A stretch of 64,000 bases of DNA from Rhizobium album (lineage in GTDB: Bacteria > Pseudomonadota > Alphaproteobacteria > Rhizobiales > Rhizobiaceae), in the NCBI RefSeq assembly GCF_003122325.1, contig NZ_QFBC01000002.1, positions 372,001-436,000 on the forward strand. Direction: 5' to 3'. Of the stretch, positions 1 to 64,000 are shown piece by piece; position 1 is the first letter of the stretch, and each line of letters starts with the position of its first letter. The notes below the pieces were generated by a model. It did no database searches and was not told the DNA's origin. It was given only the letters and a program-made list of their open reading frames with translations. The position numbers were made by a program, and so were the translations under genes.

Positions 1-413
1 CAGGGATGGGTTTCGGGGGAAATGAGATCGACCGTGGGAAAGTAGGAACGGTATCCCCTGGTATCCCGGGTGAGGATGGTGTAGCCGCGGATTGCCGCAT
101 GGGCGCCGATCAGGAAATCCGGAAGAATACGGTCGTGCGCACCGCCTGACCGCCGGTATTTCCGAAAAGCGAGCCCTGCGGCGAAAGACGCCACCCAGGG
201 AATGGCTTCGCGACGAAACTCATGGATGGGCAACAACATATCCACTTCGTCGATACTGTCGTAGCGATACGAGAATTCCGCATAAATGACGGGATTGATC
301 AGGATCGGGCCGCCCCGGGCGGCGGCGAGGAGTTGCGAACGCGACCAGTGAAGCCATGCCGGATCGCGAACGGCAACATCCACCAGCACATTCGTATCGA
401 CCAGCACAGCCAT
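1..413 (-). CDS. vapC: VapC-type PIN-domain toxin (stop just outside the window)
   Basis: Toxin of a VapBC-type module; PIN-domain RNases of this family cut specific RNAs when the antitoxin is lost. From the ATG at 411-413 there are 137 codons: an N-terminus MAVLVDTNVLVDV with the first PIN aspartate, a second acidic position in NPVIYAEFSY, and a C-terminal catalytic region with HDRILPDFLIGAHA and LTRDTRGY, so the acidic active site looks intact. It begins 4 bases after the vapB stop, the usual coupled arrangement. The last two visible bases are TG at a normal PIN-protein length, so a TGA stop probably lies one base beyond the edge (inference). Confidence 0.88.
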   Translation of the reverse strand, partial: MAVLVDTNVLVDVAVRDPAWLHWSRSQLLAAARGGPILINPVIYAEFSYRYDSIDEVDMLLPIHEFRREAIPWVASFAAGLAFRKYRRSGGAHDRILPDFLIGAHAAIRGYTILTRDTRGYRSYFPTVDLISPETHP

Positions 414-417
414 GGCG

Positions 418-672
418 TCATCGATCACGCGTGATCGACATCAATGCATCGGCATCGACATCCTGATCTCCCGACCCCTCCAACCGATCGAGTGCCTCCG
501 CAAGCCGATCCAGCCGGGTACGATCTTCCACGTCCCGCGTGCTGTTCTTCGGCTCGACCACGAGCCGTCCACCGTCAATGGAAAAGACGACTTCGCTGTT
601 CGGCGCTATGCCGACAAGCTCCCGCAAGTCGCGCGGAATGGTGACCTGGCCCTTGGATGTTACCCGCATCAT
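418..672 (-). CDS. vapB: VapB-type antitoxin, AbrB/SpoVT DNA-binding domain
   Basis: 84-residue antitoxin. The N-terminal half (MRVTSKGQVTIPRDLREL) is the swapped-hairpin AbrB/SpoVT fold that binds operator DNA; the acidic C-terminal half (LDRLEGSGDQDVDADALM) is the kind of tail that wraps the PIN toxin. Two ATGs are adjacent; the second (667-669) is better spaced from the AGGAG ribosome binding site, so the protein may be 83 residues. It is expected to repress its own promoter, and a perfect dyad overlaps the -10 element just upstream. It lies 55 bp downstream of ruvC on the same strand. Confidence 0.9.
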   Translation of the reverse strand: MMRVTSKGQVTIPRDLRELVGIAPNSEVVFSIDGGRLVVEPKNSTRDVEDRTRLDRLAEALDRLEGSGDQDVDADALMSITRDR

Positions 673-685
673 CGTTCTCCTGCAC

Positions 686-719
686 GGTAAGAATTATCCT
701 TACCTTGGGAACAAGTCAA
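686..719 (-). promoter_or_regulatory. vapBC promoter with overlapping palindromic operator
   Basis: On the minus strand a -35 TTGACT (719-714) and a -10 GATAAT (698-693) are separated by 15 bp. A perfect inverted repeat GGTAAG-N7-CTTACC covers 686-704 and therefore the -10. Family knowledge says AbrB-type VapB binds such dyads to autoregulate; that this is the site is inference from position and symmetry. Confidence 0.65.
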
Positions 720-727
720 GAACAAAC

Positions 728-1240
728 CTATCCTGCGGCCGCCGCCAGCCGCAGTCTGGCGCCACCGCGATTGTGGGCGTGGCAGATGGCGATGGCCAGC
801 GCGTCGGCGGCGTCGTTGCCCTTGAATGTCGCCTTCGGCATCAGGATCTTCAGCATCATATGGATCTGCTGCTTCTCGCCGTGCCCGACGCCGATCACCG
901 CCTTCTTCACCGCATTCGGGGCATATTCGGCAACCGGCAGGCCGGCGCGGGCCGGCACCAGCATCACCACGCCGCGGGCCTGGCCGAGCTTCAGCGTCGC
1001 CACGGCGTCCTTGTTGACGAAGGTCTGTTCCACGGCCGCTTCGTCCGGCTTGTAGCTGTGCACCACGTCGGCCAGCCCGTCATGCAGCTGGCAGAGCCGC
1101 GAGGCCAGATCCATGTCGCCGTCCGACGTCACCGTGCCGGAGGCGACGAACTTCAGGGAATTTCCCAGGGCGTCGATGATTCCCCAGCCGGTGCGGCGCA
1201 ATCCGGGGTCGATACCGATGATTCGCGTGATGTTCTGCAT
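728..1240 (-). CDS. ruvC: Holliday junction resolvase RuvC
   Basis: Endonuclease that resolves Holliday junctions with RuvAB in recombinational repair. 170 residues, full family length. The four acidic metal ligands are visible: Asp11 in IGIDPG, Glu71 in VEQTFV, and Asp143 and Asp146 in GNDAADALA. The start ATG at 1238-1240 gives the expected [14 protein letters not shown]-terminus. ruvA would normally follow; here vapBC follows directly, and whether ruvAB comes after it cannot be seen. Confidence 0.97.
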
Positions 1241-1422
1241 GCTCTACCCTACCCGTCTTGCGCTTTATGTGCCAGACAAAGGTGAACAAAGCAAAAACAT
1301 CGATGCTTCCTGCACCCTGTGTTTACCCTGAATTAAGCATGCGGGCCGAACATGGCGGATATTGAAACCTGTGTCGGCCGGCCCGACGCTTGCCCGCGGC
1401 AGGTCCTGCCGGTGGAGCCCAT

Positions 1423-3750
1423 GTGCGGATCGAATACATGCAGCAACGACTCCACTCCTTGTCCTTCAAGGTGACAGCCATCTTCCTCTTGCTGACGATC
1501 GTTTCCGTCGGCGTGCTGAACGTGCTCGCCTATGTCAGCAGCAGCGGCATCTTCCAGCGCCAGGCGCTGAAATCGATGGAAAGCATCCTGGTGTTCCGCG
1601 GCGACATGCTGAAGGACCAGCTGGCGCAGCTGGAAAGCCAGGCCGTGTCGATCGCCAAGATCGAGGCGTTGCAGATGTCTATCACTTCGCTGCGCAGCGG
1701 CTGGAAAACCATCGAGAAGAATTCCGGCGATGCCGGCAAGGAACTCACCGGCGTCTTCGTCAGCGGCAACCCGAACTCCGCCGACCAGCGCGAAAAGCTG
1801 ATCAAGCCGGAAGGGCCGAGCGGCTTCTATTACTCCAGCCACGAGAAGACGCAGACCGAAGTCGCCGGCTTCCTCAAGGATTCCGCCTTCAGCGACCTGC
1901 TGATCGCCGATCTCGACGGCAACGTCATCTATTCCTACAAGAAGACCGATGCCTTTGCCCAGAACATCGCCGCCGGCGCATGGGCCGAACGCGGCATCGG
2001 CATCGCCTTCAGGACCGGCAAGGACAACACCGCGCAAGCCACGGAAGACTCGGCCCCGTCGAGCTTTTCCGGCCTGCGGGTCGAGGACGGAACGCCGGCG
2101 ATCTTCTTTGCCGTGCCGGTGATCAAGATGGGCGCGCCGAAAGGCATCGTCCTCTTCCAGGTTCGCGACGATATCATCGCCGGCATTCTCGCCAAGGGTC
2201 TGACATCGGAAAGCTCCGAACAGGCGCAGGTCATCAGCGCTGACGGGCGGGTGGTCGGACTGGACGCTGCCGGAAAGCTGGTTACCATCGACCCGGCGCC
2301 CTTCACCTTCGCGACGGACGCCTTTGCCAGCGACGCCATGACGGTTGCCGATTTCGCCCGCGCCGATGGTAAGGCCCGCAGCTATTCGCGCAAGATCGAC
2401 TACGACGGCGAAAAGCTGCTGGTCGTTGAAAGCGTCCTCGACAGCGAACTGAACGAAGGATCGTGGGAGATCGCCGGCGTGCTTGTCGTCAGTGGCCTGG
2501 CCGTGCTGGTCGCCCTGTCGCTGATTACCGGCCTTTTCGCACACCGGCTGTTTGCGCCGCTTTCGAAACTTGCCGGGCTGACCCGAGCCGTGGCCGAAGG
2601 CAAGGTGGATACGGCAGTCGGAAACCAGGAACGCAAGGACGAGATCGGCACGCTCGCCCGGGCGCTCGAGCATTTCCGCCACTCGCTGATCGAACAGCGG
2701 GAAATGGAGGCGGCCAGCGTCGAGTCCCGCCAACAGTCCGAAACGGAACGGCTGCAGCGCGCGGCCGACCGCGATGCCGAGGCGCGGCTGCTGCAGCTCG
2801 TCGTCGAAGCCCTGGACGAAGGCCTTCACAATCTCGCCGACGGCAACCTCGCCTTCCAGATCGATCGCCAGTTCCCGCCGGAACTGGAAAGCCTGCGGGT
2901 GAACTTCAACCAGGCGATGGCCACCCTCTGCGAAACGCTGTCGTCGATCGGCGGCAATTCGCTCGCCGTCCGCCAGGGATCGGAACAGATGCGCGGCGGC
3001 GCCGACCGTCTAGCCGAGCGCACCGATCGCCAGGCGTCGTCGATCACCGAGACGGTCGCCGCCATCGGCGCCATCACCCAGGCGGTGCGGGTGCAGATTT
3101 CCCGCGGCGAACAGGCCGAGAAGATCGCCGCCGAAGCCAAGCGCAACACCGAGGAATCCGGCCAGGTGATGCAGGAAACCATCTCGGCCATGGAAGCGAT
3201 CCAGACCTCGTCGAGACAGATCAACCAGATCATCAACGTCATCGACGAAATCGCCTTCCAGACCAACCTTTTGGCGCTGAATGCCGGCGTCGAGGCCGCC
3301 CGCGCCGGCGAGTCCGGCAAGGGTTTTGCCGTCGTCGCCCAGGAGGTCCGCGAACTGGCGCAACGGTCGTCGAACGCCGCCAAGGAAATCTCCGACCTCC
3401 TGCAGAAATCGACGGTGGAGGTGGAAAGCGGTGTGGCGCTGGTGGAGCGGGCCGGACAGGCGCTGACCGGCATCGGCGAGCACGTCGAGGCGATCAACGG
3501 CCGCATCCACGAGATCATGTCGTCCACCCGCGAGCAGGCAAACACCCTGCAGGCGATCGGCGGCGCCGTCTCCGAGCTCGACACCGTGACGCAGCAGAAC
3601 GCCAGCATGGTACAGGACACCACCTCGGCCATTCGCCGCCTGGCGGCGGAAGCAGGCGAGATGGACCAGCGCCTCGGCCAGTTCGTCCTGGCGAATGGCG
3701 GCCGGCAGGCCCAACCGGCAACGCCGCAGCGGTACCGTCGCGCCGGGTAA
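1423..3750 (+). CDS. Methyl-accepting chemotaxis protein with periplasmic sensor domain
   Basis: Transmembrane chemoreceptor that signals to CheA/CheW. Order (about 775 residues): TM helix ~12-36, periplasmic ligand-binding region of about 300 residues (probably double Cache), TM2 ~346-370, HAMP, a second HAMP-like linker ~460-505, then the signalling domain with the conserved hairpin tip [20 protein letters not shown]. No C-terminal CheR/CheB pentapeptide; it ends in QRYRRAG. The start is uncertain: GTG at 1423 sits 5 bases after GGTGGAG, whereas the ATG at 1438 ([12 protein letters not shown]) has no obvious ribosome binding site. A near-CtrA box lies about 90 bp upstream. Confidence 0.93.
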
Positions 3751-3773
3751 TTCTCTCTTCTCGCATCAAAAAG

Positions 3774-3802
3774 AAAGGCGGCCGGCAAACGAGGCCGCCT
3801 TT
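3774..3802. terminator. Bidirectional terminator between chemoreceptor and gap
   Basis: Perfect 10-bp stem (3774-3783 with 3793-3802), 9-base loop, A-rich on the left and T-rich on the right, so it can serve both convergent genes. Confidence 0.85.
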
Positions 3803-3851
3803 ACTGTTTGGTAGGCGCCGGCGAAATGCGGCGCCCCTGATCGTTCTTCGC

Positions 3852-4862
<1,011 letters not shown>

Positions 4863-4925
4863 TCTTGTCTCCCTAAAAAGCGTGTGTGCTGGGATGGAGG
4901 GGCGCCTGGGATACGCCCCTTCTCG

Positions 4926-6908
4926 TTATGCGAGCTTGGCTTCGGCAGCGGCGACGATCGCTTCCGCCGTGATGTTGAAATGTTTGTAGAGATCCTTGGC
5001 CGGACCGGAAGCACCGAAGGAATGCATGCCGACGAAGGCACCGTCCGAACCGATGATGTGATCCCAGCTCTGGCGCACCGCGGCCTCGACGGCGATCTTG
5101 ACCGATGCCGTGCCGATGATCTTCTTCTGGTAGTCTTCCGACTGGTCGTAGAACAGCTCGAAGCAGGGAACGGACACGACGCGGGTGGCGACACCCTTCT
5201 GCGCCAGCGTTTCCGCCGCCTTCAAAGCCAGCTCGACTTCCGAACCGGATGCGAAGATCGAAACCTTGGCATTGTCGGCCGGGACGAGTTCGTAGGCGCC
5301 GGTGGCGCACAGGTTCTTCGCCTCGTAGGTCTTGCGGGCCGGCGCCAGGTTCTGGCGGGTCAGCGCCAGGGCGGACGGACGATGCTTTTCTTCGAGCGCC
5401 AGCTGCCAGCACTCCGCCGTCTCGACGGCATCGGCCGGACGGAACAGCAGAAGGTTCGGGATGGCGCGCAGGGCCGACATGTGCTCGACCGGCTGGTGCG
5501 TCGGGCCGTCTTCGCCGACGCCGATGGAATCATGCGTCAGCACATGGATGACGCGGATGCCCATCAGGGCGGCCAGGCGGATCGACGGACGGCAATAGTC
5601 CGAGAAGATCATGAAGCCGCCGCCGTAGGGGATCAGGCCGCCGTGCAGCGCGATGCCGTTCATGGCAGCCGCCATGCCATGCTCGCGGATGCCCCAGTGC
5701 ATGTAGCGGCCGGAGAAATCGGTCGGGGTGATCGACTTCATCTGGCTGGTCTTGGTGTTGTTCGACGGCGTCAGGTCGGCGGAGCCGCCGATCGTTTCCG
5801 GCAGGATGCCGTTGATGACTTCCAGCGCGTCTTCCGAAGCCTTGCGGGTAGCCACCGCCGGCGGCGCATCGGCCAGCTTCTTCTTGTAGGCGTCCATGGC
5901 GGCGTCGAAGTTGCCCGGCAGATCGCCGGCGAAACGGCGGGTGAACTCGGCCTTCTTGCCGGCTTCGGTTGCCGCCAGACGGCCTTCCCAGGCCTTGTGG
6001 GCATCCTTGGAGCGCTCGCCGGCAGCCCGCCAGTCGGACAGCACGTCATCGGGAATGACGAAGGCTTCGGCTTCCCAGTTCAGCGCCTTGCGGGTGGCGG
6101 CGATTTCTTCGGCGCCGAGCGGCGAACCGTGCACCTTGTGGGTGCCGGCCTTGTTCGGCGCGCCGAAACCGATGGTGGTCTTGCAGGCGATGAAGGTCGG
6201 GCGGTCGGATTTTTGCGCCTGCTCGATGGCAGCGGCAATCGCATCCGGATCGTGGCCGTCGATCGCAATCGTGTTCCAGTGGACCGCCTTGAAGCGGGCG
6301 ATCTGGTCGGTCGAATCCGACAGGCCGACGACACCGTCGATGGTGATGTTGTTGTCGTCCCAGAACAGGACCAGCTTGTTGAGCTTGAGGTGACCGGCAA
6401 GCGCGATCGCCTCGTGGCTGATGCCTTCCATCAGGCAGCCGTCGCCACACAGGACGTAGGTGAAGTGGCTCTGCAGGTCGGAACCGAACTCCTCCTCCAG
6501 CTTGCGTTCGGCGATCGCCATGCCGACGGCATTGGCAATGCCCTGGCCGAGCGGGCCGGTGGTGGTCTCGATGCCGGACGCATGGCCGTATTCCGGATGG
6601 CCGGCGGTCTTGGAGCCGAGTTGGCGGAACTGCTTGATATCCTCGATGCCCATGTCCTCGTAGCCGGTGAGGTAGAGCAGAGAATAGATCAGCATCGAAC
6701 CGTGGCCGGCCGACAGCACGAAACGGTCGCGGTCGGGCCACAGCGGGCTCTTCGGATCGAACTTGAGGTAGCGGCTGAAGAGAACCGTCGCCACGTCGGC
6801 TGCACCCATCGGCAAGCCGGGATGACCGGAATTGGCCTTTTCAACTGCATCCATGGAAAGGAAACGGATTGCATTCGCCATCCGGTTATGTTTGTCGCGA
6901 GAGATCAT
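4926..6908 (-). CDS. tkt: Transketolase
   Basis: Thiamine-diphosphate enzyme that moves two-carbon units between sugar phosphates in the non-oxidative pentose phosphate pathway. The start at 6908 ([16 protein letters not shown]) gives 660 residues, the family norm, with GGAAAAG just upstream; the open frame extends further but without homology. Visible motifs: SGHPGLPMG, the ThDP/Mg signature CGDGCLMEG followed by DDNNITIDG, and GIREHGM for the pyrimidine domain. First gene of a probable tkt-gap operon. Confidence 0.98.
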
Positions 6909-6972
6909 GGCTTTTCCGCTGGTTCCGGGTGTCGGGAGATGTCCGCAAAACGAACATCCAGAAGCGTCGTGA

Positions 6973-7000
6973 TCCATAGCAGGAAGAGGAAGCAAGTCAA
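6973..7000 (-). promoter_or_regulatory. Probable sigma70-type promoter of tkt-gap
   Basis: Minus-strand TTGACT (7000-6995), 16-bp spacer, TATGGA (6978-6973), about 65 bp before the tkt start. Matched by eye only. Confidence 0.5.
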
Positions 7001-7001
7001 C

Positions 7002-7041
7002 AAATCCGGCACCCCTTCGCGGCGCAGTTGCCGGATTTTTT
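7002..7041 (+). terminator. Plus-strand terminator-like hairpin upstream of tkt
   Basis: Perfect 10-bp stem (7002-7011 with 7029-7038) running into a T tract (7036-7041) on the plus strand. No plus-strand gene ends here, so it would terminate an unknown transcript running antisense to the tkt 5' region. Confidence 0.6.
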
Positions 7042-7130
7042 AACATTTGACCACGGCAATGAACAAAAGGTCGCAGGGGCGGAACATCCGCAATTCGGCC
7101 TCATCCACAATTTACCGCCGGGCGCGACGA

Positions 7131-7158
7131 TTGACGGGCACTTGCCGGCAAGAATAAT
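7131..7158 (+). promoter_or_regulatory. Sigma70-type promoter for DUF4164-zapA
   Basis: TTGACG (7131-7136), 16-bp spacer, AATAAT (7153-7158), 68 bp before the DUF4164 start. Each hexamer differs from consensus at one position. Confidence 0.6.
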
Positions 7159-7226
7159 GTTTGGCCGACGAAATGGAGGCCGATCCGGCGATTCGTCCGT
7201 GTTTCCAGGAGCCAAGAAGACAGACA

Positions 7227-7499
7227 ATGGCAGCAGGCAAGACGGTGGAGATGGCAGTGATGGGCCTGAAGGCGGCGCTCGCCAATCTTGAAAATGCCAT
7301 CGACGTGAGATTTGAACGCGAACGTGACCAGAGCGAAGTCGATGGCGAGGTCCGGCGCGTCCACGCCGACCGTTCGCGGCTGGCGCAGGAACTCGACCAG
7401 TCGGAATTCCGTGCCAACCGGCTGGAAGAAGTCAACCGGGAGGTTTCGCGCCGCCTGGTCACGGCGATGGAAACCATCCGGGCGGTTCTCGACCGGTAA
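7227..7499 (+). CDS. DUF4164 coiled-coil protein upstream of zapA
   Basis: 90-residue protein, almost entirely helical and charged, with heptad-like spacing (QSEVDGEVRRVHADRSRL onward), so a coiled coil is likely. It matches the small DUF4164 family found immediately before zapA in rhizobia. Start chosen at the ATG preceded by AAGAAGA (MAAGKTVEMAV); the open frame extends 22 codons upstream without support. Function unknown; the position suggests a link to FtsZ-ring assembly (inference). Confidence 0.8.
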   Translation: MAAGKTVEMAVMGLKAALANLENAIDVRFERERDQSEVDGEVRRVHADRSRLAQELDQSEFRANRLEEVNREVSRRLVTAMETIRAVLDR

Positions 7500-7535
7500 C
7501 CGCCGGCAGGCCGCGGCACGAAAGGCAAATACAGC

Positions 7536-7913
7536 ATGGCGCAAGTCACCGTGATGATCGACGGCAAGGCCTACCGGATGGCCTGTGAAGAAGGCCAGGA
7601 AGACCACCTGACCGACCTGGCCGACCGCTTCGACCGTTATGTCGGCCATCTCAAGAGCCAGTTCGGCGAAATCGGCGACCTGCGCCTGACGGTCATGGCC
7701 GGCATCATGGTCATGGACGAACTGTCCGACGTCTCGCGGCGGCTGGCGAAGCTGGAAACCGAGATGAAGAACATCTCCGCGACCCGCGAGGACGACCGGG
7801 CGTCGACGGCCCGCACCGAGGAGCTTCTGGCGACGACGATCGAGGAAGTCACTGCGCGTATCCAGGGGCTGACGGCCAAGCTCACCGGCCGCCCCGGCGC
7901 CGAGTTGAATTAA
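7536..7913 (+). CDS. zapA: Cell division protein ZapA
   Basis: FtsZ-ring associated protein that promotes FtsZ protofilament bundling. 125 residues: N-terminal ZapA beta-alpha head (MAQVTVMIDGKAYRMAC, then EDHLTDLADRFDRYV) and a C-terminal coiled coil. It starts 36 bp after the DUF4164 gene, and 6S RNA begins about 50 bp after its stop, the conserved zapA-ssrS order. Confidence 0.94.
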   Translation: MAQVTVMIDGKAYRMACEEGQEDHLTDLADRFDRYVGHLKSQFGEIGDLRLTVMAGIMVMDELSDVSRRLAKLETEMKNISATREDDRASTARTEELLATTIEEVTARIQGLTAKLTGRPGAELN

Positions 7914-7960
7914 CGTCGAAGCCCTCTGGCGGATCGGCGATTTTCTTCCTATATTACCGT

Positions 7961-8138
7961 TGCGGTCTGCGCCTCTCGACAGGAAACCACAATCCCTGGG
8001 GCCATACTCGATCCATAGGGAGCTGTCCCTGACCGGGCTCGTGGGCCTGGTCACACGGCGCCCACCTACTTCTGTAGGCACCCAGGATCGTAAACATTCC
8101 ATCGGTCGTCGTGGATCGCACTTCCCTCCCCTGCCGCC
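7961..8138 (+). ncRNA. ssrS: 6S RNA
   Basis: Position (directly after zapA) and sequence fit the alphaproteobacterial 6S RNA, which binds sigma70 RNA polymerase in stationary phase and mimics an open promoter. A TATATT -10 lies at 7950-7955. The interior shows pairing CGATCC...GGATCG around a bubble, an apical stem GTGGGC...GCCCAC, and the small 3'-strand hairpin CCTAC-TTCT-GTAGG. Ends are approximate; a GCGG near the 5' end can pair with CCGC at the 3' end. In many genomes the folate cyclo-ligase gene follows directly; here a NUDIX gene starts about 30 bp later. Confidence 0.85.
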
Positions 8139-8169
8139 CCGCGCCGGCACCAGCCAACAGAGCCGACCT

Positions 8170-8724
8170 ATGATCCTGCCCTGGAAGGCTGAAAACCGCC
8201 GCACCATCCACAAGGACCGTTGGGTGGACCTCACCGCCGAGCGGGTGGTCACGGGCAACGGCGCGATCCTCGATCCCTATTATACGCTTGCCTATCCCGA
8301 CTGGGCCGTCGCCGTGGCGCTGACGCCGGACGACAGAGTGGTGATGATCCGCCAGTACCGCCATGGAACCGGCGTGATCGACCTGGAACTGCCGGGCGGC
8401 TGCGTCGATGCGGCGGATGTTTCGCCGACGGAAGCCGCGCGTAGGGAACTGCTGGAGGAGACCGGTTACGGCGCCGGTGAAGCGGAATATCTCGGGCACT
8501 TCGCCGCCAATCCGGCACTGCAGACCAACCACGTGCATGTGACGCTGCTCCGCAATGCCGAAAAGCTGGCCGAGCCCCATCTGGAACCCGGCGAAGAGAT
8601 CGCCGTGGAACTCATGTCGCTGGAAACCGTGCTGCAGCAGGTGACCGCCGGCAGCGTCACCAACTCGATGCATATCGCCGCCCTGTTCTTTGCTCTCAAA
8701 ACGCTCGGCCGCATCAGGCTCTGA
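8170..8724 (+). CDS. NUDIX hydrolase, ADP-ribose pyrophosphatase-like
   Basis: 184-residue NUDIX protein; relatives hydrolyse nucleoside diphosphates linked to another group, often ADP-ribose. The Nudix region is ELPGGCVDAADVSPTEAARR followed by ELLEETGY: the REXXEEXG core is intact, but the expected upstream Glu is Asp and the spacing has one extra residue. The ATG at 8170 (MILPWKAENRRTIH) was chosen because the longer open frame would run through the 6S RNA. A strong terminator follows. Confidence 0.88.
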   Translation: MILPWKAENRRTIHKDRWVDLTAERVVTGNGAILDPYYTLAYPDWAVAVALTPDDRVVMIRQYRHGTGVIDLELPGGCVDAADVSPTEAARRELLEETGYGAGEAEYLGHFAANPALQTNHVHVTLLRNAEKLAEPHLEPGEEIAVELMSLETVLQQVTAGSVTNSMHIAALFFALKTLGRIRL

Positions 8725-8740
8725 CCGGCAGTGCCCGGAC

Positions 8741-8776
8741 CATCCTAACGACAAAGCCCATCCTAACGACGAAGCC
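8741..8776 (+). repeat. 18-bp tandem duplication before a terminator
   Basis: Two head-to-tail copies of an 18-base unit (8741-8758 and 8759-8776) with one difference (A/G at unit position 13). The second copy supplies part of the 5' arm of the following hairpin. Confidence 0.8.
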
Positions 8777-8815
8777 CGCCCACACGATCAGTGCGGACGG
8801 GCTTCGTCGAATTTT
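8767..8815. terminator. Terminator between NUDIX gene and chemoreceptor
   Basis: Perfect 12-bp outer stem (8767-8778 with 8798-8809), further interrupted pairing inwards to a GATCA loop, followed on the plus strand by ATTTT. It can also end the convergent chemoreceptor transcript, though that side lacks a good T run. Confidence 0.85.
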
Positions 8816-8820
8816 CGGTC

Positions 8821-10953
8821 TCAGGCAGCGTTGCGGCGGTAGGACTGGCCGGCGCCCGGCTGGGCGTAACCCCTGGCCTGCTGCGTCTTGAAGCGGTCGA
8901 CCATGCCGGCGAGGTCTTCCGTCTCGTGCGACAGGTTGCGGGCGGCGGCCGTGGTTTCCTCGACCATGGCGGCATTCTGCTGCGTCACCTGGTCCATCTG
9001 GTCGGCAGCGCCGGAGACTTCCTTCAGGCGCACCGCCTGCTCGCGGGCATTGCGGGCGATCTCGGCGACGACGGCGCTGATCTGGCCGACCTGGGCGACG
9101 ATTTCCTCCAGCGACGTACCGGAGGCGGTCACCAGTTCCACGCCGCGCTTGACCTGCGAAGTCGAGTTGGCGATCAGCGTCTTGATCTCCTTGGCGGCTT
9201 CGGCGGAGCGCTGCGCCAGGCCGCGAACTTCCTGGGCAACGACGGCAAAGCCGCGGCCTGCCTCGCCGGCACGCGCCGCCTCGACGCCGGCATTCAGTGC
9301 CAGCAGGTTGGTTTGGAAGGCAATGTCGTTGATGACGCCGGTGATCTTGCCGATCTGGTCGGAGGACTGCTCGATCTCGACCATGGCCGACACGGCGTTG
9401 GAGACGATCTCACCGCCGCGCTCGGCATTGCGTTGCGCCGTGGAGGTCGCAACCTGCGCCTGGTCGGCGCTGAGGGCCGTATCGTTGACGCCGCTCGTCA
9501 CTTCGCTGAGGGCGGCTGCGGTTTCCTCCAGGCTTGCCGCCTGCTGCTCGGTGCGTTTGGCAAGGTCGCCGGACGCCGAGGAGATTTCGTTGAGGCCGCC
9601 GCGGATCGCCCGCACGGCGCCGACGACGGAACCGATCGCCTCTTCCAGCTTTTCGACGCTGCCGTTGAACTTGGCGCGGATCGGCTCGAATTCCGGCGCG
9701 ACGGAGGTGCGCATGCGCACCGTCAGGTCGCCGTCGGAGAGCGAATTGAACCCGTCTTCGACGGCATGGATGAAGGCGCGCAGATCTTCGGCCTTGGCAT
9801 TGTCGAGCGCCGTCTGGCGGCCACGCTGCGCCTCCTGGGCGGCGCGCGCCTCTTCGGCATCCCGTTCGAGCCGCTTGTTGGTTTCGGCCGCATCCTTGAA
9901 CACCTGGACGGCCCGCGCCATGGCGCCGATTTCGTCGGGACGGTCCTTGCCATGCACCTCGGCGGAAAGATCGCCGGTGGCCAGGCGGCTCATGATATCG
10001 GTGACGCCGCGGATCGATCCGGCGATCGAGCGCGCGAACCACAGGAAGCCGATCAGCGAGAGAATGGACATCGCCGCCGTGCCGACGACCGTCAGCCACA
10101 AGGCCTCCTGCGTCTGCGCCACAAGCTGCGTCACGTTGGAGGCGATCTCGATCACGCCGACCTTCTTGCCGGAGAAATCCTTGAGCGGAACGGCCGTCAC
10201 CGTATAGATGCGACCACCCTGCTCACCATAGCGATGGAATTTCTGATCGTCGAAGGCCGCTGCCAGATCGGCCTCGGACAGCATGGTATCTCCTGGGAAC
10301 GTCGTCGCCTGCTTGACGAACTTGCCGTCCTGCTGCAGGTGCAGCGCGATGTTGGCGTCGATATCCTTGGCAAGCCGCGCAAAATAATCTTCCGTCAGCT
10401 TGGTGCCGACATCGACGACGCCGACCACCTTGCCGTCCTTGGCCACCGGCGCGGAGGCGAAGATGCTGACCGCCGTGCGGCCCGGCTCGATGCCCGCCGT
10501 CAACCTGTTGTCGCTGATTGCGGCAACGACGGTCTTGCGTCGTGCGGAAATGTTGTCGCCGAAGACATCCGGCTCGTGGATGCGTGCCAGCACCGTCGCG
10601 TCCGCCTGGCTGAAGGTGATCAGGGCAAGGTTGCTGCTGCCCTTGATGTCCGGGAAACTGCCGGAATAGCGCTGCAGAAGCCCGTCATGGGACTTGGTCT
10701 CGATCAGATCGGCCGTCTCCGGCTGGCTGGCCAGCGACAGGGCCAGGGTGGAGGCATTCCGGCTCTGTGCCGCCATATCCGTTTCGAAGAACGCCAGATC
10801 GCTCGCCAGCTCGGTTTCAAGCGCATGCTCGCTCATCTGCTTCTCGCTGTACCATGCCAGCCCGCCGATCGCGGCGCTGGAAAACAGGACAGCGGCAAAA
10901 CCGCAAGCGGTGATCCGCACCCAGAGCGGGCGGGTAATGCGAGTGTCGTTCAT
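8821..10953 (-). CDS. Methyl-accepting chemotaxis protein, Cache-type sensor
   Basis: Second chemoreceptor of the window, about 710 residues from the ATG at 10951-10953 ([18 protein letters not shown]). TM1 ~10-35; periplasmic region with Cache-like strands ([40 protein letters not shown]), resembling Cache3-Cache2 fusions; TM2 ~285-313; two HAMP units; signalling domain with the tip [20 protein letters not shown]. No CheR-docking pentapeptide; it ends QSYRRNAA, a Tyr-Arg-Arg tail also present in the first receptor. It separates the 6S RNA/NUDIX unit from the cyclo-ligase gene. Confidence 0.95.
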
Positions 10954-11199
10954 GCTCCTAAATCCCCAGAACTTTGTCGAACGCGTCATTTTCCCCTATG
11001 CCGCAATTCGACTGCCAGTTTGCTTTTTGTCAGGAATAGGGACAATCCATTGAAATTTAACTAATCGATTCACCAATAATTTGCCTTGGTGTTTTTAACC
11101 CTTCCCCTTTCCGCTACCCAGGATGTCGCATCCGGCCATTTGCAGAAACGGCGGCCGGCGGTAGTCTCCGCCGTTCGAAGGACGAAGGAGAATGCCGCA

Positions 11200-11787
11200 A
11201 TGACACCGCAGGAACAGAAGGCCGCCATCCGCGCCGAACGCCTGAAGCTACGCGAGGCAATCCCTGCCCATGACCGCATCGAGAAGAGCCTGGCGATGGC
11301 TGCCCATGCCGAGGAAACGTTGCATTTTACGCCCGGCGCGGTGATCTCGGGCTTTTTCCCGATCCGCTCGGAGCCGGACCTGCGGCCGCTGATGGCGCGC
11401 CTGCGCGAGCGCGGCGCCCGCCTCTGCCTGCCGGTCGTCATCGACAGGCAGACCATCGTCTTCCGCGAGTTGTTCGTCGATGCGCCGCTGGTCAGTACCG
11501 GTTTCGGCACGTCCGGTCCCGGCCCCGAAGCACCGGAGGTCGATCCCGATATATTGCTGATGCCGCTGTCCGCCTTCGACAGGACCGGCCACCGCATCGG
11601 CTACGGTGCGGGCTATTACGACCGCGCCATCGACCGCCTTCACAAAAAAGACATGGACCCGCAACTGGTCGGCATTGCGTTCGACTGCCAAGAAGTGGCA
11701 TCTGTGCCGGCGGAGCCACATGACGTGGGCTTGAATGCCATGCTCACCGAGAGCGGCTACAGGCGTTTTACCAGGCGGATCGGATAA
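11200..11787 (+). CDS. fau: 5-formyltetrahydrofolate cyclo-ligase
   Basis: ATP-dependent conversion of 5-formyl-THF to 5,10-methenyl-THF. 195 residues from the ATG at 11200, which has AAGGAG upstream (11185-11190); the open frame extends upstream without homology. Signature GYGAGYYDRAID near the C-terminus and the N-terminal basic helix KAAIRAERLKLRE are visible. It is 3 bp from ymdB, so the two are surely co-transcribed. In enterobacteria this gene follows zapA-ssrS; here it is displaced 3 kb. Confidence 0.95.
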   Translation: MTPQEQKAAIRAERLKLREAIPAHDRIEKSLAMAAHAEETLHFTPGAVISGFFPIRSEPDLRPLMARLRERGARLCLPVVIDRQTIVFRELFVDAPLVSTGFGTSGPGPEAPEVDPDILLMPLSAFDRTGHRIGYGAGYYDRAIDRLHKKDMDPQLVGIAFDCQEVASVPAEPHDVGLNAMLTESGYRRFTRRIG

Positions 11788-11790
11788 AGA

Positions 11791-12615
11791 ATGCGACTAC
11801 TCTTCCTCGGCGACATGGTCGGCAAGACCGGACGGACGGCGGTCTGGGACCGGCTGCCGGGACTGGTTTCCGACCTCAAGCTGGATTTCGTCATCGTCAA
11901 CGGCGAGAATGCCGCTGGCGGTTTCGGCATCACCGAGGACATCTTCCTGGAAACGATCAATGCCGGCGCCGACGTGGTGACCACCGGCAACCATGTCTGG
12001 GACCAGAAGGACGCGGTGATCTTCGCGACGCGCCACGACCAGTTTCTGCGGCCCGCCAACTATCCGGCCGGCACCCCCGGACGCGGCTCCGGCCTGTTCT
12101 ACGGACGCAACGGCGCCCGCATCCTCGTTGCCAACATCATGGGCCGGGTGTTCATGCATCCGGAACTCGACGATCCTTTCAAGTCGGCCGAAACGATCCT
12201 GGCCGCCTGCCCGCTCAAGGAGCAGGCCGACGCCATCGTCTTCGACTTCCACGCCGAGGCCACCAGCGAAAAACAATGCTTTGGCCACTTCGTCGACGGC
12301 CGCGCCAGCTTCGTCGTCGGCACGCACACGCATGTGCCGACCGCCGATCACCAGATCCTCAACGGCGGCACCGCCTACATGTCCGACGCCGGCATGTGCG
12401 GCGATTACGACAGTTCGCTCGGCATGGACAAGGAAGAACCGCTCAACCGCTTCATTTCCAAGATGCCGAAAGGCCGCTTCGAGGCCGCCTCCGGCCCGGC
12501 CACCATCTGCGGCGTCGGCGTCGAGATCTCCGACAGCACCGGGCTGGCCGAAAAGATCGCGCCGCTGCGCCTCGGCCCGCGGCTGGCCGAAACCATTCCG
12601 GACTTCTGGCGCTAG
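11791..12615 (+). CDS. ymdB: YmdB-type metallophosphoesterase
   Basis: 274-residue calcineurin-like phosphoesterase of the TIGR00282/YmdB family; Bacillus YmdB has cyclic-nucleotide phosphodiesterase activity in vitro. Metal-binding motifs: GDMVGKTGR (Asp8), VNGENAAGGFG, TTGNHVWDQ, FDFHAEATSE and GTHTHVPTAD. The substrate in this organism is unknown. Translationally close to the cyclo-ligase gene and followed by a hairpin. Confidence 0.93.
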   Translation: MRLLFLGDMVGKTGRTAVWDRLPGLVSDLKLDFVIVNGENAAGGFGITEDIFLETINAGADVVTTGNHVWDQKDAVIFATRHDQFLRPANYPAGTPGRGSGLFYGRNGARILVANIMGRVFMHPELDDPFKSAETILAACPLKEQADAIVFDFHAEATSEKQCFGHFVDGRASFVVGTHTHVPTADHQILNGGTAYMSDAGMCGDYDSSLGMDKEEPLNRFISKMPKGRFEAASGPATICGVGVEISDSTGLAEKIAPLRLGPRLAETIPDFWR

Positions 12616-12637
12616 AAGGCATTTCCGCTGCGACAGC

Positions 12638-12672
12638 CCGGCCTTGCCGCATCTTTTCCGGCAAGGCCGGTT
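12638..12672 (+). terminator. Hairpin after ymdB
   Basis: Perfect 12-bp stem (12638-12649 with 12659-12670), 9-base loop; only a short T stretch follows, so efficiency is uncertain. Confidence 0.6.
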
Positions 12673-12731
12673 AAGGAACTGGCATCTATAAACGCTTGCT
12701 CTTGCGGGCCTGCCGAAACGGCGCACGACAA

Positions 12732-12763
12732 TATGCCCCGCCGGGGAGGAGCGGCGGGGCATA
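12732..12763 (-). terminator. Hairpin after the pyridoxamine-oxidase-like gene
   Basis: Perfect 12-bp stem (12732-12743 with 12752-12763), 8-base loop, 24 bp beyond the stop of the minus-strand gene at 12787. Confidence 0.7.
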
Positions 12764-12786
12764 AAGGCCCGAGACGAGAGACGGCT

Positions 12787-13290
12787 TCAGGCAAAGCGAA
12801 GGTGGACGTTGACGCCGACGTCGGGAGTCTTGTGTTCGTTGAGATTGGCCTTGGCGATTTCCCAGCCGAATTTCAGGGTGCTGTCGGTCGACGCCCAGAC
12901 TTCCGCGTCGTCGATATGCAGGGCCAGCATGGTGAGATTGGGATCGTTCTTGCCGTCTTCATACCATGCAGCAACCACGGAATTCCAGAACTCGTCGATC
13001 TTGGCCGCATCCTTGCGCACTTCGATCTGGCCGGCGATGCAGGCGTGGTAATCGTGATCCTTGCCGACGACGCAGAAATGCGCCCGCGAACCGGGCTTGA
13101 TCGCCTTGACCAGTTCCGCGTCCGTCTTGGTGAAGAACCAGATGGTATTGGTCTTTCGATCCGTCTGCGGCGCCATCGGCTGCATCAGCAGGCCGGAGTT
13201 TTCCACGCCCAGCATCCCGGCATGGATACCGTCGATCTCATCCCAGAGCTGCTTGGCCGGCGCCTCGCGCGCATCCTTGAAACTTGCCAT
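12787..13290 (-). CDS. Pyridoxamine 5'-phosphate oxidase-like protein (general stress protein 26 type)
   Basis: 167-residue split-barrel flavin/heme-binding-fold protein of the GsiB/YdaG general stress group; these usually bind a flavin but the reaction is unknown. Recognisable stretches: TIWFFTKTDAELVKAIK, RAHFCVVGKDHDYHACIAGQ, and the C-terminal LALHIDDAEVWAS. The start ATG (13288-13290, MASFKDAREAPAKQLW) has AAGGAA 6 bases upstream; the open frame extends further without support. Single-gene unit. Confidence 0.85.
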   Translation of the reverse strand: MASFKDAREAPAKQLWDEIDGIHAGMLGVENSGLLMQPMAPQTDRKTNTIWFFTKTDAELVKAIKPGSRAHFCVVGKDHDYHACIAGQIEVRKDAAKIDEFWNSVVAAWYEDGKNDPNLTMLALHIDDAEVWASTDSTLKFGWEIAKANLNEHKTPDVGVNVHLRFA

Positions 13291-13449
13291 CGCTGTTCCT
13301 TTCCCTGTGCGGTGAGCAGTCCAAACGAGAGAGCCGCCACATTTGTTCCACCGCCGGCGGGAGCCGAGGATGGTCGGTTTTTCCTTGAATGCGGGCTGTT
13401 TCGCTCCTATAAGGCGCCATTCCAAACATAAGACGTGATCAGGGGTGCC

Positions 13450-14196
13450 ATGGCTGGCCATTCACAGTTTAAAAACATCATGCACCGCAAGGGAAAACAG
13501 GATTCCGTGCGGTCGAAAATGTTCTCCAAGCTCGCACGCGAAATCACCGTGGCGGCCAAGGCAGGTCTGCCCGACCCGTCGATGAACGCCCGCCTGCGCC
13601 TGGCGATCCAGAACGCCAAGGCGCAGTCGATGCCGAAGGACAACATCGAGCGCGCCATCAAGAAGGCGTCGGGCGCCGACGGCGAAAACTACGACGAAGT
13701 CCGTTACGAGGGTTACGGCCCGGGCGGCGTCGCCGTCATCGTCGAGGCCCTGACCGACAACCGCAACCGCACCGCCTCCAACGTCCGCTCGATCTTCACC
13801 AAGGCCGGTGGCGCACTGGGTGAAACCGGCTCGGTATCCTTCTCCTTCACCCGCGTCGGCGAAATTGCCTACAAGCTGTCCGTCGGCGGTGCCGACAAGG
13901 TGATGGACGCCGCCATCGAGGCCGGCGCCGAGGATGTGGAAACCGACGAGGACGGCCACACCATCACCTGCGGCTTCGAGGATATCGGCGAAGTCTCCAA
14001 GGCGCTGGAAGCCACCCTCGGCGAAGCCGAGACCGTCAAGGCCGTCTGGAAGCCGCAGAACACCGTGCCGGTCGATGAAGAAAAGGCGCAGTCGCTGATG
14101 AAGCTCGTCGATTCGCTCGACGACGACGACGACGTGCAGAACGTCTATACCAATTTCGAAGTGTCCGACGAAGTCCTGGCCAAGCTTTCGGCCTGA
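13450..14196 (+). CDS. yebC: YebC/PmpR-family protein
   Basis: 248-residue TACO1/YebC family protein. Members were long described as transcription regulators; recent work on the family points to a role in translation at proline-rich stretches. N-terminus [18 protein letters not shown] is diagnostic; the acidic mid-domain and C-terminal NVYTNFEV are present. ATG at 13450 has AGGGG 4 bases upstream. yebC usually sits directly before ruvCAB in proteobacteria; here it is 12 kb away and points the other way. Confidence 0.96.
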
Positions 14197-14215
14197 CCTG
14201 CCGGCAAACCGCCAT

Positions 14216-14252
14216 AAAGGCCCCGTTTCAGGAGATGAAGCGGGGCCTTTTC
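14216..14252. terminator. Bidirectional terminator between yebC and the LLM oxidoreductase
   Basis: Perfect 10-bp stem (14216-14225 with 14241-14250), 15-base loop, T run on the plus side and A/T on the other, 4 bp from the stop of the convergent gene. Confidence 0.85.
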
Positions 14253-14256
14253 CGTC

Positions 14257-15258
14257 TCAGGCCTGCGCGGCCAGCGTCTCGCGCACGTCGGCGAAGATGT
14301 CCACCGAGCGCAGGCGCGCCTCGATATCGTGGATCGGCATTGAGATGATGATCTCGTCGGCCTGCGTCTCGCGGATGAAGTTGCCGAGCTTTTCTACTGC
14401 CGTTTCTTTCGAACCGACCACCGCATAACGCAGCGTGTGCTCGACATTGATCTTTTCCATCTCCGACCAGAAGCCGTCCATGCTCTTCAGCGGACGCGGG
14501 AACTGGCCGCGGACGTTGCGGCGCAGGTTGACGAATTGCTGCTGCGCCGAGGTGAAGTGATAGGCGGCTTCCTCGTCCGTCTCCGCCGCAACCCCCATGA
14601 CGCCGGCCATGACATAGGGCCGGTCGAGTTCTTCCGAGGGCGTGAAGCGATCTCGGTAAAGCGTGATCGCCTCCATCAGCAGATCCGGGGCGAAATGCGA
14701 GGCGAAGGCATAGGGAAGGCCGAGCATGGCGGCGAGATGGGCGCTGTACATGCTGGAGCCGAGCAGCCAGATCGGCACGTTGGAGTTGGCACCGGGAATG
14801 GCGATGATAGGCTGACTGTCCGACATCGGCCCCATCAGTTGCTTGAGTTCGAGGATGTCGTTGGGAAAGCTGCTGGCGCCGGCATCGAGGTTGCGCCGTA
14901 GCGCCTGCGCCGTGCGCATGTCGGTGCCGGGCGCACGTCCGAGGCCGAGATCGACGCGGCCGGGATAGAGAGCTGCCAACGTGCCGAACTGCTCGGCAAT
15001 CACCAGCGGCGAATGGTTCGGCAGCATGATGCCGCCCGAGCCGATGCGGATCGTCGAGGTTGCGGCGCCGACATGGGCGATGACCAGCGATGTCGCGGCA
15101 CTGGCGATGCCCGGCATGCCGTGATGCTCGGCGAGCCAGAAGCGCTTGTAGCCGCATTCCTCCGCCCGCTTCGCCATGCGCCGCGAACTCTCGAACGCCT
15201 GCGTGAGATTGCTGCCCTCGGAAACGGGCGAAAGGTCGAGGATGGAAAAGCCGGCCAT
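14257..15258 (-). CDS. LLM-class flavin-dependent oxidoreductase (luciferase-like, group 1)
   Basis: 333-residue TIM-barrel monooxygenase of the bacterial luciferase superfamily that uses reduced flavin; substrate unknown. Motifs: [16 protein letters not shown] at the N-terminus, [37 protein letters not shown] and GLGRAPGTD, all typical of group 1 (TIGR03558). Start chosen at the ATG 15256-15258 with AGGGAA upstream. No obvious partner flavin reductase nearby. Confidence 0.92.
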
Positions 15259-15656
15259 GAAAATTCCCTGTCGAATGGATGCGCGGCGCGCGGAAGGTTC
15301 GTCCCTATGTAGGAAGGCAAACTGATTATTCCAAAGCCCCAGACACGATTTCGCCACTTTTTGCCACCGGCATAAAAATCATGAAAATGTCATGGCCGGT
15401 GGCCGTCCCGCCCCGTTCCCGCCCGATTTGGCCAGCACATTTTGCGCCGACCATCCGACAATCCGCGCCGCCCGTCCGGGCAGCATTCAGCATCGTCATG
15501 GCAGAAAGATCGGACGCCGGCGCTTGGCCGGCGGACCCGCTGCGCACATCTGTTTTGCCATGGGATGCAGGACGTGAATGTTCTTGCCGTGAACTATCGT
15601 TTTCCGATGGACGGCGGCGACGGCACAAGGCATGATCGCGCAGCAAAGGGGGCACA
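15259..15656. other. Intergenic region without a convincing gene
   Basis: About 400 bp between divergent genes. Short overlapping open frames on both strands are Arg/Pro/Ala-rich and resemble no family I know. The right end holds the AGGGGG ribosome binding site of the antiporter gene. It presumably carries both promoters, but I could not pick convincing -35/-10 pairs. Confidence 0.6.
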
Positions 15657-17528
15657 TTGGACGGCTTTTACATCGCAATCCTCATCGGAACGGCGCTCGT
15701 TCTCCTCGCCGCCTTTTCAAGCCTTCTCGCCTATCGCTTCGGCGCGCCCCTGCTCTTCCTGTTCCTGATGATCGGCGTGCTTGCCGGCGTCGACGGGCTC
15801 GGCATCGAATTCAGCAACAATTCGCTCGCCTACATGCTGGGGTCCGTGGCGCTCGCCATCATCCTGTTCGATTCCGGCTTCGGCACCTCGCTGCATTCGC
15901 TACGGATCGCCGCGGCGCCGGCGCTGACGCTTGCCTTGCTCGGCGTCGTGCTGACGGCCGGACTGTTTGCGCTGGCGGCGATGGTTTTCCTCCGCTTCAC
16001 CTTCCTGCAGGGCATGCTGCTCGGCTCCATCGTCGCCTCGACGGATGCGGCGGCAGTCTTCTTCCTGCTGCGCATCGGCGGCATCAACATCCGCGAGCGG
16101 GTACGCTCGACGCTGGAGGTCGAATCCGGCAGCAACGACCCCATGGCGATCTTTCTGACCATGGCCATGGTCAGCGTGCTTTCCGCCAGCAGCAGCGAGG
16201 ATATCGGCCTCTCCATGCTGCTGCTGTTCATCGAGGAAATGGGCATCGGCCTGGCGCTCGGCCTCGCCGGCGGCATGATGATCGTCACCGTCATCAACCG
16301 CTTCGCCAAGGATCGCGGCCTGGCGCCGATCTTCGTGCTGGCGCTGGCGCTGCTGGTGTTTTCCTTCACCGGCGCCGTGGGCGGCAGCGGCTTCCTCGCC
16401 GTCTACGTCGCCGGCATCTTCGCCGGCAACAAGCGCATCCAGTCGGCGGCAAGCATCCGCCGCTTCCAGGACGGGCTGACCTGGCTGGCGCAGATCATCA
16501 TGTTCCTGGTGCTCGGCCTGCTGGCCACGCCGTCGCAATTTCCGGCGATCATCCTGCCGGCCCTGGCGCTCGCCTTCTTCCTGATCTTCGTCGCCAGGCC
16601 GCTGGCCGTCTGGCTGTGCCTCTTACCCTTCGATTTCACCCAGCAGGAAAATTCGTTCATCGCCTGGGTCGGTCTGCGCGGCGCGGTCTCCATCCTTCTC
16701 GCCATCCTGCCGATCCTCGGCGGGTTGGAGAACGGCCAGATCTATTTCAACACCGTCTTCATCATCGTGCTCGTCTCGCTGCTGCTGCAGGGCTGGACAA
16801 TCAAGCCGGTGGCCCGCAGGCTCGGCCTCATCATCCCGCCGCGCATGGGCGCCATCGACAAGCTGGAACTCGATCTTCCCGGCGCCGCCAACCACGAACT
16901 GCTGTCCTACCGTGTCATCAAGGACAGCCCGGTGATGCGCGGCGAGCGCATCCCGCGGTGGGCGGTGCCGTCGCTGGTCATCCGCGACGGCCGGTCGATG
17001 CGCTACCAGTATGCCGGCCGCCTGCGTGAAAACGACCAGGTCTACATGTTCGTGGCGCCGACCTACACCCACCTGCTCGACCGGCTGTTCGCCAGCCGCG
17101 CGCCCGTCGACGCCGACGACGCCGAGTTCTTCGGCGCCTTCTCGATCTCCGCCAGCCGCCCGGCGCGCGAACTGGATTCCGCCTACGGCCCCGGCCTTCT
17201 CTACGACAGCGAAAAAGACGTGACGATCGCCGAACTGGTCTCCATGCGGCTCGGCACCCGGCCGGAATATGCCGATCGTGTCCGCCTCGGCTCGATCATC
17301 CTGATCGTCCGTGATTTCGACGAACAGGAACACGTCAAGTCGGTCGGTATATCGCTCGAACCGCTGGAGCCGGCCACCAGCCTGCCGATCTTCATCAACC
17401 TGCGCGAGATCGCCCACCGCCTGCGCGACTATCTGCGCAGGAAGCGCCGCAAGGTCCGCGAGGCCATCCACCCGGCCGTTGGTCCCGCCTCGGAACCGGC
17501 CGGAGCGGGCGAGGAAAATGACCGCTGA
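15657..17528 (+). CDS. CPA1-family K+/H+ (or Na+/H+) antiporter, NhaP2/CvrA-like
   Basis: 623-residue inner-membrane cation/proton antiporter. About 12 TM helices (residues ~1-390); transport-core motifs [14 protein letters not shown] and [13 protein letters not shown] with the exchanger Asp. The cytoplasmic part has a TrkA-C/RCK-C domain ([18 protein letters not shown] to DQVYMFVAP) and a CorC/HlyC-like C-terminal domain, the NhaP2 layout. Start is a TTG at 15657 with AGGGGG 5 bases upstream (MDGFYIAIL). pgk follows after 71 bp. Confidence 0.93.
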
Positions 17529-17599
17529 TCCGCCTTGCGTCCGGCCTCAGCGAGTGTATGGTCCGGTCGCAACACCAGAACCAGAGATGGACTTTCGAC

Positions 17600-18802
17600 A
17601 TGCCGGCTTTCAAAACTCTTGATGATCTTTCCGATATTTCGGGCAAGCGCGTGCTCGTGCGCGTCGACCTCAATGTCCCCGTTTCCGACGGCAAGGTCAC
17701 CGATGCTACCCGCATCGAACGCGTCGCGCCGACCATTCTCGAACTGTCGAAAAAAGGCGCCAAGGTGATATTGCTCGCCCATTTCGGCCGCCCGAAGGAC
17801 GGCCCCTCGCCCGACCTGTCGCTGTCGCTGATCGCCCCGGCCGTCGAGCAGGTGCTGGGCCATAAAGTCGCCAGCGCCAGCGATTGCATCGGCCCGGCAG
17901 CGGCCGAAGCGGTCGGCCGGATGAAGGACGGCGATATCCTGCTGCTCGAAAACACCCGTTTCCACAAGGGCGAGGAGAAGAACGACCCGGCCTTCACCAA
18001 GGCGCTGGCCGAAAACGGCGACATCTACGTCAACGACGCCTTCTCCGCCGCACACCGTGCCCATGCCTCCACCGAGGGCCTGGCGCATCACCTCCCCGCC
18101 TATGCCGGCCGTACCATGCAGGCAGAACTGGAAGCGCTGGAGAAGGGTCTCGGCCAGCCGGCCCGGCCGGTGGTCGCCATCGTCGGCGGCGCCAAGGTTT
18201 CCACCAAGATCGACCTCCTGATGAACCTGGTCAAGAAGGTCGATGCGCTGGTCATCGGCGGCGGCATGGCCAACACCTTCATCGCCGCCCGCGGCACCGA
18301 TGTCGGCAAGTCGTTGTGCGAACACGACCTCGCCGCCACCGCCAAGCAGATCATGATCGAAGCGGCCTCGGCCGGCTGCGCCATCGTTCTGCCGGAAGAC
18401 GGCGTCGTCGCCCGCGAATTCAAGGCGGGTGCGGCCAACGAGGTGGTGGATATCAATGCCATCCCCTCCGACGCCATGGTGCTCGACGTCGGTCCGAAGT
18501 CGGTCGCGGCTGTCAACGACTGGATTTCCAAGGCGCACACGCTGGTCTGGAACGGCCCGCTCGGCGCCTTCGAGATCGAACCGTTCGACAAAGCCACCGT
18601 TGCCGCCGCAAAGCACGCCGCCGAGCGCACGAAGGAAGGCAAGCTGATCTCCGTCGCCGGCGGCGGCGATACGGTTTCGGCCCTCAACCATGCCGGCGTG
18701 GCCGAAGACTTCACCTACATCTCGACGGCCGGCGGCGCCTTCCTCGAATGGATGGAAGGCAAGGAACTGCCGGGCGTCGCGGTTCTGGAAAAGAACGCCT
18801 GA
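17600..18802 (+). CDS. pgk: Phosphoglycerate kinase
   Basis: Glycolytic enzyme transferring phosphate from 1,3-bisphosphoglycerate to ADP. 400 residues from [12 protein letters not shown]. Motifs: [40 protein letters not shown] (hinge/nucleotide), WNGPLGAFE and GGGDTVSAL. Intact. Separated from tkt-gap by a series of unrelated genes. Confidence 0.98.
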
Positions 18803-18815
18803 GATATGAAAAACC

Positions 18816-18842
18816 GGCCGGCGGAACCATGTTTCGCCGGCC
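18816..18842 (+). other. Strong hairpin after pgk, no T tract
   Basis: 12-bp stem with one G-T pair (18816-18827 with 18831-18842) and a 3-base loop, 13 bp after the pgk stop. Without a T run it is more likely a 3'-end stabiliser than an intrinsic terminator. Confidence 0.55.
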
Positions 18843-19095
18843 AAGTCACACGATATTGCCCCAGAAGCAATGCAGGGCTCGGTGGCGGAGCGCACCGTGC
18901 CGGCCGCGTTTTCCTGTCGGGCGGGAGCGGCCCGGCAAACTGCGCCGCATGCAGGTTCCGGGCGACGGGCGGCGCGGTCATCTGCGCTGAACATCCGTTC
19001 CACGCCCATCTTGTCACCGGCACAAGTTTTCGGATTCCGGAACCGCCGGTGGCCGGCTAGACATCGATCCCGCCCAAATCTTTCCGGAGCCATCG

Positions 19096-20013
19096 ATGAC
19101 CACTGCCGATTTCGTCACCCTGGACGTCTTCACCGACACCCGTTTCGCCGGCAACCCGCTTGCGGTCTTTGCCGATGCGCGCGGCATCGGTGACGAAACG
19201 ATGCAACGGATCGCCCGGGAATTCAATTATTCGGAAATCACCTTCGTGCTGCCGCCGGAGGATCCGGCGAACACGGCAAGGGTGCGCATCTTCACGCCGA
19301 CGATGGAAATCCCCTTTGCCGGCCATCCCAATGTCGGCACCGCCTTCGTGCTCGGCCGGATGGGCACGCTGTTCGGCCGACCGCTCGGCGATACGCTGCG
19401 CTTCGAGGAAAAGGCCGGCCTGGTCACGGTCAAGCTGCTGCGAGACCAGGGCATCGTCACCGGCGCCGAGATCCGCGCCCCGCGGCCGCTGACGATCGGG
19501 GACACCGTCGCCGCCGAGCTGGTGGCGCGCTGCGCCTCCATCGACGCAGGCAGCATCACCGCCGCCGCCCATGCCCCGGTCTTCGTGTCGGTCGGCCTGC
19601 CCTTCGTCGTGGCGGAGCTCGACGGACTGGACGCGCTTGCCACGGCAAAACCCAATGTATCGGCTTTCCACGACGCCGCCGAGCGCCACCGGCAAGCGGA
19701 AACCGACTTCTCCCTCTTCCTTTATACCCGCATGCCGGCCGATCCCTGGCACATCCGGGCGCGCATGTTCGCCCCGCTCGACACCGTCATGGAAGACCCG
19801 GCGACCGGAAGCGCCTCGGCAGCCCTCGGCGCCTATCTCGCCACGCTTGCCCCCGGCAGCGATGCCGAAATTTCCATGACCATCGAACAGGGCGTCGAGA
19901 TGGGCCGCCGAAGCCTGATCGGCCTTGCCGTCACCAAGCGGGCCGGCACGGTCACCGATGTCCGCATCAGCGGGCAGAGCGTCGAGGTCATGCGCGGCAG
20001 CATCACCTGCTGA
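19096..20013 (+). CDS. PhzF-family isomerase/epimerase
   Basis: 305 residues, diaminopimelate-epimerase fold. PhzF itself isomerises a phenazine precursor using a general acid/base Glu; here Glu47 in NYSEITFVL fits. Other family motifs: TDTRFAGNPLAVFADA, FTPTMEIPFAGHPNVGTA and MEDPATGSASAALGAYL. No phenazine genes are nearby, so the substrate is unknown. ATG at 19096 with GGAG 7 bases upstream. Confidence 0.93.
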   Translation: MTTADFVTLDVFTDTRFAGNPLAVFADARGIGDETMQRIAREFNYSEITFVLPPEDPANTARVRIFTPTMEIPFAGHPNVGTAFVLGRMGTLFGRPLGDTLRFEEKAGLVTVKLLRDQGIVTGAEIRAPRPLTIGDTVAAELVARCASIDAGSITAAAHAPVFVSVGLPFVVAELDGLDALATAKPNVSAFHDAAERHRQAETDFSLFLYTRMPADPWHIRARMFAPLDTVMEDPATGSASAALGAYLATLAPGSDAEISMTIEQGVEMGRRSLIGLAVTKRAGTVTDVRISGQSVEVMRGSITC

Positions 20014-20048
20014 TCGGCCGGAAGCATTGCGATGCGCGGGGCCTGGAC

Positions 20049-20210
20049 TCAGCCCGCCTCGCGCAGCAGCAAGGCGGCCGTCCACACCGCGAAAGCGATG
20101 ATCGCAATCTTCCAGAAATCCCGCCGTCGCCGCAATCCCGGCAGGCCGAGGGGTTTGAAGATATGCAATGCCATGGCGAGAACCAGCAGGACGGTGATGA
20201 TTTTCGACAC
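20049..20210 (-). CDS. Small two-helix membrane protein
   Basis: 53 residues from a GTG at 20210-20208 preceded by AAGGGGAAG. Two hydrophobic segments (KIITVLLVLAMALHIF and FWKIAIIAFAVWTAALLL) are separated by a basic hinge LPGLRRRRD, suggesting a hairpin in the inner membrane with the loop in the cytoplasm. I recall very similar short proteins from other rhizobia but cannot name a function. Lies between convergent phzF and the upstream region of the MFS gene. Confidence 0.65.
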   Translation of the reverse strand: MSKIITVLLVLAMALHIFKPLGLPGLRRRRDFWKIAIIAFAVWTAALLLREAG

Positions 20211-20376
20211 GGTCTTCCCCTTGTGATCAGCGGGTGCCATACCGGCGTCATTATTCCCGGCCACATCGCACATTGATCAAGCCGTTACCGGCAAAATCAC
20301 CCACTGGCAACTGCGGGCCTGCCCCGCTTGTCACGCGTGAATCTTATTGCTTTTTTAAGCAGAGATAACAGACATT

Positions 20377-21669
20377 GTGAACATGACCCGCAACCTTCTC
20401 CCCATCCTCGCGCTGCTGTTCGGCACGCTGTTTCTCTTCCTCGGAAACGGCCTGCACAGCCTGCTGTTGCCCGTGCGTGGCGCAAGCGAAGGTTATTCGA
20501 CCACGGTGCTCGGCCTGCTCGGCACCTCCTGGGCCACCGGCTTCGTGCTCGGCTGCCTGCTGGCGCCGAACGTGGTGCGCCGGGTGGGTCACGTGCGTGC
20601 CTTTTCGAGCTTCATTTCGCTGCTGGCGATCAATGCCCTGGTGACGGGCATCGTCGTCGACGATATGTGGTGGATCGCGCTGCGCGCCGTCACCGGCTTT
20701 TCGACGGCCGGCACCTCGATGATCATCGAAAGCTGGCTGAACGAGCGCGCCACCAACAAGTCGCGCGGCATGATCTTTTCGCTCTATATCGGCATCACCC
20801 TGATCGGCTCGGTCGGCGGCCAGATGACCATCCCGCTGGCGGATGTCATGACGCCGATCCTGTTCATGGTCTGCGGCATCTTCTACTGCGTGGCGATGCT
20901 GCCGACGACGCTGTCGACCGCCGCCTCGCCGCAACCGCTGACGGCGGTGCGACTCGATCTTCGCGGGCTGTTCCGCAATTCGCCGGTCTCCTTCGTCGGC
21001 ATTCTCCTCGTCGGTATCGCCAACGGCGCCTTCGGCACGCTCGGCGCCGTGTTCGGCGCGGGAGCCGGCTTTTCGCAGAGCACGATCGCGCTGATGATGA
21101 GCGTGGCGATCTTCGCCGGCGCGCTGATGCAACTGCCGGCCGGCCGCGCCTCCGATCGCGTCGACCGCCGCTACGTGCTGGCGGCACTCGCCGCCGTCGC
21201 CGCCGTCTCCGGCCTGCTCTTCGTCATTGCCGCGCCCGCCGACGTCATGTGGCTGATGATCCTGGTGGGCATCTACGGCGCCACGGCCAACGCGCTTTAT
21301 CCGATCGCCGTCGCCCACGCCAACGACTTCGCCGCCCCCGAGGATTTCGTCAAGGTATCCGGCGGGCTGCTGCTGCTCTACGGCATCGGCACGATCATCG
21401 GCCCGACGCTCGGCGGCCCGATCATGTCGGCCTTCGGCCCCTACGCCCTGTTCGGCGTCACGGCGGTGGCGCATGTGCTGATCAGCACCTATGCCATCCT
21501 GCGCAGCCGGGTGCGCGCAGCCGTGCCCGCCGGCGACCGCGAAACCTTCACCACCGTCTCGACCAGCCCGCTCACCACGCCGGAAAGCCTGACGCTCAGC
21601 CCGCGCGCCGCACCGCTTCCGGAAGAGGGCGAATCTGCCGAAGACCGCTATCCGGGAGCCGCCATATGA
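20377..21669 (+). CDS. MFS transporter, YcaD-like
   Basis: 430-residue major facilitator with 12 predicted TM helices. The A-like loop motif is APNVVRRVGHVRAF after TM2, and RASDRVDRRYVLAALAA after TM8. The size and the motif FSTAGTSMIIESWLNERAT fit the YcaD subfamily; substrate unknown. The start is GTG at 20377 or ATG at 20383; neither has a clear ribosome binding site. Its stop overlaps the next start (ATGA), so DUF1192 is translationally coupled. Confidence 0.93.
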   Translation: MNMTRNLLPILALLFGTLFLFLGNGLHSLLLPVRGASEGYSTTVLGLLGTSWATGFVLGCLLAPNVVRRVGHVRAFSSFISLLAINALVTGIVVDDMWWIALRAVTGFSTAGTSMIIESWLNERATNKSRGMIFSLYIGITLIGSVGGQMTIPLADVMTPILFMVCGIFYCVAMLPTTLSTAASPQPLTAVRLDLRGLFRNSPVSFVGILLVGIANGAFGTLGAVFGAGAGFSQSTIALMMSVAIFAGALMQLPAGRASDRVDRRYVLAALAAVAAVSGLLFVIAAPADVMWLMILVGIYGATANALYPIAVAHANDFAAPEDFVKVSGGLLLLYGIGTIIGPTLGGPIMSAFGPYALFGVTAVAHVLISTYAILRSRVRAAVPAGDRETFTTVSTSPLTTPESLTLSPRAAPLPEEGESAEDRYPGAAI

Positions 21670-21857
21670 GTCTCTTCGACGACGAAGGCCCGAAAAAACC
21701 GGTGAAGCATGAGATCGGCTGCGACATTTCGCTGCTCTCCACCGATGAACTGCAGGGGCGTATCGATCTCCTGAATGCCGAGATCAGCCGCCTTAAAGAG
21801 GAGATCGGCCGCAAATCCGCGGGCAGGCGTGCCGCCGAAGATCTTTTTAGAAAATAG
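21666..21857 (+). CDS. DUF1192 small protein
   Basis: 63-residue acidic/helical protein of the DUF1192 family (MSLFDDEGPKKPVKHEIGCD, then STDELQGRIDLLNAEISRL). The C-terminal half is a predicted coiled coil. It overlaps the MFS stop by 4 bases. Function unknown; conserved as a small neighbour gene in rhizobia. Confidence 0.88.
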   Translation: MSLFDDEGPKKPVKHEIGCDISLLSTDELQGRIDLLNAEISRLKEEIGRKSAGRRAAEDLFRK

Positions 21858-21925
21858 TGAAATAAGACTGTCGTGGTGACATTAAGACATGTCTATCGAC
21901 AGTTTGTATTAATGATGGACAGAAA

Positions 21926-21940
21926 TTAACCATAAATTAA
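21926..21940 (+). promoter_or_regulatory. CtrA box 1 (TTAA-N7-TTAA)
   Basis: TTAACCATAAATTAA matches the full CtrA consensus, including the extended TTAACCAT half. About 35 bp downstream the candidate small RNA would begin, a spacing suited to CtrA activation. Binding itself is inferred. Confidence 0.75.
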
Positions 21941-21959
21941 GCTTCATGATCGATTATCG

Positions 21960-22063
21960 GGGTTATCCAGAGCTTCTGGATTCAGACAGTTTCACCGCTT
22001 GGCGAATTGGTCTGATTTTCTCCCTGTTTTACCTTGAGAGCCGCTTCCCGCGGCTCTTTTTTT
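21960..22063 (+). ncRNA. Candidate CtrA-controlled small RNA
   Basis: A stretch of about 100 bases with no convincing ORF, bounded by a CtrA box upstream and a textbook terminator downstream. It begins with a perfect 7-bp hairpin (21965-21971 with 21975-21981, loop GCT), then a single-stranded pyrimidine-rich middle, then the terminator stem. The 5' end is estimated from the CtrA box. A 67-codon open frame overlaps it (21946-22149) but runs past the terminator and looks non-coding. Confidence 0.55.
22037..22063 (+). terminator. Intrinsic terminator ahead of rcdA
   Basis: 8-bp stem AGAGCCGC/GCGGCTCT (22037-22044 with 22050-22057), TTCCC loop, then seven T. It ends a transcript that starts upstream of rcdA, not rcdA itself. 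Confidence 0.9.
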
Positions 22064-22093
22064 GTTGCATCGGAACTGCTAAAGTTGTGGGAA

Positions 22094-22108
22094 TTAACCC
22101 TTTCTTAA
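22094..22108 (+). promoter_or_regulatory. CtrA box 2, upstream of rcdA
   Basis: TTAACCCTTTCTTAA, a second perfect TTAA-N7-TTAA site, 31 bp after the terminator and 126 bp before the rcdA start. The likely promoter of rcdA lies just downstream. Confidence 0.75.
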
Positions 22109-22233
22109 GAAACGGCTTGCGCATTTCAGCTATTGATACCATCTTATAGCCAGAGAAAGCGCAGGCAGTGAAACTTTTAGCTGCTTACGGCATTACGTAA
22201 CCGAAGTGATGCGTTGAACAGGGAATTACAATA

Positions 22234-22749
22234 ATGTCAGAGCTTGGATTGAACACGATCAGCTTTGCCGGCCGGGCAGCATCCTCCTCGCAGTTCAAGA
22301 CACTGTATGCGGAAGGCATGGCGCTGGTCGAAGAAACGGCAAGCTATCTCGACGGGCAAGGCCGTGCGGCCTCCAAGGTTCTGCCGCGCATGGCTTCGGT
22401 TCTCTACGCAGCCGAGTCGATGCGCCTCACCACCCGCCTGATGCAGATGGCATCCTGGCTGCTGCTGCAGCGCGCCGTCAACAACGGCGAAATGACCCGC
22501 GACCAGGTTCTCTCCGAAAAGAGCAAGGTTCGCCTCGACAGCTTCAACGTCGATCGCCACGCTCCGGGCTGGCTGGACCTGCCGGAATCCTTCCGTGATC
22601 TGGTCGAACGCTCGCTTCGCCTGCAGAACCGCGTCGCCCTGCTCGACCGCGAAATCTATCGCCCGTCGGAAGACCCGATGCCGCATGACAACGAAAACAG
22701 CGTCCAGGCGCAGCTCAACCTGCTAAAGACGGCTTTCAACACCAACTGA
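22234..22749 (+). CDS. rcdA: RcdA, adaptor for CtrA degradation (DUF1465)
   Basis: 171-residue helical protein of the DUF1465/RcdA family. In Caulobacter RcdA works with CpdR and PopA to deliver the cell-cycle regulator CtrA to ClpXP. Family stretches: TLYAEGMALVEETASYLDGQ, MRLTTRLMQMASWLLLQRAV and LPESFRDLVERSLRLQNRV. The C-terminal tail (DNENSVQAQLNLLKTAFNTN) is probably flexible. Monocistronic: CtrA box upstream, strong terminator 32 bp after the stop. Confidence 0.93.
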   Translation: MSELGLNTISFAGRAASSSQFKTLYAEGMALVEETASYLDGQGRAASKVLPRMASVLYAAESMRLTTRLMQMASWLLLQRAVNNGEMTRDQVLSEKSKVRLDSFNVDRHAPGWLDLPESFRDLVERSLRLQNRVALLDREIYRPSEDPMPHDNENSVQAQLNLLKTAFNTN

Positions 22750-22780
22750 GCCACCTGACAGAACGCAGCACCGATTTTCA

Positions 22781-22809
22781 GCCCCTGTGGTCCCCACAGG
22801 GGCTTTTTT
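22781..22809 (+). terminator. rcdA terminator
   Basis: Perfect 10-bp stem (22781-22790 with 22794-22803), 3-base loop, six T. Confidence 0.92.
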
Positions 22810-22894
22810 GTCATGCCAGCCTTGCGCGCAGCTTACCGCCGGGATCAGATCGCAGATGCGAGATCGTCCAAACCTGAATAGCGGCCGAAAACGC

Positions 22895-22921
22895 AAGAAG
22901 CCCGGACGAGCCGGGCTTCTT
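22895..22921 (-). terminator. rpmE terminator
   Basis: Perfect 11-bp stem (22895-22905 with 22911-22921), loop ACGAG (plus strand), then T-rich sequence on the minus strand. Confidence 0.85.
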
Positions 22922-22966
22922 GAAACTGTATCCCCGCCGCAGGCGGAGGAGCCGATCGCCAAACGA

Positions 22967-23188
22967 TCAGAGGCCGAGGCCGCCGAAACGCTTGTTGAAC
23001 TTGGAAACGCGACCGCCGCGGTCCATGAGCTGCTGGTTGCCGCCCGTCCAAGCCGGATGGGACTTGGAGTCGATTTCGAGGTTCATTACGGCGCCTTCCG
23101 TGCCCCAGGTGGAGCGGGTTTCGTATTCGGTGCCGTCAGTCATGACCACCTTGATGGTGTGGTAGTCGGGATGGATATTCGCCTTCAT
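22967..23188 (-). CDS. rpmE: 50S ribosomal protein L31
   Basis: 73 residues, [20 protein letters not shown] at the start and the typical [19 protein letters not shown] near the end. It contains no cysteine, so this is the zinc-free (C-minus) form of L31. ATG at 23186-23188. Own terminator; divergent from the ABC exporter gene. Confidence 0.96.
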
Positions 23189-23379
23189 AACAATCTTCCT
23201 GAGATGACAGGGTCCATTTGTCGCAATCCGTTGCGGCAACCGAACCGATTGAATAAACAAAGCCGCAGTCCGTTGAGGCTACGGCTTCCCAATTCGATGC
23301 CGTGCCTATACATGAAGGCCGCAAGGATAACAAGTGCCCGCCGGCCAAACATGCAGGGCTTGCGGAGATCGGAGTTAAG

Positions 23380-25185
23380 GTGGCGGTAGTCGAGCAGCCA
23401 GGCAACAGACAGCGTAGATCCATCTCGCCGCTTTTCAGGCTTTTGCCCTATCTCAAGCGTTATCGCGGCATGGTCGCCGGCGCTCTTTTCTTCCTGACGC
23501 TGGCGGCGGCAACGACGCTTGTCCTGCCGCTCGCCGTGCGCCGCATGGTCGACCAGGGTTTTAATCATACCGATACGAATTTCATCAACAGCTATTTCGG
23601 CATGCTGGTGGTCATGGCCGTCGTGCTCGCCATCGCCAGCGCCATGCGCTACTATTACGTCATCACCATCGGCGAGCGGATCGTCGCCGACCTGCGCCGC
23701 GAGGTGTTCAGCCACGTCACGGCGCTCTCCCCCGCCTTCTTCGACGTCAACCAGTCCGGCGAGATCGTCTCGCGGCTGACGGCGGACACGACGCAGATCA
23801 AGTCGGCCGTCGGCGCCACCGCCTCCGTGGCGTTGCGCAACCTGATCCTCTGTCTCGGCGCCATCGGCATGATGATCGTCACCAGTCCGAAACTCTCCAG
23901 CCTGGCGCTCGGCGCCATCCCGCTGATCGTCTTCCCGCTGGTCGCCTTCGGCCGTTCGGTGCGCAGCCGTTCCCGCGCCGCGCAGGATACGCTCGCCGCC
24001 GCTTCCGCCTTCGCCGGCGAAGCGATCGGCGCGGCCCGCACCGTGCAGGCCTTCAACGGCGAAACCGCCGCCAACCAGCGATACGGCACCGCCGTTGAAA
24101 GCGCCTATGACGCCGCCCGCGCCGCGATCAAGTCGCGGGCGCTGCTGACCGGCGTCGCCATTTCGCTGATCTTCGGCAGCGTCGTCGGCGTGCTCTGGTA
24201 CGGCGCCCAGAGCGTACTGGCAGGTACGCTATCGGCCGGCACGCTCGGGCAGTTCCTGCTCTATTCGGTCATCGCCGCAGGTTCGCTCGGCGCGCTGTCG
24301 GAGGTGTGGGGCGAACTCTCGCAGGCGGCAGGCGCCACCGAGCGCCTGACGGAGCTGCTGGCGGAAGTCTCTGCGGTGCGCCCACCCGCCAATCCGCTCC
24401 CCCTGCCCCAGCCGCCTCTCGGCAGCGTCGAGTTTGCCGGCGTACGTTTCGCCTATCCGGCAAGGCCGGAGAAGGAGATGCTGGCCGGCATCGATTTCCG
24501 CATCCGGCCCGGCGAGACGGTGGCCATCGTCGGCCCTTCGGGTGCCGGCAAGAGCACGGTCTTCTCGCTGCTGCTGCGCTTTTATGACCCCACCCGGGGA
24601 AGCGTGGTGATCGATGGCCTCGATGCGCGTAGCGTCGATCCGGACGCGCTCCGCGCCCGCATCGCCATCGTGCCGCAGGACGTGACGATCTTTGCCTCCA
24701 GCATCCACGAAAACATTGCCTTCGGGGCGCCGGGCGCCAGCCGCGAGGCGGTGCGTGCCGCCGCAATTGCCGCCCAGGCGGACGAATTCATCCAGCGCCT
24801 GGAACACGGCTATGACACCGTCGTCGGCGAACGCGGCATCACGCTGTCCGGCGGCCAGCGCCAGCGCATCGCCATTGCCCGCGCCATCCTCAAGAACGCG
24901 CCGATCCTGCTGCTCGACGAAGCCACCTCTGCGCTCGATGCCGAAAGCGAGACGCTGGTGCAGAAAGCGCTCGACGGCCTGATGCAGGACCGCACCACGC
25001 TGGTCATCGCCCACCGCCTGGCGACCGTGCTGAAAGCCGACCGCATTCTCGTGATGGACAAGGGGCTGATCGTCGAGGAAGGTACGCACCAGAGCCTCAT
25101 TCATTCAGGCGGCTTGTATGCCAGGCTTGCCCGGCTGCAGTTCGAGGCAGGCGCCGAAGATACGGCAGCCCTCGTCAGCCAGTGA
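23380..25185 (+). CDS. ABC exporter, fused permease and ATPase (MsbA-related)
   Basis: 601-residue half-transporter that acts as a dimer. Six TM helices (about residues 15-300), then an ATPase with Walker A GPSGAGKST, signature LSGGQRQRIAIARA, Walker B ILLLDEATSALD and H-loop VIAHRLAT. Resembles the TIGR02204 MsbA-related exporters; substrate unknown (lipid or hydrophobic compound is typical). GTG start at 23380 has GGAG upstream; 26 further codons upstream are open but unlike the family. Confidence 0.93.
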   Translation: MAVVEQPGNRQRRSISPLFRLLPYLKRYRGMVAGALFFLTLAAATTLVLPLAVRRMVDQGFNHTDTNFINSYFGMLVVMAVVLAIASAMRYYYVITIGERIVADLRREVFSHVTALSPAFFDVNQSGEIVSRLTADTTQIKSAVGATASVALRNLILCLGAIGMMIVTSPKLSSLALGAIPLIVFPLVAFGRSVRSRSRAAQDTLAAASAFAGEAIGAARTVQAFNGETAANQRYGTAVESAYDAARAAIKSRALLTGVAISLIFGSVVGVLWYGAQSVLAGTLSAGTLGQFLLYSVIAAGSLGALSEVWGELSQAAGATERLTELLAEVSAVRPPANPLPLPQPPLGSVEFAGVRFAYPARPEKEMLAGIDFRIRPGETVAIVGPSGAGKSTVFSLLLRFYDPTRGSVVIDGLDARSVDPDALRARIAIVPQDVTIFASSIHENIAFGAPGASREAVRAAAIAAQADEFIQRLEHGYDTVVGERGITLSGGQRQRIAIARAILKNAPILLLDEATSALDAESETLVQKALDGLMQDRTTLVIAHRLATVLKADRILVMDKGLIVEEGTHQSLIHSGGLYARLARLQFEAGAEDTAALVSQ

Positions 25186-25209
25186 GATGAACCAGGAACG
25201 GAGCGTGAC

Positions 25210-25806
25210 GTGCCGGCAAGACAGACACCACGCTTCGATTTCTGGAATTTTGCGCAAGGAACCGAGCCCACGCTGGCCATCGGCCGCTCCGGCATCGACG
25301 ACGTTGCCCTTTTGCTGCGCCTGCGCCGCCAGAAGATGAAGATGAAGCCGCCGGCGATCAATTTGCCGCCGGGCTGTGAAATCGGCGACTTCTATTTCCA
25401 GTTTACGGCGGATGGCGTTCTCCACGGCGTCAACTACGGTTATCGTCCCGGCGATGACTTGACGGCTGACGTGCTGGCTGCTTTTGCCGCCGAACAGGGC
25501 GTCCCGTTGCCGGAGATACCGTTCGAACCGGGAGAACTCGATATCGCCCTCAACGGCCGGCCTCTTTCTGGCATCGCAACGATACAGGGCGTCATCGGTG
25601 CAATCGGCTCCATCCAGGACTTCCGGATGAGCGGGCGCGACTACGACAAATGGATCTGCCTGTCGTGCGAAACGGACGTTGCCACCGTCAAACTCGATTT
25701 CCTGCTGAAGACCGTCAAGGCCAGTTACAGCCCTTCTTTCAGGATCGATTATTGCCTGTATGGCATCAGCGTCATGAGCAATACGACCCTGGTCGCTGAA
25801 GCCTGA
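25210..25806 (+). CDS. Hypothetical protein, 198 residues
   Basis: I do not recognise a family. GTG start with GGAG 7 bases upstream, 24 bp after the exporter stop on the same strand, so probably co-transcribed. No signal peptide or TM segment. Features: a basic patch LRLRRQKMKMKPPAINLPPG, a middle with many beta-type residues, and a CLSC pair in KWICLSCETDVAT. Codon use matches its neighbours. A cytoplasmic all-beta or alpha/beta protein is likely; function open. Confidence 0.7.
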   Translation: MPARQTPRFDFWNFAQGTEPTLAIGRSGIDDVALLLRLRRQKMKMKPPAINLPPGCEIGDFYFQFTADGVLHGVNYGYRPGDDLTADVLAAFAAEQGVPLPEIPFEPGELDIALNGRPLSGIATIQGVIGAIGSIQDFRMSGRDYDKWICLSCETDVATVKLDFLLKTVKASYSPSFRIDYCLYGISVMSNTTLVAEA

Positions 25807-25814
25807 AACGTGCC

Positions 25815-26846
25815 TTACCGCTCGGTGAGCTTCAGCTCGATACGGCGATTGGTCGCACGCGCCTCCGGGCTATCGCCTTCGGCAATCGGCTGGAATTCGC
25901 CGAAGCCGGCGGCGACCAGCCGGTTGGCCGGCACGCCCTTGGAAATCAGGAATTTCACCACCGACGTCGCACGCGCCGAAGACAGTTCCCAGTTATCGGC
26001 GTAGCGGCCGGAACCGGACAGCGGCACGTTGTCGGTATGGCCGTCGACGCGCAGCACCCAGTTGATCTCCGGCGGGATTTCCTTGGCGAGATCGAGCAGC
26101 GCTGTCGCCAGCTTGTCCATCTCCACCTGGCCTGCCGGATTGAGCTCGTTGCCACCGGAGGGGAACAGCACTTCCGACTGGAAGACGAAACGGTCGCCGA
26201 CGATACGGATGTTTTCGCGGTCGGAAAGGATTTCGCGCAAGCGGCCGAAGAAGTCCGAACGATAACGGTTGAGTTCCTGCACGCGCTGCGCCAGCGCCAC
26301 GTTCAACCGGCGGCCGAGATCGGCGATCTTCGCCTGGGAGGTCTGGTCGCGCGCCTCGGACGCCTGCAGCGCCTGCTCGACGGCGGCGATCTGGCTTCGC
26401 AGGGCAGCGATCTGCTGGTTGAGCAGGTCGACCTGGCTGAGCGCGCGGGCGCTGATCTGCTTTTCGGCATCCAATTCGCCCCTCAGGGTGCCGATGCGCT
26501 GCTGGGCGAGGTCGGCGGTGCCGGTGCCGGAATCGAGCAGTTGCTGCAGCCGGGAGCGTTCGCTTTCCGACGAGGCCAGCGAGGATTGCAGGTTGGCAAG
26601 CGTATCTTCGAGATCCTGCTTGCCGCTCTGCTCCAGCGCCAGAAGCTGGGTCAGCTCGTTGATCTGGCTGTTCAGCCGGTTCAGCACCTCGTCCTTGCCG
26701 GAGATTTCGCGGCTGAGGATGAACTGCGCCAGCACGAACACCGTCAGCAGGAACATGATCGACAGGAGCAGGGTCGACAGGGCATCGACGAAGCCCGGCC
26801 AGTAATCGACCCGCCGGTCGCGGCGGCTGTTCTTCGCCAGCGCCAT
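25815..26846 (-). CDS. OmpA/MotB-domain protein, partner of the MotA-like gene
   Basis: 343 residues. N-terminal cytoplasmic tail, one TM helix ~20-43 beginning DYWPGFVDALSTLLL, where Asp21 sits where MotB has its proton-carrying Asp. A long coiled coil follows (~50-205), then an OmpA-type peptidoglycan-binding domain (DGHTDNVPLSGSGRYADNWE, LSSARATSVVKFL, NRRIELKL). Flagellar MotB proteins lack the long coiled coil. The gene begins 3 bp after the MotA-like stop, so the two are made together. Probably the stator-like anchor of a non-flagellar ion-driven machine (inference). Confidence 0.88.
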   Translation of the reverse strand: MALAKNSRRDRRVDYWPGFVDALSTLLLSIMFLLTVFVLAQFILSREISGKDEVLNRLNSQINELTQLLALEQSGKQDLEDTLANLQSSLASSESERSRLQQLLDSGTGTADLAQQRIGTLRGELDAEKQISARALSQVDLLNQQIAALRSQIAAVEQALQASEARDQTSQAKIADLGRRLNVALAQRVQELNRYRSDFFGRLREILSDRENIRIVGDRFVFQSEVLFPSGGNELNPAGQVEMDKLATALLDLAKEIPPEINWVLRVDGHTDNVPLSGSGRYADNWELSSARATSVVKFLISKGVPANRLVAAGFGEFQPIAEGDSPEARATNRRIELKLTER

Positions 26847-26849
26847 GGC

Positions 26850-27905
26850 TTATTTGCTCCCCGCCCTGTCGGACAGCCGTTCGGAGAGGCGGTCGAGCGT
26901 CTTGCGCATCGCCTTCGCCTCCTCTTGTTGCGCCTCGATCCAGTCGCGCAGCATCTGCTGTTCGTTGCGCATGTTCTTGACCAGGCCCTGGATGCCTTCG
27001 GCGAGGTTCGCCATCGCCTGCACGGAGCGCTGCCCGCCGCCGCTGCCGCCCTCTTCGGAAACGCGCATCAAATGTTCGGTGAGCGCGCGGATCTCTTCCG
27101 ACGAGCCGCCGGCGGCGACGGCCTCGACCACGGGGGCGATATCCGAATTGACGTCGGTCACCGACGACAGCCAGTTTTCCAGTTCCATGTAGAAGCGGTT
27201 CTGTGCCCGGCCGGCCTGCAGATCGAGGAAGCCGAGGATCAGCGAGCCGGACAGACCGAGCAGCGAGGAGGAGAACGCCGTGCCCATGCCCGTCAGCGGC
27301 GCGGAAAGACCGTCCTTCAGCGACTGCAGGATGTCGGCGCTCCCGCCCGTGCCCGGATCCAGCGACTGGATGACGGAGTTGATCGAGCCGATGGTGCCGA
27401 GCAGACCCCAGAAGGTGCCGAGCAGGCCGAGGAAGACCAAGAGGCCGATAAGGTAACGCGAGGTATCGCGGGACTCGTCCAGGCGGGTGGCGATGGAATC
27501 GAGGATCGAGCGCAGCGCCGTCGTCGATAGCGCCAGCGAATGACGGTTGCCGATCAGCGAGCGCATCGGCGCCAAGAGGCGCGGATCGCGGCCGACGCGC
27601 TCGGCGCTGCCGGCGGCGCGGAACGAGTTGAACCAGCGCACTTCCGGCCGGAGCGCCAGCACGTGGTTGAACACCAGGATGACGCCGATCAGGAGCACGC
27701 CGAGGATCAGGCCGTTGAGGCCGGGATTGGTGACGAAGGCGGCATGCGCCTGCCGGTAGAGGATGGCGGCGATGAACCCGACGATGATCAGGAAGATGAC
27801 CATCGTCCAGAAAAACGTCATGGGGCTGGAAAGCTTGCCGCCGTACCCGAAGTCGCGGGCCTCGCCCTCCACCTCATCCACATCCGACAGGTTCATATGT
27901 GCCAT
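26850..27905 (-). CDS. MotA/TolQ/ExbB-like proton channel protein
   Basis: 351-residue inner-membrane protein. TM segments ~33-52 and ~63-82, then ~150-173 (YLIGLLVFLGLLGTFWGLLG) and ~213-235 (GTAFSSSLLGLSGSLILGF), the last two being the conserved MotA/TolQ/ExbB pair, with a large cytoplasmic loop between. The C-terminal ~100 residues are helical and Gln/Arg/Glu-rich, with a Gly-rich spacer SEEGGSGGGQRS. Partner of the downstream OmpA/MotB-like gene. No flagellar or Tol/Ton genes are near. Confidence 0.88.
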   Translation of the reverse strand: MAHMNLSDVDEVEGEARDFGYGGKLSSPMTFFWTMVIFLIIVGFIAAILYRQAHAAFVTNPGLNGLILGVLLIGVILVFNHVLALRPEVRWFNSFRAAGSAERVGRDPRLLAPMRSLIGNRHSLALSTTALRSILDSIATRLDESRDTSRYLIGLLVFLGLLGTFWGLLGTIGSINSVIQSLDPGTGGSADILQSLKDGLSAPLTGMGTAFSSSLLGLSGSLILGFLDLQAGRAQNRFYMELENWLSSVTDVNSDIAPVVEAVAAGGSSEEIRALTEHLMRVSEEGGSGGGQRSVQAMANLAEGIQGLVKNMRNEQQMLRDWIEAQQEEAKAMRKTLDRLSERLSDRAGSK

Positions 27906-28028
27906 TCTGTTCCAAAGCCTCCGGAAAACCGCTGCCGGAGACTAGTGGAGAATTGCAGCGAATTGAAGGGACAAGCCGCGCAAAACGGCGACGAAAGCCG
28001 CCTGTCCGCAAGGCGATGCTAATGCGCC

Positions 28029-28829
28029 TTATTTCGTCGGCACCGGGCGCTTGATGACGTCCGTCAACGCCTTGTGGATATATTCGTTGCCGGCGACGAC
28101 CTCGCCGCTTTCGATGCTGGTCGCACCGCCATTCCAATCGGTGGCATAACCGCCGGCTTCGCGAATCAGCAGCAGGCCGGCAGCGATGTCCCAGGCGTTG
28201 AGGTGGTTTTCCCAGAAACCGTCGAAGCGGCCGGCGGCGACATAAGCAAGGTCGAGGGCAGCGGCGCCGAGACGGCGAACGCCGGCGACTTCGCCCATCA
28301 CATGACGCAACTCGATGAGGAAGGCGCCGTGGTTGCGACGGCCGAGATGCGGCACGCCGCAGCCGACGACGGCATCCGACAGCACCTTGCGCGCGGCGAC
28401 GCGCAACCGGCGGTCGTTGAGGAAGGCGCCGGAACCCTTTTCGGCGGTATAAAGCTCATCCGTCGCCGGATTGAAGACGACGCCGGCGACGATTTCGCCG
28501 TTGCGCTCCAACGCGATGGAAACGGCAAACAGCGGAATGCCGTGCAGGAAGTTGGTCGTGCCGTCGAGCGGATCGACGATCCAGCGATGCGCGCCGTCGG
28601 TGCCCTTGATCTCGTCGCTCTCCTCGCCCAGGAAACCATAGGTCGGGCGGGCCTTCAGAAGTTCGTCGCGGATGACCCTCTCGGCGCGGCGGTCGGCCTG
28701 ACTGACGAAATCCGCCGGTCCCTTGACCGACACCTGCAGGTTCTGCACTTCCCCGAAATCACGCGAGAGCGACTTGCCGGCCTTGAGGGCGGCCTGGACC
28801 ATGACATTGAGGAGGGCTGAACGGGCCAT
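28029..28829 (-). CDS. suhB: Inositol monophosphatase family protein (SuhB)
   Basis: 266 residues. Mg-dependent phosphatase of the inositol monophosphatase superfamily. Motifs: GEESDE, DPLDGTTNFLHGIPLFAVSI and the C-terminal NAWDIAAGLLLIREAGG. Start ATG at 28827-28829 with AAGGAA upstream. In E. coli SuhB also acts in rRNA transcription antitermination; that role is not testable from sequence. Lies 123 bp before the MotA-like gene, same strand. Confidence 0.93.
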   Translation of the reverse strand: MARSALLNVMVQAALKAGKSLSRDFGEVQNLQVSVKGPADFVSQADRRAERVIRDELLKARPTYGFLGEESDEIKGTDGAHRWIVDPLDGTTNFLHGIPLFAVSIALERNGEIVAGVVFNPATDELYTAEKGSGAFLNDRRLRVAARKVLSDAVVGCGVPHLGRRNHGAFLIELRHVMGEVAGVRRLGAAALDLAYVAAGRFDGFWENHLNAWDIAAGLLLIREAGGYATDWNGGATSIESGEVVAGNEYIHKALTDVIKRPVPTK

Positions 28830-29057
28830 GTGGCGATTTCCTTGAAACTGGCGTCTCGCCACGGCTCCAGCGGCCTGCGTGGCGGCGATTATGCGTCATC
28901 ATTGATAGAGTGCGGCCTCAAGATCACAAATCCCGATGAAATTCAAGGGGAGCGGCCGAAAGCGTGCCGCGATCTTTCAGATTCGCACTCACGCTTTCGC
29001 TCCTTGTTTCCGCATGTCGTCTTCGCAAAACCGCTGCACAGTTTTGCACGACATGCT

Positions 29058-29363
29058 TCAAATCGCTGGCATGCCGCGTTCGGCGCGGGCCATCAGGCAT
29101 TCCGGATCTCCCGGCATGCATTCGCGACAGACCTCGGGACGGACGTCGTAGATGGTGCAGGCGACGTGTTTGCCGATCTCGCCGGCAAGCGCCAGACAAC
29201 GCGTGCCGTCGCAGCGCATGCCGCTCAGGTCGGCGGCGACGAACGCCTCGGGGATCTTCTCGAGCTGTTCATCCTCCTCGATCGAAAACCGCGGCCAGTC
29301 GGCCGAATAGGCGCAGCAGGCGCCGCAGGACTGACAGTCGAAAATTTCGGCACCGACAGCCAT
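29058..29363 (-). CDS. YkgJ-family cysteine-cluster protein
   Basis: 101 residues with the CxxCxxCC-type cluster CQSCGACC, plus CDGTRC, ACTIYDVRPEVCREC and a final DPECL, typical of the Fe-S/zinc YkgJ (CxxCxxCC) family. Start ATG has GGGGGA 6 bases upstream. Metal centre and function unknown. Between the Sel1 gene and suhB on the same strand. Confidence 0.9.
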   Translation of the reverse strand: MAVGAEIFDCQSCGACCAYSADWPRFSIEEDEQLEKIPEAFVAADLSGMRCDGTRCLALAGEIGKHVACTIYDVRPEVCRECMPGDPECLMARAERGMPAI

Positions 29364-29395
29364 GCTAGATCCCCCGCGCCATGCGACAGGCGCAA

Positions 29396-30526
29396 TCAGT
29401 GGCGCTTGAACTTGTTGGCAGCATCGATTGCCTGCTTCTGCTGCTCGTCCGTGAGGCCAAGGTAATAATCCTCCAGCTTCGGATCCTTGAGGCCGGCGCG
29501 GCGGGAAAGCACATACCATTTCGCCGCTTCGATCGGATCCGGCTTGGTTCCGATGGCATTGATGAAGAGGTGAGCCAGCTTGTTCTGGGCAACGATGTTG
29601 CCGCGGTTCGCCGCCACGCGCAGCCAGTTGAAGCCGGCATCGAAATCGCGGGCGCCGCCGACACCGTTGATCAGCCAGACGCCCATGTCGAGCTGCGCGG
29701 TATCGAAACCGGCCCGCGCCGCCCGCACCATCCACTCCCGCGCCCGGCCCCGCTTTTCGGCACCGACATCGGTGAGCGTCATATAGAGTTGCGCCACGGC
29801 ATATTGCGCATCGGCAATACCCTGCTCAGCGGATTTTTCGTAATAGGGCAGGGCAAGGTGCAGGCCGCGATCGCCGGGATTGTCGGCCACCAGCACCTGG
29901 GCATGGTTGAACTGCGCCGACGGATTGCCGGCATCGGCAGCCTTCTTCATCAGTTCGTCGGATTTGGCCTTGTCGCGGGGTACTTCACGCCCCTCCATCA
30001 GCATCAGCGCATATTTGAACATGCCGGCGGGATCGCCGTTCTGCGCCGCCTGGCCATACCAGAAGGAGGCGGCCTTCATGTCCTTCTTGACGCCAAGGCC
30101 CTGCGACATCATTTCGGCGATCAGCGTCTGCGCCGCCGGATCGCCAAGCTGGGCACGCGGCAACGCCTTGTCCATCGCCGTCAGGTAATAACCGCGCTGG
30201 AAGGCGCCGTAGGCTTCGTCCACCGGCCCTTTATATTCTTTTTCCGGCGGCAGTGCCGGCAATTCGGCCCCCATGCGGTCGAACACGCCGATACCGCCGG
30301 GTTCGGCCTTGCCGTCTACCGGCTGTCCGTCCTTGCCCTTGGTCCCGCCGTCGCCGGCCTGCGCATCCTGACCGACGATGCGGCCTTTTTTCAGCAGTTC
30401 GGCCTCACCTTCCACCGGACGGGTGACGACATTGTCGGTCGCCTGCGCCATGGCCGGCAGGATGCTCGCCGCAAGGGCGACGACAAGAACGAAAGAATGC
30501 AGGGCAAGGCAGCGCGAAAACAGCAT
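29396..30526 (-). CDS. Secreted Sel1/TPR-like repeat protein
   Basis: 376 residues from MLFSRCLALHSFVLVVALAA, a clear signal peptide ending near PAMAQA. A charged Gly/Lys/Asp-rich segment follows (~50-95), then at least five Sel1 repeats (GLGVKKDMKAASFWYGQAAQ; AAQNGDPAGMFKYALML; SAEQGIADAQYAVAQLY and others). Such proteins act as scaffolds; partners unknown. It starts 7 bp after the ThiE-like stop. Confidence 0.9.
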   Translation of the reverse strand: MLFSRCLALHSFVLVVALAASILPAMAQATDNVVTRPVEGEAELLKKGRIVGQDAQAGDGGTKGKDGQPVDGKAEPGGIGVFDRMGAELPALPPEKEYKGPVDEAYGAFQRGYYLTAMDKALPRAQLGDPAAQTLIAEMMSQGLGVKKDMKAASFWYGQAAQNGDPAGMFKYALMLMEGREVPRDKAKSDELMKKAADAGNPSAQFNHAQVLVADNPGDRGLHLALPYYEKSAEQGIADAQYAVAQLYMTLTDVGAEKRGRAREWMVRAARAGFDTAQLDMGVWLINGVGGARDFDAGFNWLRVAANRGNIVAQNKLAHLFINAIGTKPDPIEAAKWYVLSRRAGLKDPKLEDYYLGLTDEQQKQAIDAANKFKRH

Positions 30527-30533
30527 GACGCTA

Positions 30534-31190
30534 TCAATCGTCAAACCGTGGCGCTTTTTCGTCAAGAAGGGCGTTCACTTCCGCAACGATGCGGGCCGCC
30601 GCCGCGGCCTCGCCGAACACCGCCTGACGCAGGGCGACGAACTCGGCGCCGCTTTCGGCTACCACCAGCGCCGAGGCCGGATCGGTGCCGCCCATGACGA
30701 TGCAGGGAATCTCGATCATCGCCGCCCACCATTCGCCGAGCGCGACGTTTTTCGGATGCGCTTCCGGCTTGATGTCGCCGTCGAGCTTGCCGAAGAAGAT
30801 ATAGTCCGGCCGCACTTCGCCGACTTCGAGGGCATTGTGCCGGTCACCGGCATTGCCGCCGCCGACGATCAGTTTCGGCGTGTGTTTCTCGATGGCTTCG
30901 GCCAGTTCGACCACGCCGCCGGCAATGTGCAGGCCATCGGCCTTGGCGCGGCCGGCAACGCGGCTGTCGCCGGCGATCAGCGCCGCAGCGCCCGCTTCCT
31001 GGATCACCGGCACAAGGCGCTCGGCATGCTTCTGGAACAGCGTATCGTCCAGCCCGTATTGCGGCACGATCACCGAGGCGACGTCGCCGCCGCGCAGCGC
31101 ATCGGCAAGCATCGTCCGCCTTTCCTCGATATCGGCGATATCAGGGACGATCAGGACGAGTCGGCAGCGATTTTCAGGTCCGGTGGTCAT
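30534..31190 (-). CDS. ThiE-like protein (thiamine phosphate synthase family), degenerate
   Basis: 218 residues with the TIM-barrel outline of thiamine phosphate synthase: RLVLIVPDI at strand 1, AKADGLHIAGG where ThiE has DGVHLG, PDYIFFGK, and PCIVMGGTDPASALVVAESG. Residues that ThiE uses for the pyrimidine pyrophosphate (the QLREK segment and the T-K motif after the G-phosphate site) are not evident. It is probably a paralogue with a changed role, although databases would call it ThiE. First gene of the minus-strand run down to the OmpA-like gene. Confidence 0.75.
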   Translation of the reverse strand: MTTGPENRCRLVLIVPDIADIEERRTMLADALRGGDVASVIVPQYGLDDTLFQKHAERLVPVIQEAGAAALIAGDSRVAGRAKADGLHIAGGVVELAEAIEKHTPKLIVGGGNAGDRHNALEVGEVRPDYIFFGKLDGDIKPEAHPKNVALGEWWAAMIEIPCIVMGGTDPASALVVAESGAEFVALRQAVFGEAAAAARIVAEVNALLDEKAPRFDD

Positions 31191-31308
31191 GCAGTTTCCG
31201 TCTCCACGGCTCGGGTCATGACATTCCGATAGACCGGTCCGGCATCCGGATCAACCGCGCTCTTTCCAACGCAGCGCGGAAGAGGCCCGCGGCAGGCCCA
31301 AAAACACG

Positions 31309-31332
31309 AAACCCCGCCAGCAAGCGGGGTTT
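31309..31332 (-). terminator. Terminator after the DUF1127 gene
   Basis: Perfect 9-bp stem (31309-31317 with 31324-31332), 6-base loop; T-rich downstream on the minus strand. Confidence 0.8.
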
Positions 31333-31388
31333 AACGGTCCTGCAATATGCAGGTTTCGGATCAGCGCGCTGACCGATGTCGGATCAGA

Positions 31389-31526
31389 TTACTGACCGAG
31401 GACAGCGGCGCGGATCTGCGAACGCGAAATGCCGAGGTCGGCAAGCGTGTGATCGTCGAGCGCCTGCAGTTCGCGCATAGCCTTGCGAGCAGCTGCATAT
31501 TCCTTGATCTTCTGGCGGATGTTCAT
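31389..31526 (-). CDS. DUF1127 small protein
   Basis: 45 residues, MNIRQKIKEYAAARKAMREL then ALDDHTLADLGISRSQIR, the complete DUF1127 (YjiS-like) motif. AAGGAG 8 bases upstream of the ATG. In Agrobacterium and other alphaproteobacteria short DUF1127 proteins bind RNA and influence sRNA maturation, phosphate and carbon metabolism. Monocistronic with its own terminator. Confidence 0.92.
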   Translation of the reverse strand: MNIRQKIKEYAAARKAMRELQALDDHTLADLGISRSQIRAAVLGQ

Positions 31527-31782
31527 CGTCTTTCTCCTTTTCACGAGGCTGATATATGCCTCCGCCTGCATATTTTGAAGGCATAAGCCTGCAATGTAGG
31601 CATGCACCAAAGACGCAGCTCGCTCAAAAAACATGCGCGCATGCTGCAATGCACAAAATTTCGTCGTAAAACAGGATGGAAGCCGCCCGGCAATGCATGG
31701 ATGTCAGCACCGGAATGCACTATCGTGACCGTCCCGCCGATTCCGAAACCATTTCCGACATCCTTTGCCCGGAACCAGAGCC

Positions 31783-32553
31783 ATGCTCCCAGACGCCTCC
31801 TTTTACGCGCTCGCCATTCCCGCCGTCATCCTCGTCGGCCTGACCAAGGGTGGCATGGGCGAGGCATTGGGGCTGATGGGCGTGCCGATCCTGGCCATGG
31901 CGGTCTCTCCCGTCCAGGCGGCAGCGATCATGCTGCCGATCCTGATCGTCATGGATTGGGTTTCCCTCTGGCTCTGGCGGCATTTTTACGACAGGCGCAC
32001 CCTACTGCTGATGCTGCCGGGCGCCCTGATCGGCATTGCGCTCGGCTGGGCGACCTCGGCGGCGGTGCCGGCGGAGGTCATGCGGCTCGTCATCGGCGCG
32101 GTGACGATCTGGTTTGCGCTGCGCTATTTCTACAATCGTTTCGGCCCGCTGGCGGGCGTACCGGTGGAGGCGAAAGGGCAGCGCCCGGTTGCGGCCACCT
32201 TCTGGTCGATGCTCTCCGGCTATGGCAGCTTCGTGGCGCATGCCGGCGGTCCGCCCTTCCAGATCTACGGCCTGCCGCTGAAACTCGACCCGAGGACCTA
32301 TACCGGCACCAGCGTGCGTTTTTTCGCCGTCCTCAATTTCGTGAAACTGCTGCCCTATTTCGCGCTCGGGCAGCTCGACAGCACCAACCTGGCGATCTCC
32401 GCCAGCCTACTGCCGTTCGCGCCGCTGGCGACGGTCGCGGGCGCCTGGATCATCCGGCGCATGAAGCCGGACGTCTTTTATCCGTTCATGTATCTGATGG
32501 CGCTTCTGGCCGCCATAAAGCTGTTCATCGACGGCCTCGGCGTGATCTGGTAA
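31783..32553 (+). CDS. TSUP-family (TauE/SafE) membrane permease
   Basis: 256 residues with about 8 TM helices. The start GLTKGGMGEALGLMGVPILA and the repeat-related SGYGSFVAHAGGPPFQIYGL are the two glycine-rich half-motifs of TauE/SafE sulfite or sulfonate exporters. Substrate not deducible. Start at the ATG 31783 with GGAA upstream. The next gene, an ArsR regulator, may be co-transcribed. Confidence 0.92.
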   Translation: MLPDASFYALAIPAVILVGLTKGGMGEALGLMGVPILAMAVSPVQAAAIMLPILIVMDWVSLWLWRHFYDRRTLLLMLPGALIGIALGWATSAAVPAEVMRLVIGAVTIWFALRYFYNRFGPLAGVPVEAKGQRPVAATFWSMLSGYGSFVAHAGGPPFQIYGLPLKLDPRTYTGTSVRFFAVLNFVKLLPYFALGQLDSTNLAISASLLPFAPLATVAGAWIIRRMKPDVFYPFMYLMALLAAIKLFIDGLGVIW

Positions 32554-32627
32554 CCGTCTCGTACACAATGCGCTGCACTGCACAATTTCACTTGCCTGCC
32601 TTCGGCCTTTGACGTAGCTTTTCGGCC

Positions 32628-32888
32628 ATGTCCTCAACCGATCCTTTTTCCGCGATTGCTGATCCGAACCGACGCTACCTGCTGGAGGAATTGCGGCGCG
32701 CGCCGAAGACGGTCAACGATCTTGCCAGCGGCCTGCCGATCAGCCGGCCGGCCGTGTCGCAGCATCTCAAGGCGCTGCTCGACTGCAATCTGGTGTGTGT
32801 GACGTCAGAGGGAACGAAGCGGATCTATTCGGTCAACAAGCCCGGCTTCGACAGGCTGAACCTCTGGCTGGATCAGTTCTGGTCGTAA
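32628..32888 (+). CDS. ArsR-family winged-helix regulator
   Basis: 86 residues: AIADPNRRYLLEELRRAPKT, recognition helix ISRPAVSQHLKALLDCNLV, wing EGTKRIYSVN. Short ArsR/SmtB-type repressor without an obvious metal-binding cysteine pair, closer to the 'penicillinase-like/SdpR' subgroup. 74 bp after the TSUP gene; target unknown. Confidence 0.9.
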   Translation: MSSTDPFSAIADPNRRYLLEELRRAPKTVNDLASGLPISRPAVSQHLKALLDCNLVCVTSEGTKRIYSVNKPGFDRLNLWLDQFWS

Positions 32889-33066
32889 CGGGCATTTCCC
32901 GACGCCACGACCAGAACCAATCTCGATAACCGGCACAACATCTCCGGTCTGTCTTTGCGCTTTTGCGCCGGCCACCGGAAGGCGGTTATTCCGCATCCGT
33001 TATTCTGAACTCGGACCGCTCGCCCGACCGATGGCCTCATGCGTTAGAAAGTTTTCGAGGGAGAGG

Positions 33067-33240
33067 TTAGTGTGTGGTGGCTCTCAGGCGCTCCATCTCA
33101 TCTTTGAGGCGTAGTTTGCGACGCTTGATATCTGCGATCAGCGTGTCGTCCATGGAGGGTGAAGTCAAAGCATGGTGCAGTTGCTCCTCCAAGACACCGT
33201 GCTTCTTTTCGAGTGATTCAAGATGAGCCTGAATGGTCAT
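33067..33240 (-). CDS. DUF465 (YdcH-family) small protein
   Basis: 57 residues read directly from the sequence: MTIQAHLESLEKKHGVLEEQ, then SPSMDDTLIADIKRRKLRLK. This is the complete YdcH/DUF465 helical hairpin. GAAGGA upstream of the ATG (33238-33240). Divergent from a second DUF465 gene. Function unknown; conserved before purE in rhizobia as I recall. Confidence 0.9.
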   Translation of the reverse strand: MTIQAHLESLEKKHGVLEEQLHHALTSPSMDDTLIADIKRRKLRLKDEMERLRATTH

Positions 33241-33472
33241 TCGTCACGTCCTTCCTTCTGTCCAACCCCGGCCCTAAAGCGCCGCGGTTCGAGTTAACGA
33301 CAGGATTGTGACACGAAGTTCGGCGATTGTCGAAGGCGAAATCGTGACCTCTCCGCGGCAAATTCATGAAGAGGGATAACTTCCCGTTACCGGCATTTGA
33401 TGATAGGAGCTTGCGGAAATCAGGAGCAGATCGGACGGCATTCGTCCGCAAGTGAAAAGTGGGGATCTTGGC

Positions 33473-33676
33473 ATGGCCGATCAGGAACAGGCGGACATAA
33501 GGCTTTTGGTTGCTCGACTACGCCAGGAGCATGAAGATTATGACGCGGCGATCAACGCCATGATCGAGGTCGGCTGCGAGGCCCTGCGGATCCAGCGCAT
33601 GAAAAAGAAAAAGCTGGTGATCAAAGACAAGCTCAGCAAGCTCGAAGACCAGATCGTCCCCGATATCATCGCCTGA
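33473..33676 (+). CDS. DUF465 (YdcH-family) small protein, second copy
   Basis: 67 residues: [34 protein letters not shown], then the diagnostic [25 protein letters not shown] lies 8 bases before the ATG. It ends 19 bp before purE and is probably the first gene of that operon. Confidence 0.9.
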
Positions 33677-33695
33677 TGGCAGGAAGGTCCGGACC

Positions 33696-34196
33696 GTGAC
33701 AGCCGCAGATACACCGCCCGTCGCCATCATCATGGGCAGCCAGTCCGACTGGGAAACCATGAAGAACGCCGCCGACACGCTGGAAGCGCTCGATATCAGC
33801 TACGAGGCGCGGATCATCTCCGCCCACCGCACGCCCGACCGGCTGGTGCGCTTTTCCAAGGGCGCCCGCGACGAAGGCTTCAAGGTCATTATCGCCGGCG
33901 CCGGCGGTGCCGCCCACCTGCCGGGCATGACCGCCGCCATGACCCCGCTGCCGGTGTTCGGCGTACCGGTGCAGTCGCGGACGCTGTCCGGCAAGGACAG
34001 CCTGCTGTCGATCGTGCAGATGCCGGCCGGCATTCCCGTCGGCACGCTGGCGATCGGCAAGGCCGGTGCCGTCAATGCCGCCCTTCTCGCCGCTGCGGTC
34101 CTGGCGCTGATGGATGACGATCTTGCCGTTCGCCTCGACGAATGGCGCGAGCGCCAGACCGACTCGGTCGCCGAATACCCGATGGACGAAATCTGA
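33696..34196 (+). CDS. purE: N5-carboxyaminoimidazole ribonucleotide mutase
   Basis: Class I PurE, purine synthesis, converts N5-CAIR (made by PurK) to CAIR. 166 residues. Motifs: [12 protein letters not shown], catalytic His44 in SAHRTPDR, and [19 protein letters not shown] start with AGGAAGG 8 bases upstream. Its stop overlaps the purK ATG by one base (TGATG). Confidence 0.97.
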
Positions 34197-35260
34197 TGAC
34201 GGCAAGCACGATTGGCATCATAGGCGGTGGCCAGCTCGGCCGCATGCTGGCGATGGCCGCAGCGCGGCTGAATTTCCGCACCGTCATCCTGGAGCCGCAA
34301 GCGGACTGCCCGGCCGCCCAGCTTGCCAACCGGCAGATCGTCGCGGCCTATGACGATGCTGCCGCGCTCGCAGAACTCGCCGCCGCCTGCGATGTCGTCA
34401 CCTACGAGTTCGAGAACGTCCCGGTTCAGGCCGCCGAAACGCTCGCCGCCTCGGTCGCCGTCTACCCGCCGCCGCGGGCGCTGGAAGCGGCCCAGGACCG
34501 GCTGGTGGAAAAACGCTTCATCAACGGCTGCGGCATCCCCACCGCCCGTTTCCACGCCGTCGACAGCCAGGAAGAGCTGGAACGGGCGCTTGCCGATTTC
34601 AGCGGACAGGGCGTGCTGAAGACACGGCGCCTCGGTTACGACGGCAAGGGTCAGAAGGTCTTCCGTTCGGCGGAAGACAGCGCCGACGGCGCGTTTGCCG
34701 CCCTTGGCGGCGTGCCGCTGATCCTCGAAAGTTTCGTCGCCTTCGAGCGCGAGGTGTCGATCATCGCCGCCCGTTCTATCGATGGCGCGGTCGTCTGCTT
34801 CGATCCGGCGGAAAACGTCCATCGCAACGGTATCCTGCACACCTCGACACTCCCTGCGTCGATCTCCGCTGCAACAGCCGATGCCGCCCGCGACGCCGCC
34901 GGAAAGATCCTGTCGACGCTGAACTACGTCGGCGTCGTCGGCATCGAATTCTTCGTGCTTGCCGATGGCGGGCTGATCGCCAACGAGATGGCGCCGCGCG
35001 TCCACAATTCCGGGCACTGGACGGAGGCGGCCTGTGTCGTGTCGCAGTTCGAGCAGCATATCCGCGCCGTCACCGGCCTGCCGCTCGGCAATGCCGACCG
35101 GCATTCCGACTGCGTGATGCGGAACCTGATCGGCGACGACATCCTCGACCTGCCGGACTGGCTGCGGCGCGCCGATACGCTCGTCCATCTCTACGGCAAG
35201 ACGGAATCACGGCCCGGCCGCAAGATGGGCCATGTCACCACGCTGCAGCGAAAGGCTTGA
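34196..35260 (+). CDS. purK: N5-carboxyaminoimidazole ribonucleotide synthase
   Basis: ATP-grasp enzyme making N5-CAIR from AIR, bicarbonate and ATP. 354 residues; dinucleotide-like start IGIIGGGQLGRMLAMAA, DVVTYEFENVP, TRRLGYDGKGQ and NEMAPRVHNSGHWTEAA are all as in the family. Coupled to purE. Confidence 0.97.
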   Translation: MTASTIGIIGGGQLGRMLAMAAARLNFRTVILEPQADCPAAQLANRQIVAAYDDAAALAELAAACDVVTYEFENVPVQAAETLAASVAVYPPPRALEAAQDRLVEKRFINGCGIPTARFHAVDSQEELERALADFSGQGVLKTRRLGYDGKGQKVFRSAEDSADGAFAALGGVPLILESFVAFEREVSIIAARSIDGAVVCFDPAENVHRNGILHTSTLPASISAATADAARDAAGKILSTLNYVGVVGIEFFVLADGGLIANEMAPRVHNSGHWTEAACVVSQFEQHIRAVTGLPLGNADRHSDCVMRNLIGDDILDLPDWLRRADTLVHLYGKTESRPGRKMGHVTTLQRKA

Positions 35261-35352
35261 AACAGGCCTTTCCCGGACCTTTTCAAGCCTCTCCCGCCCG
35301 CCGCCAAAGGCTGTGAACGGCTGGAAAAGCAGCGAAAAAAGCCTTCACATGG

Positions 35353-35380
35353 TTGACATGGACCAGAGGCCGGGTTATCT
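35353..35380 (+). promoter_or_regulatory. Possible promoter of rpmJ
   Basis: TTGACA (35353-35358), 16-bp spacer, TTATCT (35375-35380); about 95 bp before the rpmJ start. The -35 is perfect, the -10 weak. Confidence 0.45.
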
Positions 35381-35475
35381 GCAGCGCCAACCTAAGAGCG
35401 GGCCGTCAGGTACGCTTTTGAATGTCGAAGATACGGGCGAATGTGAATTCTCCCAAACCACTGCGGATCAGAAAA

Positions 35476-35601
35476 ATGAAGATCAAGAATTCGCTCAAGT
35501 CGCTCAAGGCACGTCATCGCGACAATCGCCTGGTTCGCCGCAAGGGCCGTATTTACATCATCAACAAGCAGAACCCGCGCTTCAAGGCTCGCCAGGGCTG
35601 A
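35476..35601 (+). CDS. rpmJ: 50S ribosomal protein L36 (alternative, YkgO-type)
   Basis: 41 residues: [20 protein letters not shown] then [20 protein letters not shown] and a final G. This is the zinc-free form of L36 standard in alphaproteobacteria. It is shorter than most automatic cut-offs and easily missed. Ribosome binding site weak (GGATCAG). Confidence 0.95.
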
Positions 35602-35702
35602 TTGCGCGCGCACGCTTTCGATCTTGGGCGGCCACTGGCCGCCCGATCACTTTTAGGAGCGTGACGAGATTTCCGTTTGATCTTCTGCGATGGCGGGCTA
35701 CC

Positions 35703-36320
35703 ATGTCCGCCATGAGCATTTTTACGACTCCGCGCACGATTCTGGCGCTGGCTTTTTTTCTCGCTTTGCCCCTGCCCTCCTTTGCGGCGGACAAGGCCAC
35801 CCAGGTGATTATCGAGCAGCCGCAGGCAAGCGAAACCTCCAGGCAGCGCATCGACAATCTTTTCGCCCAGCTCAAGCGCCAGCGCGATCCCGACACCGCC
35901 AAGGGCATCGCCAACCAGATCGCCATGGAATGGAACGATTCGGGCAGCGCCACCGTCAACCTGCTGATGCAGTGGGCCGAAACGGCGATCGGTGAAAAAC
36001 GCAATGCCGCAGCTTTCGATTTCCTCGACCAGGTGACCCTGCTCAAGCCCGACTATGTCGAAGGCTGGAACCGTCGCGCCACGCTGCATTATGCGCTCGG
36101 CAACACGCGCAAATCGATGTCGGACATCAACCGCGTTCTGGCGCTGGAACCGCGCCATTTCGGCGCGCTCGCCGGCATGGCGGCGATCATGTCGGAATCG
36201 AACCACGAGGCGCTGGCCCTGAAGGCATGGGAGCGCTATCTGGAAATCTACCCGGCCGACCGGAACGCCCAGGAGCAGATGAACACCATCTCCGAAAAAC
36301 TGGCCGGCAGTCGTTCCTGA
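35703..36320 (+). CDS. Exported TPR-repeat protein
   Basis: 205 residues. Signal peptide MSAMSIFTTPRTILALAFFL through LPSFAADK; mature part with TPR-like helices (YVEGWNRRATLHYALGNTRK; MSDINRVLALEPRHFGALAG; ALKAWERYLEIYPADRNA). Periplasmic by prediction. Alternative starts are the ATG at 35712 or a GTG at 35661; none has an ideal ribosome binding site. Conserved hypothetical; partner unknown. Confidence 0.85.
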   Translation: MSAMSIFTTPRTILALAFFLALPLPSFAADKATQVIIEQPQASETSRQRIDNLFAQLKRQRDPDTAKGIANQIAMEWNDSGSATVNLLMQWAETAIGEKRNAAAFDFLDQVTLLKPDYVEGWNRRATLHYALGNTRKSMSDINRVLALEPRHFGALAGMAAIMSESNHEALALKAWERYLEIYPADRNAQEQMNTISEKLAGSRS

Positions 36321-36363
36321 TCCTGTTGGACGGATGCGACCGGTAACTCCGCCGGGATAGTGA

Positions 36364-36624
36364 AAAAGCAATGCCGGCGGCTACGCGCTCAACTCCGTCC
36401 TGATTGCGAAGCCGTACCATCCGGACCTGCCGCCGATCGTCTTCATCCACGGAACCTGCGCGACCAGTCGCACGCCTTTGCCGGCGCCCTGGACGGCCGT
36501 GCGGAAATACTATTCGTCGACCAGCCCGGCCACGGTTATTCGGAACGCGGAAGGCCGCAAACCTGCCGATCTGGACGAGGTCGTCGCGATCGCCGAAGCG
36601 CGCATCGCCTTACTGGGAAAATGA
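36364..36624 (+). pseudogene. Remnant of an alpha/beta-hydrolase gene
   Basis: Pieces of one alpha/beta-hydrolase are spread over two frames. Frame A gives YALNSVLIAKPYHPDLPPIV and FIHG (oxyanion-loop HG), then the protein continues in frame B as NLRDQSHAFAGALDGRAEIL and FVDQPGHGYSERG (DxPGHGxS motif), and ends back in frame A with KPADLDEVVAIAEARIALLG and a stop. No start codon remains, and the nucleophile-elbow and catalytic His regions are deleted. At least two indels plus a large internal deletion. Confidence 0.75.
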
Positions 36625-36699
36625 CGGTCATCGCCAGCACGCCCAAGCCCGGCGCAAGCCGCAGAAGAAAGGATGGAGCCCGAAGAAGAGGCAACATCC

Positions 36700-37395
36700 A
36701 TGCAAATCAACAGTCTGGCCAATACCGCATTTACGAAACCGCTGACGGCGGAGCCCACCTCCACCGGCGCGACGCGGACCACCCTGGACACGCAGCCGAG
36801 TTCGCTCAACCAGGCCCTCGCCTATATCAAGACATCCGGCGAGATCGAGGAAGCAACGCGCGTTGCACGGGCGAAGCAGAAACTGGGAGACGCCAAGGCG
36901 CAGCTCGAATTCCTGCGGCGCTGGAGTTTCAGCCCGGAGGTGGTCGCCAGGCAGGCCGCCGCGCTCGGCCAACAGGTTGCGGCAGCCGCCAATGATTTCG
37001 CCGCCTCCGGCGACCTCATGGCCCCAGACGCAGCGGGGACGGCGACAACTGCCAGTTCGCTTGTGGCGACAACGGTTTCGGCCGATGCCTCGGAAGAGGA
37101 CGGCGGTGACTCGATCGCACAACAGGCCTATCTGGAAACGATGCAGGACGGCATGGAACGCTCCACGCCATCCTCCGAGGAGCGCGACATCCTCGCAGAC
37201 TTCAAATCGCTTGCCGAAGAGATCAGACGGCTGCTGCAGGAGGCTCTCCGCAAGATGCAGCAGGAGAAGAACGCCGAGCGCGCCGGCGCATCCGATGCCA
37301 TCTCCGCCCTCGGAGATCAGATCGGCAAGCTTACGGCCATTCTCGGCGCAACGGTAGGCTCTGGCGCCACGACGCCGACAACATTTACGCTCTGA
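36700..37395 (+). CDS. Hypothetical protein with helical, Ala-rich composition
   Basis: 231 residues from MQINSLANTAF, AGAGG 9 bases upstream. No family recognised. An ordered-looking helical block (ALAYIKTSGEIEEATRVARA to AANDFAASGD), an Ala/Thr linker (TATTASSLVATTVSA), then a coiled-coil C-terminus (ILADFKSLAEEIRRLLQEAL to DQIGKLTAILGAT). No signal peptide. Composition resembles proteins secreted or assembled through non-classical routes, but that is weak. Confidence 0.7.
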   Translation: MQINSLANTAFTKPLTAEPTSTGATRTTLDTQPSSLNQALAYIKTSGEIEEATRVARAKQKLGDAKAQLEFLRRWSFSPEVVARQAAALGQQVAAAANDFAASGDLMAPDAAGTATTASSLVATTVSADASEEDGGDSIAQQAYLETMQDGMERSTPSSEERDILADFKSLAEEIRRLLQEALRKMQQEKNAERAGASDAISALGDQIGKLTAILGATVGSGATTPTTFTL

Positions 37396-37432
37396 ACCGG
37401 GAAATAGCCCGTACCCCCTGCTGCAAATAGAA

Positions 37433-37467
37433 AAGCGCGTCGCGATCATCGATATCGCGGCGCGCTT
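37433..37467. terminator. Bidirectional terminator before pyk
   Basis: 14-bp stem with one G-T pair (37433-37446 with 37454-37467), 7-base loop, A/T tracts on both sides. Confidence 0.85.
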
Positions 37468-37512
37468 CAAATTTCTGCGTTCAGGCAGGCGGCCGAAGCC
37501 ACCCCAATTGTC

Positions 37513-38952
37513 TCAGATACCGCTCAGGCCGTCCGAACCGATATAGGCGATGCGCAACATGTTCGTCGCGCCGGGCGTGCCGAGCGGGAAGCCGGCGGAA
37601 ATGATGATGCGGTCGCCCGGCTTGCCGAAACCTTCGGAGACGACGATGCGGCAGGCGCGGTCGACCATGTCGCCGAGATCGCTGGCATCGTTGGTGACCA
37701 CACAGTGCAGGCCCCAGACGACCGACAGGCGGCGGGCGGTCTGGATGATCGGCGACAGGGCGATGATCGGCACCTGCGGCCGTTCGCGCGAGGCGCGCAG
37801 GCCTGTGGTGCCCGACGAGGTGTAGCAGACGACGGCCGACAGTTTCAGCGTTTCAGCGATCTGGCGGGCCGCCAGCGAAATGGCGTCGGCGCCGGTCGCT
37901 TCCGGCTGGGCGCGCTGGGCATAGATGATGCCGGGATAGTTGACGTCGCGTTCGACGGTGCTGGCCACCGAGGCCATCATCGACACGGCTTCGACCGGAT
38001 AGTCGCCGGAGGCGGATTCTGCCGAGAGCATGATCGCATCGGCGCCTTCGAAGACGGCGATCGACACGTCCGACACTTCGGCGCGCGTCGGGACGGGCGC
38101 CGAGATCATCGATTCCAGCATCTGCGTGGCGACGACCACCGGCTTGCCGGCACGGCGGCAGGCACGGATCAGCTGCTTCTGGATGCCCGGCACCGATTCC
38201 AGCGGCATCTCGACGCCGAGGTCGCCGCGGGCGACCATCAGTGCATCGGACAGCTCGATGATTTCGTCGATGCGCTCCAGCGCCTGCGGCTTCTCGATCT
38301 TCGACATGATGCCGACGCGGCCGCGGGCGATCTTGCGCACTTCCGCCAGGTCATCGGGACGCTGCACGAAGGAGAGCGCCACCCAGTCGACATCGTTCGT
38401 CGCCAGAACGGCGTCGAGGTCGATACGGTCCTTTTCCGTCAGCGCGCCGACGCCGAGCAGGGTATCGGGCAGGCTGACGCCCTTCTTGTCGGAAATCTTG
38501 GTTCCCGAGACCACCGTGGTGACGATGCTCTTGCCATCACATTTGACAGCGCGCAGCGCCAGCTTGCCGTCGTCGATCAGAAGCCGGTCGCCCGGCTTGA
38601 CGGCTTCGAGAATTTCCGGATGCGGCAGATAGACGCGGGTGGCGTCGCCCGGCGCATCGCTGTTATCCAGCGTGAATGTCTGGCCCGGCTTTAACTCCAC
38701 CTTGGTATCGGCAAACTTGCCGACGCGCAGTTTTGGTCCCTGCAGGTCGGCAAGAATGCCGATCGGCCGACCACAGCGGCTTTCGACGCTGCGGATGCGC
38801 TGGATGAGGGTTCGCATCACGTCATGGCTCGCATGGCTCATGTTGATGCGGAAAAGATCGGCACCTGCCTCGTGCAGTTTCTGGATCATCGCTTCCTCGG
38901 AGGAGGCTGGGCCGAGTGTGGCGAGGATCTTCACTTTGCGATTGCGGTTCAT
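37513..38952 (-). CDS. pyk: Pyruvate kinase
   Basis: 479-residue glycolytic enzyme, PEP + ADP to pyruvate + ATP. Motifs: KILATLGPASS, LFRINMSHASH, ADLQGPKLRVG, IMSKIEKPQALERIDEI with the catalytic Lys, and MVARGDLGVEM. C-terminal regulatory domain present. Its ATG shares a base with the stop of the upstream DUF1036 gene (TGATG), so pyk is translated in coupling with a secreted protein gene. Confidence 0.98.
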   Translation of the reverse strand: MNRNRKVKILATLGPASSEEAMIQKLHEAGADLFRINMSHASHDVMRTLIQRIRSVESRCGRPIGILADLQGPKLRVGKFADTKVELKPGQTFTLDNSDAPGDATRVYLPHPEILEAVKPGDRLLIDDGKLALRAVKCDGKSIVTTVVSGTKISDKKGVSLPDTLLGVGALTEKDRIDLDAVLATNDVDWVALSFVQRPDDLAEVRKIARGRVGIMSKIEKPQALERIDEIIELSDALMVARGDLGVEMPLESVPGIQKQLIRACRRAGKPVVVATQMLESMISAPVPTRAEVSDVSIAVFEGADAIMLSAESASGDYPVEAVSMMASVASTVERDVNYPGIIYAQRAQPEATGADAISLAARQIAETLKLSAVVCYTSSGTTGLRASRERPQVPIIALSPIIQTARRLSVVWGLHCVVTNDASDLGDMVDRACRIVVSEGFGKPGDRIIISAGFPLGTPGATNMLRIAYIGSDGLSGI

Positions 38953-39428
38953 CAGTTCTGGCTTTCTTGCGTCCCTGGAGTGTCGGAAAGCTGAACCATC
39001 CAGCTTCCCTGACGACCCGTGTCATATTCCTTGAAGCCCATCTGCTGGTGGCCCCGTGCGAAGCAGTCGTTCACGCCGACGATCTTGAACTCGTTTTCGG
39101 CAACGCACATGTTGACGTCGCCAGTCCACCGACCGCCTCGGGCGGCGTCCTCGGCATAGAGATAATAATAACGCGACTGCAACTCACCTTCGATCAATGT
39201 CGCGCATGTGGTCGCCGGCACTTGCCACCAGCCTTCCGAAATCCAGCCCTCCTTGGCGCGATAACCGATCGCCACGCCGACGAGGTTTTGGGTTCCGTTA
39301 CAGACGCGGAAATCGGCATGCGCCGATCCGGCAAAAGCCATGGGGGTTGCGGCAATGGTCGCGAAGAGAAAGACCTTCGCCAGGAAAAGACGCCACGAAC
39401 CGGAGAGATTCAGAAATATATGGGGCAC
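38952..39428 (-). CDS. DUF1036 exported protein, coupled to pyk
   Basis: About 158 residues from a GTG at 39428-39426 (GGAAG upstream), with a signal peptide ending near SAHA. Mature part: DFRVCNGTQNLVGVAIGYRA, EGWWQVPATTCATLIEG, YYYLYAEDAARGGRW and VNDCFARG, all DUF1036 hallmarks, with paired cysteines. No good ATG exists upstream; a TTG at 39494 would add 22 residues. Periplasmic, function unknown. Confidence 0.85.
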   Translation of the reverse strand: MPHIFLNLSGSWRLFLAKVFLFATIAATPMAFAGSAHADFRVCNGTQNLVGVAIGYRAKEGWISEGWWQVPATTCATLIEGELQSRYYYLYAEDAARGGRWTGDVNMCVAENEFKIVGVNDCFARGHQQMGFKEYDTGRQGSWMVQLSDTPGTQESQN

Positions 39429-39634
39429 GGCTTCCGATGGGACTCCATGATTTGTCGTCAGTGCTTTCTTGCGATGCCAGTCGCCGAAAGTCAACGCAGC
39501 TCTAATCGATTATATTTGCCATAAAAGTCAAAACGGACGACGTGGCAAAATGAAGGCCGGTGATATCGGCTTGCACATCCCCTTGGCCCGTGCGATCAAA
39601 CGGCGAACACCAAACCGGCCCTCGGTCACCGCGC

Positions 39635-40447
39635 ATGCCAGATTTTCCAGCCTACGAAACCCTATCCGGCAATCATGACAAAGGCATGGTGATCGTCGCC
39701 GATCATGCCATGAACCGCCTGCCGCCCGCTTATGGCCGCCTCGGCCTGCCGGAGAGCGCCTTCGAACGCCACATCGCCTATGATATCGGCATCGAAGGCC
39801 TGACGCGGGCGCTGTCGTCCCGATTGGGCGTGCCCGCGGTGATGAGCTGCTTTTCCAGGCTGCTGATCGATCCGAACCGCGGCGAGGACGACCCAACGCT
39901 GATCATGAAGATCTCCGACGGCGCCGTCATCCCCGGCAACCATCCGATCACCGAGACCGAGTGGAACGATCGCCTCGTGCGCTATCATCGTCCCTATCAC
40001 GACGCCGTGGCGCGGACGATCGCTTCGGTTGCCGAAAAGACCGGCCGGGCGCCGCTGGTGCTTTCCTTGCATTCCTTCACCCCCGCCTGGAAAGGCGTGC
40101 CGCGTCCCTGGCATGCCGGCATTCTCTGGGACAGCGACGACCGCGCCGTGCGGCCGCTGATCCGGCATCTCGCGGCCGCCGGCGATATCGTCGTCGGCGA
40201 CAACGAACCCTATGACGGCGCGCTGAAAGGCGATACCATGTATCGCCATTGCATGATGAAGGGCATCCCGCATGCGCTTCTCGAGGTGCGGCAGGACCTG
40301 ATCGCCGACCAAAAAGGCATAGCGGCCTGGGCCGCCCGGCTGGCGCCGATCTTTTCCGCCCTGAACGACGATCCGGCGCTGCACGAATACCGGGTCTTTG
40401 CCTCCCGCACCGGCGCCTACGACATTTCTTATGGAGACCAGACATGA
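39635..40447 (+). CDS. N-formylglutamate amidohydrolase family protein
   Basis: 270 residues, FGase family; the classical reaction removes formate from N-formylglutamate in histidine degradation. Motifs: VIVADHAMNRLP, HIAYDIGIEGLTRAL, DPNRGEDDPTL, RYHRPYHDAV and LSLHSFTP. No hut genes are nearby, so the physiological substrate is uncertain. Stop overlaps the next start (ATGA). Confidence 0.92.
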   Translation: MPDFPAYETLSGNHDKGMVIVADHAMNRLPPAYGRLGLPESAFERHIAYDIGIEGLTRALSSRLGVPAVMSCFSRLLIDPNRGEDDPTLIMKISDGAVIPGNHPITETEWNDRLVRYHRPYHDAVARTIASVAEKTGRAPLVLSLHSFTPAWKGVPRPWHAGILWDSDDRAVRPLIRHLAAAGDIVVGDNEPYDGALKGDTMYRHCMMKGIPHALLEVRQDLIADQKGIAAWAARLAPIFSALNDDPALHEYRVFASRTGAYDISYGDQT

Positions 40448-40749
40448 CCGACATCAGCCGGGAGCAGCAGACAGAATTCGAAGCCGCCGTCTTCCGCCGG
40501 CTGGTGTCGCACCTGCGCAGCCGCAGCGACGTGCAGAACATCGACCTGATGAACCTCGCCGGCTTCTGCCGCAACTGCCTGTCCAACTGGTATCGCGATG
40601 CCGCCAGCGAAGCCGGCGTCGATATCAGCAAGGACGAATCCCGCGAGCATGTCTACGGCATGCCCTATGAAGAGTGGAAAAAACGCCACCAGAACGAAGC
40701 CAGCGATGCGCAAAAAGCCGCATTTGAACTGAACAAGCCGAAGGAATGA
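40444..40749 (+). CDS. DUF1244 protein
   Basis: 101 residues, DUF1244 family: FEAAVFRRLVSHLRSRSDVQ, LMNLAGFCRNCLSNWYRDAA with a CRNC pair, then YGMPYEEWKKRHQ. Highly conserved in proteobacteria, function unknown; the two cysteines may bind a metal. Coupled to the amidohydrolase gene by a 4-base overlap. Confidence 0.92.
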   Translation: MTDISREQQTEFEAAVFRRLVSHLRSRSDVQNIDLMNLAGFCRNCLSNWYRDAASEAGVDISKDESREHVYGMPYEEWKKRHQNEASDAQKAAFELNKPKE

Positions 40750-40829
40750 CCGCTACGGGCTTGACCTCGCGCCCGGTTCGCGGCACCTCACCTGCGAAAA
40801 TGCCAATCCCGAAATGTTAGGAGAGACCG

Positions 40830-41093
40830 ATGTCTGATGTCCAGGGCGTCGCCCGCGACCAACTCCGCGCCTTTATCGAGCGCATCGAACGTCTGGAAGA
40901 AGAAAAGAAGACCATCGCCGACGACATCAAGGACGTCTACGGCGAAGCCAAGGGCATGGGCTTCGACACCAAGATCCTCAAGAAGGTCATCGCATTGCGT
41001 AAGAAGGACGAGCAGGAACGCATGGAGGAGGACCTGATCCTCGATACCTACCTGCACGCGCTCGGCATGATCGACTCGCCACCGGAAGGCTGA
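40830..41093 (+). CDS. gapR: GapR, nucleoid-associated protein (DUF2312/UPF0335)
   Basis: 87 residues, nearly all helical: [60 protein letters not shown]. This is the GapR/UPF0335 family. In Caulobacter GapR encircles overtwisted DNA ahead of replication and transcription and is needed for normal chromosome replication. TTAGGAGA ribosome binding site. 80 bp after DUF1244, followed by a strong terminator. Confidence 0.95.
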
Positions 41094-41122
41094 GCGTCCG
41101 CGACACCATCACCTGCAATACC

Positions 41123-41154
41123 AAAAACCCGCCGGATCGCTCCGGCGGGTTTTT
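41123..41154. terminator. Bidirectional terminator after gapR
   Basis: 14-bp perfect stem (41123-41136 with 41141-41154), loop TCGC, five A on one side and six T on the other. Confidence 0.93.
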
Positions 41155-41204
41155 TAATCTGTGCCATTCACATCAGCCAAGGGCATCCCGCATGGGTACT
41201 GCAC

Positions 41205-43202
41205 TCAGTTCCGCGTGTTGAACTTGCGGACTTCCATGAAGTTGACGGCGGAGCCGCTGAACCGGCCCGGATCGATCTCGGCCGTCGCCGCGGTGAAGCC
41301 CGTGGCGTAAACGGACGTCGGCTGGGCACGCATGGTGCGGCTGACGAAACGCGGCGCCTTGACCGGCTTGGAGATCACCTCGAAGCGCGCCTTGCTCAGC
41401 GCCCACTGGGAAATGATCTGCTTGGTCAGCTTCGGCTCGGTCCGGATCGTGTCGCGGGTCGCCGCATCTGCCTCGGCATCCGCCTTCTGCGGGCGTTTGC
41501 CCTTGCCCGGCAGGCTGCCCGTGTGCTCGCCGTTGACCGGCTCGGCCTTGGCTTCCTTGTCCTTCGGCTGGTCGAAGGCATCGCCGAAATCGACGGAGCG
41601 CATGACCGGCTTGGTTTCCGTATCCAGCGCCGCCATCTGCATGATGCCGTCGCTATCCGACGGCTCGTCGGTGGTATAGTCGTTTTCGGCGGCACCGGTG
41701 GCGCGGGCGAGTTCCGCCGCTTCGCGCTGGTAGTCTTCGGTTCCCTCCTCGGCCGCTTCCGCCGCCGGAATGGTCACGCCGCCGGCCACAGGACGCGCGT
41801 CGCTCTTTTCCAGGGCGGCGATGACATCCGGAGACAGCGAGGCTTGCTCGACCTTTTTCTCATCCACCTTGGCTTCTGCCGCCTGGGCAAGCAGCGCTTC
41901 GGCAAGCGCCGGACGCGTGCCTGGCACCGGCACGAAGGCCAGTTCACCGGTCTCGGCTGCGGCAGCCGCAGCCGGATCGACGGAGGCGGTCATGACACTG
42001 TTGGCCTCAACCTCGGCATCGCCGGCCATGTTCCGCTTGCCGAGCAGTTCCGGCACCGGAATGCGGTAGGTAGCCAGATCGACAAAGGTCTCGCGGTTCT
42101 GCTCCGTTTCCGGCGTTGCCGGCAATGCGGCCTGCAGAGCCTCCTCGGCAACGTTGCGGGTGGTCGGCAACAGCGCCGTCATGTTGCCGGACATCGTCTC
42201 CTTGAAGGCCGGCCGCACCAGCGGCACCGGCGCATTGATGTCCTTTTCCTTCTCGGTCTCGAGCGCCGCCGTCATCACCGGCTCCTGCTCGGCCGTCGTG
42301 GTGATCGGCTGGTCGCGCTTGCGGGTCGGCGTCAACACCTCTTCCGCAGCCTGGCCGGTCTCCTCTTCCTCGTCGGCACCGCCGCCGAACAGCGCGGCGA
42401 AGAAACCCTTGCGCTTCGTTGTCGTCGTCGTATCGGCAACCTCGATCTGCACCGAGCCGGCACGACGCTTGTGATCGGCCAGTGCCTGCTGGTAACCCGG
42501 AAGCGGATTGCCGTCAGCCGGCAGATGCATGCTCTTGCCGTCGGGGAACAGGCGAACGAGTTCCTGCCGGCTCATGCGCGGCCAGGAACGGACGTTGCCG
42601 ACATCCATATGCACGAACGGCGAACCGGACGTCGGATAAAAACCGACGCCACCCACCTGCATCTTCATGCCGATGGCGCGCAGATTGGCGAGCTTGACGT
42701 CGGGAAGATAGAAGTCCATCGCCTTGCCGAGCATGTGCTGGCTCTTTTCGGCGACGCCCTTGCTGCGTGACCGCAGCATGGAATTGGTCTGCGGCGAACG
42801 GAACGCCGAAACGACATGGATATATTCGCGCGAACCGCTCTTGCGGTACACTTCCCAGATCAGGTCGAAAAGGCGCGGATCCATCTTGGTCGGCTGGTTG
42901 CGGCGCCAGTCGCGCAGGAAGCGGTTGAGCTGCTGCAGCCCCTTGGCGTCGAATTTGCCGTTGCGCTTGAAGGTGATGACCGCCTTTTCGCCGGTATGGA
43001 CGAAATAGAGCTTCAGGCTCCGCGTATCGCCCGCCGCATGGGACGCCGAGACCGATAGGCCCGACCACATCATGCATGCGGCAATCAGCAGAATCGCTGG
43101 CTTGGCCACGAGCTTTGTCAGCAAAGTCGCAAAGCAGCGCCCTTCACCCGAAGGCGTATTTGCTCGAAACAGTTTTGGCAACTCTATCCCCGTCCGACAC
43201 AC
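41205..43202 (-). CDS. DUF882/peptidase M15-like exported protein with long acidic tail
   Basis: Up to 665 residues. Signal/anchor segment (KPAILLIAACMMWSGL to SHAAGDTR), then a DUF882/M15-like zinc peptidase domain (LKLYFVHTGEKAVITFKRNG; SQHMLGKAMDFYLPD with the H-x-D pair; GSPFVHMDVGNVRSWPR). The remaining ~450 residues are Ala/Glu/Thr-rich and low in order. Probably a murein-modifying envelope enzyme with a disordered tail. The start is unclear: GTG 43202 has no ribosome binding site, and TTG/GTG codons near 43127 and 43112 are alternatives. Confidence 0.85.
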   Translation of the reverse strand: MCRTGIELPKLFRANTPSGEGRCFATLLTKLVAKPAILLIAACMMWSGLSVSASHAAGDTRSLKLYFVHTGEKAVITFKRNGKFDAKGLQQLNRFLRDWRRNQPTKMDPRLFDLIWEVYRKSGSREYIHVVSAFRSPQTNSMLRSRSKGVAEKSQHMLGKAMDFYLPDVKLANLRAIGMKMQVGGVGFYPTSGSPFVHMDVGNVRSWPRMSRQELVRLFPDGKSMHLPADGNPLPGYQQALADHKRRAGSVQIEVADTTTTTKRKGFFAALFGGGADEEEETGQAAEEVLTPTRKRDQPITTTAEQEPVMTAALETEKEKDINAPVPLVRPAFKETMSGNMTALLPTTRNVAEEALQAALPATPETEQNRETFVDLATYRIPVPELLGKRNMAGDAEVEANSVMTASVDPAAAAAAETGELAFVPVPGTRPALAEALLAQAAEAKVDEKKVEQASLSPDVIAALEKSDARPVAGGVTIPAAEAAEEGTEDYQREAAELARATGAAENDYTTDEPSDSDGIMQMAALDTETKPVMRSVDFGDAFDQPKDKEAKAEPVNGEHTGSLPGKGKRPQKADAEADAATRDTIRTEPKLTKQIISQWALSKARFEVISKPVKAPRFVSRTMRAQPTSVYATGFTAATAEIDPGRFSGSAVNFMEVRKFNTRN

Positions 43203-43247
43203 TTTTGCGCGTGCTGTCCCAGATGACTGTCAATTGCGGTGACACGA

Positions 43248-43261
43248 TGGCAAAAATGCCA
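43248..43261. promoter_or_regulatory. Inverted repeat TGGCA-AAAA-TGCCA upstream of the DUF882 gene
   Basis: Perfect 5-bp dyad with a 4-base spacer, between the DUF882 start and a TATAAG-like -10 on the minus strand. Could be an operator; no regulator can be named. Confidence 0.35.
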
Positions 43262-43368
43262 CACATGCACAAGCACTTCTTATATAGTGAATTATCCACT
43301 AACAAGAACTTTGTCATTGGTAACAAATCATGCTTGCCTGACGGTTAACACTTTTTATTCCACATGCC

Positions 43369-44925
<1,557 letters not shown>

Positions 44926-45173
44926 GGTGAGACTCCATTGCATCGATCAGGAGAGCTGCGCCTCATGCGCAACCCGTTCTGGGGACAAACTTCCCAGAAA
45001 GGCTTGAACATCCAGTTTTGAGAAAAGCTCGCATTTTAACCATTTGGTCTCTATTTGATGCTTCCCGCATATTCGCCCGACAAACGATCCGCCGCGAAGC
45101 GACTTGCCGGACGGACGCCGGGCCAATACATCTGTCGGCGACGCGAAAACGACCGAAGACAAGGATACCGACC

Positions 45174-47021
45174 ATGCGCTCATTGCCGATCCGCCAGGCC
45201 CAGGACGCTGCCGCAGCAGCGCCGGACCGTCTTGCCGTGCTGGGAGAGCTGCCGATGTGGCGGCTTACGGATCTCTATCCCTCCGCCACCTCTCCCGAAT
45301 TCCTGGGCGATCTCGAAAAGGCCGGACGCGATGCGCGCGCCTTCGAGGACAAATGGAAGGGCAGGCTGGCCGAGGCCGCGACGAAAACCGGCGCCGAGGG
45401 CATCGGTGCGGCCATCGCCGAATCCGAAGCGCTCGACGACGTCATGGGTCGCCTCGCCTCCTTCGCCGGCCTCACCTATTTTTCCGACACCACCAACCCG
45501 GCCAACGGCAAGCTTTACGGCGACGTGCAGTCGAAACTGACGGAATTTGCCGCCCACCTGCTGTTTTTCCCGCTGGAACTCAACCGCATCGACGACGCGG
45601 TGATGGATGCCTGCATGGCCAGCGATCCGGCCGCCGGCCACTATCGCTCCTGGATCGTCGACCTGCGCCAGGACAAGCCCTACCAGCTCGACGATAAAAT
45701 CGAGCAGCTTTTCCTCGAAAAGTCGATGACCAGCGCCGCTGCCTTCAATCGCCTTTTCGATGAGACCATGGCCGAACTGCGCTTCGACATCGACGGCGAG
45801 AGGGTGCCGCTGGAAGTGGCGCTGAACATGCTGCAGGAACAGGATCCGATGCTGCGCCAGAAGGCGGCGATCGCGCTTGCGGAAACTTTCAAGGCCAATA
45901 TCCGTACCTTCGCGCTGATCACCAACACGCTCGCCAAGGACAAGGACATTTCCGACCGCTGGCGCGGCTTCGAGGACATCGCCGACAGCCGCCACCTGGC
46001 CAACCGCGTCGAGCGCGAGGTGGTCGACGCGCTGGCTGCCGCCGTCAGGCAAGCCTATCCGCGCCTGTCGCATCGTTACTACAAGATGAAGGCGAAGTGG
46101 CTCGGCATGGAACAGATGAATTTCTGGGACCGCAACGCGCCGCTGCCGGAAGCCGCCGACGCGCTGATCCCGTGGACGGAAGCCAAGGATACCGTGCTCT
46201 CCGCCTATCACGGCTTTGCACCGGAGATGGCCGATATCGCCCGCCGCTTCTTCGACGAGCAGTGGATCGACGCGCCGGTTCGCCCCGGCAAGGCGCCGGG
46301 CGCCTTCGCCCATCCGACCGTGCCTTCCGCCCATCCCTATGTGCTGGTCAACTATCTCGGCAAGCCGCGCGACGTGATGACGCTCGCCCACGAGCTCGGC
46401 CACGGGGTGCACCAGGTGCTGGCCGGCGCCCAGGGCGCGCTGATGTGCCAGACGCCGCTGACGCTGGCCGAAACCGCTTCCGTCTTCGGCGAGATGCTTA
46501 CCTTCCGCGCCCTTCTGGAGAAGACGAAGGACAAGCGCGAGCGCAAGGCGATGCTCGCCCAGAAGGTCGAGGACATGATCAACACGGTCGTGCGCCAGAT
46601 CGCCTTTTACGAATTCGAGCGCAAGGTGCACACCGCCCGCAAGGAGGGCGAGCTGACCGCCGAGCAGATCGGCGAACTCTGGCTGTCGGTCCAGGCCGAA
46701 AGCCTCGGCCCGGCGATCAGGATTTCCGAGGGCTACGAGACCTACTGGGCCTATATCCCCCACTTCATCCATTCGCCCTTCTACGTCTATGCCTATGCCT
46801 TCGGCGACTGCCTGGTGAACTCGCTCTATGCCGTCTACCAGAGCGCCGAAAAGGGTTTCCAGCAGAAGTATTTCGAGATGCTGAAGGCCGGCGGCACCAA
46901 GCATCATTCGGAACTCCTGAAGCCTTTCGGCCTCGACGCCACCGATCCGTCGTTCTGGGCACAGGGACTGTCGATGATTGAGGGGCTGATCGATGAGTTG
47001 GAAGCGCTTGATAGGGAGTAA
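45174..47021 (+). CDS. pepF: Oligoendopeptidase F, M3 family
   Basis: 615-residue cytoplasmic zinc metallopeptidase cleaving short peptides. Active site HELGH at residues 406-410 (LAHELGHGVHQ), C-terminal zinc Glu in TLAETASVFGE. Start at the ATG with AAGGA 8 bases upstream (MRSLPIRQAQDAAAAAP). Followed by a dispersed palindromic repeat. Confidence 0.95.
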   Translation: MRSLPIRQAQDAAAAAPDRLAVLGELPMWRLTDLYPSATSPEFLGDLEKAGRDARAFEDKWKGRLAEAATKTGAEGIGAAIAESEALDDVMGRLASFAGLTYFSDTTNPANGKLYGDVQSKLTEFAAHLLFFPLELNRIDDAVMDACMASDPAAGHYRSWIVDLRQDKPYQLDDKIEQLFLEKSMTSAAAFNRLFDETMAELRFDIDGERVPLEVALNMLQEQDPMLRQKAAIALAETFKANIRTFALITNTLAKDKDISDRWRGFEDIADSRHLANRVEREVVDALAAAVRQAYPRLSHRYYKMKAKWLGMEQMNFWDRNAPLPEAADALIPWTEAKDTVLSAYHGFAPEMADIARRFFDEQWIDAPVRPGKAPGAFAHPTVPSAHPYVLVNYLGKPRDVMTLAHELGHGVHQVLAGAQGALMCQTPLTLAETASVFGEMLTFRALLEKTKDKRERKAMLAQKVEDMINTVVRQIAFYEFERKVHTARKEGELTAEQIGELWLSVQAESLGPAIRISEGYETYWAYIPHFIHSPFYVYAYAFGDCLVNSLYAVYQSAEKGFQQKYFEMLKAGGTKHHSELLKPFGLDATDPSFWAQGLSMIEGLIDELEALDRE

Positions 47022-47023
47022 TC

Positions 47024-47139
47024 CCTTCTCCCCGGCGGGGAGAAGGTGTCCAGAGGACGGATAAGGGGGAACGGTGCGGCAGACTGCGCCCGTCGCATCG
47101 CCTCGCATACGCTCGGCACTTCTCCCCGCCGGGGAGAAA
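47024..47139. repeat. Rhizobial dispersed palindromic repeat pair
   Basis: Two near-identical palindromes, CCTTCTCCCC...GGGGAGAAGG (47024-47046) and CTTCTCCCCGCCGGGGAGAA (47119-47138), flank about 70 bases. Such CTTCTCCCC/GGGGAGAAG units are scattered through rhizobial intergenic regions (my recollection). The first could also end the pepF transcript. Confidence 0.7.
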
Positions 47140-47170
47140 GAGGCCATCATGTCAACGCTGAACAAGAACC

Positions 47171-48331
47171 ATGGCCGACCATCACCCCTTCGCCCTTTTC
47201 CGCGACGATGCGGCCGGCCAGAGCATGCTGTTCGCCGAGCCCGAGGAGATCATTGTCGCCCGGACGGCTGCCGCGTTCTTTCCGGCACTTGCCCGCATGG
47301 AGCAGGCAAAACGCAGCGGCAAATGGCTGGCCGGCTACCTGTCCTACGAAGCCGGCCATCTCTTCGAAGACAAGCTGAAAGATTTCGCCGAGGACGGCCG
47401 TGAAACGCCCCTCCTCTGCTTCGGCGTCTTCGCAGCACCGCAGGAGGACAGCCACCCGCTGGCCCAGCCGCCGCAGCGCACCGACAACGAGCCCTTCCTC
47501 ACCGAGCCACGGGCACAATGGGATTTCGCAACCTACGAGGATCGTTTCGACCGGCTGCACCGCCACCTGCGCCTCGGCGACTGCTACCAGGCCAACCTCA
47601 CCATGCCGATCACCGCCCGCTGGACAGGTGATCCGCTTGCCGCCTTCTGGTCGCTGATCGAACGCCAGCCGGTGAAATATGGCGCCTTCATCGATCTCGG
47701 CGGCCCCAAAATCCTGTCGCGCTCGCCGGAACTGTTCTTCCGCACCGACGAAGAGGGCTGGATCGAAACCCACCCGATGAAAGGCACGGCGCGGCGCGGC
47801 GCAACGGCGGAAGAGGACGAAGCGATCATCCGCGAGATGCTGGGCGACGAGAAGACCCAGGCCGAAAACCGCATGATCGTCGATCTCCTGCGCAACGACA
47901 TCTCTCGCATCACCGAGGTCGGTAGCCTCGACGTGCCGAAACTTTTCGACATCGAGACCTATCCCACCGTCCACCAGATGGTCAGCCACGTGCAGGCGAA
48001 GCTTCAGCCCGGCCTGTCGCTCCGCGACATCTTCGCCGCCCTCTTCCCCTGCGGCTCGATCACCGGCGCGCCGAAAATCCGCGCCATGGAAATCCTGCAC
48101 GATCTGGAGGCGGGGCCGCGCGATGCCTATTGCGGCGCCATCGGTTTCGTCGCGCCGCACGGGCCGATGCGTTTTTCCGTGGCGATCCGCACCGTCACAC
48201 TCTTTCCAAACGGACATGCTGTCTTCAATGTCGGCGGCGGCATCGTCTTCGATTCGCGCGCCGACGCGGAATACGAGGAGTGCCTCCTGAAGGCCCGCTT
48301 TGCGGTAGGGGATCAATGGATTTCACGCTGA
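47171..48331 (+). CDS. pabB: Aminodeoxychorismate synthase component I
   Basis: 386 residues; makes 4-amino-4-deoxychorismate from chorismate for folate synthesis. Chorismate-binding motifs: CYQANLTMPITARW, PELFFRTDEEGWIETHPMKG, TARRG, ENRMIVDLLRNDISR, and FPCGSITGAPKIRAMEIL. It overlaps the next gene (lyase) by 16 bases. No amidotransferase (pabA) is adjacent. Confidence 0.95.
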   Translation: MADHHPFALFRDDAAGQSMLFAEPEEIIVARTAAAFFPALARMEQAKRSGKWLAGYLSYEAGHLFEDKLKDFAEDGRETPLLCFGVFAAPQEDSHPLAQPPQRTDNEPFLTEPRAQWDFATYEDRFDRLHRHLRLGDCYQANLTMPITARWTGDPLAAFWSLIERQPVKYGAFIDLGGPKILSRSPELFFRTDEEGWIETHPMKGTARRGATAEEDEAIIREMLGDEKTQAENRMIVDLLRNDISRITEVGSLDVPKLFDIETYPTVHQMVSHVQAKLQPGLSLRDIFAALFPCGSITGAPKIRAMEILHDLEAGPRDAYCGAIGFVAPHGPMRFSVAIRTVTLFPNGHAVFNVGGGIVFDSRADAEYEECLLKARFAVGDQWISR

Positions 48332-48942
48332 TCGAGACATTTCGTTATGAACCGGGACAGGGCGTGCTGCGCATCGAGCAGCATTTGAAGCGGCTGGCCC
48401 GCTCCGCCGATGCCCTGCGTTTCCGCCAGCCCGCCGGTGTGCGCAAGAAGCTCGACGACCATGTCCGCGATGCCGACACCTCTTTGCGCGTGCGCATGAC
48501 GCTGACGCACAAGGGCGAGCTCGACATTACCTCCACGCCGTTCACACCGCTGGAGAAAGATACGGTCTGGCGGCTGAAGGTGGCGAGGACCCGCATCGAT
48601 TCCGCCGACCCGCTTATCCGCCACAAGACGTCCAGGCGCGATGTCTACGAGGCGGCCCGCGCCGAATATCCCGCCGAAGACGCAGACGAGGTCATCCTGC
48701 TCAACGAAAAGGGCGACGTCTGCGAAGGCACCATCACCAGCCTCTTCGTCGCCGACGGGGGCGGCCCGCTGATGACGCCGACCCTGACCTCCGGCCTGCT
48801 TTCCGGCGTCTTGCGCACCGACATGATCTGCCAGCAGAAGGCCCGCATCCAGCGCCTTCGGCTGCAGGACCTCGCAAACCGCGATATCTTCGTCGGCAAT
48901 TCCCTGCGCGGCCTGATCCGCGCCGAACTCATCGAGGCCTGA
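48316..48942 (+). CDS. pabC: Aminotransferase class IV, probable aminodeoxychorismate lyase
   Basis: 208 residues, PLP fold type IV: RIEQHLKRLARSADAL, the PLP lysine in IRHKTSRRDVY, DEVILLNEKGDVCEGTITSL and LTSGLLSGVLR. Starts inside pabB with AGGGGA 4 bases upstream. With PabB it would release 4-aminobenzoate; the assignment rests on family plus context. Confidence 0.88.
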   Translation: MDFTLIETFRYEPGQGVLRIEQHLKRLARSADALRFRQPAGVRKKLDDHVRDADTSLRVRMTLTHKGELDITSTPFTPLEKDTVWRLKVARTRIDSADPLIRHKTSRRDVYEAARAEYPAEDADEVILLNEKGDVCEGTITSLFVADGGGPLMTPTLTSGLLSGVLRTDMICQQKARIQRLRLQDLANRDIFVGNSLRGLIRAELIEA

Positions 48943-48948
48943 TCCGAC

Positions 48949-49233
48949 ATGCTCATCCTGTCGCTGACATATATAAAGAGTACGCAGGAAGCGGACGTGC
49001 ACATGCAGCCGCACCTGGCCTGGGTGAAGGAAGGATACGACAAGGGCTGGTTCCTCGCCTCCGGCCGCAAGATCCCCCGCACCGGCGGCGTGATCCTCGC
49101 CGTCGGCGACCGCACCGCGATCGAAGCCTTTGTCGCCGAAGATCCGTTCACCATCCACGGCATCTGCACCTACGAGATCACCGAAGTGGCGCTGACCACG
49201 GTTGTCGAGGGGCTGGAGGCGTTGAAGGGGTAG
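48949..49233 (+). CDS. YCII-related protein
   Basis: 94 residues, YciI fold: HLAWVKEGYDKGWFLASGRK and GVILAVGDRTAIEAFVAEDP. The Asp/His pair expected in active YciI enzymes is only partly visible. 6 bp after pabC, probably the last gene of the pabB operon. Confidence 0.88.
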   Translation: MLILSLTYIKSTQEADVHMQPHLAWVKEGYDKGWFLASGRKIPRTGGVILAVGDRTAIEAFVAEDPFTIHGICTYEITEVALTTVVEGLEALKG

Positions 49234-49298
49234 GCAAACCTGCTGGTGAGCAGGTACCAGGGTCCTGCTGTAAAATCTCTGGCATTCAAAATCGGACA

Positions 49299-50201
49299 AT
49301 GGCCTCGCTCGTTCACAAACCCTACGCCACCACCCCAAAAGTTTTCACCATTGGCCTGTCGGCCATCGATCCGGCGCGCTGGATCGAGCCGGACGACGAT
49401 CTCGGCGTGTTTCTGGACGAGAAGGAACGGCTCTGTTGCAGCCATCTGCCGCAGGTCTTCTGCGCCGAGGAGGGGACGGAGGACGCGCAGCAGGAATGCC
49501 TCGACATGCTGGCCGCTCATCTCGCCAGGGATCACGCCGGTCTCTACCGGCTGCAGGACGGCACCCTCAATTTCGCCGGACGCAGCGTCGCGCTGGCGCA
49601 ACCCGGCATGCCGCCGCTGCGCATCGCCGGGTCGCTCGTTCAGGACGACCTCGTCATTCTCCGTCGCCGCGAGACGGGATGGCATGTGGCGGCGGGTTAC
49701 GTCGCCTTTCCCTCCGCCTGGTCGCTGCCGGAAAAATTCGGGCTGCCGATGGAACAGGTGCACGCGCCGGTGCCGGGTTTTAACGCCGGTACGCGCAATG
49801 CCACGCTGATCAACCGCATCTTCGACAACCTGCAGGTCGACCAGCCCGCCATGCGCTTCAACTGGTCGGTCTATCCGGCCGGCGATCTCTTCTGGCCGCC
49901 GGAGGTGAGCAGCGAACACGGCAAGGCGCCGCTCGTGCCGGCCACCAACATCGTCCGCGTCGAGCGCCAGACGCTGCGACGCCTGCCGAAGACAGGCGAC
50001 ATCGTCTTTACCATCCGCATCTACATCGATCCGATCCGCGCCCTGCTGGCGCAGCCCGACGGCAAGGCGCTGGCGATCGCGCTGGCCGACCGGCTGGAGG
50101 ACTTTTCCCCCGAGCAGCTCGACTACAAGGGCATGACGAAAAAGAAGGCGGCACTGGTCGAATATTTGCGCACTGCGGCTGCGGCAAAAAGCGACTGCTA
50201 A
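49299..50201 (+). CDS. Heme-dependent oxidative N-demethylase family protein (DUF3445)
   Basis: 300 residues, DUF3445/HDOD family, whose characterised members are heme proteins that oxidatively N-demethylate amines. Matching stretches: SAIDPARWIEPDDDLGVFLD, DLVILRRRETGWHVAAGYVA, FPSAWSLPEKFGLPMEQVHA and FNWSVYPAGDLFWP, with LRRLPKTGDIVFTIRIYIDP. Substrate here unknown. Confidence 0.88.
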   Translation: MASLVHKPYATTPKVFTIGLSAIDPARWIEPDDDLGVFLDEKERLCCSHLPQVFCAEEGTEDAQQECLDMLAAHLARDHAGLYRLQDGTLNFAGRSVALAQPGMPPLRIAGSLVQDDLVILRRRETGWHVAAGYVAFPSAWSLPEKFGLPMEQVHAPVPGFNAGTRNATLINRIFDNLQVDQPAMRFNWSVYPAGDLFWPPEVSSEHGKAPLVPATNIVRVERQTLRRLPKTGDIVFTIRIYIDPIRALLAQPDGKALAIALADRLEDFSPEQLDYKGMTKKKAALVEYLRTAAAAKSDC

Positions 50202-50346
50202 ACAATTGTCAACCAACCGTCATATGCTCTTTATTGTGACGAGATTTTATGCTCTAGAGCCGTCCAACCATGAATAGCCCCGCTTGGCGGCTGAAAATCC
50301 CCGAAAAATTGCAGAGCGGACCTCGTTCCGTCGTGTCAAGGAGACA

Positions 50347-51798
50347 ATGATGACAGAAAAAGCCTATCCGGTTTATGGCGAAATCAGCGGCCCGATCGTC
50401 ATGATCGGCTTCGGCTCCATCGGTCGCGGCGCGCTGCCGCTGATCGAGCGCCATTTCAAGTTCGACAAGAGCCGGATGGTCGTCATCGATCCGCGCGACG
50501 ACGCCGCCGACATGGAAATCCTCGCCAAGCACGGCGTCAAGCACATCAAGGCGCACGTCACCAAGGACAACTACAAGGAACTCCTGAAGCCGCTGCTGAC
50601 AGCAGGCGAAGGCCAGGGCTTCTGCGTCAACCTTTCGGTCGATACCGGCTCGGTCGACCTGATCAAGCTCTGCCGCAAGCTCGACGTTCTCTACATCGAC
50701 ACGGTCATCGAACCCTGGCTCGGCTTCTATTTCGACAAGAACATGAAGAATGCCGACCGCACCAACTATGCACTGCGCGAAACCCTTCGCCATGAGAAGC
50801 GCAAGAACCCCGGCGGCACCACGGCCGTTTCCACCTGCGGTGCCAACCCTGGCATGGTCTCCTGGTTCGTCAAGCAGGCACTGGTCAACCTCGCCAACGA
50901 TCTCGACATCAAGTTCGACGAACCGGACCAGCATGACCGCGAAGGCTGGGCCAAGCTGATGAAGAAGGTCGGCGTCAAGGGCATCCATATCGCCGAGCGC
51001 GACACCCAGCGCACCAAGAACCCGAAGCCGTTCAACGTCTTCTGGAACACCTGGTCGGTGGAAGGCTTCATCTCCGAAGGCCTGCAGCCGGCAGAACTCG
51101 GCTGGGGCACCCATGAGGAATGGATGCCGAAGAACGCCAAGAAGCACAAGAAGGGCTGCAAGGCGGGCATCTACCTAGAGCAGCCCGGCGCCAACACCCG
51201 CGTGCGCAGCTGGTGCCCGACCCCCGGCCCGCAATACGGCTTCCTCGTTACACATAACGAGTCGATCTCGATCGCCGATTACTTCACGGTCGAGAAGGAC
51301 GGCGAAGTCGTCTTCCGCCCGACCTGCCACTACGCCTACCATCCGGCCAACGACGCCGTGCTGTCGCTGCATGAAATGTTCGGCAACGGCGGCAACGCCC
51401 AGCCGGTCCTGCACGTGCTCGACGAAAACGAGCTGGTCGACGGCGTCGATGAACTCGGCGTGCTGCTCTACGGCCATGACAAGAACGCCTACTGGTACGG
51501 TTCGCGCCTGTCGCTGGAAGAGACCCGCCGGATCGCTCCCTACCAGAACGCCACCGGTCTGCAGGTCACCTCCGCCGTGCTCGCCGGCATGGTCTGGGCG
51601 CTCGAGAATCCGACTGCCGGCATCGTCGAGGCCGACGAAGTGGATTACAAGCGTTGCCTCGAAGTCCAGACGCCGTATCTCGGCCCGGTCGAAGGCCACT
51701 ACACCGACTGGACCCCGCTTGACGGTCGCCCCGGCCTCTTCCCGGAAGACCTCGACACCAAAAACCCCTGGCAGTTCCGCAACATCCTCGTTCGCTAA
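50347..51798 (+). CDS. hss: Homospermidine synthase
   Basis: 483 residues; NAD-dependent enzyme forming sym-homospermidine from putrescine, the signature polyamine of many rhizobia. Rossmann start VMIGFGSIGRGALPL, DTVIEPWLGFYFDK, STCGANPGMVSWFVKQAL, CPTPGPQYGFLVTHNE. ATG 50347 with AAGGAG 4 bases upstream. Monocistronic with terminator. Confidence 0.97.
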   Translation: MMTEKAYPVYGEISGPIVMIGFGSIGRGALPLIERHFKFDKSRMVVIDPRDDAADMEILAKHGVKHIKAHVTKDNYKELLKPLLTAGEGQGFCVNLSVDTGSVDLIKLCRKLDVLYIDTVIEPWLGFYFDKNMKNADRTNYALRETLRHEKRKNPGGTTAVSTCGANPGMVSWFVKQALVNLANDLDIKFDEPDQHDREGWAKLMKKVGVKGIHIAERDTQRTKNPKPFNVFWNTWSVEGFISEGLQPAELGWGTHEEWMPKNAKKHKKGCKAGIYLEQPGANTRVRSWCPTPGPQYGFLVTHNESISIADYFTVEKDGEVVFRPTCHYAYHPANDAVLSLHEMFGNGGNAQPVLHVLDENELVDGVDELGVLLYGHDKNAYWYGSRLSLEETRRIAPYQNATGLQVTSAVLAGMVWALENPTAGIVEADEVDYKRCLEVQTPYLGPVEGHYTDWTPLDGRPGLFPEDLDTKNPWQFRNILVR

Positions 51799-51823
51799 AA
51801 GCGGCCGAAGCTGATAAAAAAAC

Positions 51824-51852
51824 ATGCCCGCGACGCGAGTTGCGGGCATTTT
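51824..51852 (+). terminator. hss terminator
   Basis: 8-bp stem ATGCCCGC/GCGGGCAT (51824-51831 with 51842-51849) and four T. Confidence 0.85.
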
Positions 51853-51963
51853 CGCAACGGTCGCCAAAAGAGTGCGATTGCAAAGCCCGCTATACTCTTG
51901 CTTTGGGCTGGCCTTCACGGCATGGTTTTGCCATAGGGCTGACAAAGAATCGCAGGAGAAAAC

Positions 51964-52332
51964 ATGAAGATCAAGACAAGCATCCTGTTGCTCGCGACCG
52001 CGGCAGCACTTTCGGCCTGTCAGTCCTCCCCCGGACCGCGCCCCCTTCCGACGATCGCCAGCGCGCCCACCGTCGATGGCACCTGGAGCGATCCCAACGG
52101 CCTGATCTCGACCTTCTCCGCCGGCAAGTTCGACACGCGCACCACCGATGGATCGAACGCGATCCTCGCTTCCGGCACCTATGTCACGCAGCCGAACGGC
52201 GTCGTCGAAATCAGCCTGTTCTCGAACCTCAAGAAGACGACGTCGCGCGTCAACTGCCGTCTGGCGGGCACCAGCCAGCTGAATTGCACCGCCGATTCCG
52301 GCACGCAGTTCTCGCTGGCCCGTCGCGGCTGA
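51964..52332 (+). CDS. omp10: Omp10-like outer-membrane lipoprotein
   Basis: 122 residues. Lipoprotein signal with lipobox LSAC (cleavage before the Cys of CQSSPG), then a small beta domain: VDGTWSDPNGLISTFSAGKF, RTTDGSNAILASGTYV, TTSRVNCRLAGTSQLNCTAD. This pattern, with the two late cysteines, matches Brucella Omp10. Strong terminator downstream. Confidence 0.88.
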   Translation: MKIKTSILLLATAAALSACQSSPGPRPLPTIASAPTVDGTWSDPNGLISTFSAGKFDTRTTDGSNAILASGTYVTQPNGVVEISLFSNLKKTTSRVNCRLAGTSQLNCTADSGTQFSLARRG

Positions 52333-52360
52333 CACCCCGGGACATTCTCCTGAAAGGGCT

Positions 52361-52395
52361 AGGGCTTCCGCTTCCGGCGGAAGCCCTTTGTTTTT
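52361..52395 (+). terminator. Terminator after the omp10-like gene
   Basis: Perfect 11-bp stem (52361-52371 with 52377-52387), 5-base loop, followed by TTGTTTTT. Confidence 0.9.
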
Positions 52396-52591
52396 CCGCA
52401 GGCGCCGCCTGCCGCTTCGCAAGCCCCGGCATGCGGCCTCGCCGGCATCCGGCGCGCAAACCATGCCGCGTGTTTTTCTCTTGAAGTCCGGCCCTCTTGG
52501 TGAAAACATCCCACCCGGGAAACGGTCGCGGTCCGGCCGTTCACAAGCCCGGGCGGAGGCCACGCGCTTCCGCAGAACACTGGAGAAACAG

Positions 52592-54625
52592 ATGACCAAG
52601 TCCTTCACTTTCGGCCTTCTGACGGCGTCGATCGTTGCGCTGTCGTCGAGCGCCGCGTTTGCCGACTACGAGCTCAACATCCTCCACATCAACGATTTCC
52701 ACTCGCGTATCGAATCGATCAACAAATATGATTCGACCTGCTCGGCGGAAGAAGAAGGCAAGAACGAATGCTTCGGCGGCGCCGCCCGCCTGAAGGTGGC
52801 GATCGAGACGCGCCGTGCCGCGCTTGCCGGCAAAAACGTCGTTCTCCTCAATGCCGGCGACAATTTCCAGGGTTCGCTTTTCTACACGACCTACAAGGGC
52901 GCCGCCGAGGCGGAAATGCTCAACCTGATGAAGTTCGATGCCATGACCGTCGGCAACCATGAATTCGACGACAGCGAGGACGGGCTGGCGACCTTCCTCG
53001 ACAAGGTCAACTTCCCGGTCATCAGCGCCAACGTGCTCGCCGGCGACAGCTCCAAGCTGAAGGACCGCATCAAGCCCTCCATCGTGCTCGACATCGGCGG
53101 CCAGAAGATCGGCATCGTCGGCGCCGTCGCCAACGACACGGAAGAAATCTCCTCGCCCGGCCCGAACGTGATGATCGCCCAGGATATCGCCACCATCAAC
53201 GAGGCGGTGCAGGCACTCAAGGCCGAAGGCGTCAACAAGATCATCGCGCTGACGCATGTCGGCTATCCGCGCGACGTCGAGGCGATCGCCAAGCTGCCCG
53301 ATGTCGACGTCGTCGTCGGCGGCCATTCGCACAGCCTGCTTTCCAACACCGACGAGAAGGCCGAAGGTCCGTACCCGACGCTGGTCGACAATCCCGGTGG
53401 CTACAAGGTGCCGGTGGTGCAGGCCAAGTCCTACAGCAAATATCTCGGCGACCTCGTCGTCACCTTCGACGACAACGGCGTGGTGAAGGAAGCCAAGGGC
53501 GATCCGATCCTCGTCGATTCGACCTTCAAGCCGGATGAAGCCGTTCTCGCCCGCATCAAGGAACTCGGCGCCCCGATCGAGGAACTGAAGAAGAAGGTCG
53601 TCGGCTCGTCCGCCGCGGCCATCGAGGGCGCACGCGAGATTTGCCGTGTCGAGGAGTGCTCGATGGGCAACCTCGTCGCCGATGCCATGCTCGACCGCGT
53701 CAAGGACCAGGGCGTGACCATCGCCTTCGCCAACAGCGGCGGCCTGCGCGCTTCCATCAATGCCGGCAACGTGACGATGGGCGACGTGCTGACCGTCCTG
53801 CCCTTCCAGAACACGCTGGCAACCTTCCAGCTGAAGGGCTCCGACGTCGTCGCAGCGCTCGAAAACGGCGCCAGCAAGATCGAGGAAGGCGCCGGCCGCT
53901 TCACGCAGGTCGCCGGCCTGAAATACACCTTCGACAAGTCGAAGCCGGCAGGCAGCCGCATCGTTTCGGTCGAGGTGAAGGAAGGCGACGCCTTCGTGGC
54001 GCTCGACCCGAACAAGACCTACACGGTTGCCGCCAACGACTATACCCGCAGGGGCGGCGATGGTTACGACGTCTTCGCCTCGAAGGCGATCAACCCCTAT
54101 GACTACGGCCCGAGCCTGGAAACCACCGTTGCCGACTTCATTGCCGCGCACAGCCCCTATCAGCCCTACACCGATGGCCGCGTGAAGGCCGTCGAAGTGG
54201 CCGCAGCCGATACGGCAACCGCACCGGCGACAACCGGACAATCCACCGCCGAGCAGCCGGCCACCAGCACCGAGGCAAAGCCCGCCGAGACGGCAACGGA
54301 AGCCAAGCCTGCGGAAACCGCGACGGAAGCAAAACCGGCCGATACCGCCACGGCACCGGCAACCACCGAACAGTCGACCACAACCGAGCAGGCCACCACC
54401 ACGACCGAGGCGAAACCCGTCGACACGGCCGTCGATGCCAAGCCGGCCGCCGATGCGTCGATTGCGCCCACCAAGCATGTCATCGTCAAGGGCGACACGC
54501 TGTGGGACATCGCCGTCAAGGTCTATGGCAACGGCGAACTCTGGAAAAAGATCGCTGCCGCCAACGGCAAGCCGAACCCGAAGCGGCTTCTCGTCGGCAA
54601 CGAGCTGGAGATTCCGGCGAAGTAA
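52592..54625 (+). CDS. Secreted 5'-nucleotidase/UshA-like phosphoesterase with C-terminal LysM
   Basis: 677 residues. Signal peptide (MTKSFTFGLLTASIVALSSS to AFA). Metallophosphoesterase domain: HINDFHSR, NAGDNFQGS, VGNHEFDD, HVGYPRD, GGHSHSLL. 5'-nucleotidase C-terminal domain: FANSGGLRASI and NDYTRRGGDGYD. Then a ~95-residue Ala/Thr/Glu/Lys/Pro linker (534-628) with imperfect ETATEAKPA repeats and a final LysM (GDTLWDIAVKVYGNGELWKK). Probably a periplasmic nucleotide scavenger tethered to peptidoglycan. GGAGA 6 bases before the ATG. Confidence 0.93.
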   Translation: MTKSFTFGLLTASIVALSSSAAFADYELNILHINDFHSRIESINKYDSTCSAEEEGKNECFGGAARLKVAIETRRAALAGKNVVLLNAGDNFQGSLFYTTYKGAAEAEMLNLMKFDAMTVGNHEFDDSEDGLATFLDKVNFPVISANVLAGDSSKLKDRIKPSIVLDIGGQKIGIVGAVANDTEEISSPGPNVMIAQDIATINEAVQALKAEGVNKIIALTHVGYPRDVEAIAKLPDVDVVVGGHSHSLLSNTDEKAEGPYPTLVDNPGGYKVPVVQAKSYSKYLGDLVVTFDDNGVVKEAKGDPILVDSTFKPDEAVLARIKELGAPIEELKKKVVGSSAAAIEGAREICRVEECSMGNLVADAMLDRVKDQGVTIAFANSGGLRASINAGNVTMGDVLTVLPFQNTLATFQLKGSDVVAALENGASKIEEGAGRFTQVAGLKYTFDKSKPAGSRIVSVEVKEGDAFVALDPNKTYTVAANDYTRRGGDGYDVFASKAINPYDYGPSLETTVADFIAAHSPYQPYTDGRVKAVEVAAADTATAPATTGQSTAEQPATSTEAKPAETATEAKPAETATEAKPADTATAPATTEQSTTTEQATTTTEAKPVDTAVDAKPAADASIAPTKHVIVKGDTLWDIAVKVYGNGELWKKIAAANGKPNPKRLLVGNELEIPAK

Positions 54626-54649
54626 GGACGATTTGTCTCACCGATCCTG

Positions 54650-54678
54650 CCGGTCCGGGCTTCCCCGGGCCGGTTTTT
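54650..54678 (+). terminator. Terminator after the nucleotidase gene
   Basis: 10-bp GC-rich stem with one G-T pair (54650-54659 with 54664-54673), CTTC loop, five T. Confidence 0.9.
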
Positions 54679-54757
54679 ATTTCTAGGGAGATACAATGAT
54701 TGCGCACAGCGCCTAGATAAGGCGATGTCCTCCTTGGCTTTCAAAACAGAGAGAAGC

Positions 54758-55792
54758 ATGAACAACCATCCGACCGTCCTGCCCGCCAATCATCCGCCTG
54801 TCCGCAACGGCAAGGTCGGGGTGCTCCTGGTCAACCTCGGAACGCCCGACGGCACGGATTATACCTCCATGCGCCGCTACCTCAAGGAATTCCTGACCGA
54901 CCGGCGCGTCATCGAGTGGTCGCGGTTCTTCTGGTATCCGATCCTGTTCGGCATCGTGCTCAACACCCGCCCCGGCAAGGTCGGCAAGGCCTACGAACTG
55001 ATCTGGAACAAGGAAAAGAACGAAAGCTTCCTGCGCACCTATACGCGCAACCAGTCGGACCTGATGGCCGAGACCTTCAAGGACCTGCCCAACGTCCAGG
55101 TGGACTGGGCCATGCGTTACGGCCAGCCGTCGATCGCCTCGCGCGTCACGGCGCTGAAGGAGGCCGGTTGCGACCGCATCCTCGTCTTCCCGCTCTATCC
55201 GCAATATGCCGCCGCCACCACCGCCACCGTCAACGACAAGGTGTTCGAGACGCTGTTGAAGATGCGCTGGCAGCCGGCCTTGCGCACCGTGCCGCCCTAT
55301 CACGACGATCCGGTCTATATCGAGGCGCTGGCCAACTCCGTCAACCGCCACTACGCCACGCTCGACTGGGAGCCGGACCTGCTGATCACCTCGTTCCACG
55401 GCATCCCGAAAAGTTACTTCGAGAAGGGCGACCCCTATTATTGCCAGTGCATGAAGACCGCCCGGCTGCTGCGTGAAAAACTCGGCCTGCCGGAAAACAG
55501 GTTCATGGTTACCTTCCAGTCCCGCTTCGGGCCGGAGGAGTGGCTGCAGCCCTATACCGACAAGACGGTGGAAAAGCTGGCGCAGGACGGCGTCAAGCGC
55601 ATTGCCGTCATGAACCCCGGCTTCGTTTCCGACTGTCTGGAAACGCTGGAAGAAATCGCCGAGCAGGCGGGGGAATCCTTCCTGCACAATGGCGGCGAGA
55701 AGTTCACCCATATTCCCTGTCTCAATGACAGCGCCGACGGCATGGCGGTGCTGGAAAACGTTGTGCGCCGCGAAGTGCAGGGATGGATCTGA
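54758..55792 (+). CDS. hemH: Ferrochelatase
   Basis: 344 residues; inserts Fe(II) into protoporphyrin IX, last step of heme synthesis. Motifs: VGVLLVNLGTPDGTDYTSMR, VFPLYPQYAAATTAT, active-site His214 in TSFHGIPKSYFEKGD, and FQSRFGPEEWLQPYT. Start at the ATG 54758 (MNNHPTVLPANHPP). Monocistronic by appearance. Confidence 0.97.
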   Translation: MNNHPTVLPANHPPVRNGKVGVLLVNLGTPDGTDYTSMRRYLKEFLTDRRVIEWSRFFWYPILFGIVLNTRPGKVGKAYELIWNKEKNESFLRTYTRNQSDLMAETFKDLPNVQVDWAMRYGQPSIASRVTALKEAGCDRILVFPLYPQYAAATTATVNDKVFETLLKMRWQPALRTVPPYHDDPVYIEALANSVNRHYATLDWEPDLLITSFHGIPKSYFEKGDPYYCQCMKTARLLREKLGLPENRFMVTFQSRFGPEEWLQPYTDKTVEKLAQDGVKRIAVMNPGFVSDCLETLEEIAEQAGESFLHNGGEKFTHIPCLNDSADGMAVLENVVRREVQGWI

Positions 55793-55896
55793 CGGCCTTT
55801 TGCAAAAAGCCCGACACCACGCCCGAATAAAATGCTAAGCCGTTGCGTGAACAAACGGGGCCGCAACGGCCAGCGCAGTCGTCATGAGGGGGTGCT

Positions 55897-56898
55897 ATGG
55901 AATTCACGGGGTTTGATATCGTCGTCATCGCGGTGGTCGTTCTCGTTATCCTGGTCCTGTTTGCCGGGATCAAGACGGTGCCGCAGGGCTTCCGTTATAC
56001 CATCGAGCGTTTCGGCCGTTACACCCGCACCCTGGAGCCCGGCCTCAACCTGATCGTGCCCTTCATCGAACGGATCGGCTCCAAGCTGAACGTCATGGAG
56101 CAGGTGCTCGACGTCCCGACCCAGGAAGTGATCACCAAGGACAATGCCAGCGTCGCCGCCGACGCGGTGGCCTTCTATCAGATCCTCAACGCTGCCCAGG
56201 CGGCCTATCAGGTCGCCAATCTCGAAAACGCCATTTTGAACCTGACCATGACCAACATCCGCTCGGTCATGGGCTCCATGGATCTCGACGAACTGCTCTC
56301 CAACCGCGAGACGATCAACGACCGGCTGCTGCATGTCGTGGACGATGCCGTTGGCCCATGGGGCATCAAGGTCACCCGTATCGAAATCAAGGACATCCGT
56401 CCGCCCGTCGATCTCGTCGACGCCATGGCGCGGCAGATGAAGGCGGAGCGCGAGAAGCGCGCCCAGGTCCTGGAAGCCGAAGGCATGCGCAACGCGCAGA
56501 TTCTCAAGGCCGAAGGCGCCAAGCAGGCGGCGATCCTGCAGGCAGAGGGCCAGCGCGAGGCCGCCTTCCGCGATGCGGAAGCCCGCGAACGCCTGGCCGA
56601 AGCCGAAGCCAAGGCGACACGCATGGTCTCCGAAGCCATCGCCGCCGGTGACGTACAGGCGATCAACTACTTCGTCGCCCAGAAATATACGGAGGCACTG
56701 GCGTCCGTCGGCTCCGCGCCGAACTCCAAGGTCGTGCTGATGCCGATGGAAGCCTCGTCGCTGATCGGTTCGCTGGGCGGCATCGGCGCCATCGCCAAGG
56801 AGGTGTTCGGCGACGGCTCTTCTCCGCCGCAACGCAACCGCAACAGCGCGCGCACCACGCCGCAGGTCCCCTCGTCCACCCAGTCGCAGGAGAGCTGA
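55897..56898 (+). CDS. SPFH/band-7 membrane protein (stomatin/QmcA-like)
   Basis: 333 residues. One N-terminal TM helix (~6-25), SPFH domain ([55 protein letters not shown]) and a long coiled-coil region rich in Ala/Glu ([20 protein letters not shown]). Ends in a polar tail. With the adjacent NfeD gene it forms the standard slipin-NfeD membrane pair. AGGGGG ribosome binding site. Confidence 0.94.
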
Positions 56899-56902
56899 GC
56901 CG

Positions 56903-57361
56903 ATGATCCATGCGCTTGCCGAGGAACTCGGGCCGTGGGGATGGTGGCTGCTCGGCCTGGTGCTGCTGGCCGCCGAACTGGTGTTGCCGGGCGTCTTTCT
57001 CGTCTGGATCGGTGCCGCCGCCATCGTCGTCGGCGCGCTGTCGCTGCTGTTGTGGGAAACGTCCTTCTGGCTCTGGCAGGTGCAACTGCTGATCTTCGCC
57101 GCCCTGTCGGTAGTGAGCGTCTTTCTCGGCCGGCGCCTGTTGTCCAACGGCAATGCCGTCACCGACGAGCCGCTGCTCAACCAGCGGGGCGCAAGCCTCG
57201 TCGGCCGGACGGCGACATTGCATGAGCCGGTCGTCGAAGGCCGGGGCCGCATCCGCCTGGATGATACGTTCTGGCCGGTGATGGGCCCGGACCTGCCGGC
57301 CGGCACCCGTGTTCGCGTCACCACCAGCAACGGCCGCGACCTGACGATCGAAGCCATCTGA
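56903..57361 (+). CDS. NfeD-family membrane protein
   Basis: 152 residues, short NfeD (NfeD1b) type: three TM segments in the first ~75 residues (WWLLGLVLLAAELVLPGVFL; AAAIVVGALSLLLW; LLIFAALSVVSVFLG) and a C-terminal OB-fold (LVGRTATLHEPVVEGRGRIR; MGPDLPAGTRVRVTTSNGRD). 4 bp after the SPFH gene. Convergent with kpsF, only 5 bp apart. Confidence 0.93.
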   Translation: MIHALAEELGPWGWWLLGLVLLAAELVLPGVFLVWIGAAAIVVGALSLLLWETSFWLWQVQLLIFAALSVVSVFLGRRLLSNGNAVTDEPLLNQRGASLVGRTATLHEPVVEGRGRIRLDDTFWPVMGPDLPAGTRVRVTTSNGRDLTIEAI

Positions 57362-57366
57362 TCGGC

Positions 57367-58362
57367 TCAGGCCACGCCGATCCGCAGCAGGTCATGGAAA
57401 TGAATGATGCCGATGGGAAAACGCTCGGCATCGACCACCATGAGCGCCGAAATATTGTGCTTCTGCAACAGTGCCATGGCGCCGGTCGCCAGCGTTTCCT
57501 CGCTGACCGTCTTCGGCGTGCGGGTCATGATATCGTCGACATTGAGCGCACTGAGATTGCGGCCGAGGTTACGGGCGATATCGCCGTCGGTAACGATGCC
57601 GCACAGGCGCCCGTCGGCATCAATGACGCCGACGCAGCCGAAGCGCATATGCGACAGCGTCTCCACTGCAAGTTGCATCGACGAGCCCAGCGGCACCAGC
57701 GGCACCCGGTCGCCCTTGTGCATGATATCGGAGACATGGGTCAGGCTCGCTCCCAGCTTGCCGCCGGGATGGAAGGTGCGGAAATCATGGGCGGTGAAAC
57801 CGCGCGCTTCGAGAAGCGCCACCGCAAGCGCATCGCCGATGGCGAGTTGCATCAGCGTCGAGGTGGTTGGTGCCAGGCCGTGCGGGCAGGCTTCCTGCTC
57901 GTTGGGCAGGAGCAGACGGACATCGGACTCGCGCGCCAGCGTCGAATTGACGCCGGAGGTGATGGCGATCAGCGGGATGGCGAAGCGGCGGGAAAAAGCG
58001 ATGATGCCGCGCAGTTCGGCGCTCTCGCCACTCCACGACAGCGCGATGATGACGTCGTCCTGGGTGATCATGCCGAGGTCGCCGTGATTGGCTTCGACGG
58101 GATGGACGAAGAAGGACGGCGTGCCGGTGGAGGCGAATGTCGCCGCCAGCTTGGAGCCGATATGGCCGCTCTTGCCGATGCCGGTGACGACAACCCGGCC
58201 GCTGATGCCACCGATGATTTCCACGGCCCGGGTAAACGGCTCGCCCAATCCGTTCGAAAGGGCATTTTCGATCGACTGCAGCCCGTTCTTTTCGGTGGCG
58301 ATCGTCCGCAGGGCGGATTCGACCGCGTTGCTTTCGACCAGTTTTATCGCGCGCTTGATCAT
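57367..58362 (-). CDS. kpsF: D-arabinose 5-phosphate isomerase, KpsF/GutQ family
   Basis: 331 residues; interconverts ribulose 5-phosphate and arabinose 5-phosphate, the first step to KDO for LPS or capsule. SIS domain (VVVTGIGKSGHIGSKLAATF; ALSWSGESAELRGII; PHGLAPTTSTLMQLAIGDAL) and two CBS domains (DIMHKGDRVPLV onward; DIMTRTPKTVSEETLA). Divergent from the barrel gene. Confidence 0.95.
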   Translation of the reverse strand: MIKRAIKLVESNAVESALRTIATEKNGLQSIENALSNGLGEPFTRAVEIIGGISGRVVVTGIGKSGHIGSKLAATFASTGTPSFFVHPVEANHGDLGMITQDDVIIALSWSGESAELRGIIAFSRRFAIPLIAITSGVNSTLARESDVRLLLPNEQEACPHGLAPTTSTLMQLAIGDALAVALLEARGFTAHDFRTFHPGGKLGASLTHVSDIMHKGDRVPLVPLGSSMQLAVETLSHMRFGCVGVIDADGRLCGIVTDGDIARNLGRNLSALNVDDIMTRTPKTVSEETLATGAMALLQKHNISALMVVDAERFPIGIIHFHDLLRIGVA

Positions 58363-58514
58363 GGCGATCAGTTAGCGCTTTTCCCGGTTCAAGTCCATCG
58401 ACAATGGCCGGGCGCGGGCAAACATCGCGGCCGCCGCCGCGGGCGATAAAGGAAACGTTAACCACGAGGCTTTACGATTGCGTAATCTTTCCAGCGACCG
58501 CCGGGCATGAACGC

Positions 58515-60050
58515 ATGACACACACAGCATACCATGGCGGAAAATCGTCCCGCCGTCCGACGGCGCGCGGCGCGGCGCTGCTGATCGGCTGCACGGTGCT
58601 TTGCGCACCGGCACTGCTGTTTGCGCAATCGGCAACCCGCAACACGCAGATGAAGCTGCCAACGGCAACCGCGACCTTCGACGGCAGCGATGCATCCGGC
58701 CTCGATACCAATGCAGCCACTGCAACGGAAACCACGACAAAAAAGGCGCCGTCGAAGCTCACCACCGGCTCGATCGCCGACCAGGAAGACCCGCCCGGCG
58801 GCATCAATACGCGGGCCCGGCGCCTGAGCGGCCAGGAGGACAATCTGGCGGCGGACGATCTCGGTCGCCTGAACCTGCGAGAAACCACCGAGGACGGGCT
58901 TTCCGCCCGCCAGGACCTCACCCGCGACGAGGCCCAGGGCATGCGCCTCGGCACCTTCACCCTGCGCCCGTCGATCACCCAGTCGATCGGCACGGAATCG
59001 ACCCGCAGCGGCGGCTCGCGCGACAACCGCACCTTCCTGCAGACCGGCATCAAGGGAACGCTGTCTTCGGACTGGTCGCGGCATGCGCTGACCGTCACCG
59101 GCGACGGCGTCTGGCAACGAAACATCAGCGGCAATGCCGAGACCGAACCGTCGGCCAACATCGATGCCCTGCTGCGCCTCGACCTTGCCGACAAAACGAT
59201 CATGAACATAACCGGCGGCTACAGCTTCTCCCGCGAGGATGCCGAGGATCCGAACGCCATCGCCGGCGCCAAGACACAGGCCGGTGTCCATACGTTCAAT
59301 ACCGGCGTCGAACTGAAACGGGATCTCGGCGTCATCCGCGGCGCGATCGGCGCAGGGCTTGAGCGGCGGGTCTATTCGGATGTGGAACTCTCCGACGGCA
59401 GCGAGCTTTCGCTGCATGATCGGGACCGGTGGAGCGGCGATCTGCGCGGCCGCGTCGGTTACGAACTGTCTCCCGCGCTCATTCCGTTCGTCGAAGCCTC
59501 GGTCGGCCGCTCCCGCTACGATCTCCGGACGGATACGCTGGGTTACGCCCGCTCCTACTGGACCTACACCGGCAAGGTCGGCATGGAGGTCGATCTCGGC
59601 GAAAAGCTGCGCGGCGAACTGGGCGTCGGCTATAAAACCGCGCGCTTCGACGACGACCGGCTGAAGAGCCTCGACGGCGCGCTGGTCGAAGGCAATGTCG
59701 CCTGGTCGCCGCAGCGCGGCACGGATGTGACGATCGGCATGACGACCACCGTCGAACCGTCGACCGCAGCCGGCCAAAGCGGCTACATGGGTTACGGCAT
59801 CAACGCCGGCATCGCCCACGAGGTGCGCGACAACGTCGTCGCCCGCCTCACCGGTGCTGCAACACTGCGCGACTATCCGAGAGGCGGCTCGCAGAACGAA
59901 ACGGTCTATCTCGTCGGCACCGGCCTGACATGGGGCCTCAACCGCCACCTCGACGTGACCGGTGACATCTCCTACGAGCGCACCGTCCGGAAAAGCGGCT
60001 CCGATACCGACGTGCTGCGCGCCGGCATCGGCCTGACCCTCAAGCGGTAG
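58515..60050 (+). CDS. Outer-membrane beta-barrel protein
   Basis: 511 residues with a signal peptide (GAALLIGCTVLCAPALLFAQ). An N-terminal Thr/Ala-rich linker (~45-130) leads to about 12-16 amphipathic strands with alternating hydrophobics, for example GVHTFNTGVELKRDLGVIRG and YARSYWTYTGKVGMEVDLG, ending VLRAGIGLTLKR. Fits the BBP2-like barrel family found in rhizobia. Function unknown; envelope context (kpsF, galU) is suggestive only. Confidence 0.88.
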   Translation: MTHTAYHGGKSSRRPTARGAALLIGCTVLCAPALLFAQSATRNTQMKLPTATATFDGSDASGLDTNAATATETTTKKAPSKLTTGSIADQEDPPGGINTRARRLSGQEDNLAADDLGRLNLRETTEDGLSARQDLTRDEAQGMRLGTFTLRPSITQSIGTESTRSGGSRDNRTFLQTGIKGTLSSDWSRHALTVTGDGVWQRNISGNAETEPSANIDALLRLDLADKTIMNITGGYSFSREDAEDPNAIAGAKTQAGVHTFNTGVELKRDLGVIRGAIGAGLERRVYSDVELSDGSELSLHDRDRWSGDLRGRVGYELSPALIPFVEASVGRSRYDLRTDTLGYARSYWTYTGKVGMEVDLGEKLRGELGVGYKTARFDDDRLKSLDGALVEGNVAWSPQRGTDVTIGMTTTVEPSTAAGQSGYMGYGINAGIAHEVRDNVVARLTGAATLRDYPRGGSQNETVYLVGTGLTWGLNRHLDVTGDISYERTVRKSGSDTDVLRAGIGLTLKR

Positions 60051-60079
60051 AGGTTCATCGGCCTTTCCATCATGCGAAA

Positions 60080-60106
60080 AAGGGCCTGGCTTTGCGCCCG
60101 GCCCTT
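60080..60106. terminator. Terminator between barrel gene and galU
   Basis: 7-bp stem AAGGGCC/GGCCCTT (60080-60086 with 60100-60106), extended by two pairs past a mismatch; A run on the left. Confidence 0.7.
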
Positions 60107-60141
60107 GGTGTTGCGTAAGGCTGACAGGCGGCGACAGCGCC

Positions 60142-61029
60142 TTACTTCAGCCCGGCCAGCAGCGCCTTCAGCGGCTCCTCGACGGTGGCGCGGATATCGG
60201 CGCGGTCCAGCGCGAAGGCGACGTTGGCGAGGATGAAGCCATCCTTGGCGCCGCAATCGAAGGTTTCGCCGCGGAAATGGTAACCGGCGAAATCCTGCGA
60301 GGTGGAGAGCTTCAGCATCGCATCCGTCAGCTGGATCTCGTTGCCGGCGCCGCGCTCCTGGGTTTCCAGGATCTTGAAGATTTCCGGCTGCAGGATGTAG
60401 CGACCGTTGATGAAGAAATTCGACGGCGCAGTGCCCTTGGCCGGCTTTTCCACCATGCCGGTGATCTTGAAGCCGTTGCCGATCGGATCGCCGACGCCGA
60501 CGATGCCGTATTTGTGGGCCTGGTCGGGGGCGCATTCCTCGACGGCGATGACGTTGCCGCCGCTATGGTCGTACAGCTCGACCATGCTCTTCATGCAGCC
60601 CTTTTCGCCGCGCATGATCATGTCGGGCAAAAGCAGCGCAAACGGCTCGTTGCCGATGATCTCGCGGGCGCACCAGACGGCGTGGCCGAGGCCGAGCGGC
60701 TCCTGCTGGCGAGTGAAGCTGGTCGTGCCCGCCTTCGGCAGCAGGCCGGACAGCAGGGTCAGCTCGGCATTCTTGTGGCGCTCGCGCAACGTCTGCTCGA
60801 GTTCGAACTGGATGTCGAAATAATCCTCGATCACATGCTTGCTGCGGCCGGTGACGAAGACCAGGTGCTCGATCCCGGCCGCGACGGCCTCCTCGACCAC
60901 ATACTGGATGACCGGCTTGTCGACGACGGTCAGCATTTCCTTCGGCACCGACTTGGTGGCGGGCAGGAACCGGGTTCCCAGACCTGCAACGGGAAAGACT
61001 GCCTTACGCACTTTTTGATGCTGGTTCAC
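60142..61029 (-). CDS. galU: UTP-glucose-1-phosphate uridylyltransferase
   Basis: 295 residues; makes UDP-glucose for exopolysaccharide, LPS and cyclic glucans (called exoN or galU in rhizobia). Motifs: [53 protein letters not shown] and [19 protein letters not shown]. Complete. Confidence 0.96.
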
Positions 61030-61238
61030 ACATGCCTCCTCAGGCGTTTTGCGGGGTCTCGTTCATGACCTTGTGTTTCGACCTAGGACAAATTTGCTAC
61101 TTTTTTGCAAAAGATGACCCGCTTTGTGTTTCATGGTAAAGAGTTTGTTGACTTCATTCTTGTAATCTTCGCGTTTGAGCCGGATGTGTATTTCGCCTTC
61201 CGAACCGCAACTCATGAGAGAAACGGACAGGACAGTTG

Positions 61239-62456
61239 ATGACCAACAATCGAAAGTTCTCCCTCCTGGGCCTCGCTCTGGCGTTCGTGGTCGCAACGAC
61301 CGTGACGCCCGCGCCTGCACGCGCCGATGCCGGTTTTAGACAGTGGATCGACAATTTCTACGAAACGGCGTCGCAAAGCGGCATCACCCGTGCGACCTAC
61401 CGCAAGGCCTTTGCCGGCGTGACCGATCCCGATCCGGATGTTCTGGAAAAGGCGCGTTATCAGCCGGAATTCAAGTCGAGAGTGTGGGACTACGTCGATT
61501 CCCGTGTCAATCCGTATACCGTCAAGATCGGCCGCGAGATGGCCGTCAAGCACGGTCAGACGTTGAAGGCACTGGAACGTCATTTCGGTGTCGATAAGAA
61601 TATCCTCCTCGCCATCTGGTCGATGGAATCTAATTATGGCGCAGTTTTGGAGAAGGAAGACCGTCTTCACTATGTTCCGCGCGCTTTGGCCACGCTTGCC
61701 TATGCCGACCCGAAGCGGGCGAAATTTGCCCGCACCCAGTTGGTCGCGGCGCTGAAGATCCTGCAGAACGGCGATATCAGCGCCAACGGCATGACCGGCT
61801 CCTGGGCCGGCGCCATGGGTCATACCCAGTTCATCCCGACCAGCTACCTGCTCTACGCCATCGACGCCGACGGCAACGGCCATCGCGACATCTGGAATTC
61901 CGTGCCGGATGCGCTGGCGACCTCCGCCAACCTGTTGATGAAAAACGGCTGGCAGACGGGCAAGACCTGGGGCTACGAGGTGGTCGTGCCATCAGGCGGC
62001 AACAAATATTCCGGCAAGACGCTGACGCTGGCCGAGTGGGAGAAGCTCGGCTTCATCCGGCCGAGCGGCAAGGGGTTCAAGAACGGCAAGGACCGCGCCT
62101 CGCTGAAATTGATGGCGGGCGCCGGTGGCCCCGGCTTCCTGATGACCAAGAACTTCTTCACCATCAAGAAATACAATGCCGCCGACACCTATGCGCTGGC
62201 CGTCGGATTGCTGGCCGACGAAATCGCCGGTTACGGCGGCATGCAGCAGCGCTGGCCGCGTCCGGACGGCACGCTCGACGTCAGGGAGAAGTTCGAATTG
62301 CAGACCCGCCTCAAGGCGCTCGGTTATTACAACGGCGAGGTGGACGGTAATTTCGGTTCCGGCTCCAAGGCGGCGATCACCAGCATTCAGCAGCGGCTCG
62401 GCATGGAACAGAACGGCGAACCATCGCAGGCGCTGCTCAACGCGCTCAGAAAATAG
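61239..62456 (+). CDS. Lytic murein transglycosylase, MltB family (soluble)
   Basis: 405 residues. Signal peptide (FSLLGLALAFVVATTVTPAP to RADAG), SLT_2 catalytic domain with Glu130 in IWSMESNYGA and the MltB motifs GSWAGAMGHTQFIPTSY and DGNGHRDIWNSVPDALAT, then a C-terminal peptidoglycan-binding domain (LQTRLKALGYYNGEVDGNFG). No lipobox, so periplasmic. ATG 61239 with AGGA 8 bases upstream. Confidence 0.95.
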   Translation: MTNNRKFSLLGLALAFVVATTVTPAPARADAGFRQWIDNFYETASQSGITRATYRKAFAGVTDPDPDVLEKARYQPEFKSRVWDYVDSRVNPYTVKIGREMAVKHGQTLKALERHFGVDKNILLAIWSMESNYGAVLEKEDRLHYVPRALATLAYADPKRAKFARTQLVAALKILQNGDISANGMTGSWAGAMGHTQFIPTSYLLYAIDADGNGHRDIWNSVPDALATSANLLMKNGWQTGKTWGYEVVVPSGGNKYSGKTLTLAEWEKLGFIRPSGKGFKNGKDRASLKLMAGAGGPGFLMTKNFFTIKKYNAADTYALAVGLLADEIAGYGGMQQRWPRPDGTLDVREKFELQTRLKALGYYNGEVDGNFGSGSKAAITSIQQRLGMEQNGEPSQALLNALRK

Positions 62457-62495
62457 CGCTGGTCCTTGTGCGGCGAACGGCGTAATCAAAACGGG

Positions 62496-63665
62496 ATGAA
62501 GACACGCCCATCCTCATCGACGGGTCTGATGCAGCGGAGCCTTGCGGCTCTGCTGGCATTGTTGTTTTGCTTTTCCTGCCTGCCGCCGCCTGCCTATGCC
62601 CAGGATCGCGGAGAGCGCAAGACGCTGCTGCAACTGCTGTTCGGCAAGAAACCCAAGAAGGCCGCGGTCGAAGAAATCATCACGCCACGCCAGACGCGGC
62701 CACGCACCCGCAAGCGCAATCCTGCCGCCAATACGACAGCCACTGCAGCCAGCCAGGACCAGCCGCAACCCGTGACCAAGGCGGAAAACGCCAGGAAAAT
62801 CCTGGTAATCGGCGACTTCCTGGCAAACAGCCTCGGCGACGGACTGACGGCGGCCTTCGAGACATCGCCGAATGTCGTCGTCGAAAACCGCAACAGCGTC
62901 GCCTCCGGCCTGGTGCGTGAAGACCACTACGACTGGCAGGCGCAGTTGCCGACCTTCATCGACGAGATCAAGCCGGCGATGGTGGTGATCATGATCGGCG
63001 CCAACGACCGGCAGCAGATGGCGATCAACGGCACGCGCGAAAAATTCCGCACGGAAGCCTGGCTGAAGGAATATGAGGTCCGCGCCGCCAAACTGGCGGC
63101 AGCGGTACGCTCCCGGAACCTGCCCTTGCTCTGGGTCGGCCTGCCGGCCTTCCAGTCGCCGTCGATGACGGCGGATGCGCTGCAGTTCAACGGCATGTTC
63201 CGCACGCAGGTGGAGCGCGCCGGCGGCGAGTTCATCGACGTCTGGGACGGTTTCGTCGACGAGAACGGCAAATTCGTCATCACCGGCTCCGACGTCAACG
63301 GCCAGCAGGTGCGATTGCGCAATTCCGACGGCATGAACCTGACGCGTGCCGGCCGTCGCAAGCTCGCCTTCTACGTCGAAAAATCGGCAAAACGGCTTCT
63401 CGGCGATACGGCGTCGCCGGAACTGGTCCGGCTCGACGCCAGCAATCTTCCCGAACTCCTCGACCTGCCGCCGGCCGAAAACAACAGGATCGTGCGCACA
63501 CCGCCGATCAGCCTGATCGACCCCGAACTCGACGGCGGCAAGGAATTGCTCGGCGCCCGCGCCATGCCCGTCATGCTCGACCAGTCCGCCCGCCGGCTGC
63601 TGATCGAAAAGGGAGAAATGGAAGCGGCGCCGGCGGGGCGCATCGATGATTATCGGATGAAGTAG
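62496..63665 (+). CDS. DUF459 SGNH-fold protein lacking catalytic Ser and His
   Basis: 389 residues. Signal peptide (LAALLALLFCFSCLPPPAYA), basic linker, then a DUF459/SGNH-hydrolase domain. Block I reads LVIGDFLANSL: Phe108 replaces the nucleophile Ser after Gly106-Asp107. Block III GANDRQQM is kept, but block V is SDGMNLT with Asn281 where His is expected. So it is probably a non-catalytic member. 39 bp after the transglycosylase gene, likely same transcript. In related genomes DUF459 proteins sit with envelope polysaccharide or murein genes. Confidence 0.88.
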   Translation: MKTRPSSSTGLMQRSLAALLALLFCFSCLPPPAYAQDRGERKTLLQLLFGKKPKKAAVEEIITPRQTRPRTRKRNPAANTTATAASQDQPQPVTKAENARKILVIGDFLANSLGDGLTAAFETSPNVVVENRNSVASGLVREDHYDWQAQLPTFIDEIKPAMVVIMIGANDRQQMAINGTREKFRTEAWLKEYEVRAAKLAAAVRSRNLPLLWVGLPAFQSPSMTADALQFNGMFRTQVERAGGEFIDVWDGFVDENGKFVITGSDVNGQQVRLRNSDGMNLTRAGRRKLAFYVEKSAKRLLGDTASPELVRLDASNLPELLDLPPAENNRIVRTPPISLIDPELDGGKELLGARAMPVMLDQSARRLLIEKGEMEAAPAGRIDDYRMK

Positions 63666-63932
63666 AAGCCATCCGGCAATTGCGTGGGGCGTCATAGGAA
63701 TGGTGCCCGACAAACCATCACCAGTCTGTCAACAAGTGACCATTTTCTCGATAACGTCGTCCTCGGCCATGTCCCGAGCATCTGCCGTCGCCCGACAAGT
63801 CATTGACGGCAAAGGATCTATGGGTCGTGCTTGGATGCTCGGCACAAGGCCGAGCAGGACGCAGGAGCGGTTTTCCGGCATGTCAGCAGCCTGAAAAGCG
63901 ACCGACATGCCAAACCCGGCGATATGTTCCGC
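63666..63932. other. Short intergenic region, no gene recognised
   Basis: 267 bp between the SGNH gene and gltD. A minus-strand frame of about 60 codons (ending VIEKMVTC, stop near 63730) has no plausible ribosome binding site and matches nothing I know. It may hold the gltD terminator, but no strong hairpin is evident. Confidence 0.5.
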
Positions 63933-64000
63933 TTACCGCGGCAGGATGCTCGATCCCATCAACGCTTCATCGATCGCCCGCGCCGCCTGGCGGCCTTCGC
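63933..64000 (-). CDS. gltD: Glutamate synthase small subunit, C-terminal end (partial)
   Basis: The last 21 codons of a minus-strand gene entering from the right edge: EGRQAARAIDEALMGSSILP and a final Arg before TAA (63935-63933). This is the usual C-terminus of GltD, the FAD/NADPH subunit of glutamate synthase. Only the tail is visible, so the call rests on this short but characteristic stretch. Confidence 0.78.
   Translation of the reverse strand, partial: EGRQAARAIDEALMGSSILPR

Follow-up and report, generated by a model that had tools for sequence, protein, structure and literature searches.

Two perfect CtrA boxes stand upstream of rcdA in Rhizobium album, and they raise the question of whether both serve that gene or whether one of them belongs to a different transcript. 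In rhizobia, CtrA is essential and regulates the cell cycle. The original prediction for this locus placed both boxes in a possible feedback loop, in which CtrA would raise transcription of rcdA, the gene for an adaptor of CtrA destruction, and so promote its own removal. It also held that a terminator between the boxes implied two separately controlled transcripts. We analyzed a window of 64,000 nt, the whole stretch of DNA considered here (assembly GCF_003122325.1, contig NZ_QFBC01000002.1, positions 372,001 to 436,000, forward strand), together with related genomes.

The interval upstream of rcdA and its two CtrA boxes

The genes of the region run in the order MFS transporter, DUF1192 gene, a gap of 376 bases, rcdA (DUF1465), rpmE on the opposite strand, and ABC transporter (Table 1). 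We take PF07323 (DUF1465) to be the family that contains RcdA; among 14 control genomes, it matched in Caulobacter vibrioides only. The putative rcdA promoter was drawn from conserved columns 3' of box 2 in 44 aligned sequences, and a sigma-70 scan of the stretch gave no match, at this promoter or elsewhere.

Table 1. Features of the rcdA upstream region, in window coordinates
Feature	Position	Strand	Basis
DUF1192 gene, upstream context	21666..21857	+	Pfam
CtrA box 1 (TTAACCATAAATTAA), presumed small RNA promoter	21926..21940	+	TTAA-N7-TTAA match
Putative -10 element GATTAT	21952..21957	+	By eye
Small RNA gene, ~100 nt, BjrC1505-like	21964..22063 (about)	+	Presumed 5' end
Unpaired CUCCCUG core of the small RNA	22020..22026	+	Predicted fold
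Intrinsic terminator: hairpin 22036-22058, then T run	22036..22063	+	Scan; A1 consensus stem
CtrA box 2 (TTAACCCTTTCTTAA), rcdA-proximal	22094..22108	+	TTAA-N7-TTAA match
Putative rcdA promoter: CTTGCG (22116-22121), 17 bases, CCATCT (22139-22144)	22116..22144	+	By eye
rcdA (DUF1465, PF07323)	22234..22749	+	Pfam, E 2.8e-59

The pattern TTAA-N7-TTAA occurs exactly twice in the window, at 21926 and 22094 as had been predicted, versus an expectation of 0.04 +/- 0.20, and none of 100 shuffled windows held two or more. Two half-sites 7 bases apart, in the form TAA-N7-TTAAC, are the pattern described for CtrA (PMC3616915; here and below, cited papers are drawn on through excerpts of their text). In the whole genome, TTAA-N7-TTAA was found at 56 places versus 47 for a reversed control pattern, which shows that the letters of the motif alone predict little, and the case for the boxes rests on position and conservation, not on the bare motif. 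Other perfect boxes in this genome (L280:5055-5166 and L002-L003) cluster before a Rem-like regulator and near flagellin genes, with the genes named by eye; these places fit CtrA control of motility.

The predicted small RNA between the boxes

The DNA between the boxes is predicted to specify an RNA with two stem-loops, a 20-nt unpaired stretch containing CUCCCUG, and a terminator (fold energy, -36.7 kcal/mol, with z at -5.3 and none of 200 shuffled sequences equally stable). The terminator-like hairpin has 9 pairs and is followed by a T run. Our scan found two such sites in the stretch versus 1.6 expected from shuffles, and the match itself is not significant. The evidence for the terminator comes instead from its conservation: the consensus stem in our alignment A1 has 7 pairs, 4 of them with changes on both sides, and RNAalifold on A1 recovered the terminator alone. 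The two upstream stems were sought with a script for which 5 pairs are enough to count as a stem, run without a shuffled control; it found them in 115 of 116 and in all 116 loci, in 62 and 49 different versions. The core sequence TCCCTG lies within 116 of 118 order-level Rfam matches and in all 62 A1 rows, the latter a biased count because rows were chosen with a motif filter. The putative -10 element reads TATTAC in many Rhizobium loci.

The RNA family is already known. It is the Rfam family BjrC1505 (RF02356), which is said to have been first described in Bradyrhizobium. The match in the window spans 21919-22063 with 32.2 bits (E 3.8e-4), under the gathering score of 50; at the equivalent place in the same GTDB family, scores were 67 to 74 in three genomes and 40 in a fourth. 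The window RNA is like BjrC1505 in its place before rcdA, which the family keeps across the order, in its TCCCTG core and in its terminator, and it is unlike BjrC1505 in its second stem-loop and in the bases flanking the core, which are of the Rhizobiaceae type. By its score, it is a divergent relative that is not a member under Rfam's rule, and we refer to it as BjrC1505-like. The RF02356 consensus carries a CtrA-box-like UUuA-N7-UUaa at its 5' end, where box 1 sits. We read the distal unit as a conserved small RNA gene, which the original prediction had missed.

A 67-amino-acid open reading frame at 21946-22149 gave no Pfam match. GANTC is the CcrM methylation motif; a copy, GATTC, lies at 21979-21983 in the 3' arm of the first small RNA stem, and GANTC is not enriched in the stretch. 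Two other identities were rejected. An Rfam match to suhB/mmgR (26 bits, with a cut-off of 41) falls mainly on the terminator and the sequence flanking it, and ecpR1 of Sinorhizobium meliloti is located between divK-pleD and rpmG (PMC4414408).

Distribution, conservation and separation of the two units

Of 150 Hyphomicrobiales genomes, 126 gave a match to the RNA family, 107 of them above the Rfam cut-off; none of the 14 control genomes, Caulobacter vibrioides among them, gave one. The rcdA gene was present in 136 of the 150. Both were present in 121, on a single contig in 118 and on different contigs in 3, and in 117 of the 118 single-contig genomes, the RNA shared the strand of rcdA and preceded it by at most 1 kb (1224 bases in the remaining one). 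The distance from the RNA to the rcdA domain in those 117 genomes was 153 to 550 nt. Five genomes had the RNA only and 15 had rcdA only; a slow search of these 15 with our own model, R1, gave an RNA above 35 bits in 6 and the terminator part alone in 3, and two loci could hardly be judged (L158, with 104 bases, and L234, with N near the start). The RNA was present in 121 of 136 genomes with rcdA versus 5 of 14 without it (Fisher p, 1.9e-5), where the 14 include four genomes of 1.3 to 1.4 Mb and one that is 61% complete. The presence of the RNA is thus tied to that of rcdA, and the RNA is not wholly independent of the gene. A second BjrC1505 match was seen elsewhere in 4 of the 150 genomes (G017, at C3:296794-296931, G097, G024 and G049).

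Synteny was also clear among 101 Rhizobiaceae genomes, sampled at about one per genus: 92 had the RNA, 99 had rcdA and 92 had both, of which 90 had the two within 1 kb on the same strand. At the class level, 142 genomes gave an R1 match in 24 and rcdA in 53. By comparison of the tables by eye, 10 of those 53 have the RNA on the rcdA strand, at most about 1.6 kb upstream of the gene, 8 of the 10 pairs being outside the order; the other 43 do not have this arrangement. The remaining R1 matches were mostly weak and lay away from rcdA or in a genome without it.

Box 1 is conserved in position at the presumed promoter of the RNA. At the 5' edge of the RNA, a perfect box was found in 46 of 118 order-level loci versus 0 to 5 for eight other spacings, and a box with at most one mismatch in 108 versus 15 to 45; with two mismatches allowed, the contrast was lost (113 versus 70 to 109). 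Among 80 named Rhizobiaceae loci, box 1 lies at -92 to -99 from TCCCTG and is perfect in 67 (0 to 3 for other spacings), with one mismatch in the other 13. Its half-sites are 91 to 100% conserved and its spacer positions 40 to 82%. When one mismatch was allowed in these loci, box 1 was found in 80 of 80 and the control spacings in 1 to 61, controls that are not clean because the region is AT rich. Outside the order, box 1 within one mismatch was present in 7 of 8 loci versus 0 to 2 for six other spacings.

Since the RF02356 model spans box 1, we repeated the box test with R1, in which the box is not modeled, although a few A1 rows include part of it, and the structure consists of the terminator pairs only. 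All of the best 30 of 93 family-level R1 matches had a box about 90 nt before CTCCCTG, perfect in 27. A recount of those 30 loci with a cruder seed finder gave 29 with a box, 26 of them perfect, and 0 to 1 perfect for eight other spacings. In the genus-level recount of 30 loci with one mismatch allowed, the box was found in 29 versus 1 to 4 for seven spacings and 23 for spacing 3; the last count arises, by eye, from the second half-site and a conserved GCTTT after it.

Box 2 has a narrower distribution. All 80 named Rhizobiaceae loci have it in perfect form, with 0 of 80 for other spacings, and among 30 genus-level loci, 23 have it at 60 to 420 bases past the RNA core (22 in a recount, with 0 for other spacings). 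In the interval before rcdA at the order level, a perfect box was found in 9 of 118 loci versus 0 to 1 for other spacings, and a box within one mismatch in 29 versus 5 to 21. Taken with the order-level counts for box 1, these results show that box 1 is the wider feature and that box 2 is mainly a feature of the Rhizobiaceae. Loss of either box in close relatives, which would have spoken against the original prediction, was not seen in the 80 named loci. It may well be through box 2 that CtrA acts on rcdA. In the same loci, a wider block around box 2 (AAACTGTGG...TTAACCCTTTCTTAAGAAACG.CTTGCGCATTT; 22080-22140) is conserved past the half-sites, and its spacer is conserved, unlike that of box 1.

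The two units are separable, each with its own box. The RNA and rcdA are 338 kb apart in genome G317 (loci L338 and L335) and 4.6 kb apart in G304 (L337 and L336); in both, rcdA retains a perfect box of the box 2 type, and the RNA retains a box, likewise perfect, at about 90 nt from its core on the 5' side. The five genomes without rcdA also keep the RNA and its box, perfect in two and with one mismatch in three. In four of these five loci, the downstream frames resemble rpmE on the opposite strand, and in G131 and G017, an ABC transporter lies further downstream of the rpmE-like frame (all by eye). The otherwise nearly invariant CCCUGUU is changed in these two genomes (L236 and L238), while the stems, the terminator and a perfect CtrA box are kept. 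The change may hint at the pairing partner of the core.

Probable control by the two boxes, and known relatives

We consider it probable that the locus consists of two neighboring units open to separate control by CtrA, one made up of box 1 and the RNA and the other of box 2 and rcdA. Box 1 most likely drives a separate and widely conserved small RNA rather than rcdA, and if so, CtrA probably has an RNA output beside the gene for its own degradation adaptor. In the mechanism that we infer, box 1 would lie at the promoter of a BjrC1505-like small RNA, about 100 nt long, that would act in trans, start near 21964 and end at the terminator at 22063. CtrA most likely activates this RNA from box 1, and in the Rhizobiaceae it would also contact the rcdA promoter at box 2, which lies upstream of that promoter. 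The RNA probably acts on target mRNAs by pairing through the unpaired CUCCCUG. The original prediction was right about the anatomy, two units with their own boxes and a terminator between them, as borne out by the hairpin, its conservation and the separated loci. Its claim that both boxes serve an rcdA feedback loop was not supported in that form, since box 1 accompanies an RNA that also occurs in genomes lacking rcdA.

A loop in which both boxes raise rcdA transcription, so that CtrA promotes its own degradation, is the most durable of the alternatives and still doubtful. Such a loop is not a new idea, and it is not established for rhizobia. In Caulobacter, rcdA is activated by CtrA, and CtrA control of the gene has been predicted as conserved (PMC4433202, PMC2877005), for this group as early as 2010 (PMC2877005). 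A CtrA motif has been noted upstream of an S. meliloti rcdA start site (PMC3616915), and in three agrobacteria, rcdA is preceded by two or more start sites and by possible CtrA sites (PMC10469942). The invariance of box 2 in the named Rhizobiaceae loci and its retention with rcdA in G317 and G304, where the RNA is elsewhere, also favor the loop. However, the terminator separates box 1 from rcdA, box 1 tracks the RNA and not rcdA, and the proximal box is found within one mismatch in only 29 of 118 order-level loci, versus 5 to 21 for other spacings. Moreover, although ChIP-seq in S. meliloti placed CtrA at the rcdA promoter region, CtrA depletion left rcdA expression unchanged (PMC4433202).

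It is unlikely that the RNA, driven by CtrA, represses rcdA by pairing at its start site, so that CtrA would protect itself, an effect of opposite sign to the predicted loop. The window RNA segment UCCCUGUU is fully complementary to AACAGGGA before rcdA; of the 80 named Rhizobiaceae loci, 65 have CAGGGA before rcdA and 46 have AACAGGGA there, and the mean pairing z in the 80 was -2.4. By pairing at its start, rcdA ranked fourth among 49 genes of the window, and 4.7% of 316 background genes were at or below the rcdA median (L073 excluded). These ranks depend on gene starts from a crude open reading frame picker, and the z values on approximate in-house shuffles. Yet the mean z over 116 order-level loci was -0.12, no better than shuffled, and in its own genome, with the same crude gene starts, rcdA ranked just 28 of 393 sampled genes. 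The RNA segment is near constant between loci whereas the rcdA site varies, and CUCCC would pair with many ribosome-binding sites. A wider search for the exact seed complement before ATG in the R. album genome gave 13 rows at 11 places; 10 of these places were examined with the same gene starts (cysteine synthase, TatA-like and others, named by eye). A longer form of the complement had any match in just 1 of 4 distant genomes, and no conserved target was found.

A similarly low probability attaches to the possibility that another regulator uses box 1 or that CtrA represses there. Box 1 lies near the presumed -10 element, a position from which CtrA may work as an activator or as a repressor. 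The spacing of the half-sites is, however, that of the CtrA pattern (PMC3616915), and in S. meliloti, CtrA occupied the rcdA promoter region (PMC4433202).

Less probable again is that rcdA has here an attenuator-bearing 5' leader and that there is no separate RNA gene. A leader would account for the shared strand and the adjoining position in nearly all genomes with both, but not for the element being retained in five genomes without rcdA, lying 338 kb and 4.6 kb from it in G317 and G304, and varying in distance from the rcdA domain by nearly 400 nt. That both boxes are chance AT-rich matches is scarcely credible: the modest genome-wide excess over the control pattern and the weak spacing controls at loose thresholds would allow it, and the window expectation of 0.04 and the perfect boxes at fixed places in 67 and 80 of 80 named loci, versus 0 to 3 and 0 for other spacings, speak against it.

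Beyond the two-unit reading, we regard it as an even question whether the alphaproteobacteria have in the BjrC1505-like RNA an old small RNA, activated by CtrA, that became fixed beside rcdA as the RNA arm of a module for CtrA removal. If this is true, the regulated transcript would be the RNA, which would explain CtrA occupancy without a change in rcdA expression in S. meliloti, and a CtrA-box RNA beside the gene for the CtrA-destruction adaptor would add an RNA output to the CtrA circuit. Our literature searches found no link of this RNA to CtrA or rcdA in the excerpts that they returned.

Among known RNAs, sm84/SmelC671 of S. meliloti is probably this RNA, judged by length, strand and orientation of the neighbors; the two were set together by description only, and the S. 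meliloti rcdA locus tag was sought and not found. In the excerpts, sm84/SmelC671 is 100 nt long on the + strand between two + strand genes, SMc03988 and SMc03989, has Blast matches in R. leguminosarum, R. etli and A. tumefaciens, was expected at about 110 nt with a Northern band of about 80 nt, and was assigned a sigma-70 promoter (PMC2573895, PMC2873474, PMC7143759). Caulobacter CcnA, also compared by description only, is alike in being a noncoding RNA of the CtrA circuit that has a predicted CtrA site and is putatively activated by CtrA; it differs in modulating ctrA and gcrA, and its authors, in the text excerpted, report no clear S. meliloti homologue (PMC8959179). EcpR1 and GspR of S. meliloti are likewise rhizobial trans-acting small RNAs, and they act on cell-cycle genes (PMC4414408, PMC5928217), but GspR is described in its excerpt as having no known promoter signature upstream (PMC5928217), unlike the window RNA with its box. 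The CUCCCUG core itself resembles the anti-Shine-Dalgarno motifs of AbcR and other rhizobial small RNAs (PMC7143759).
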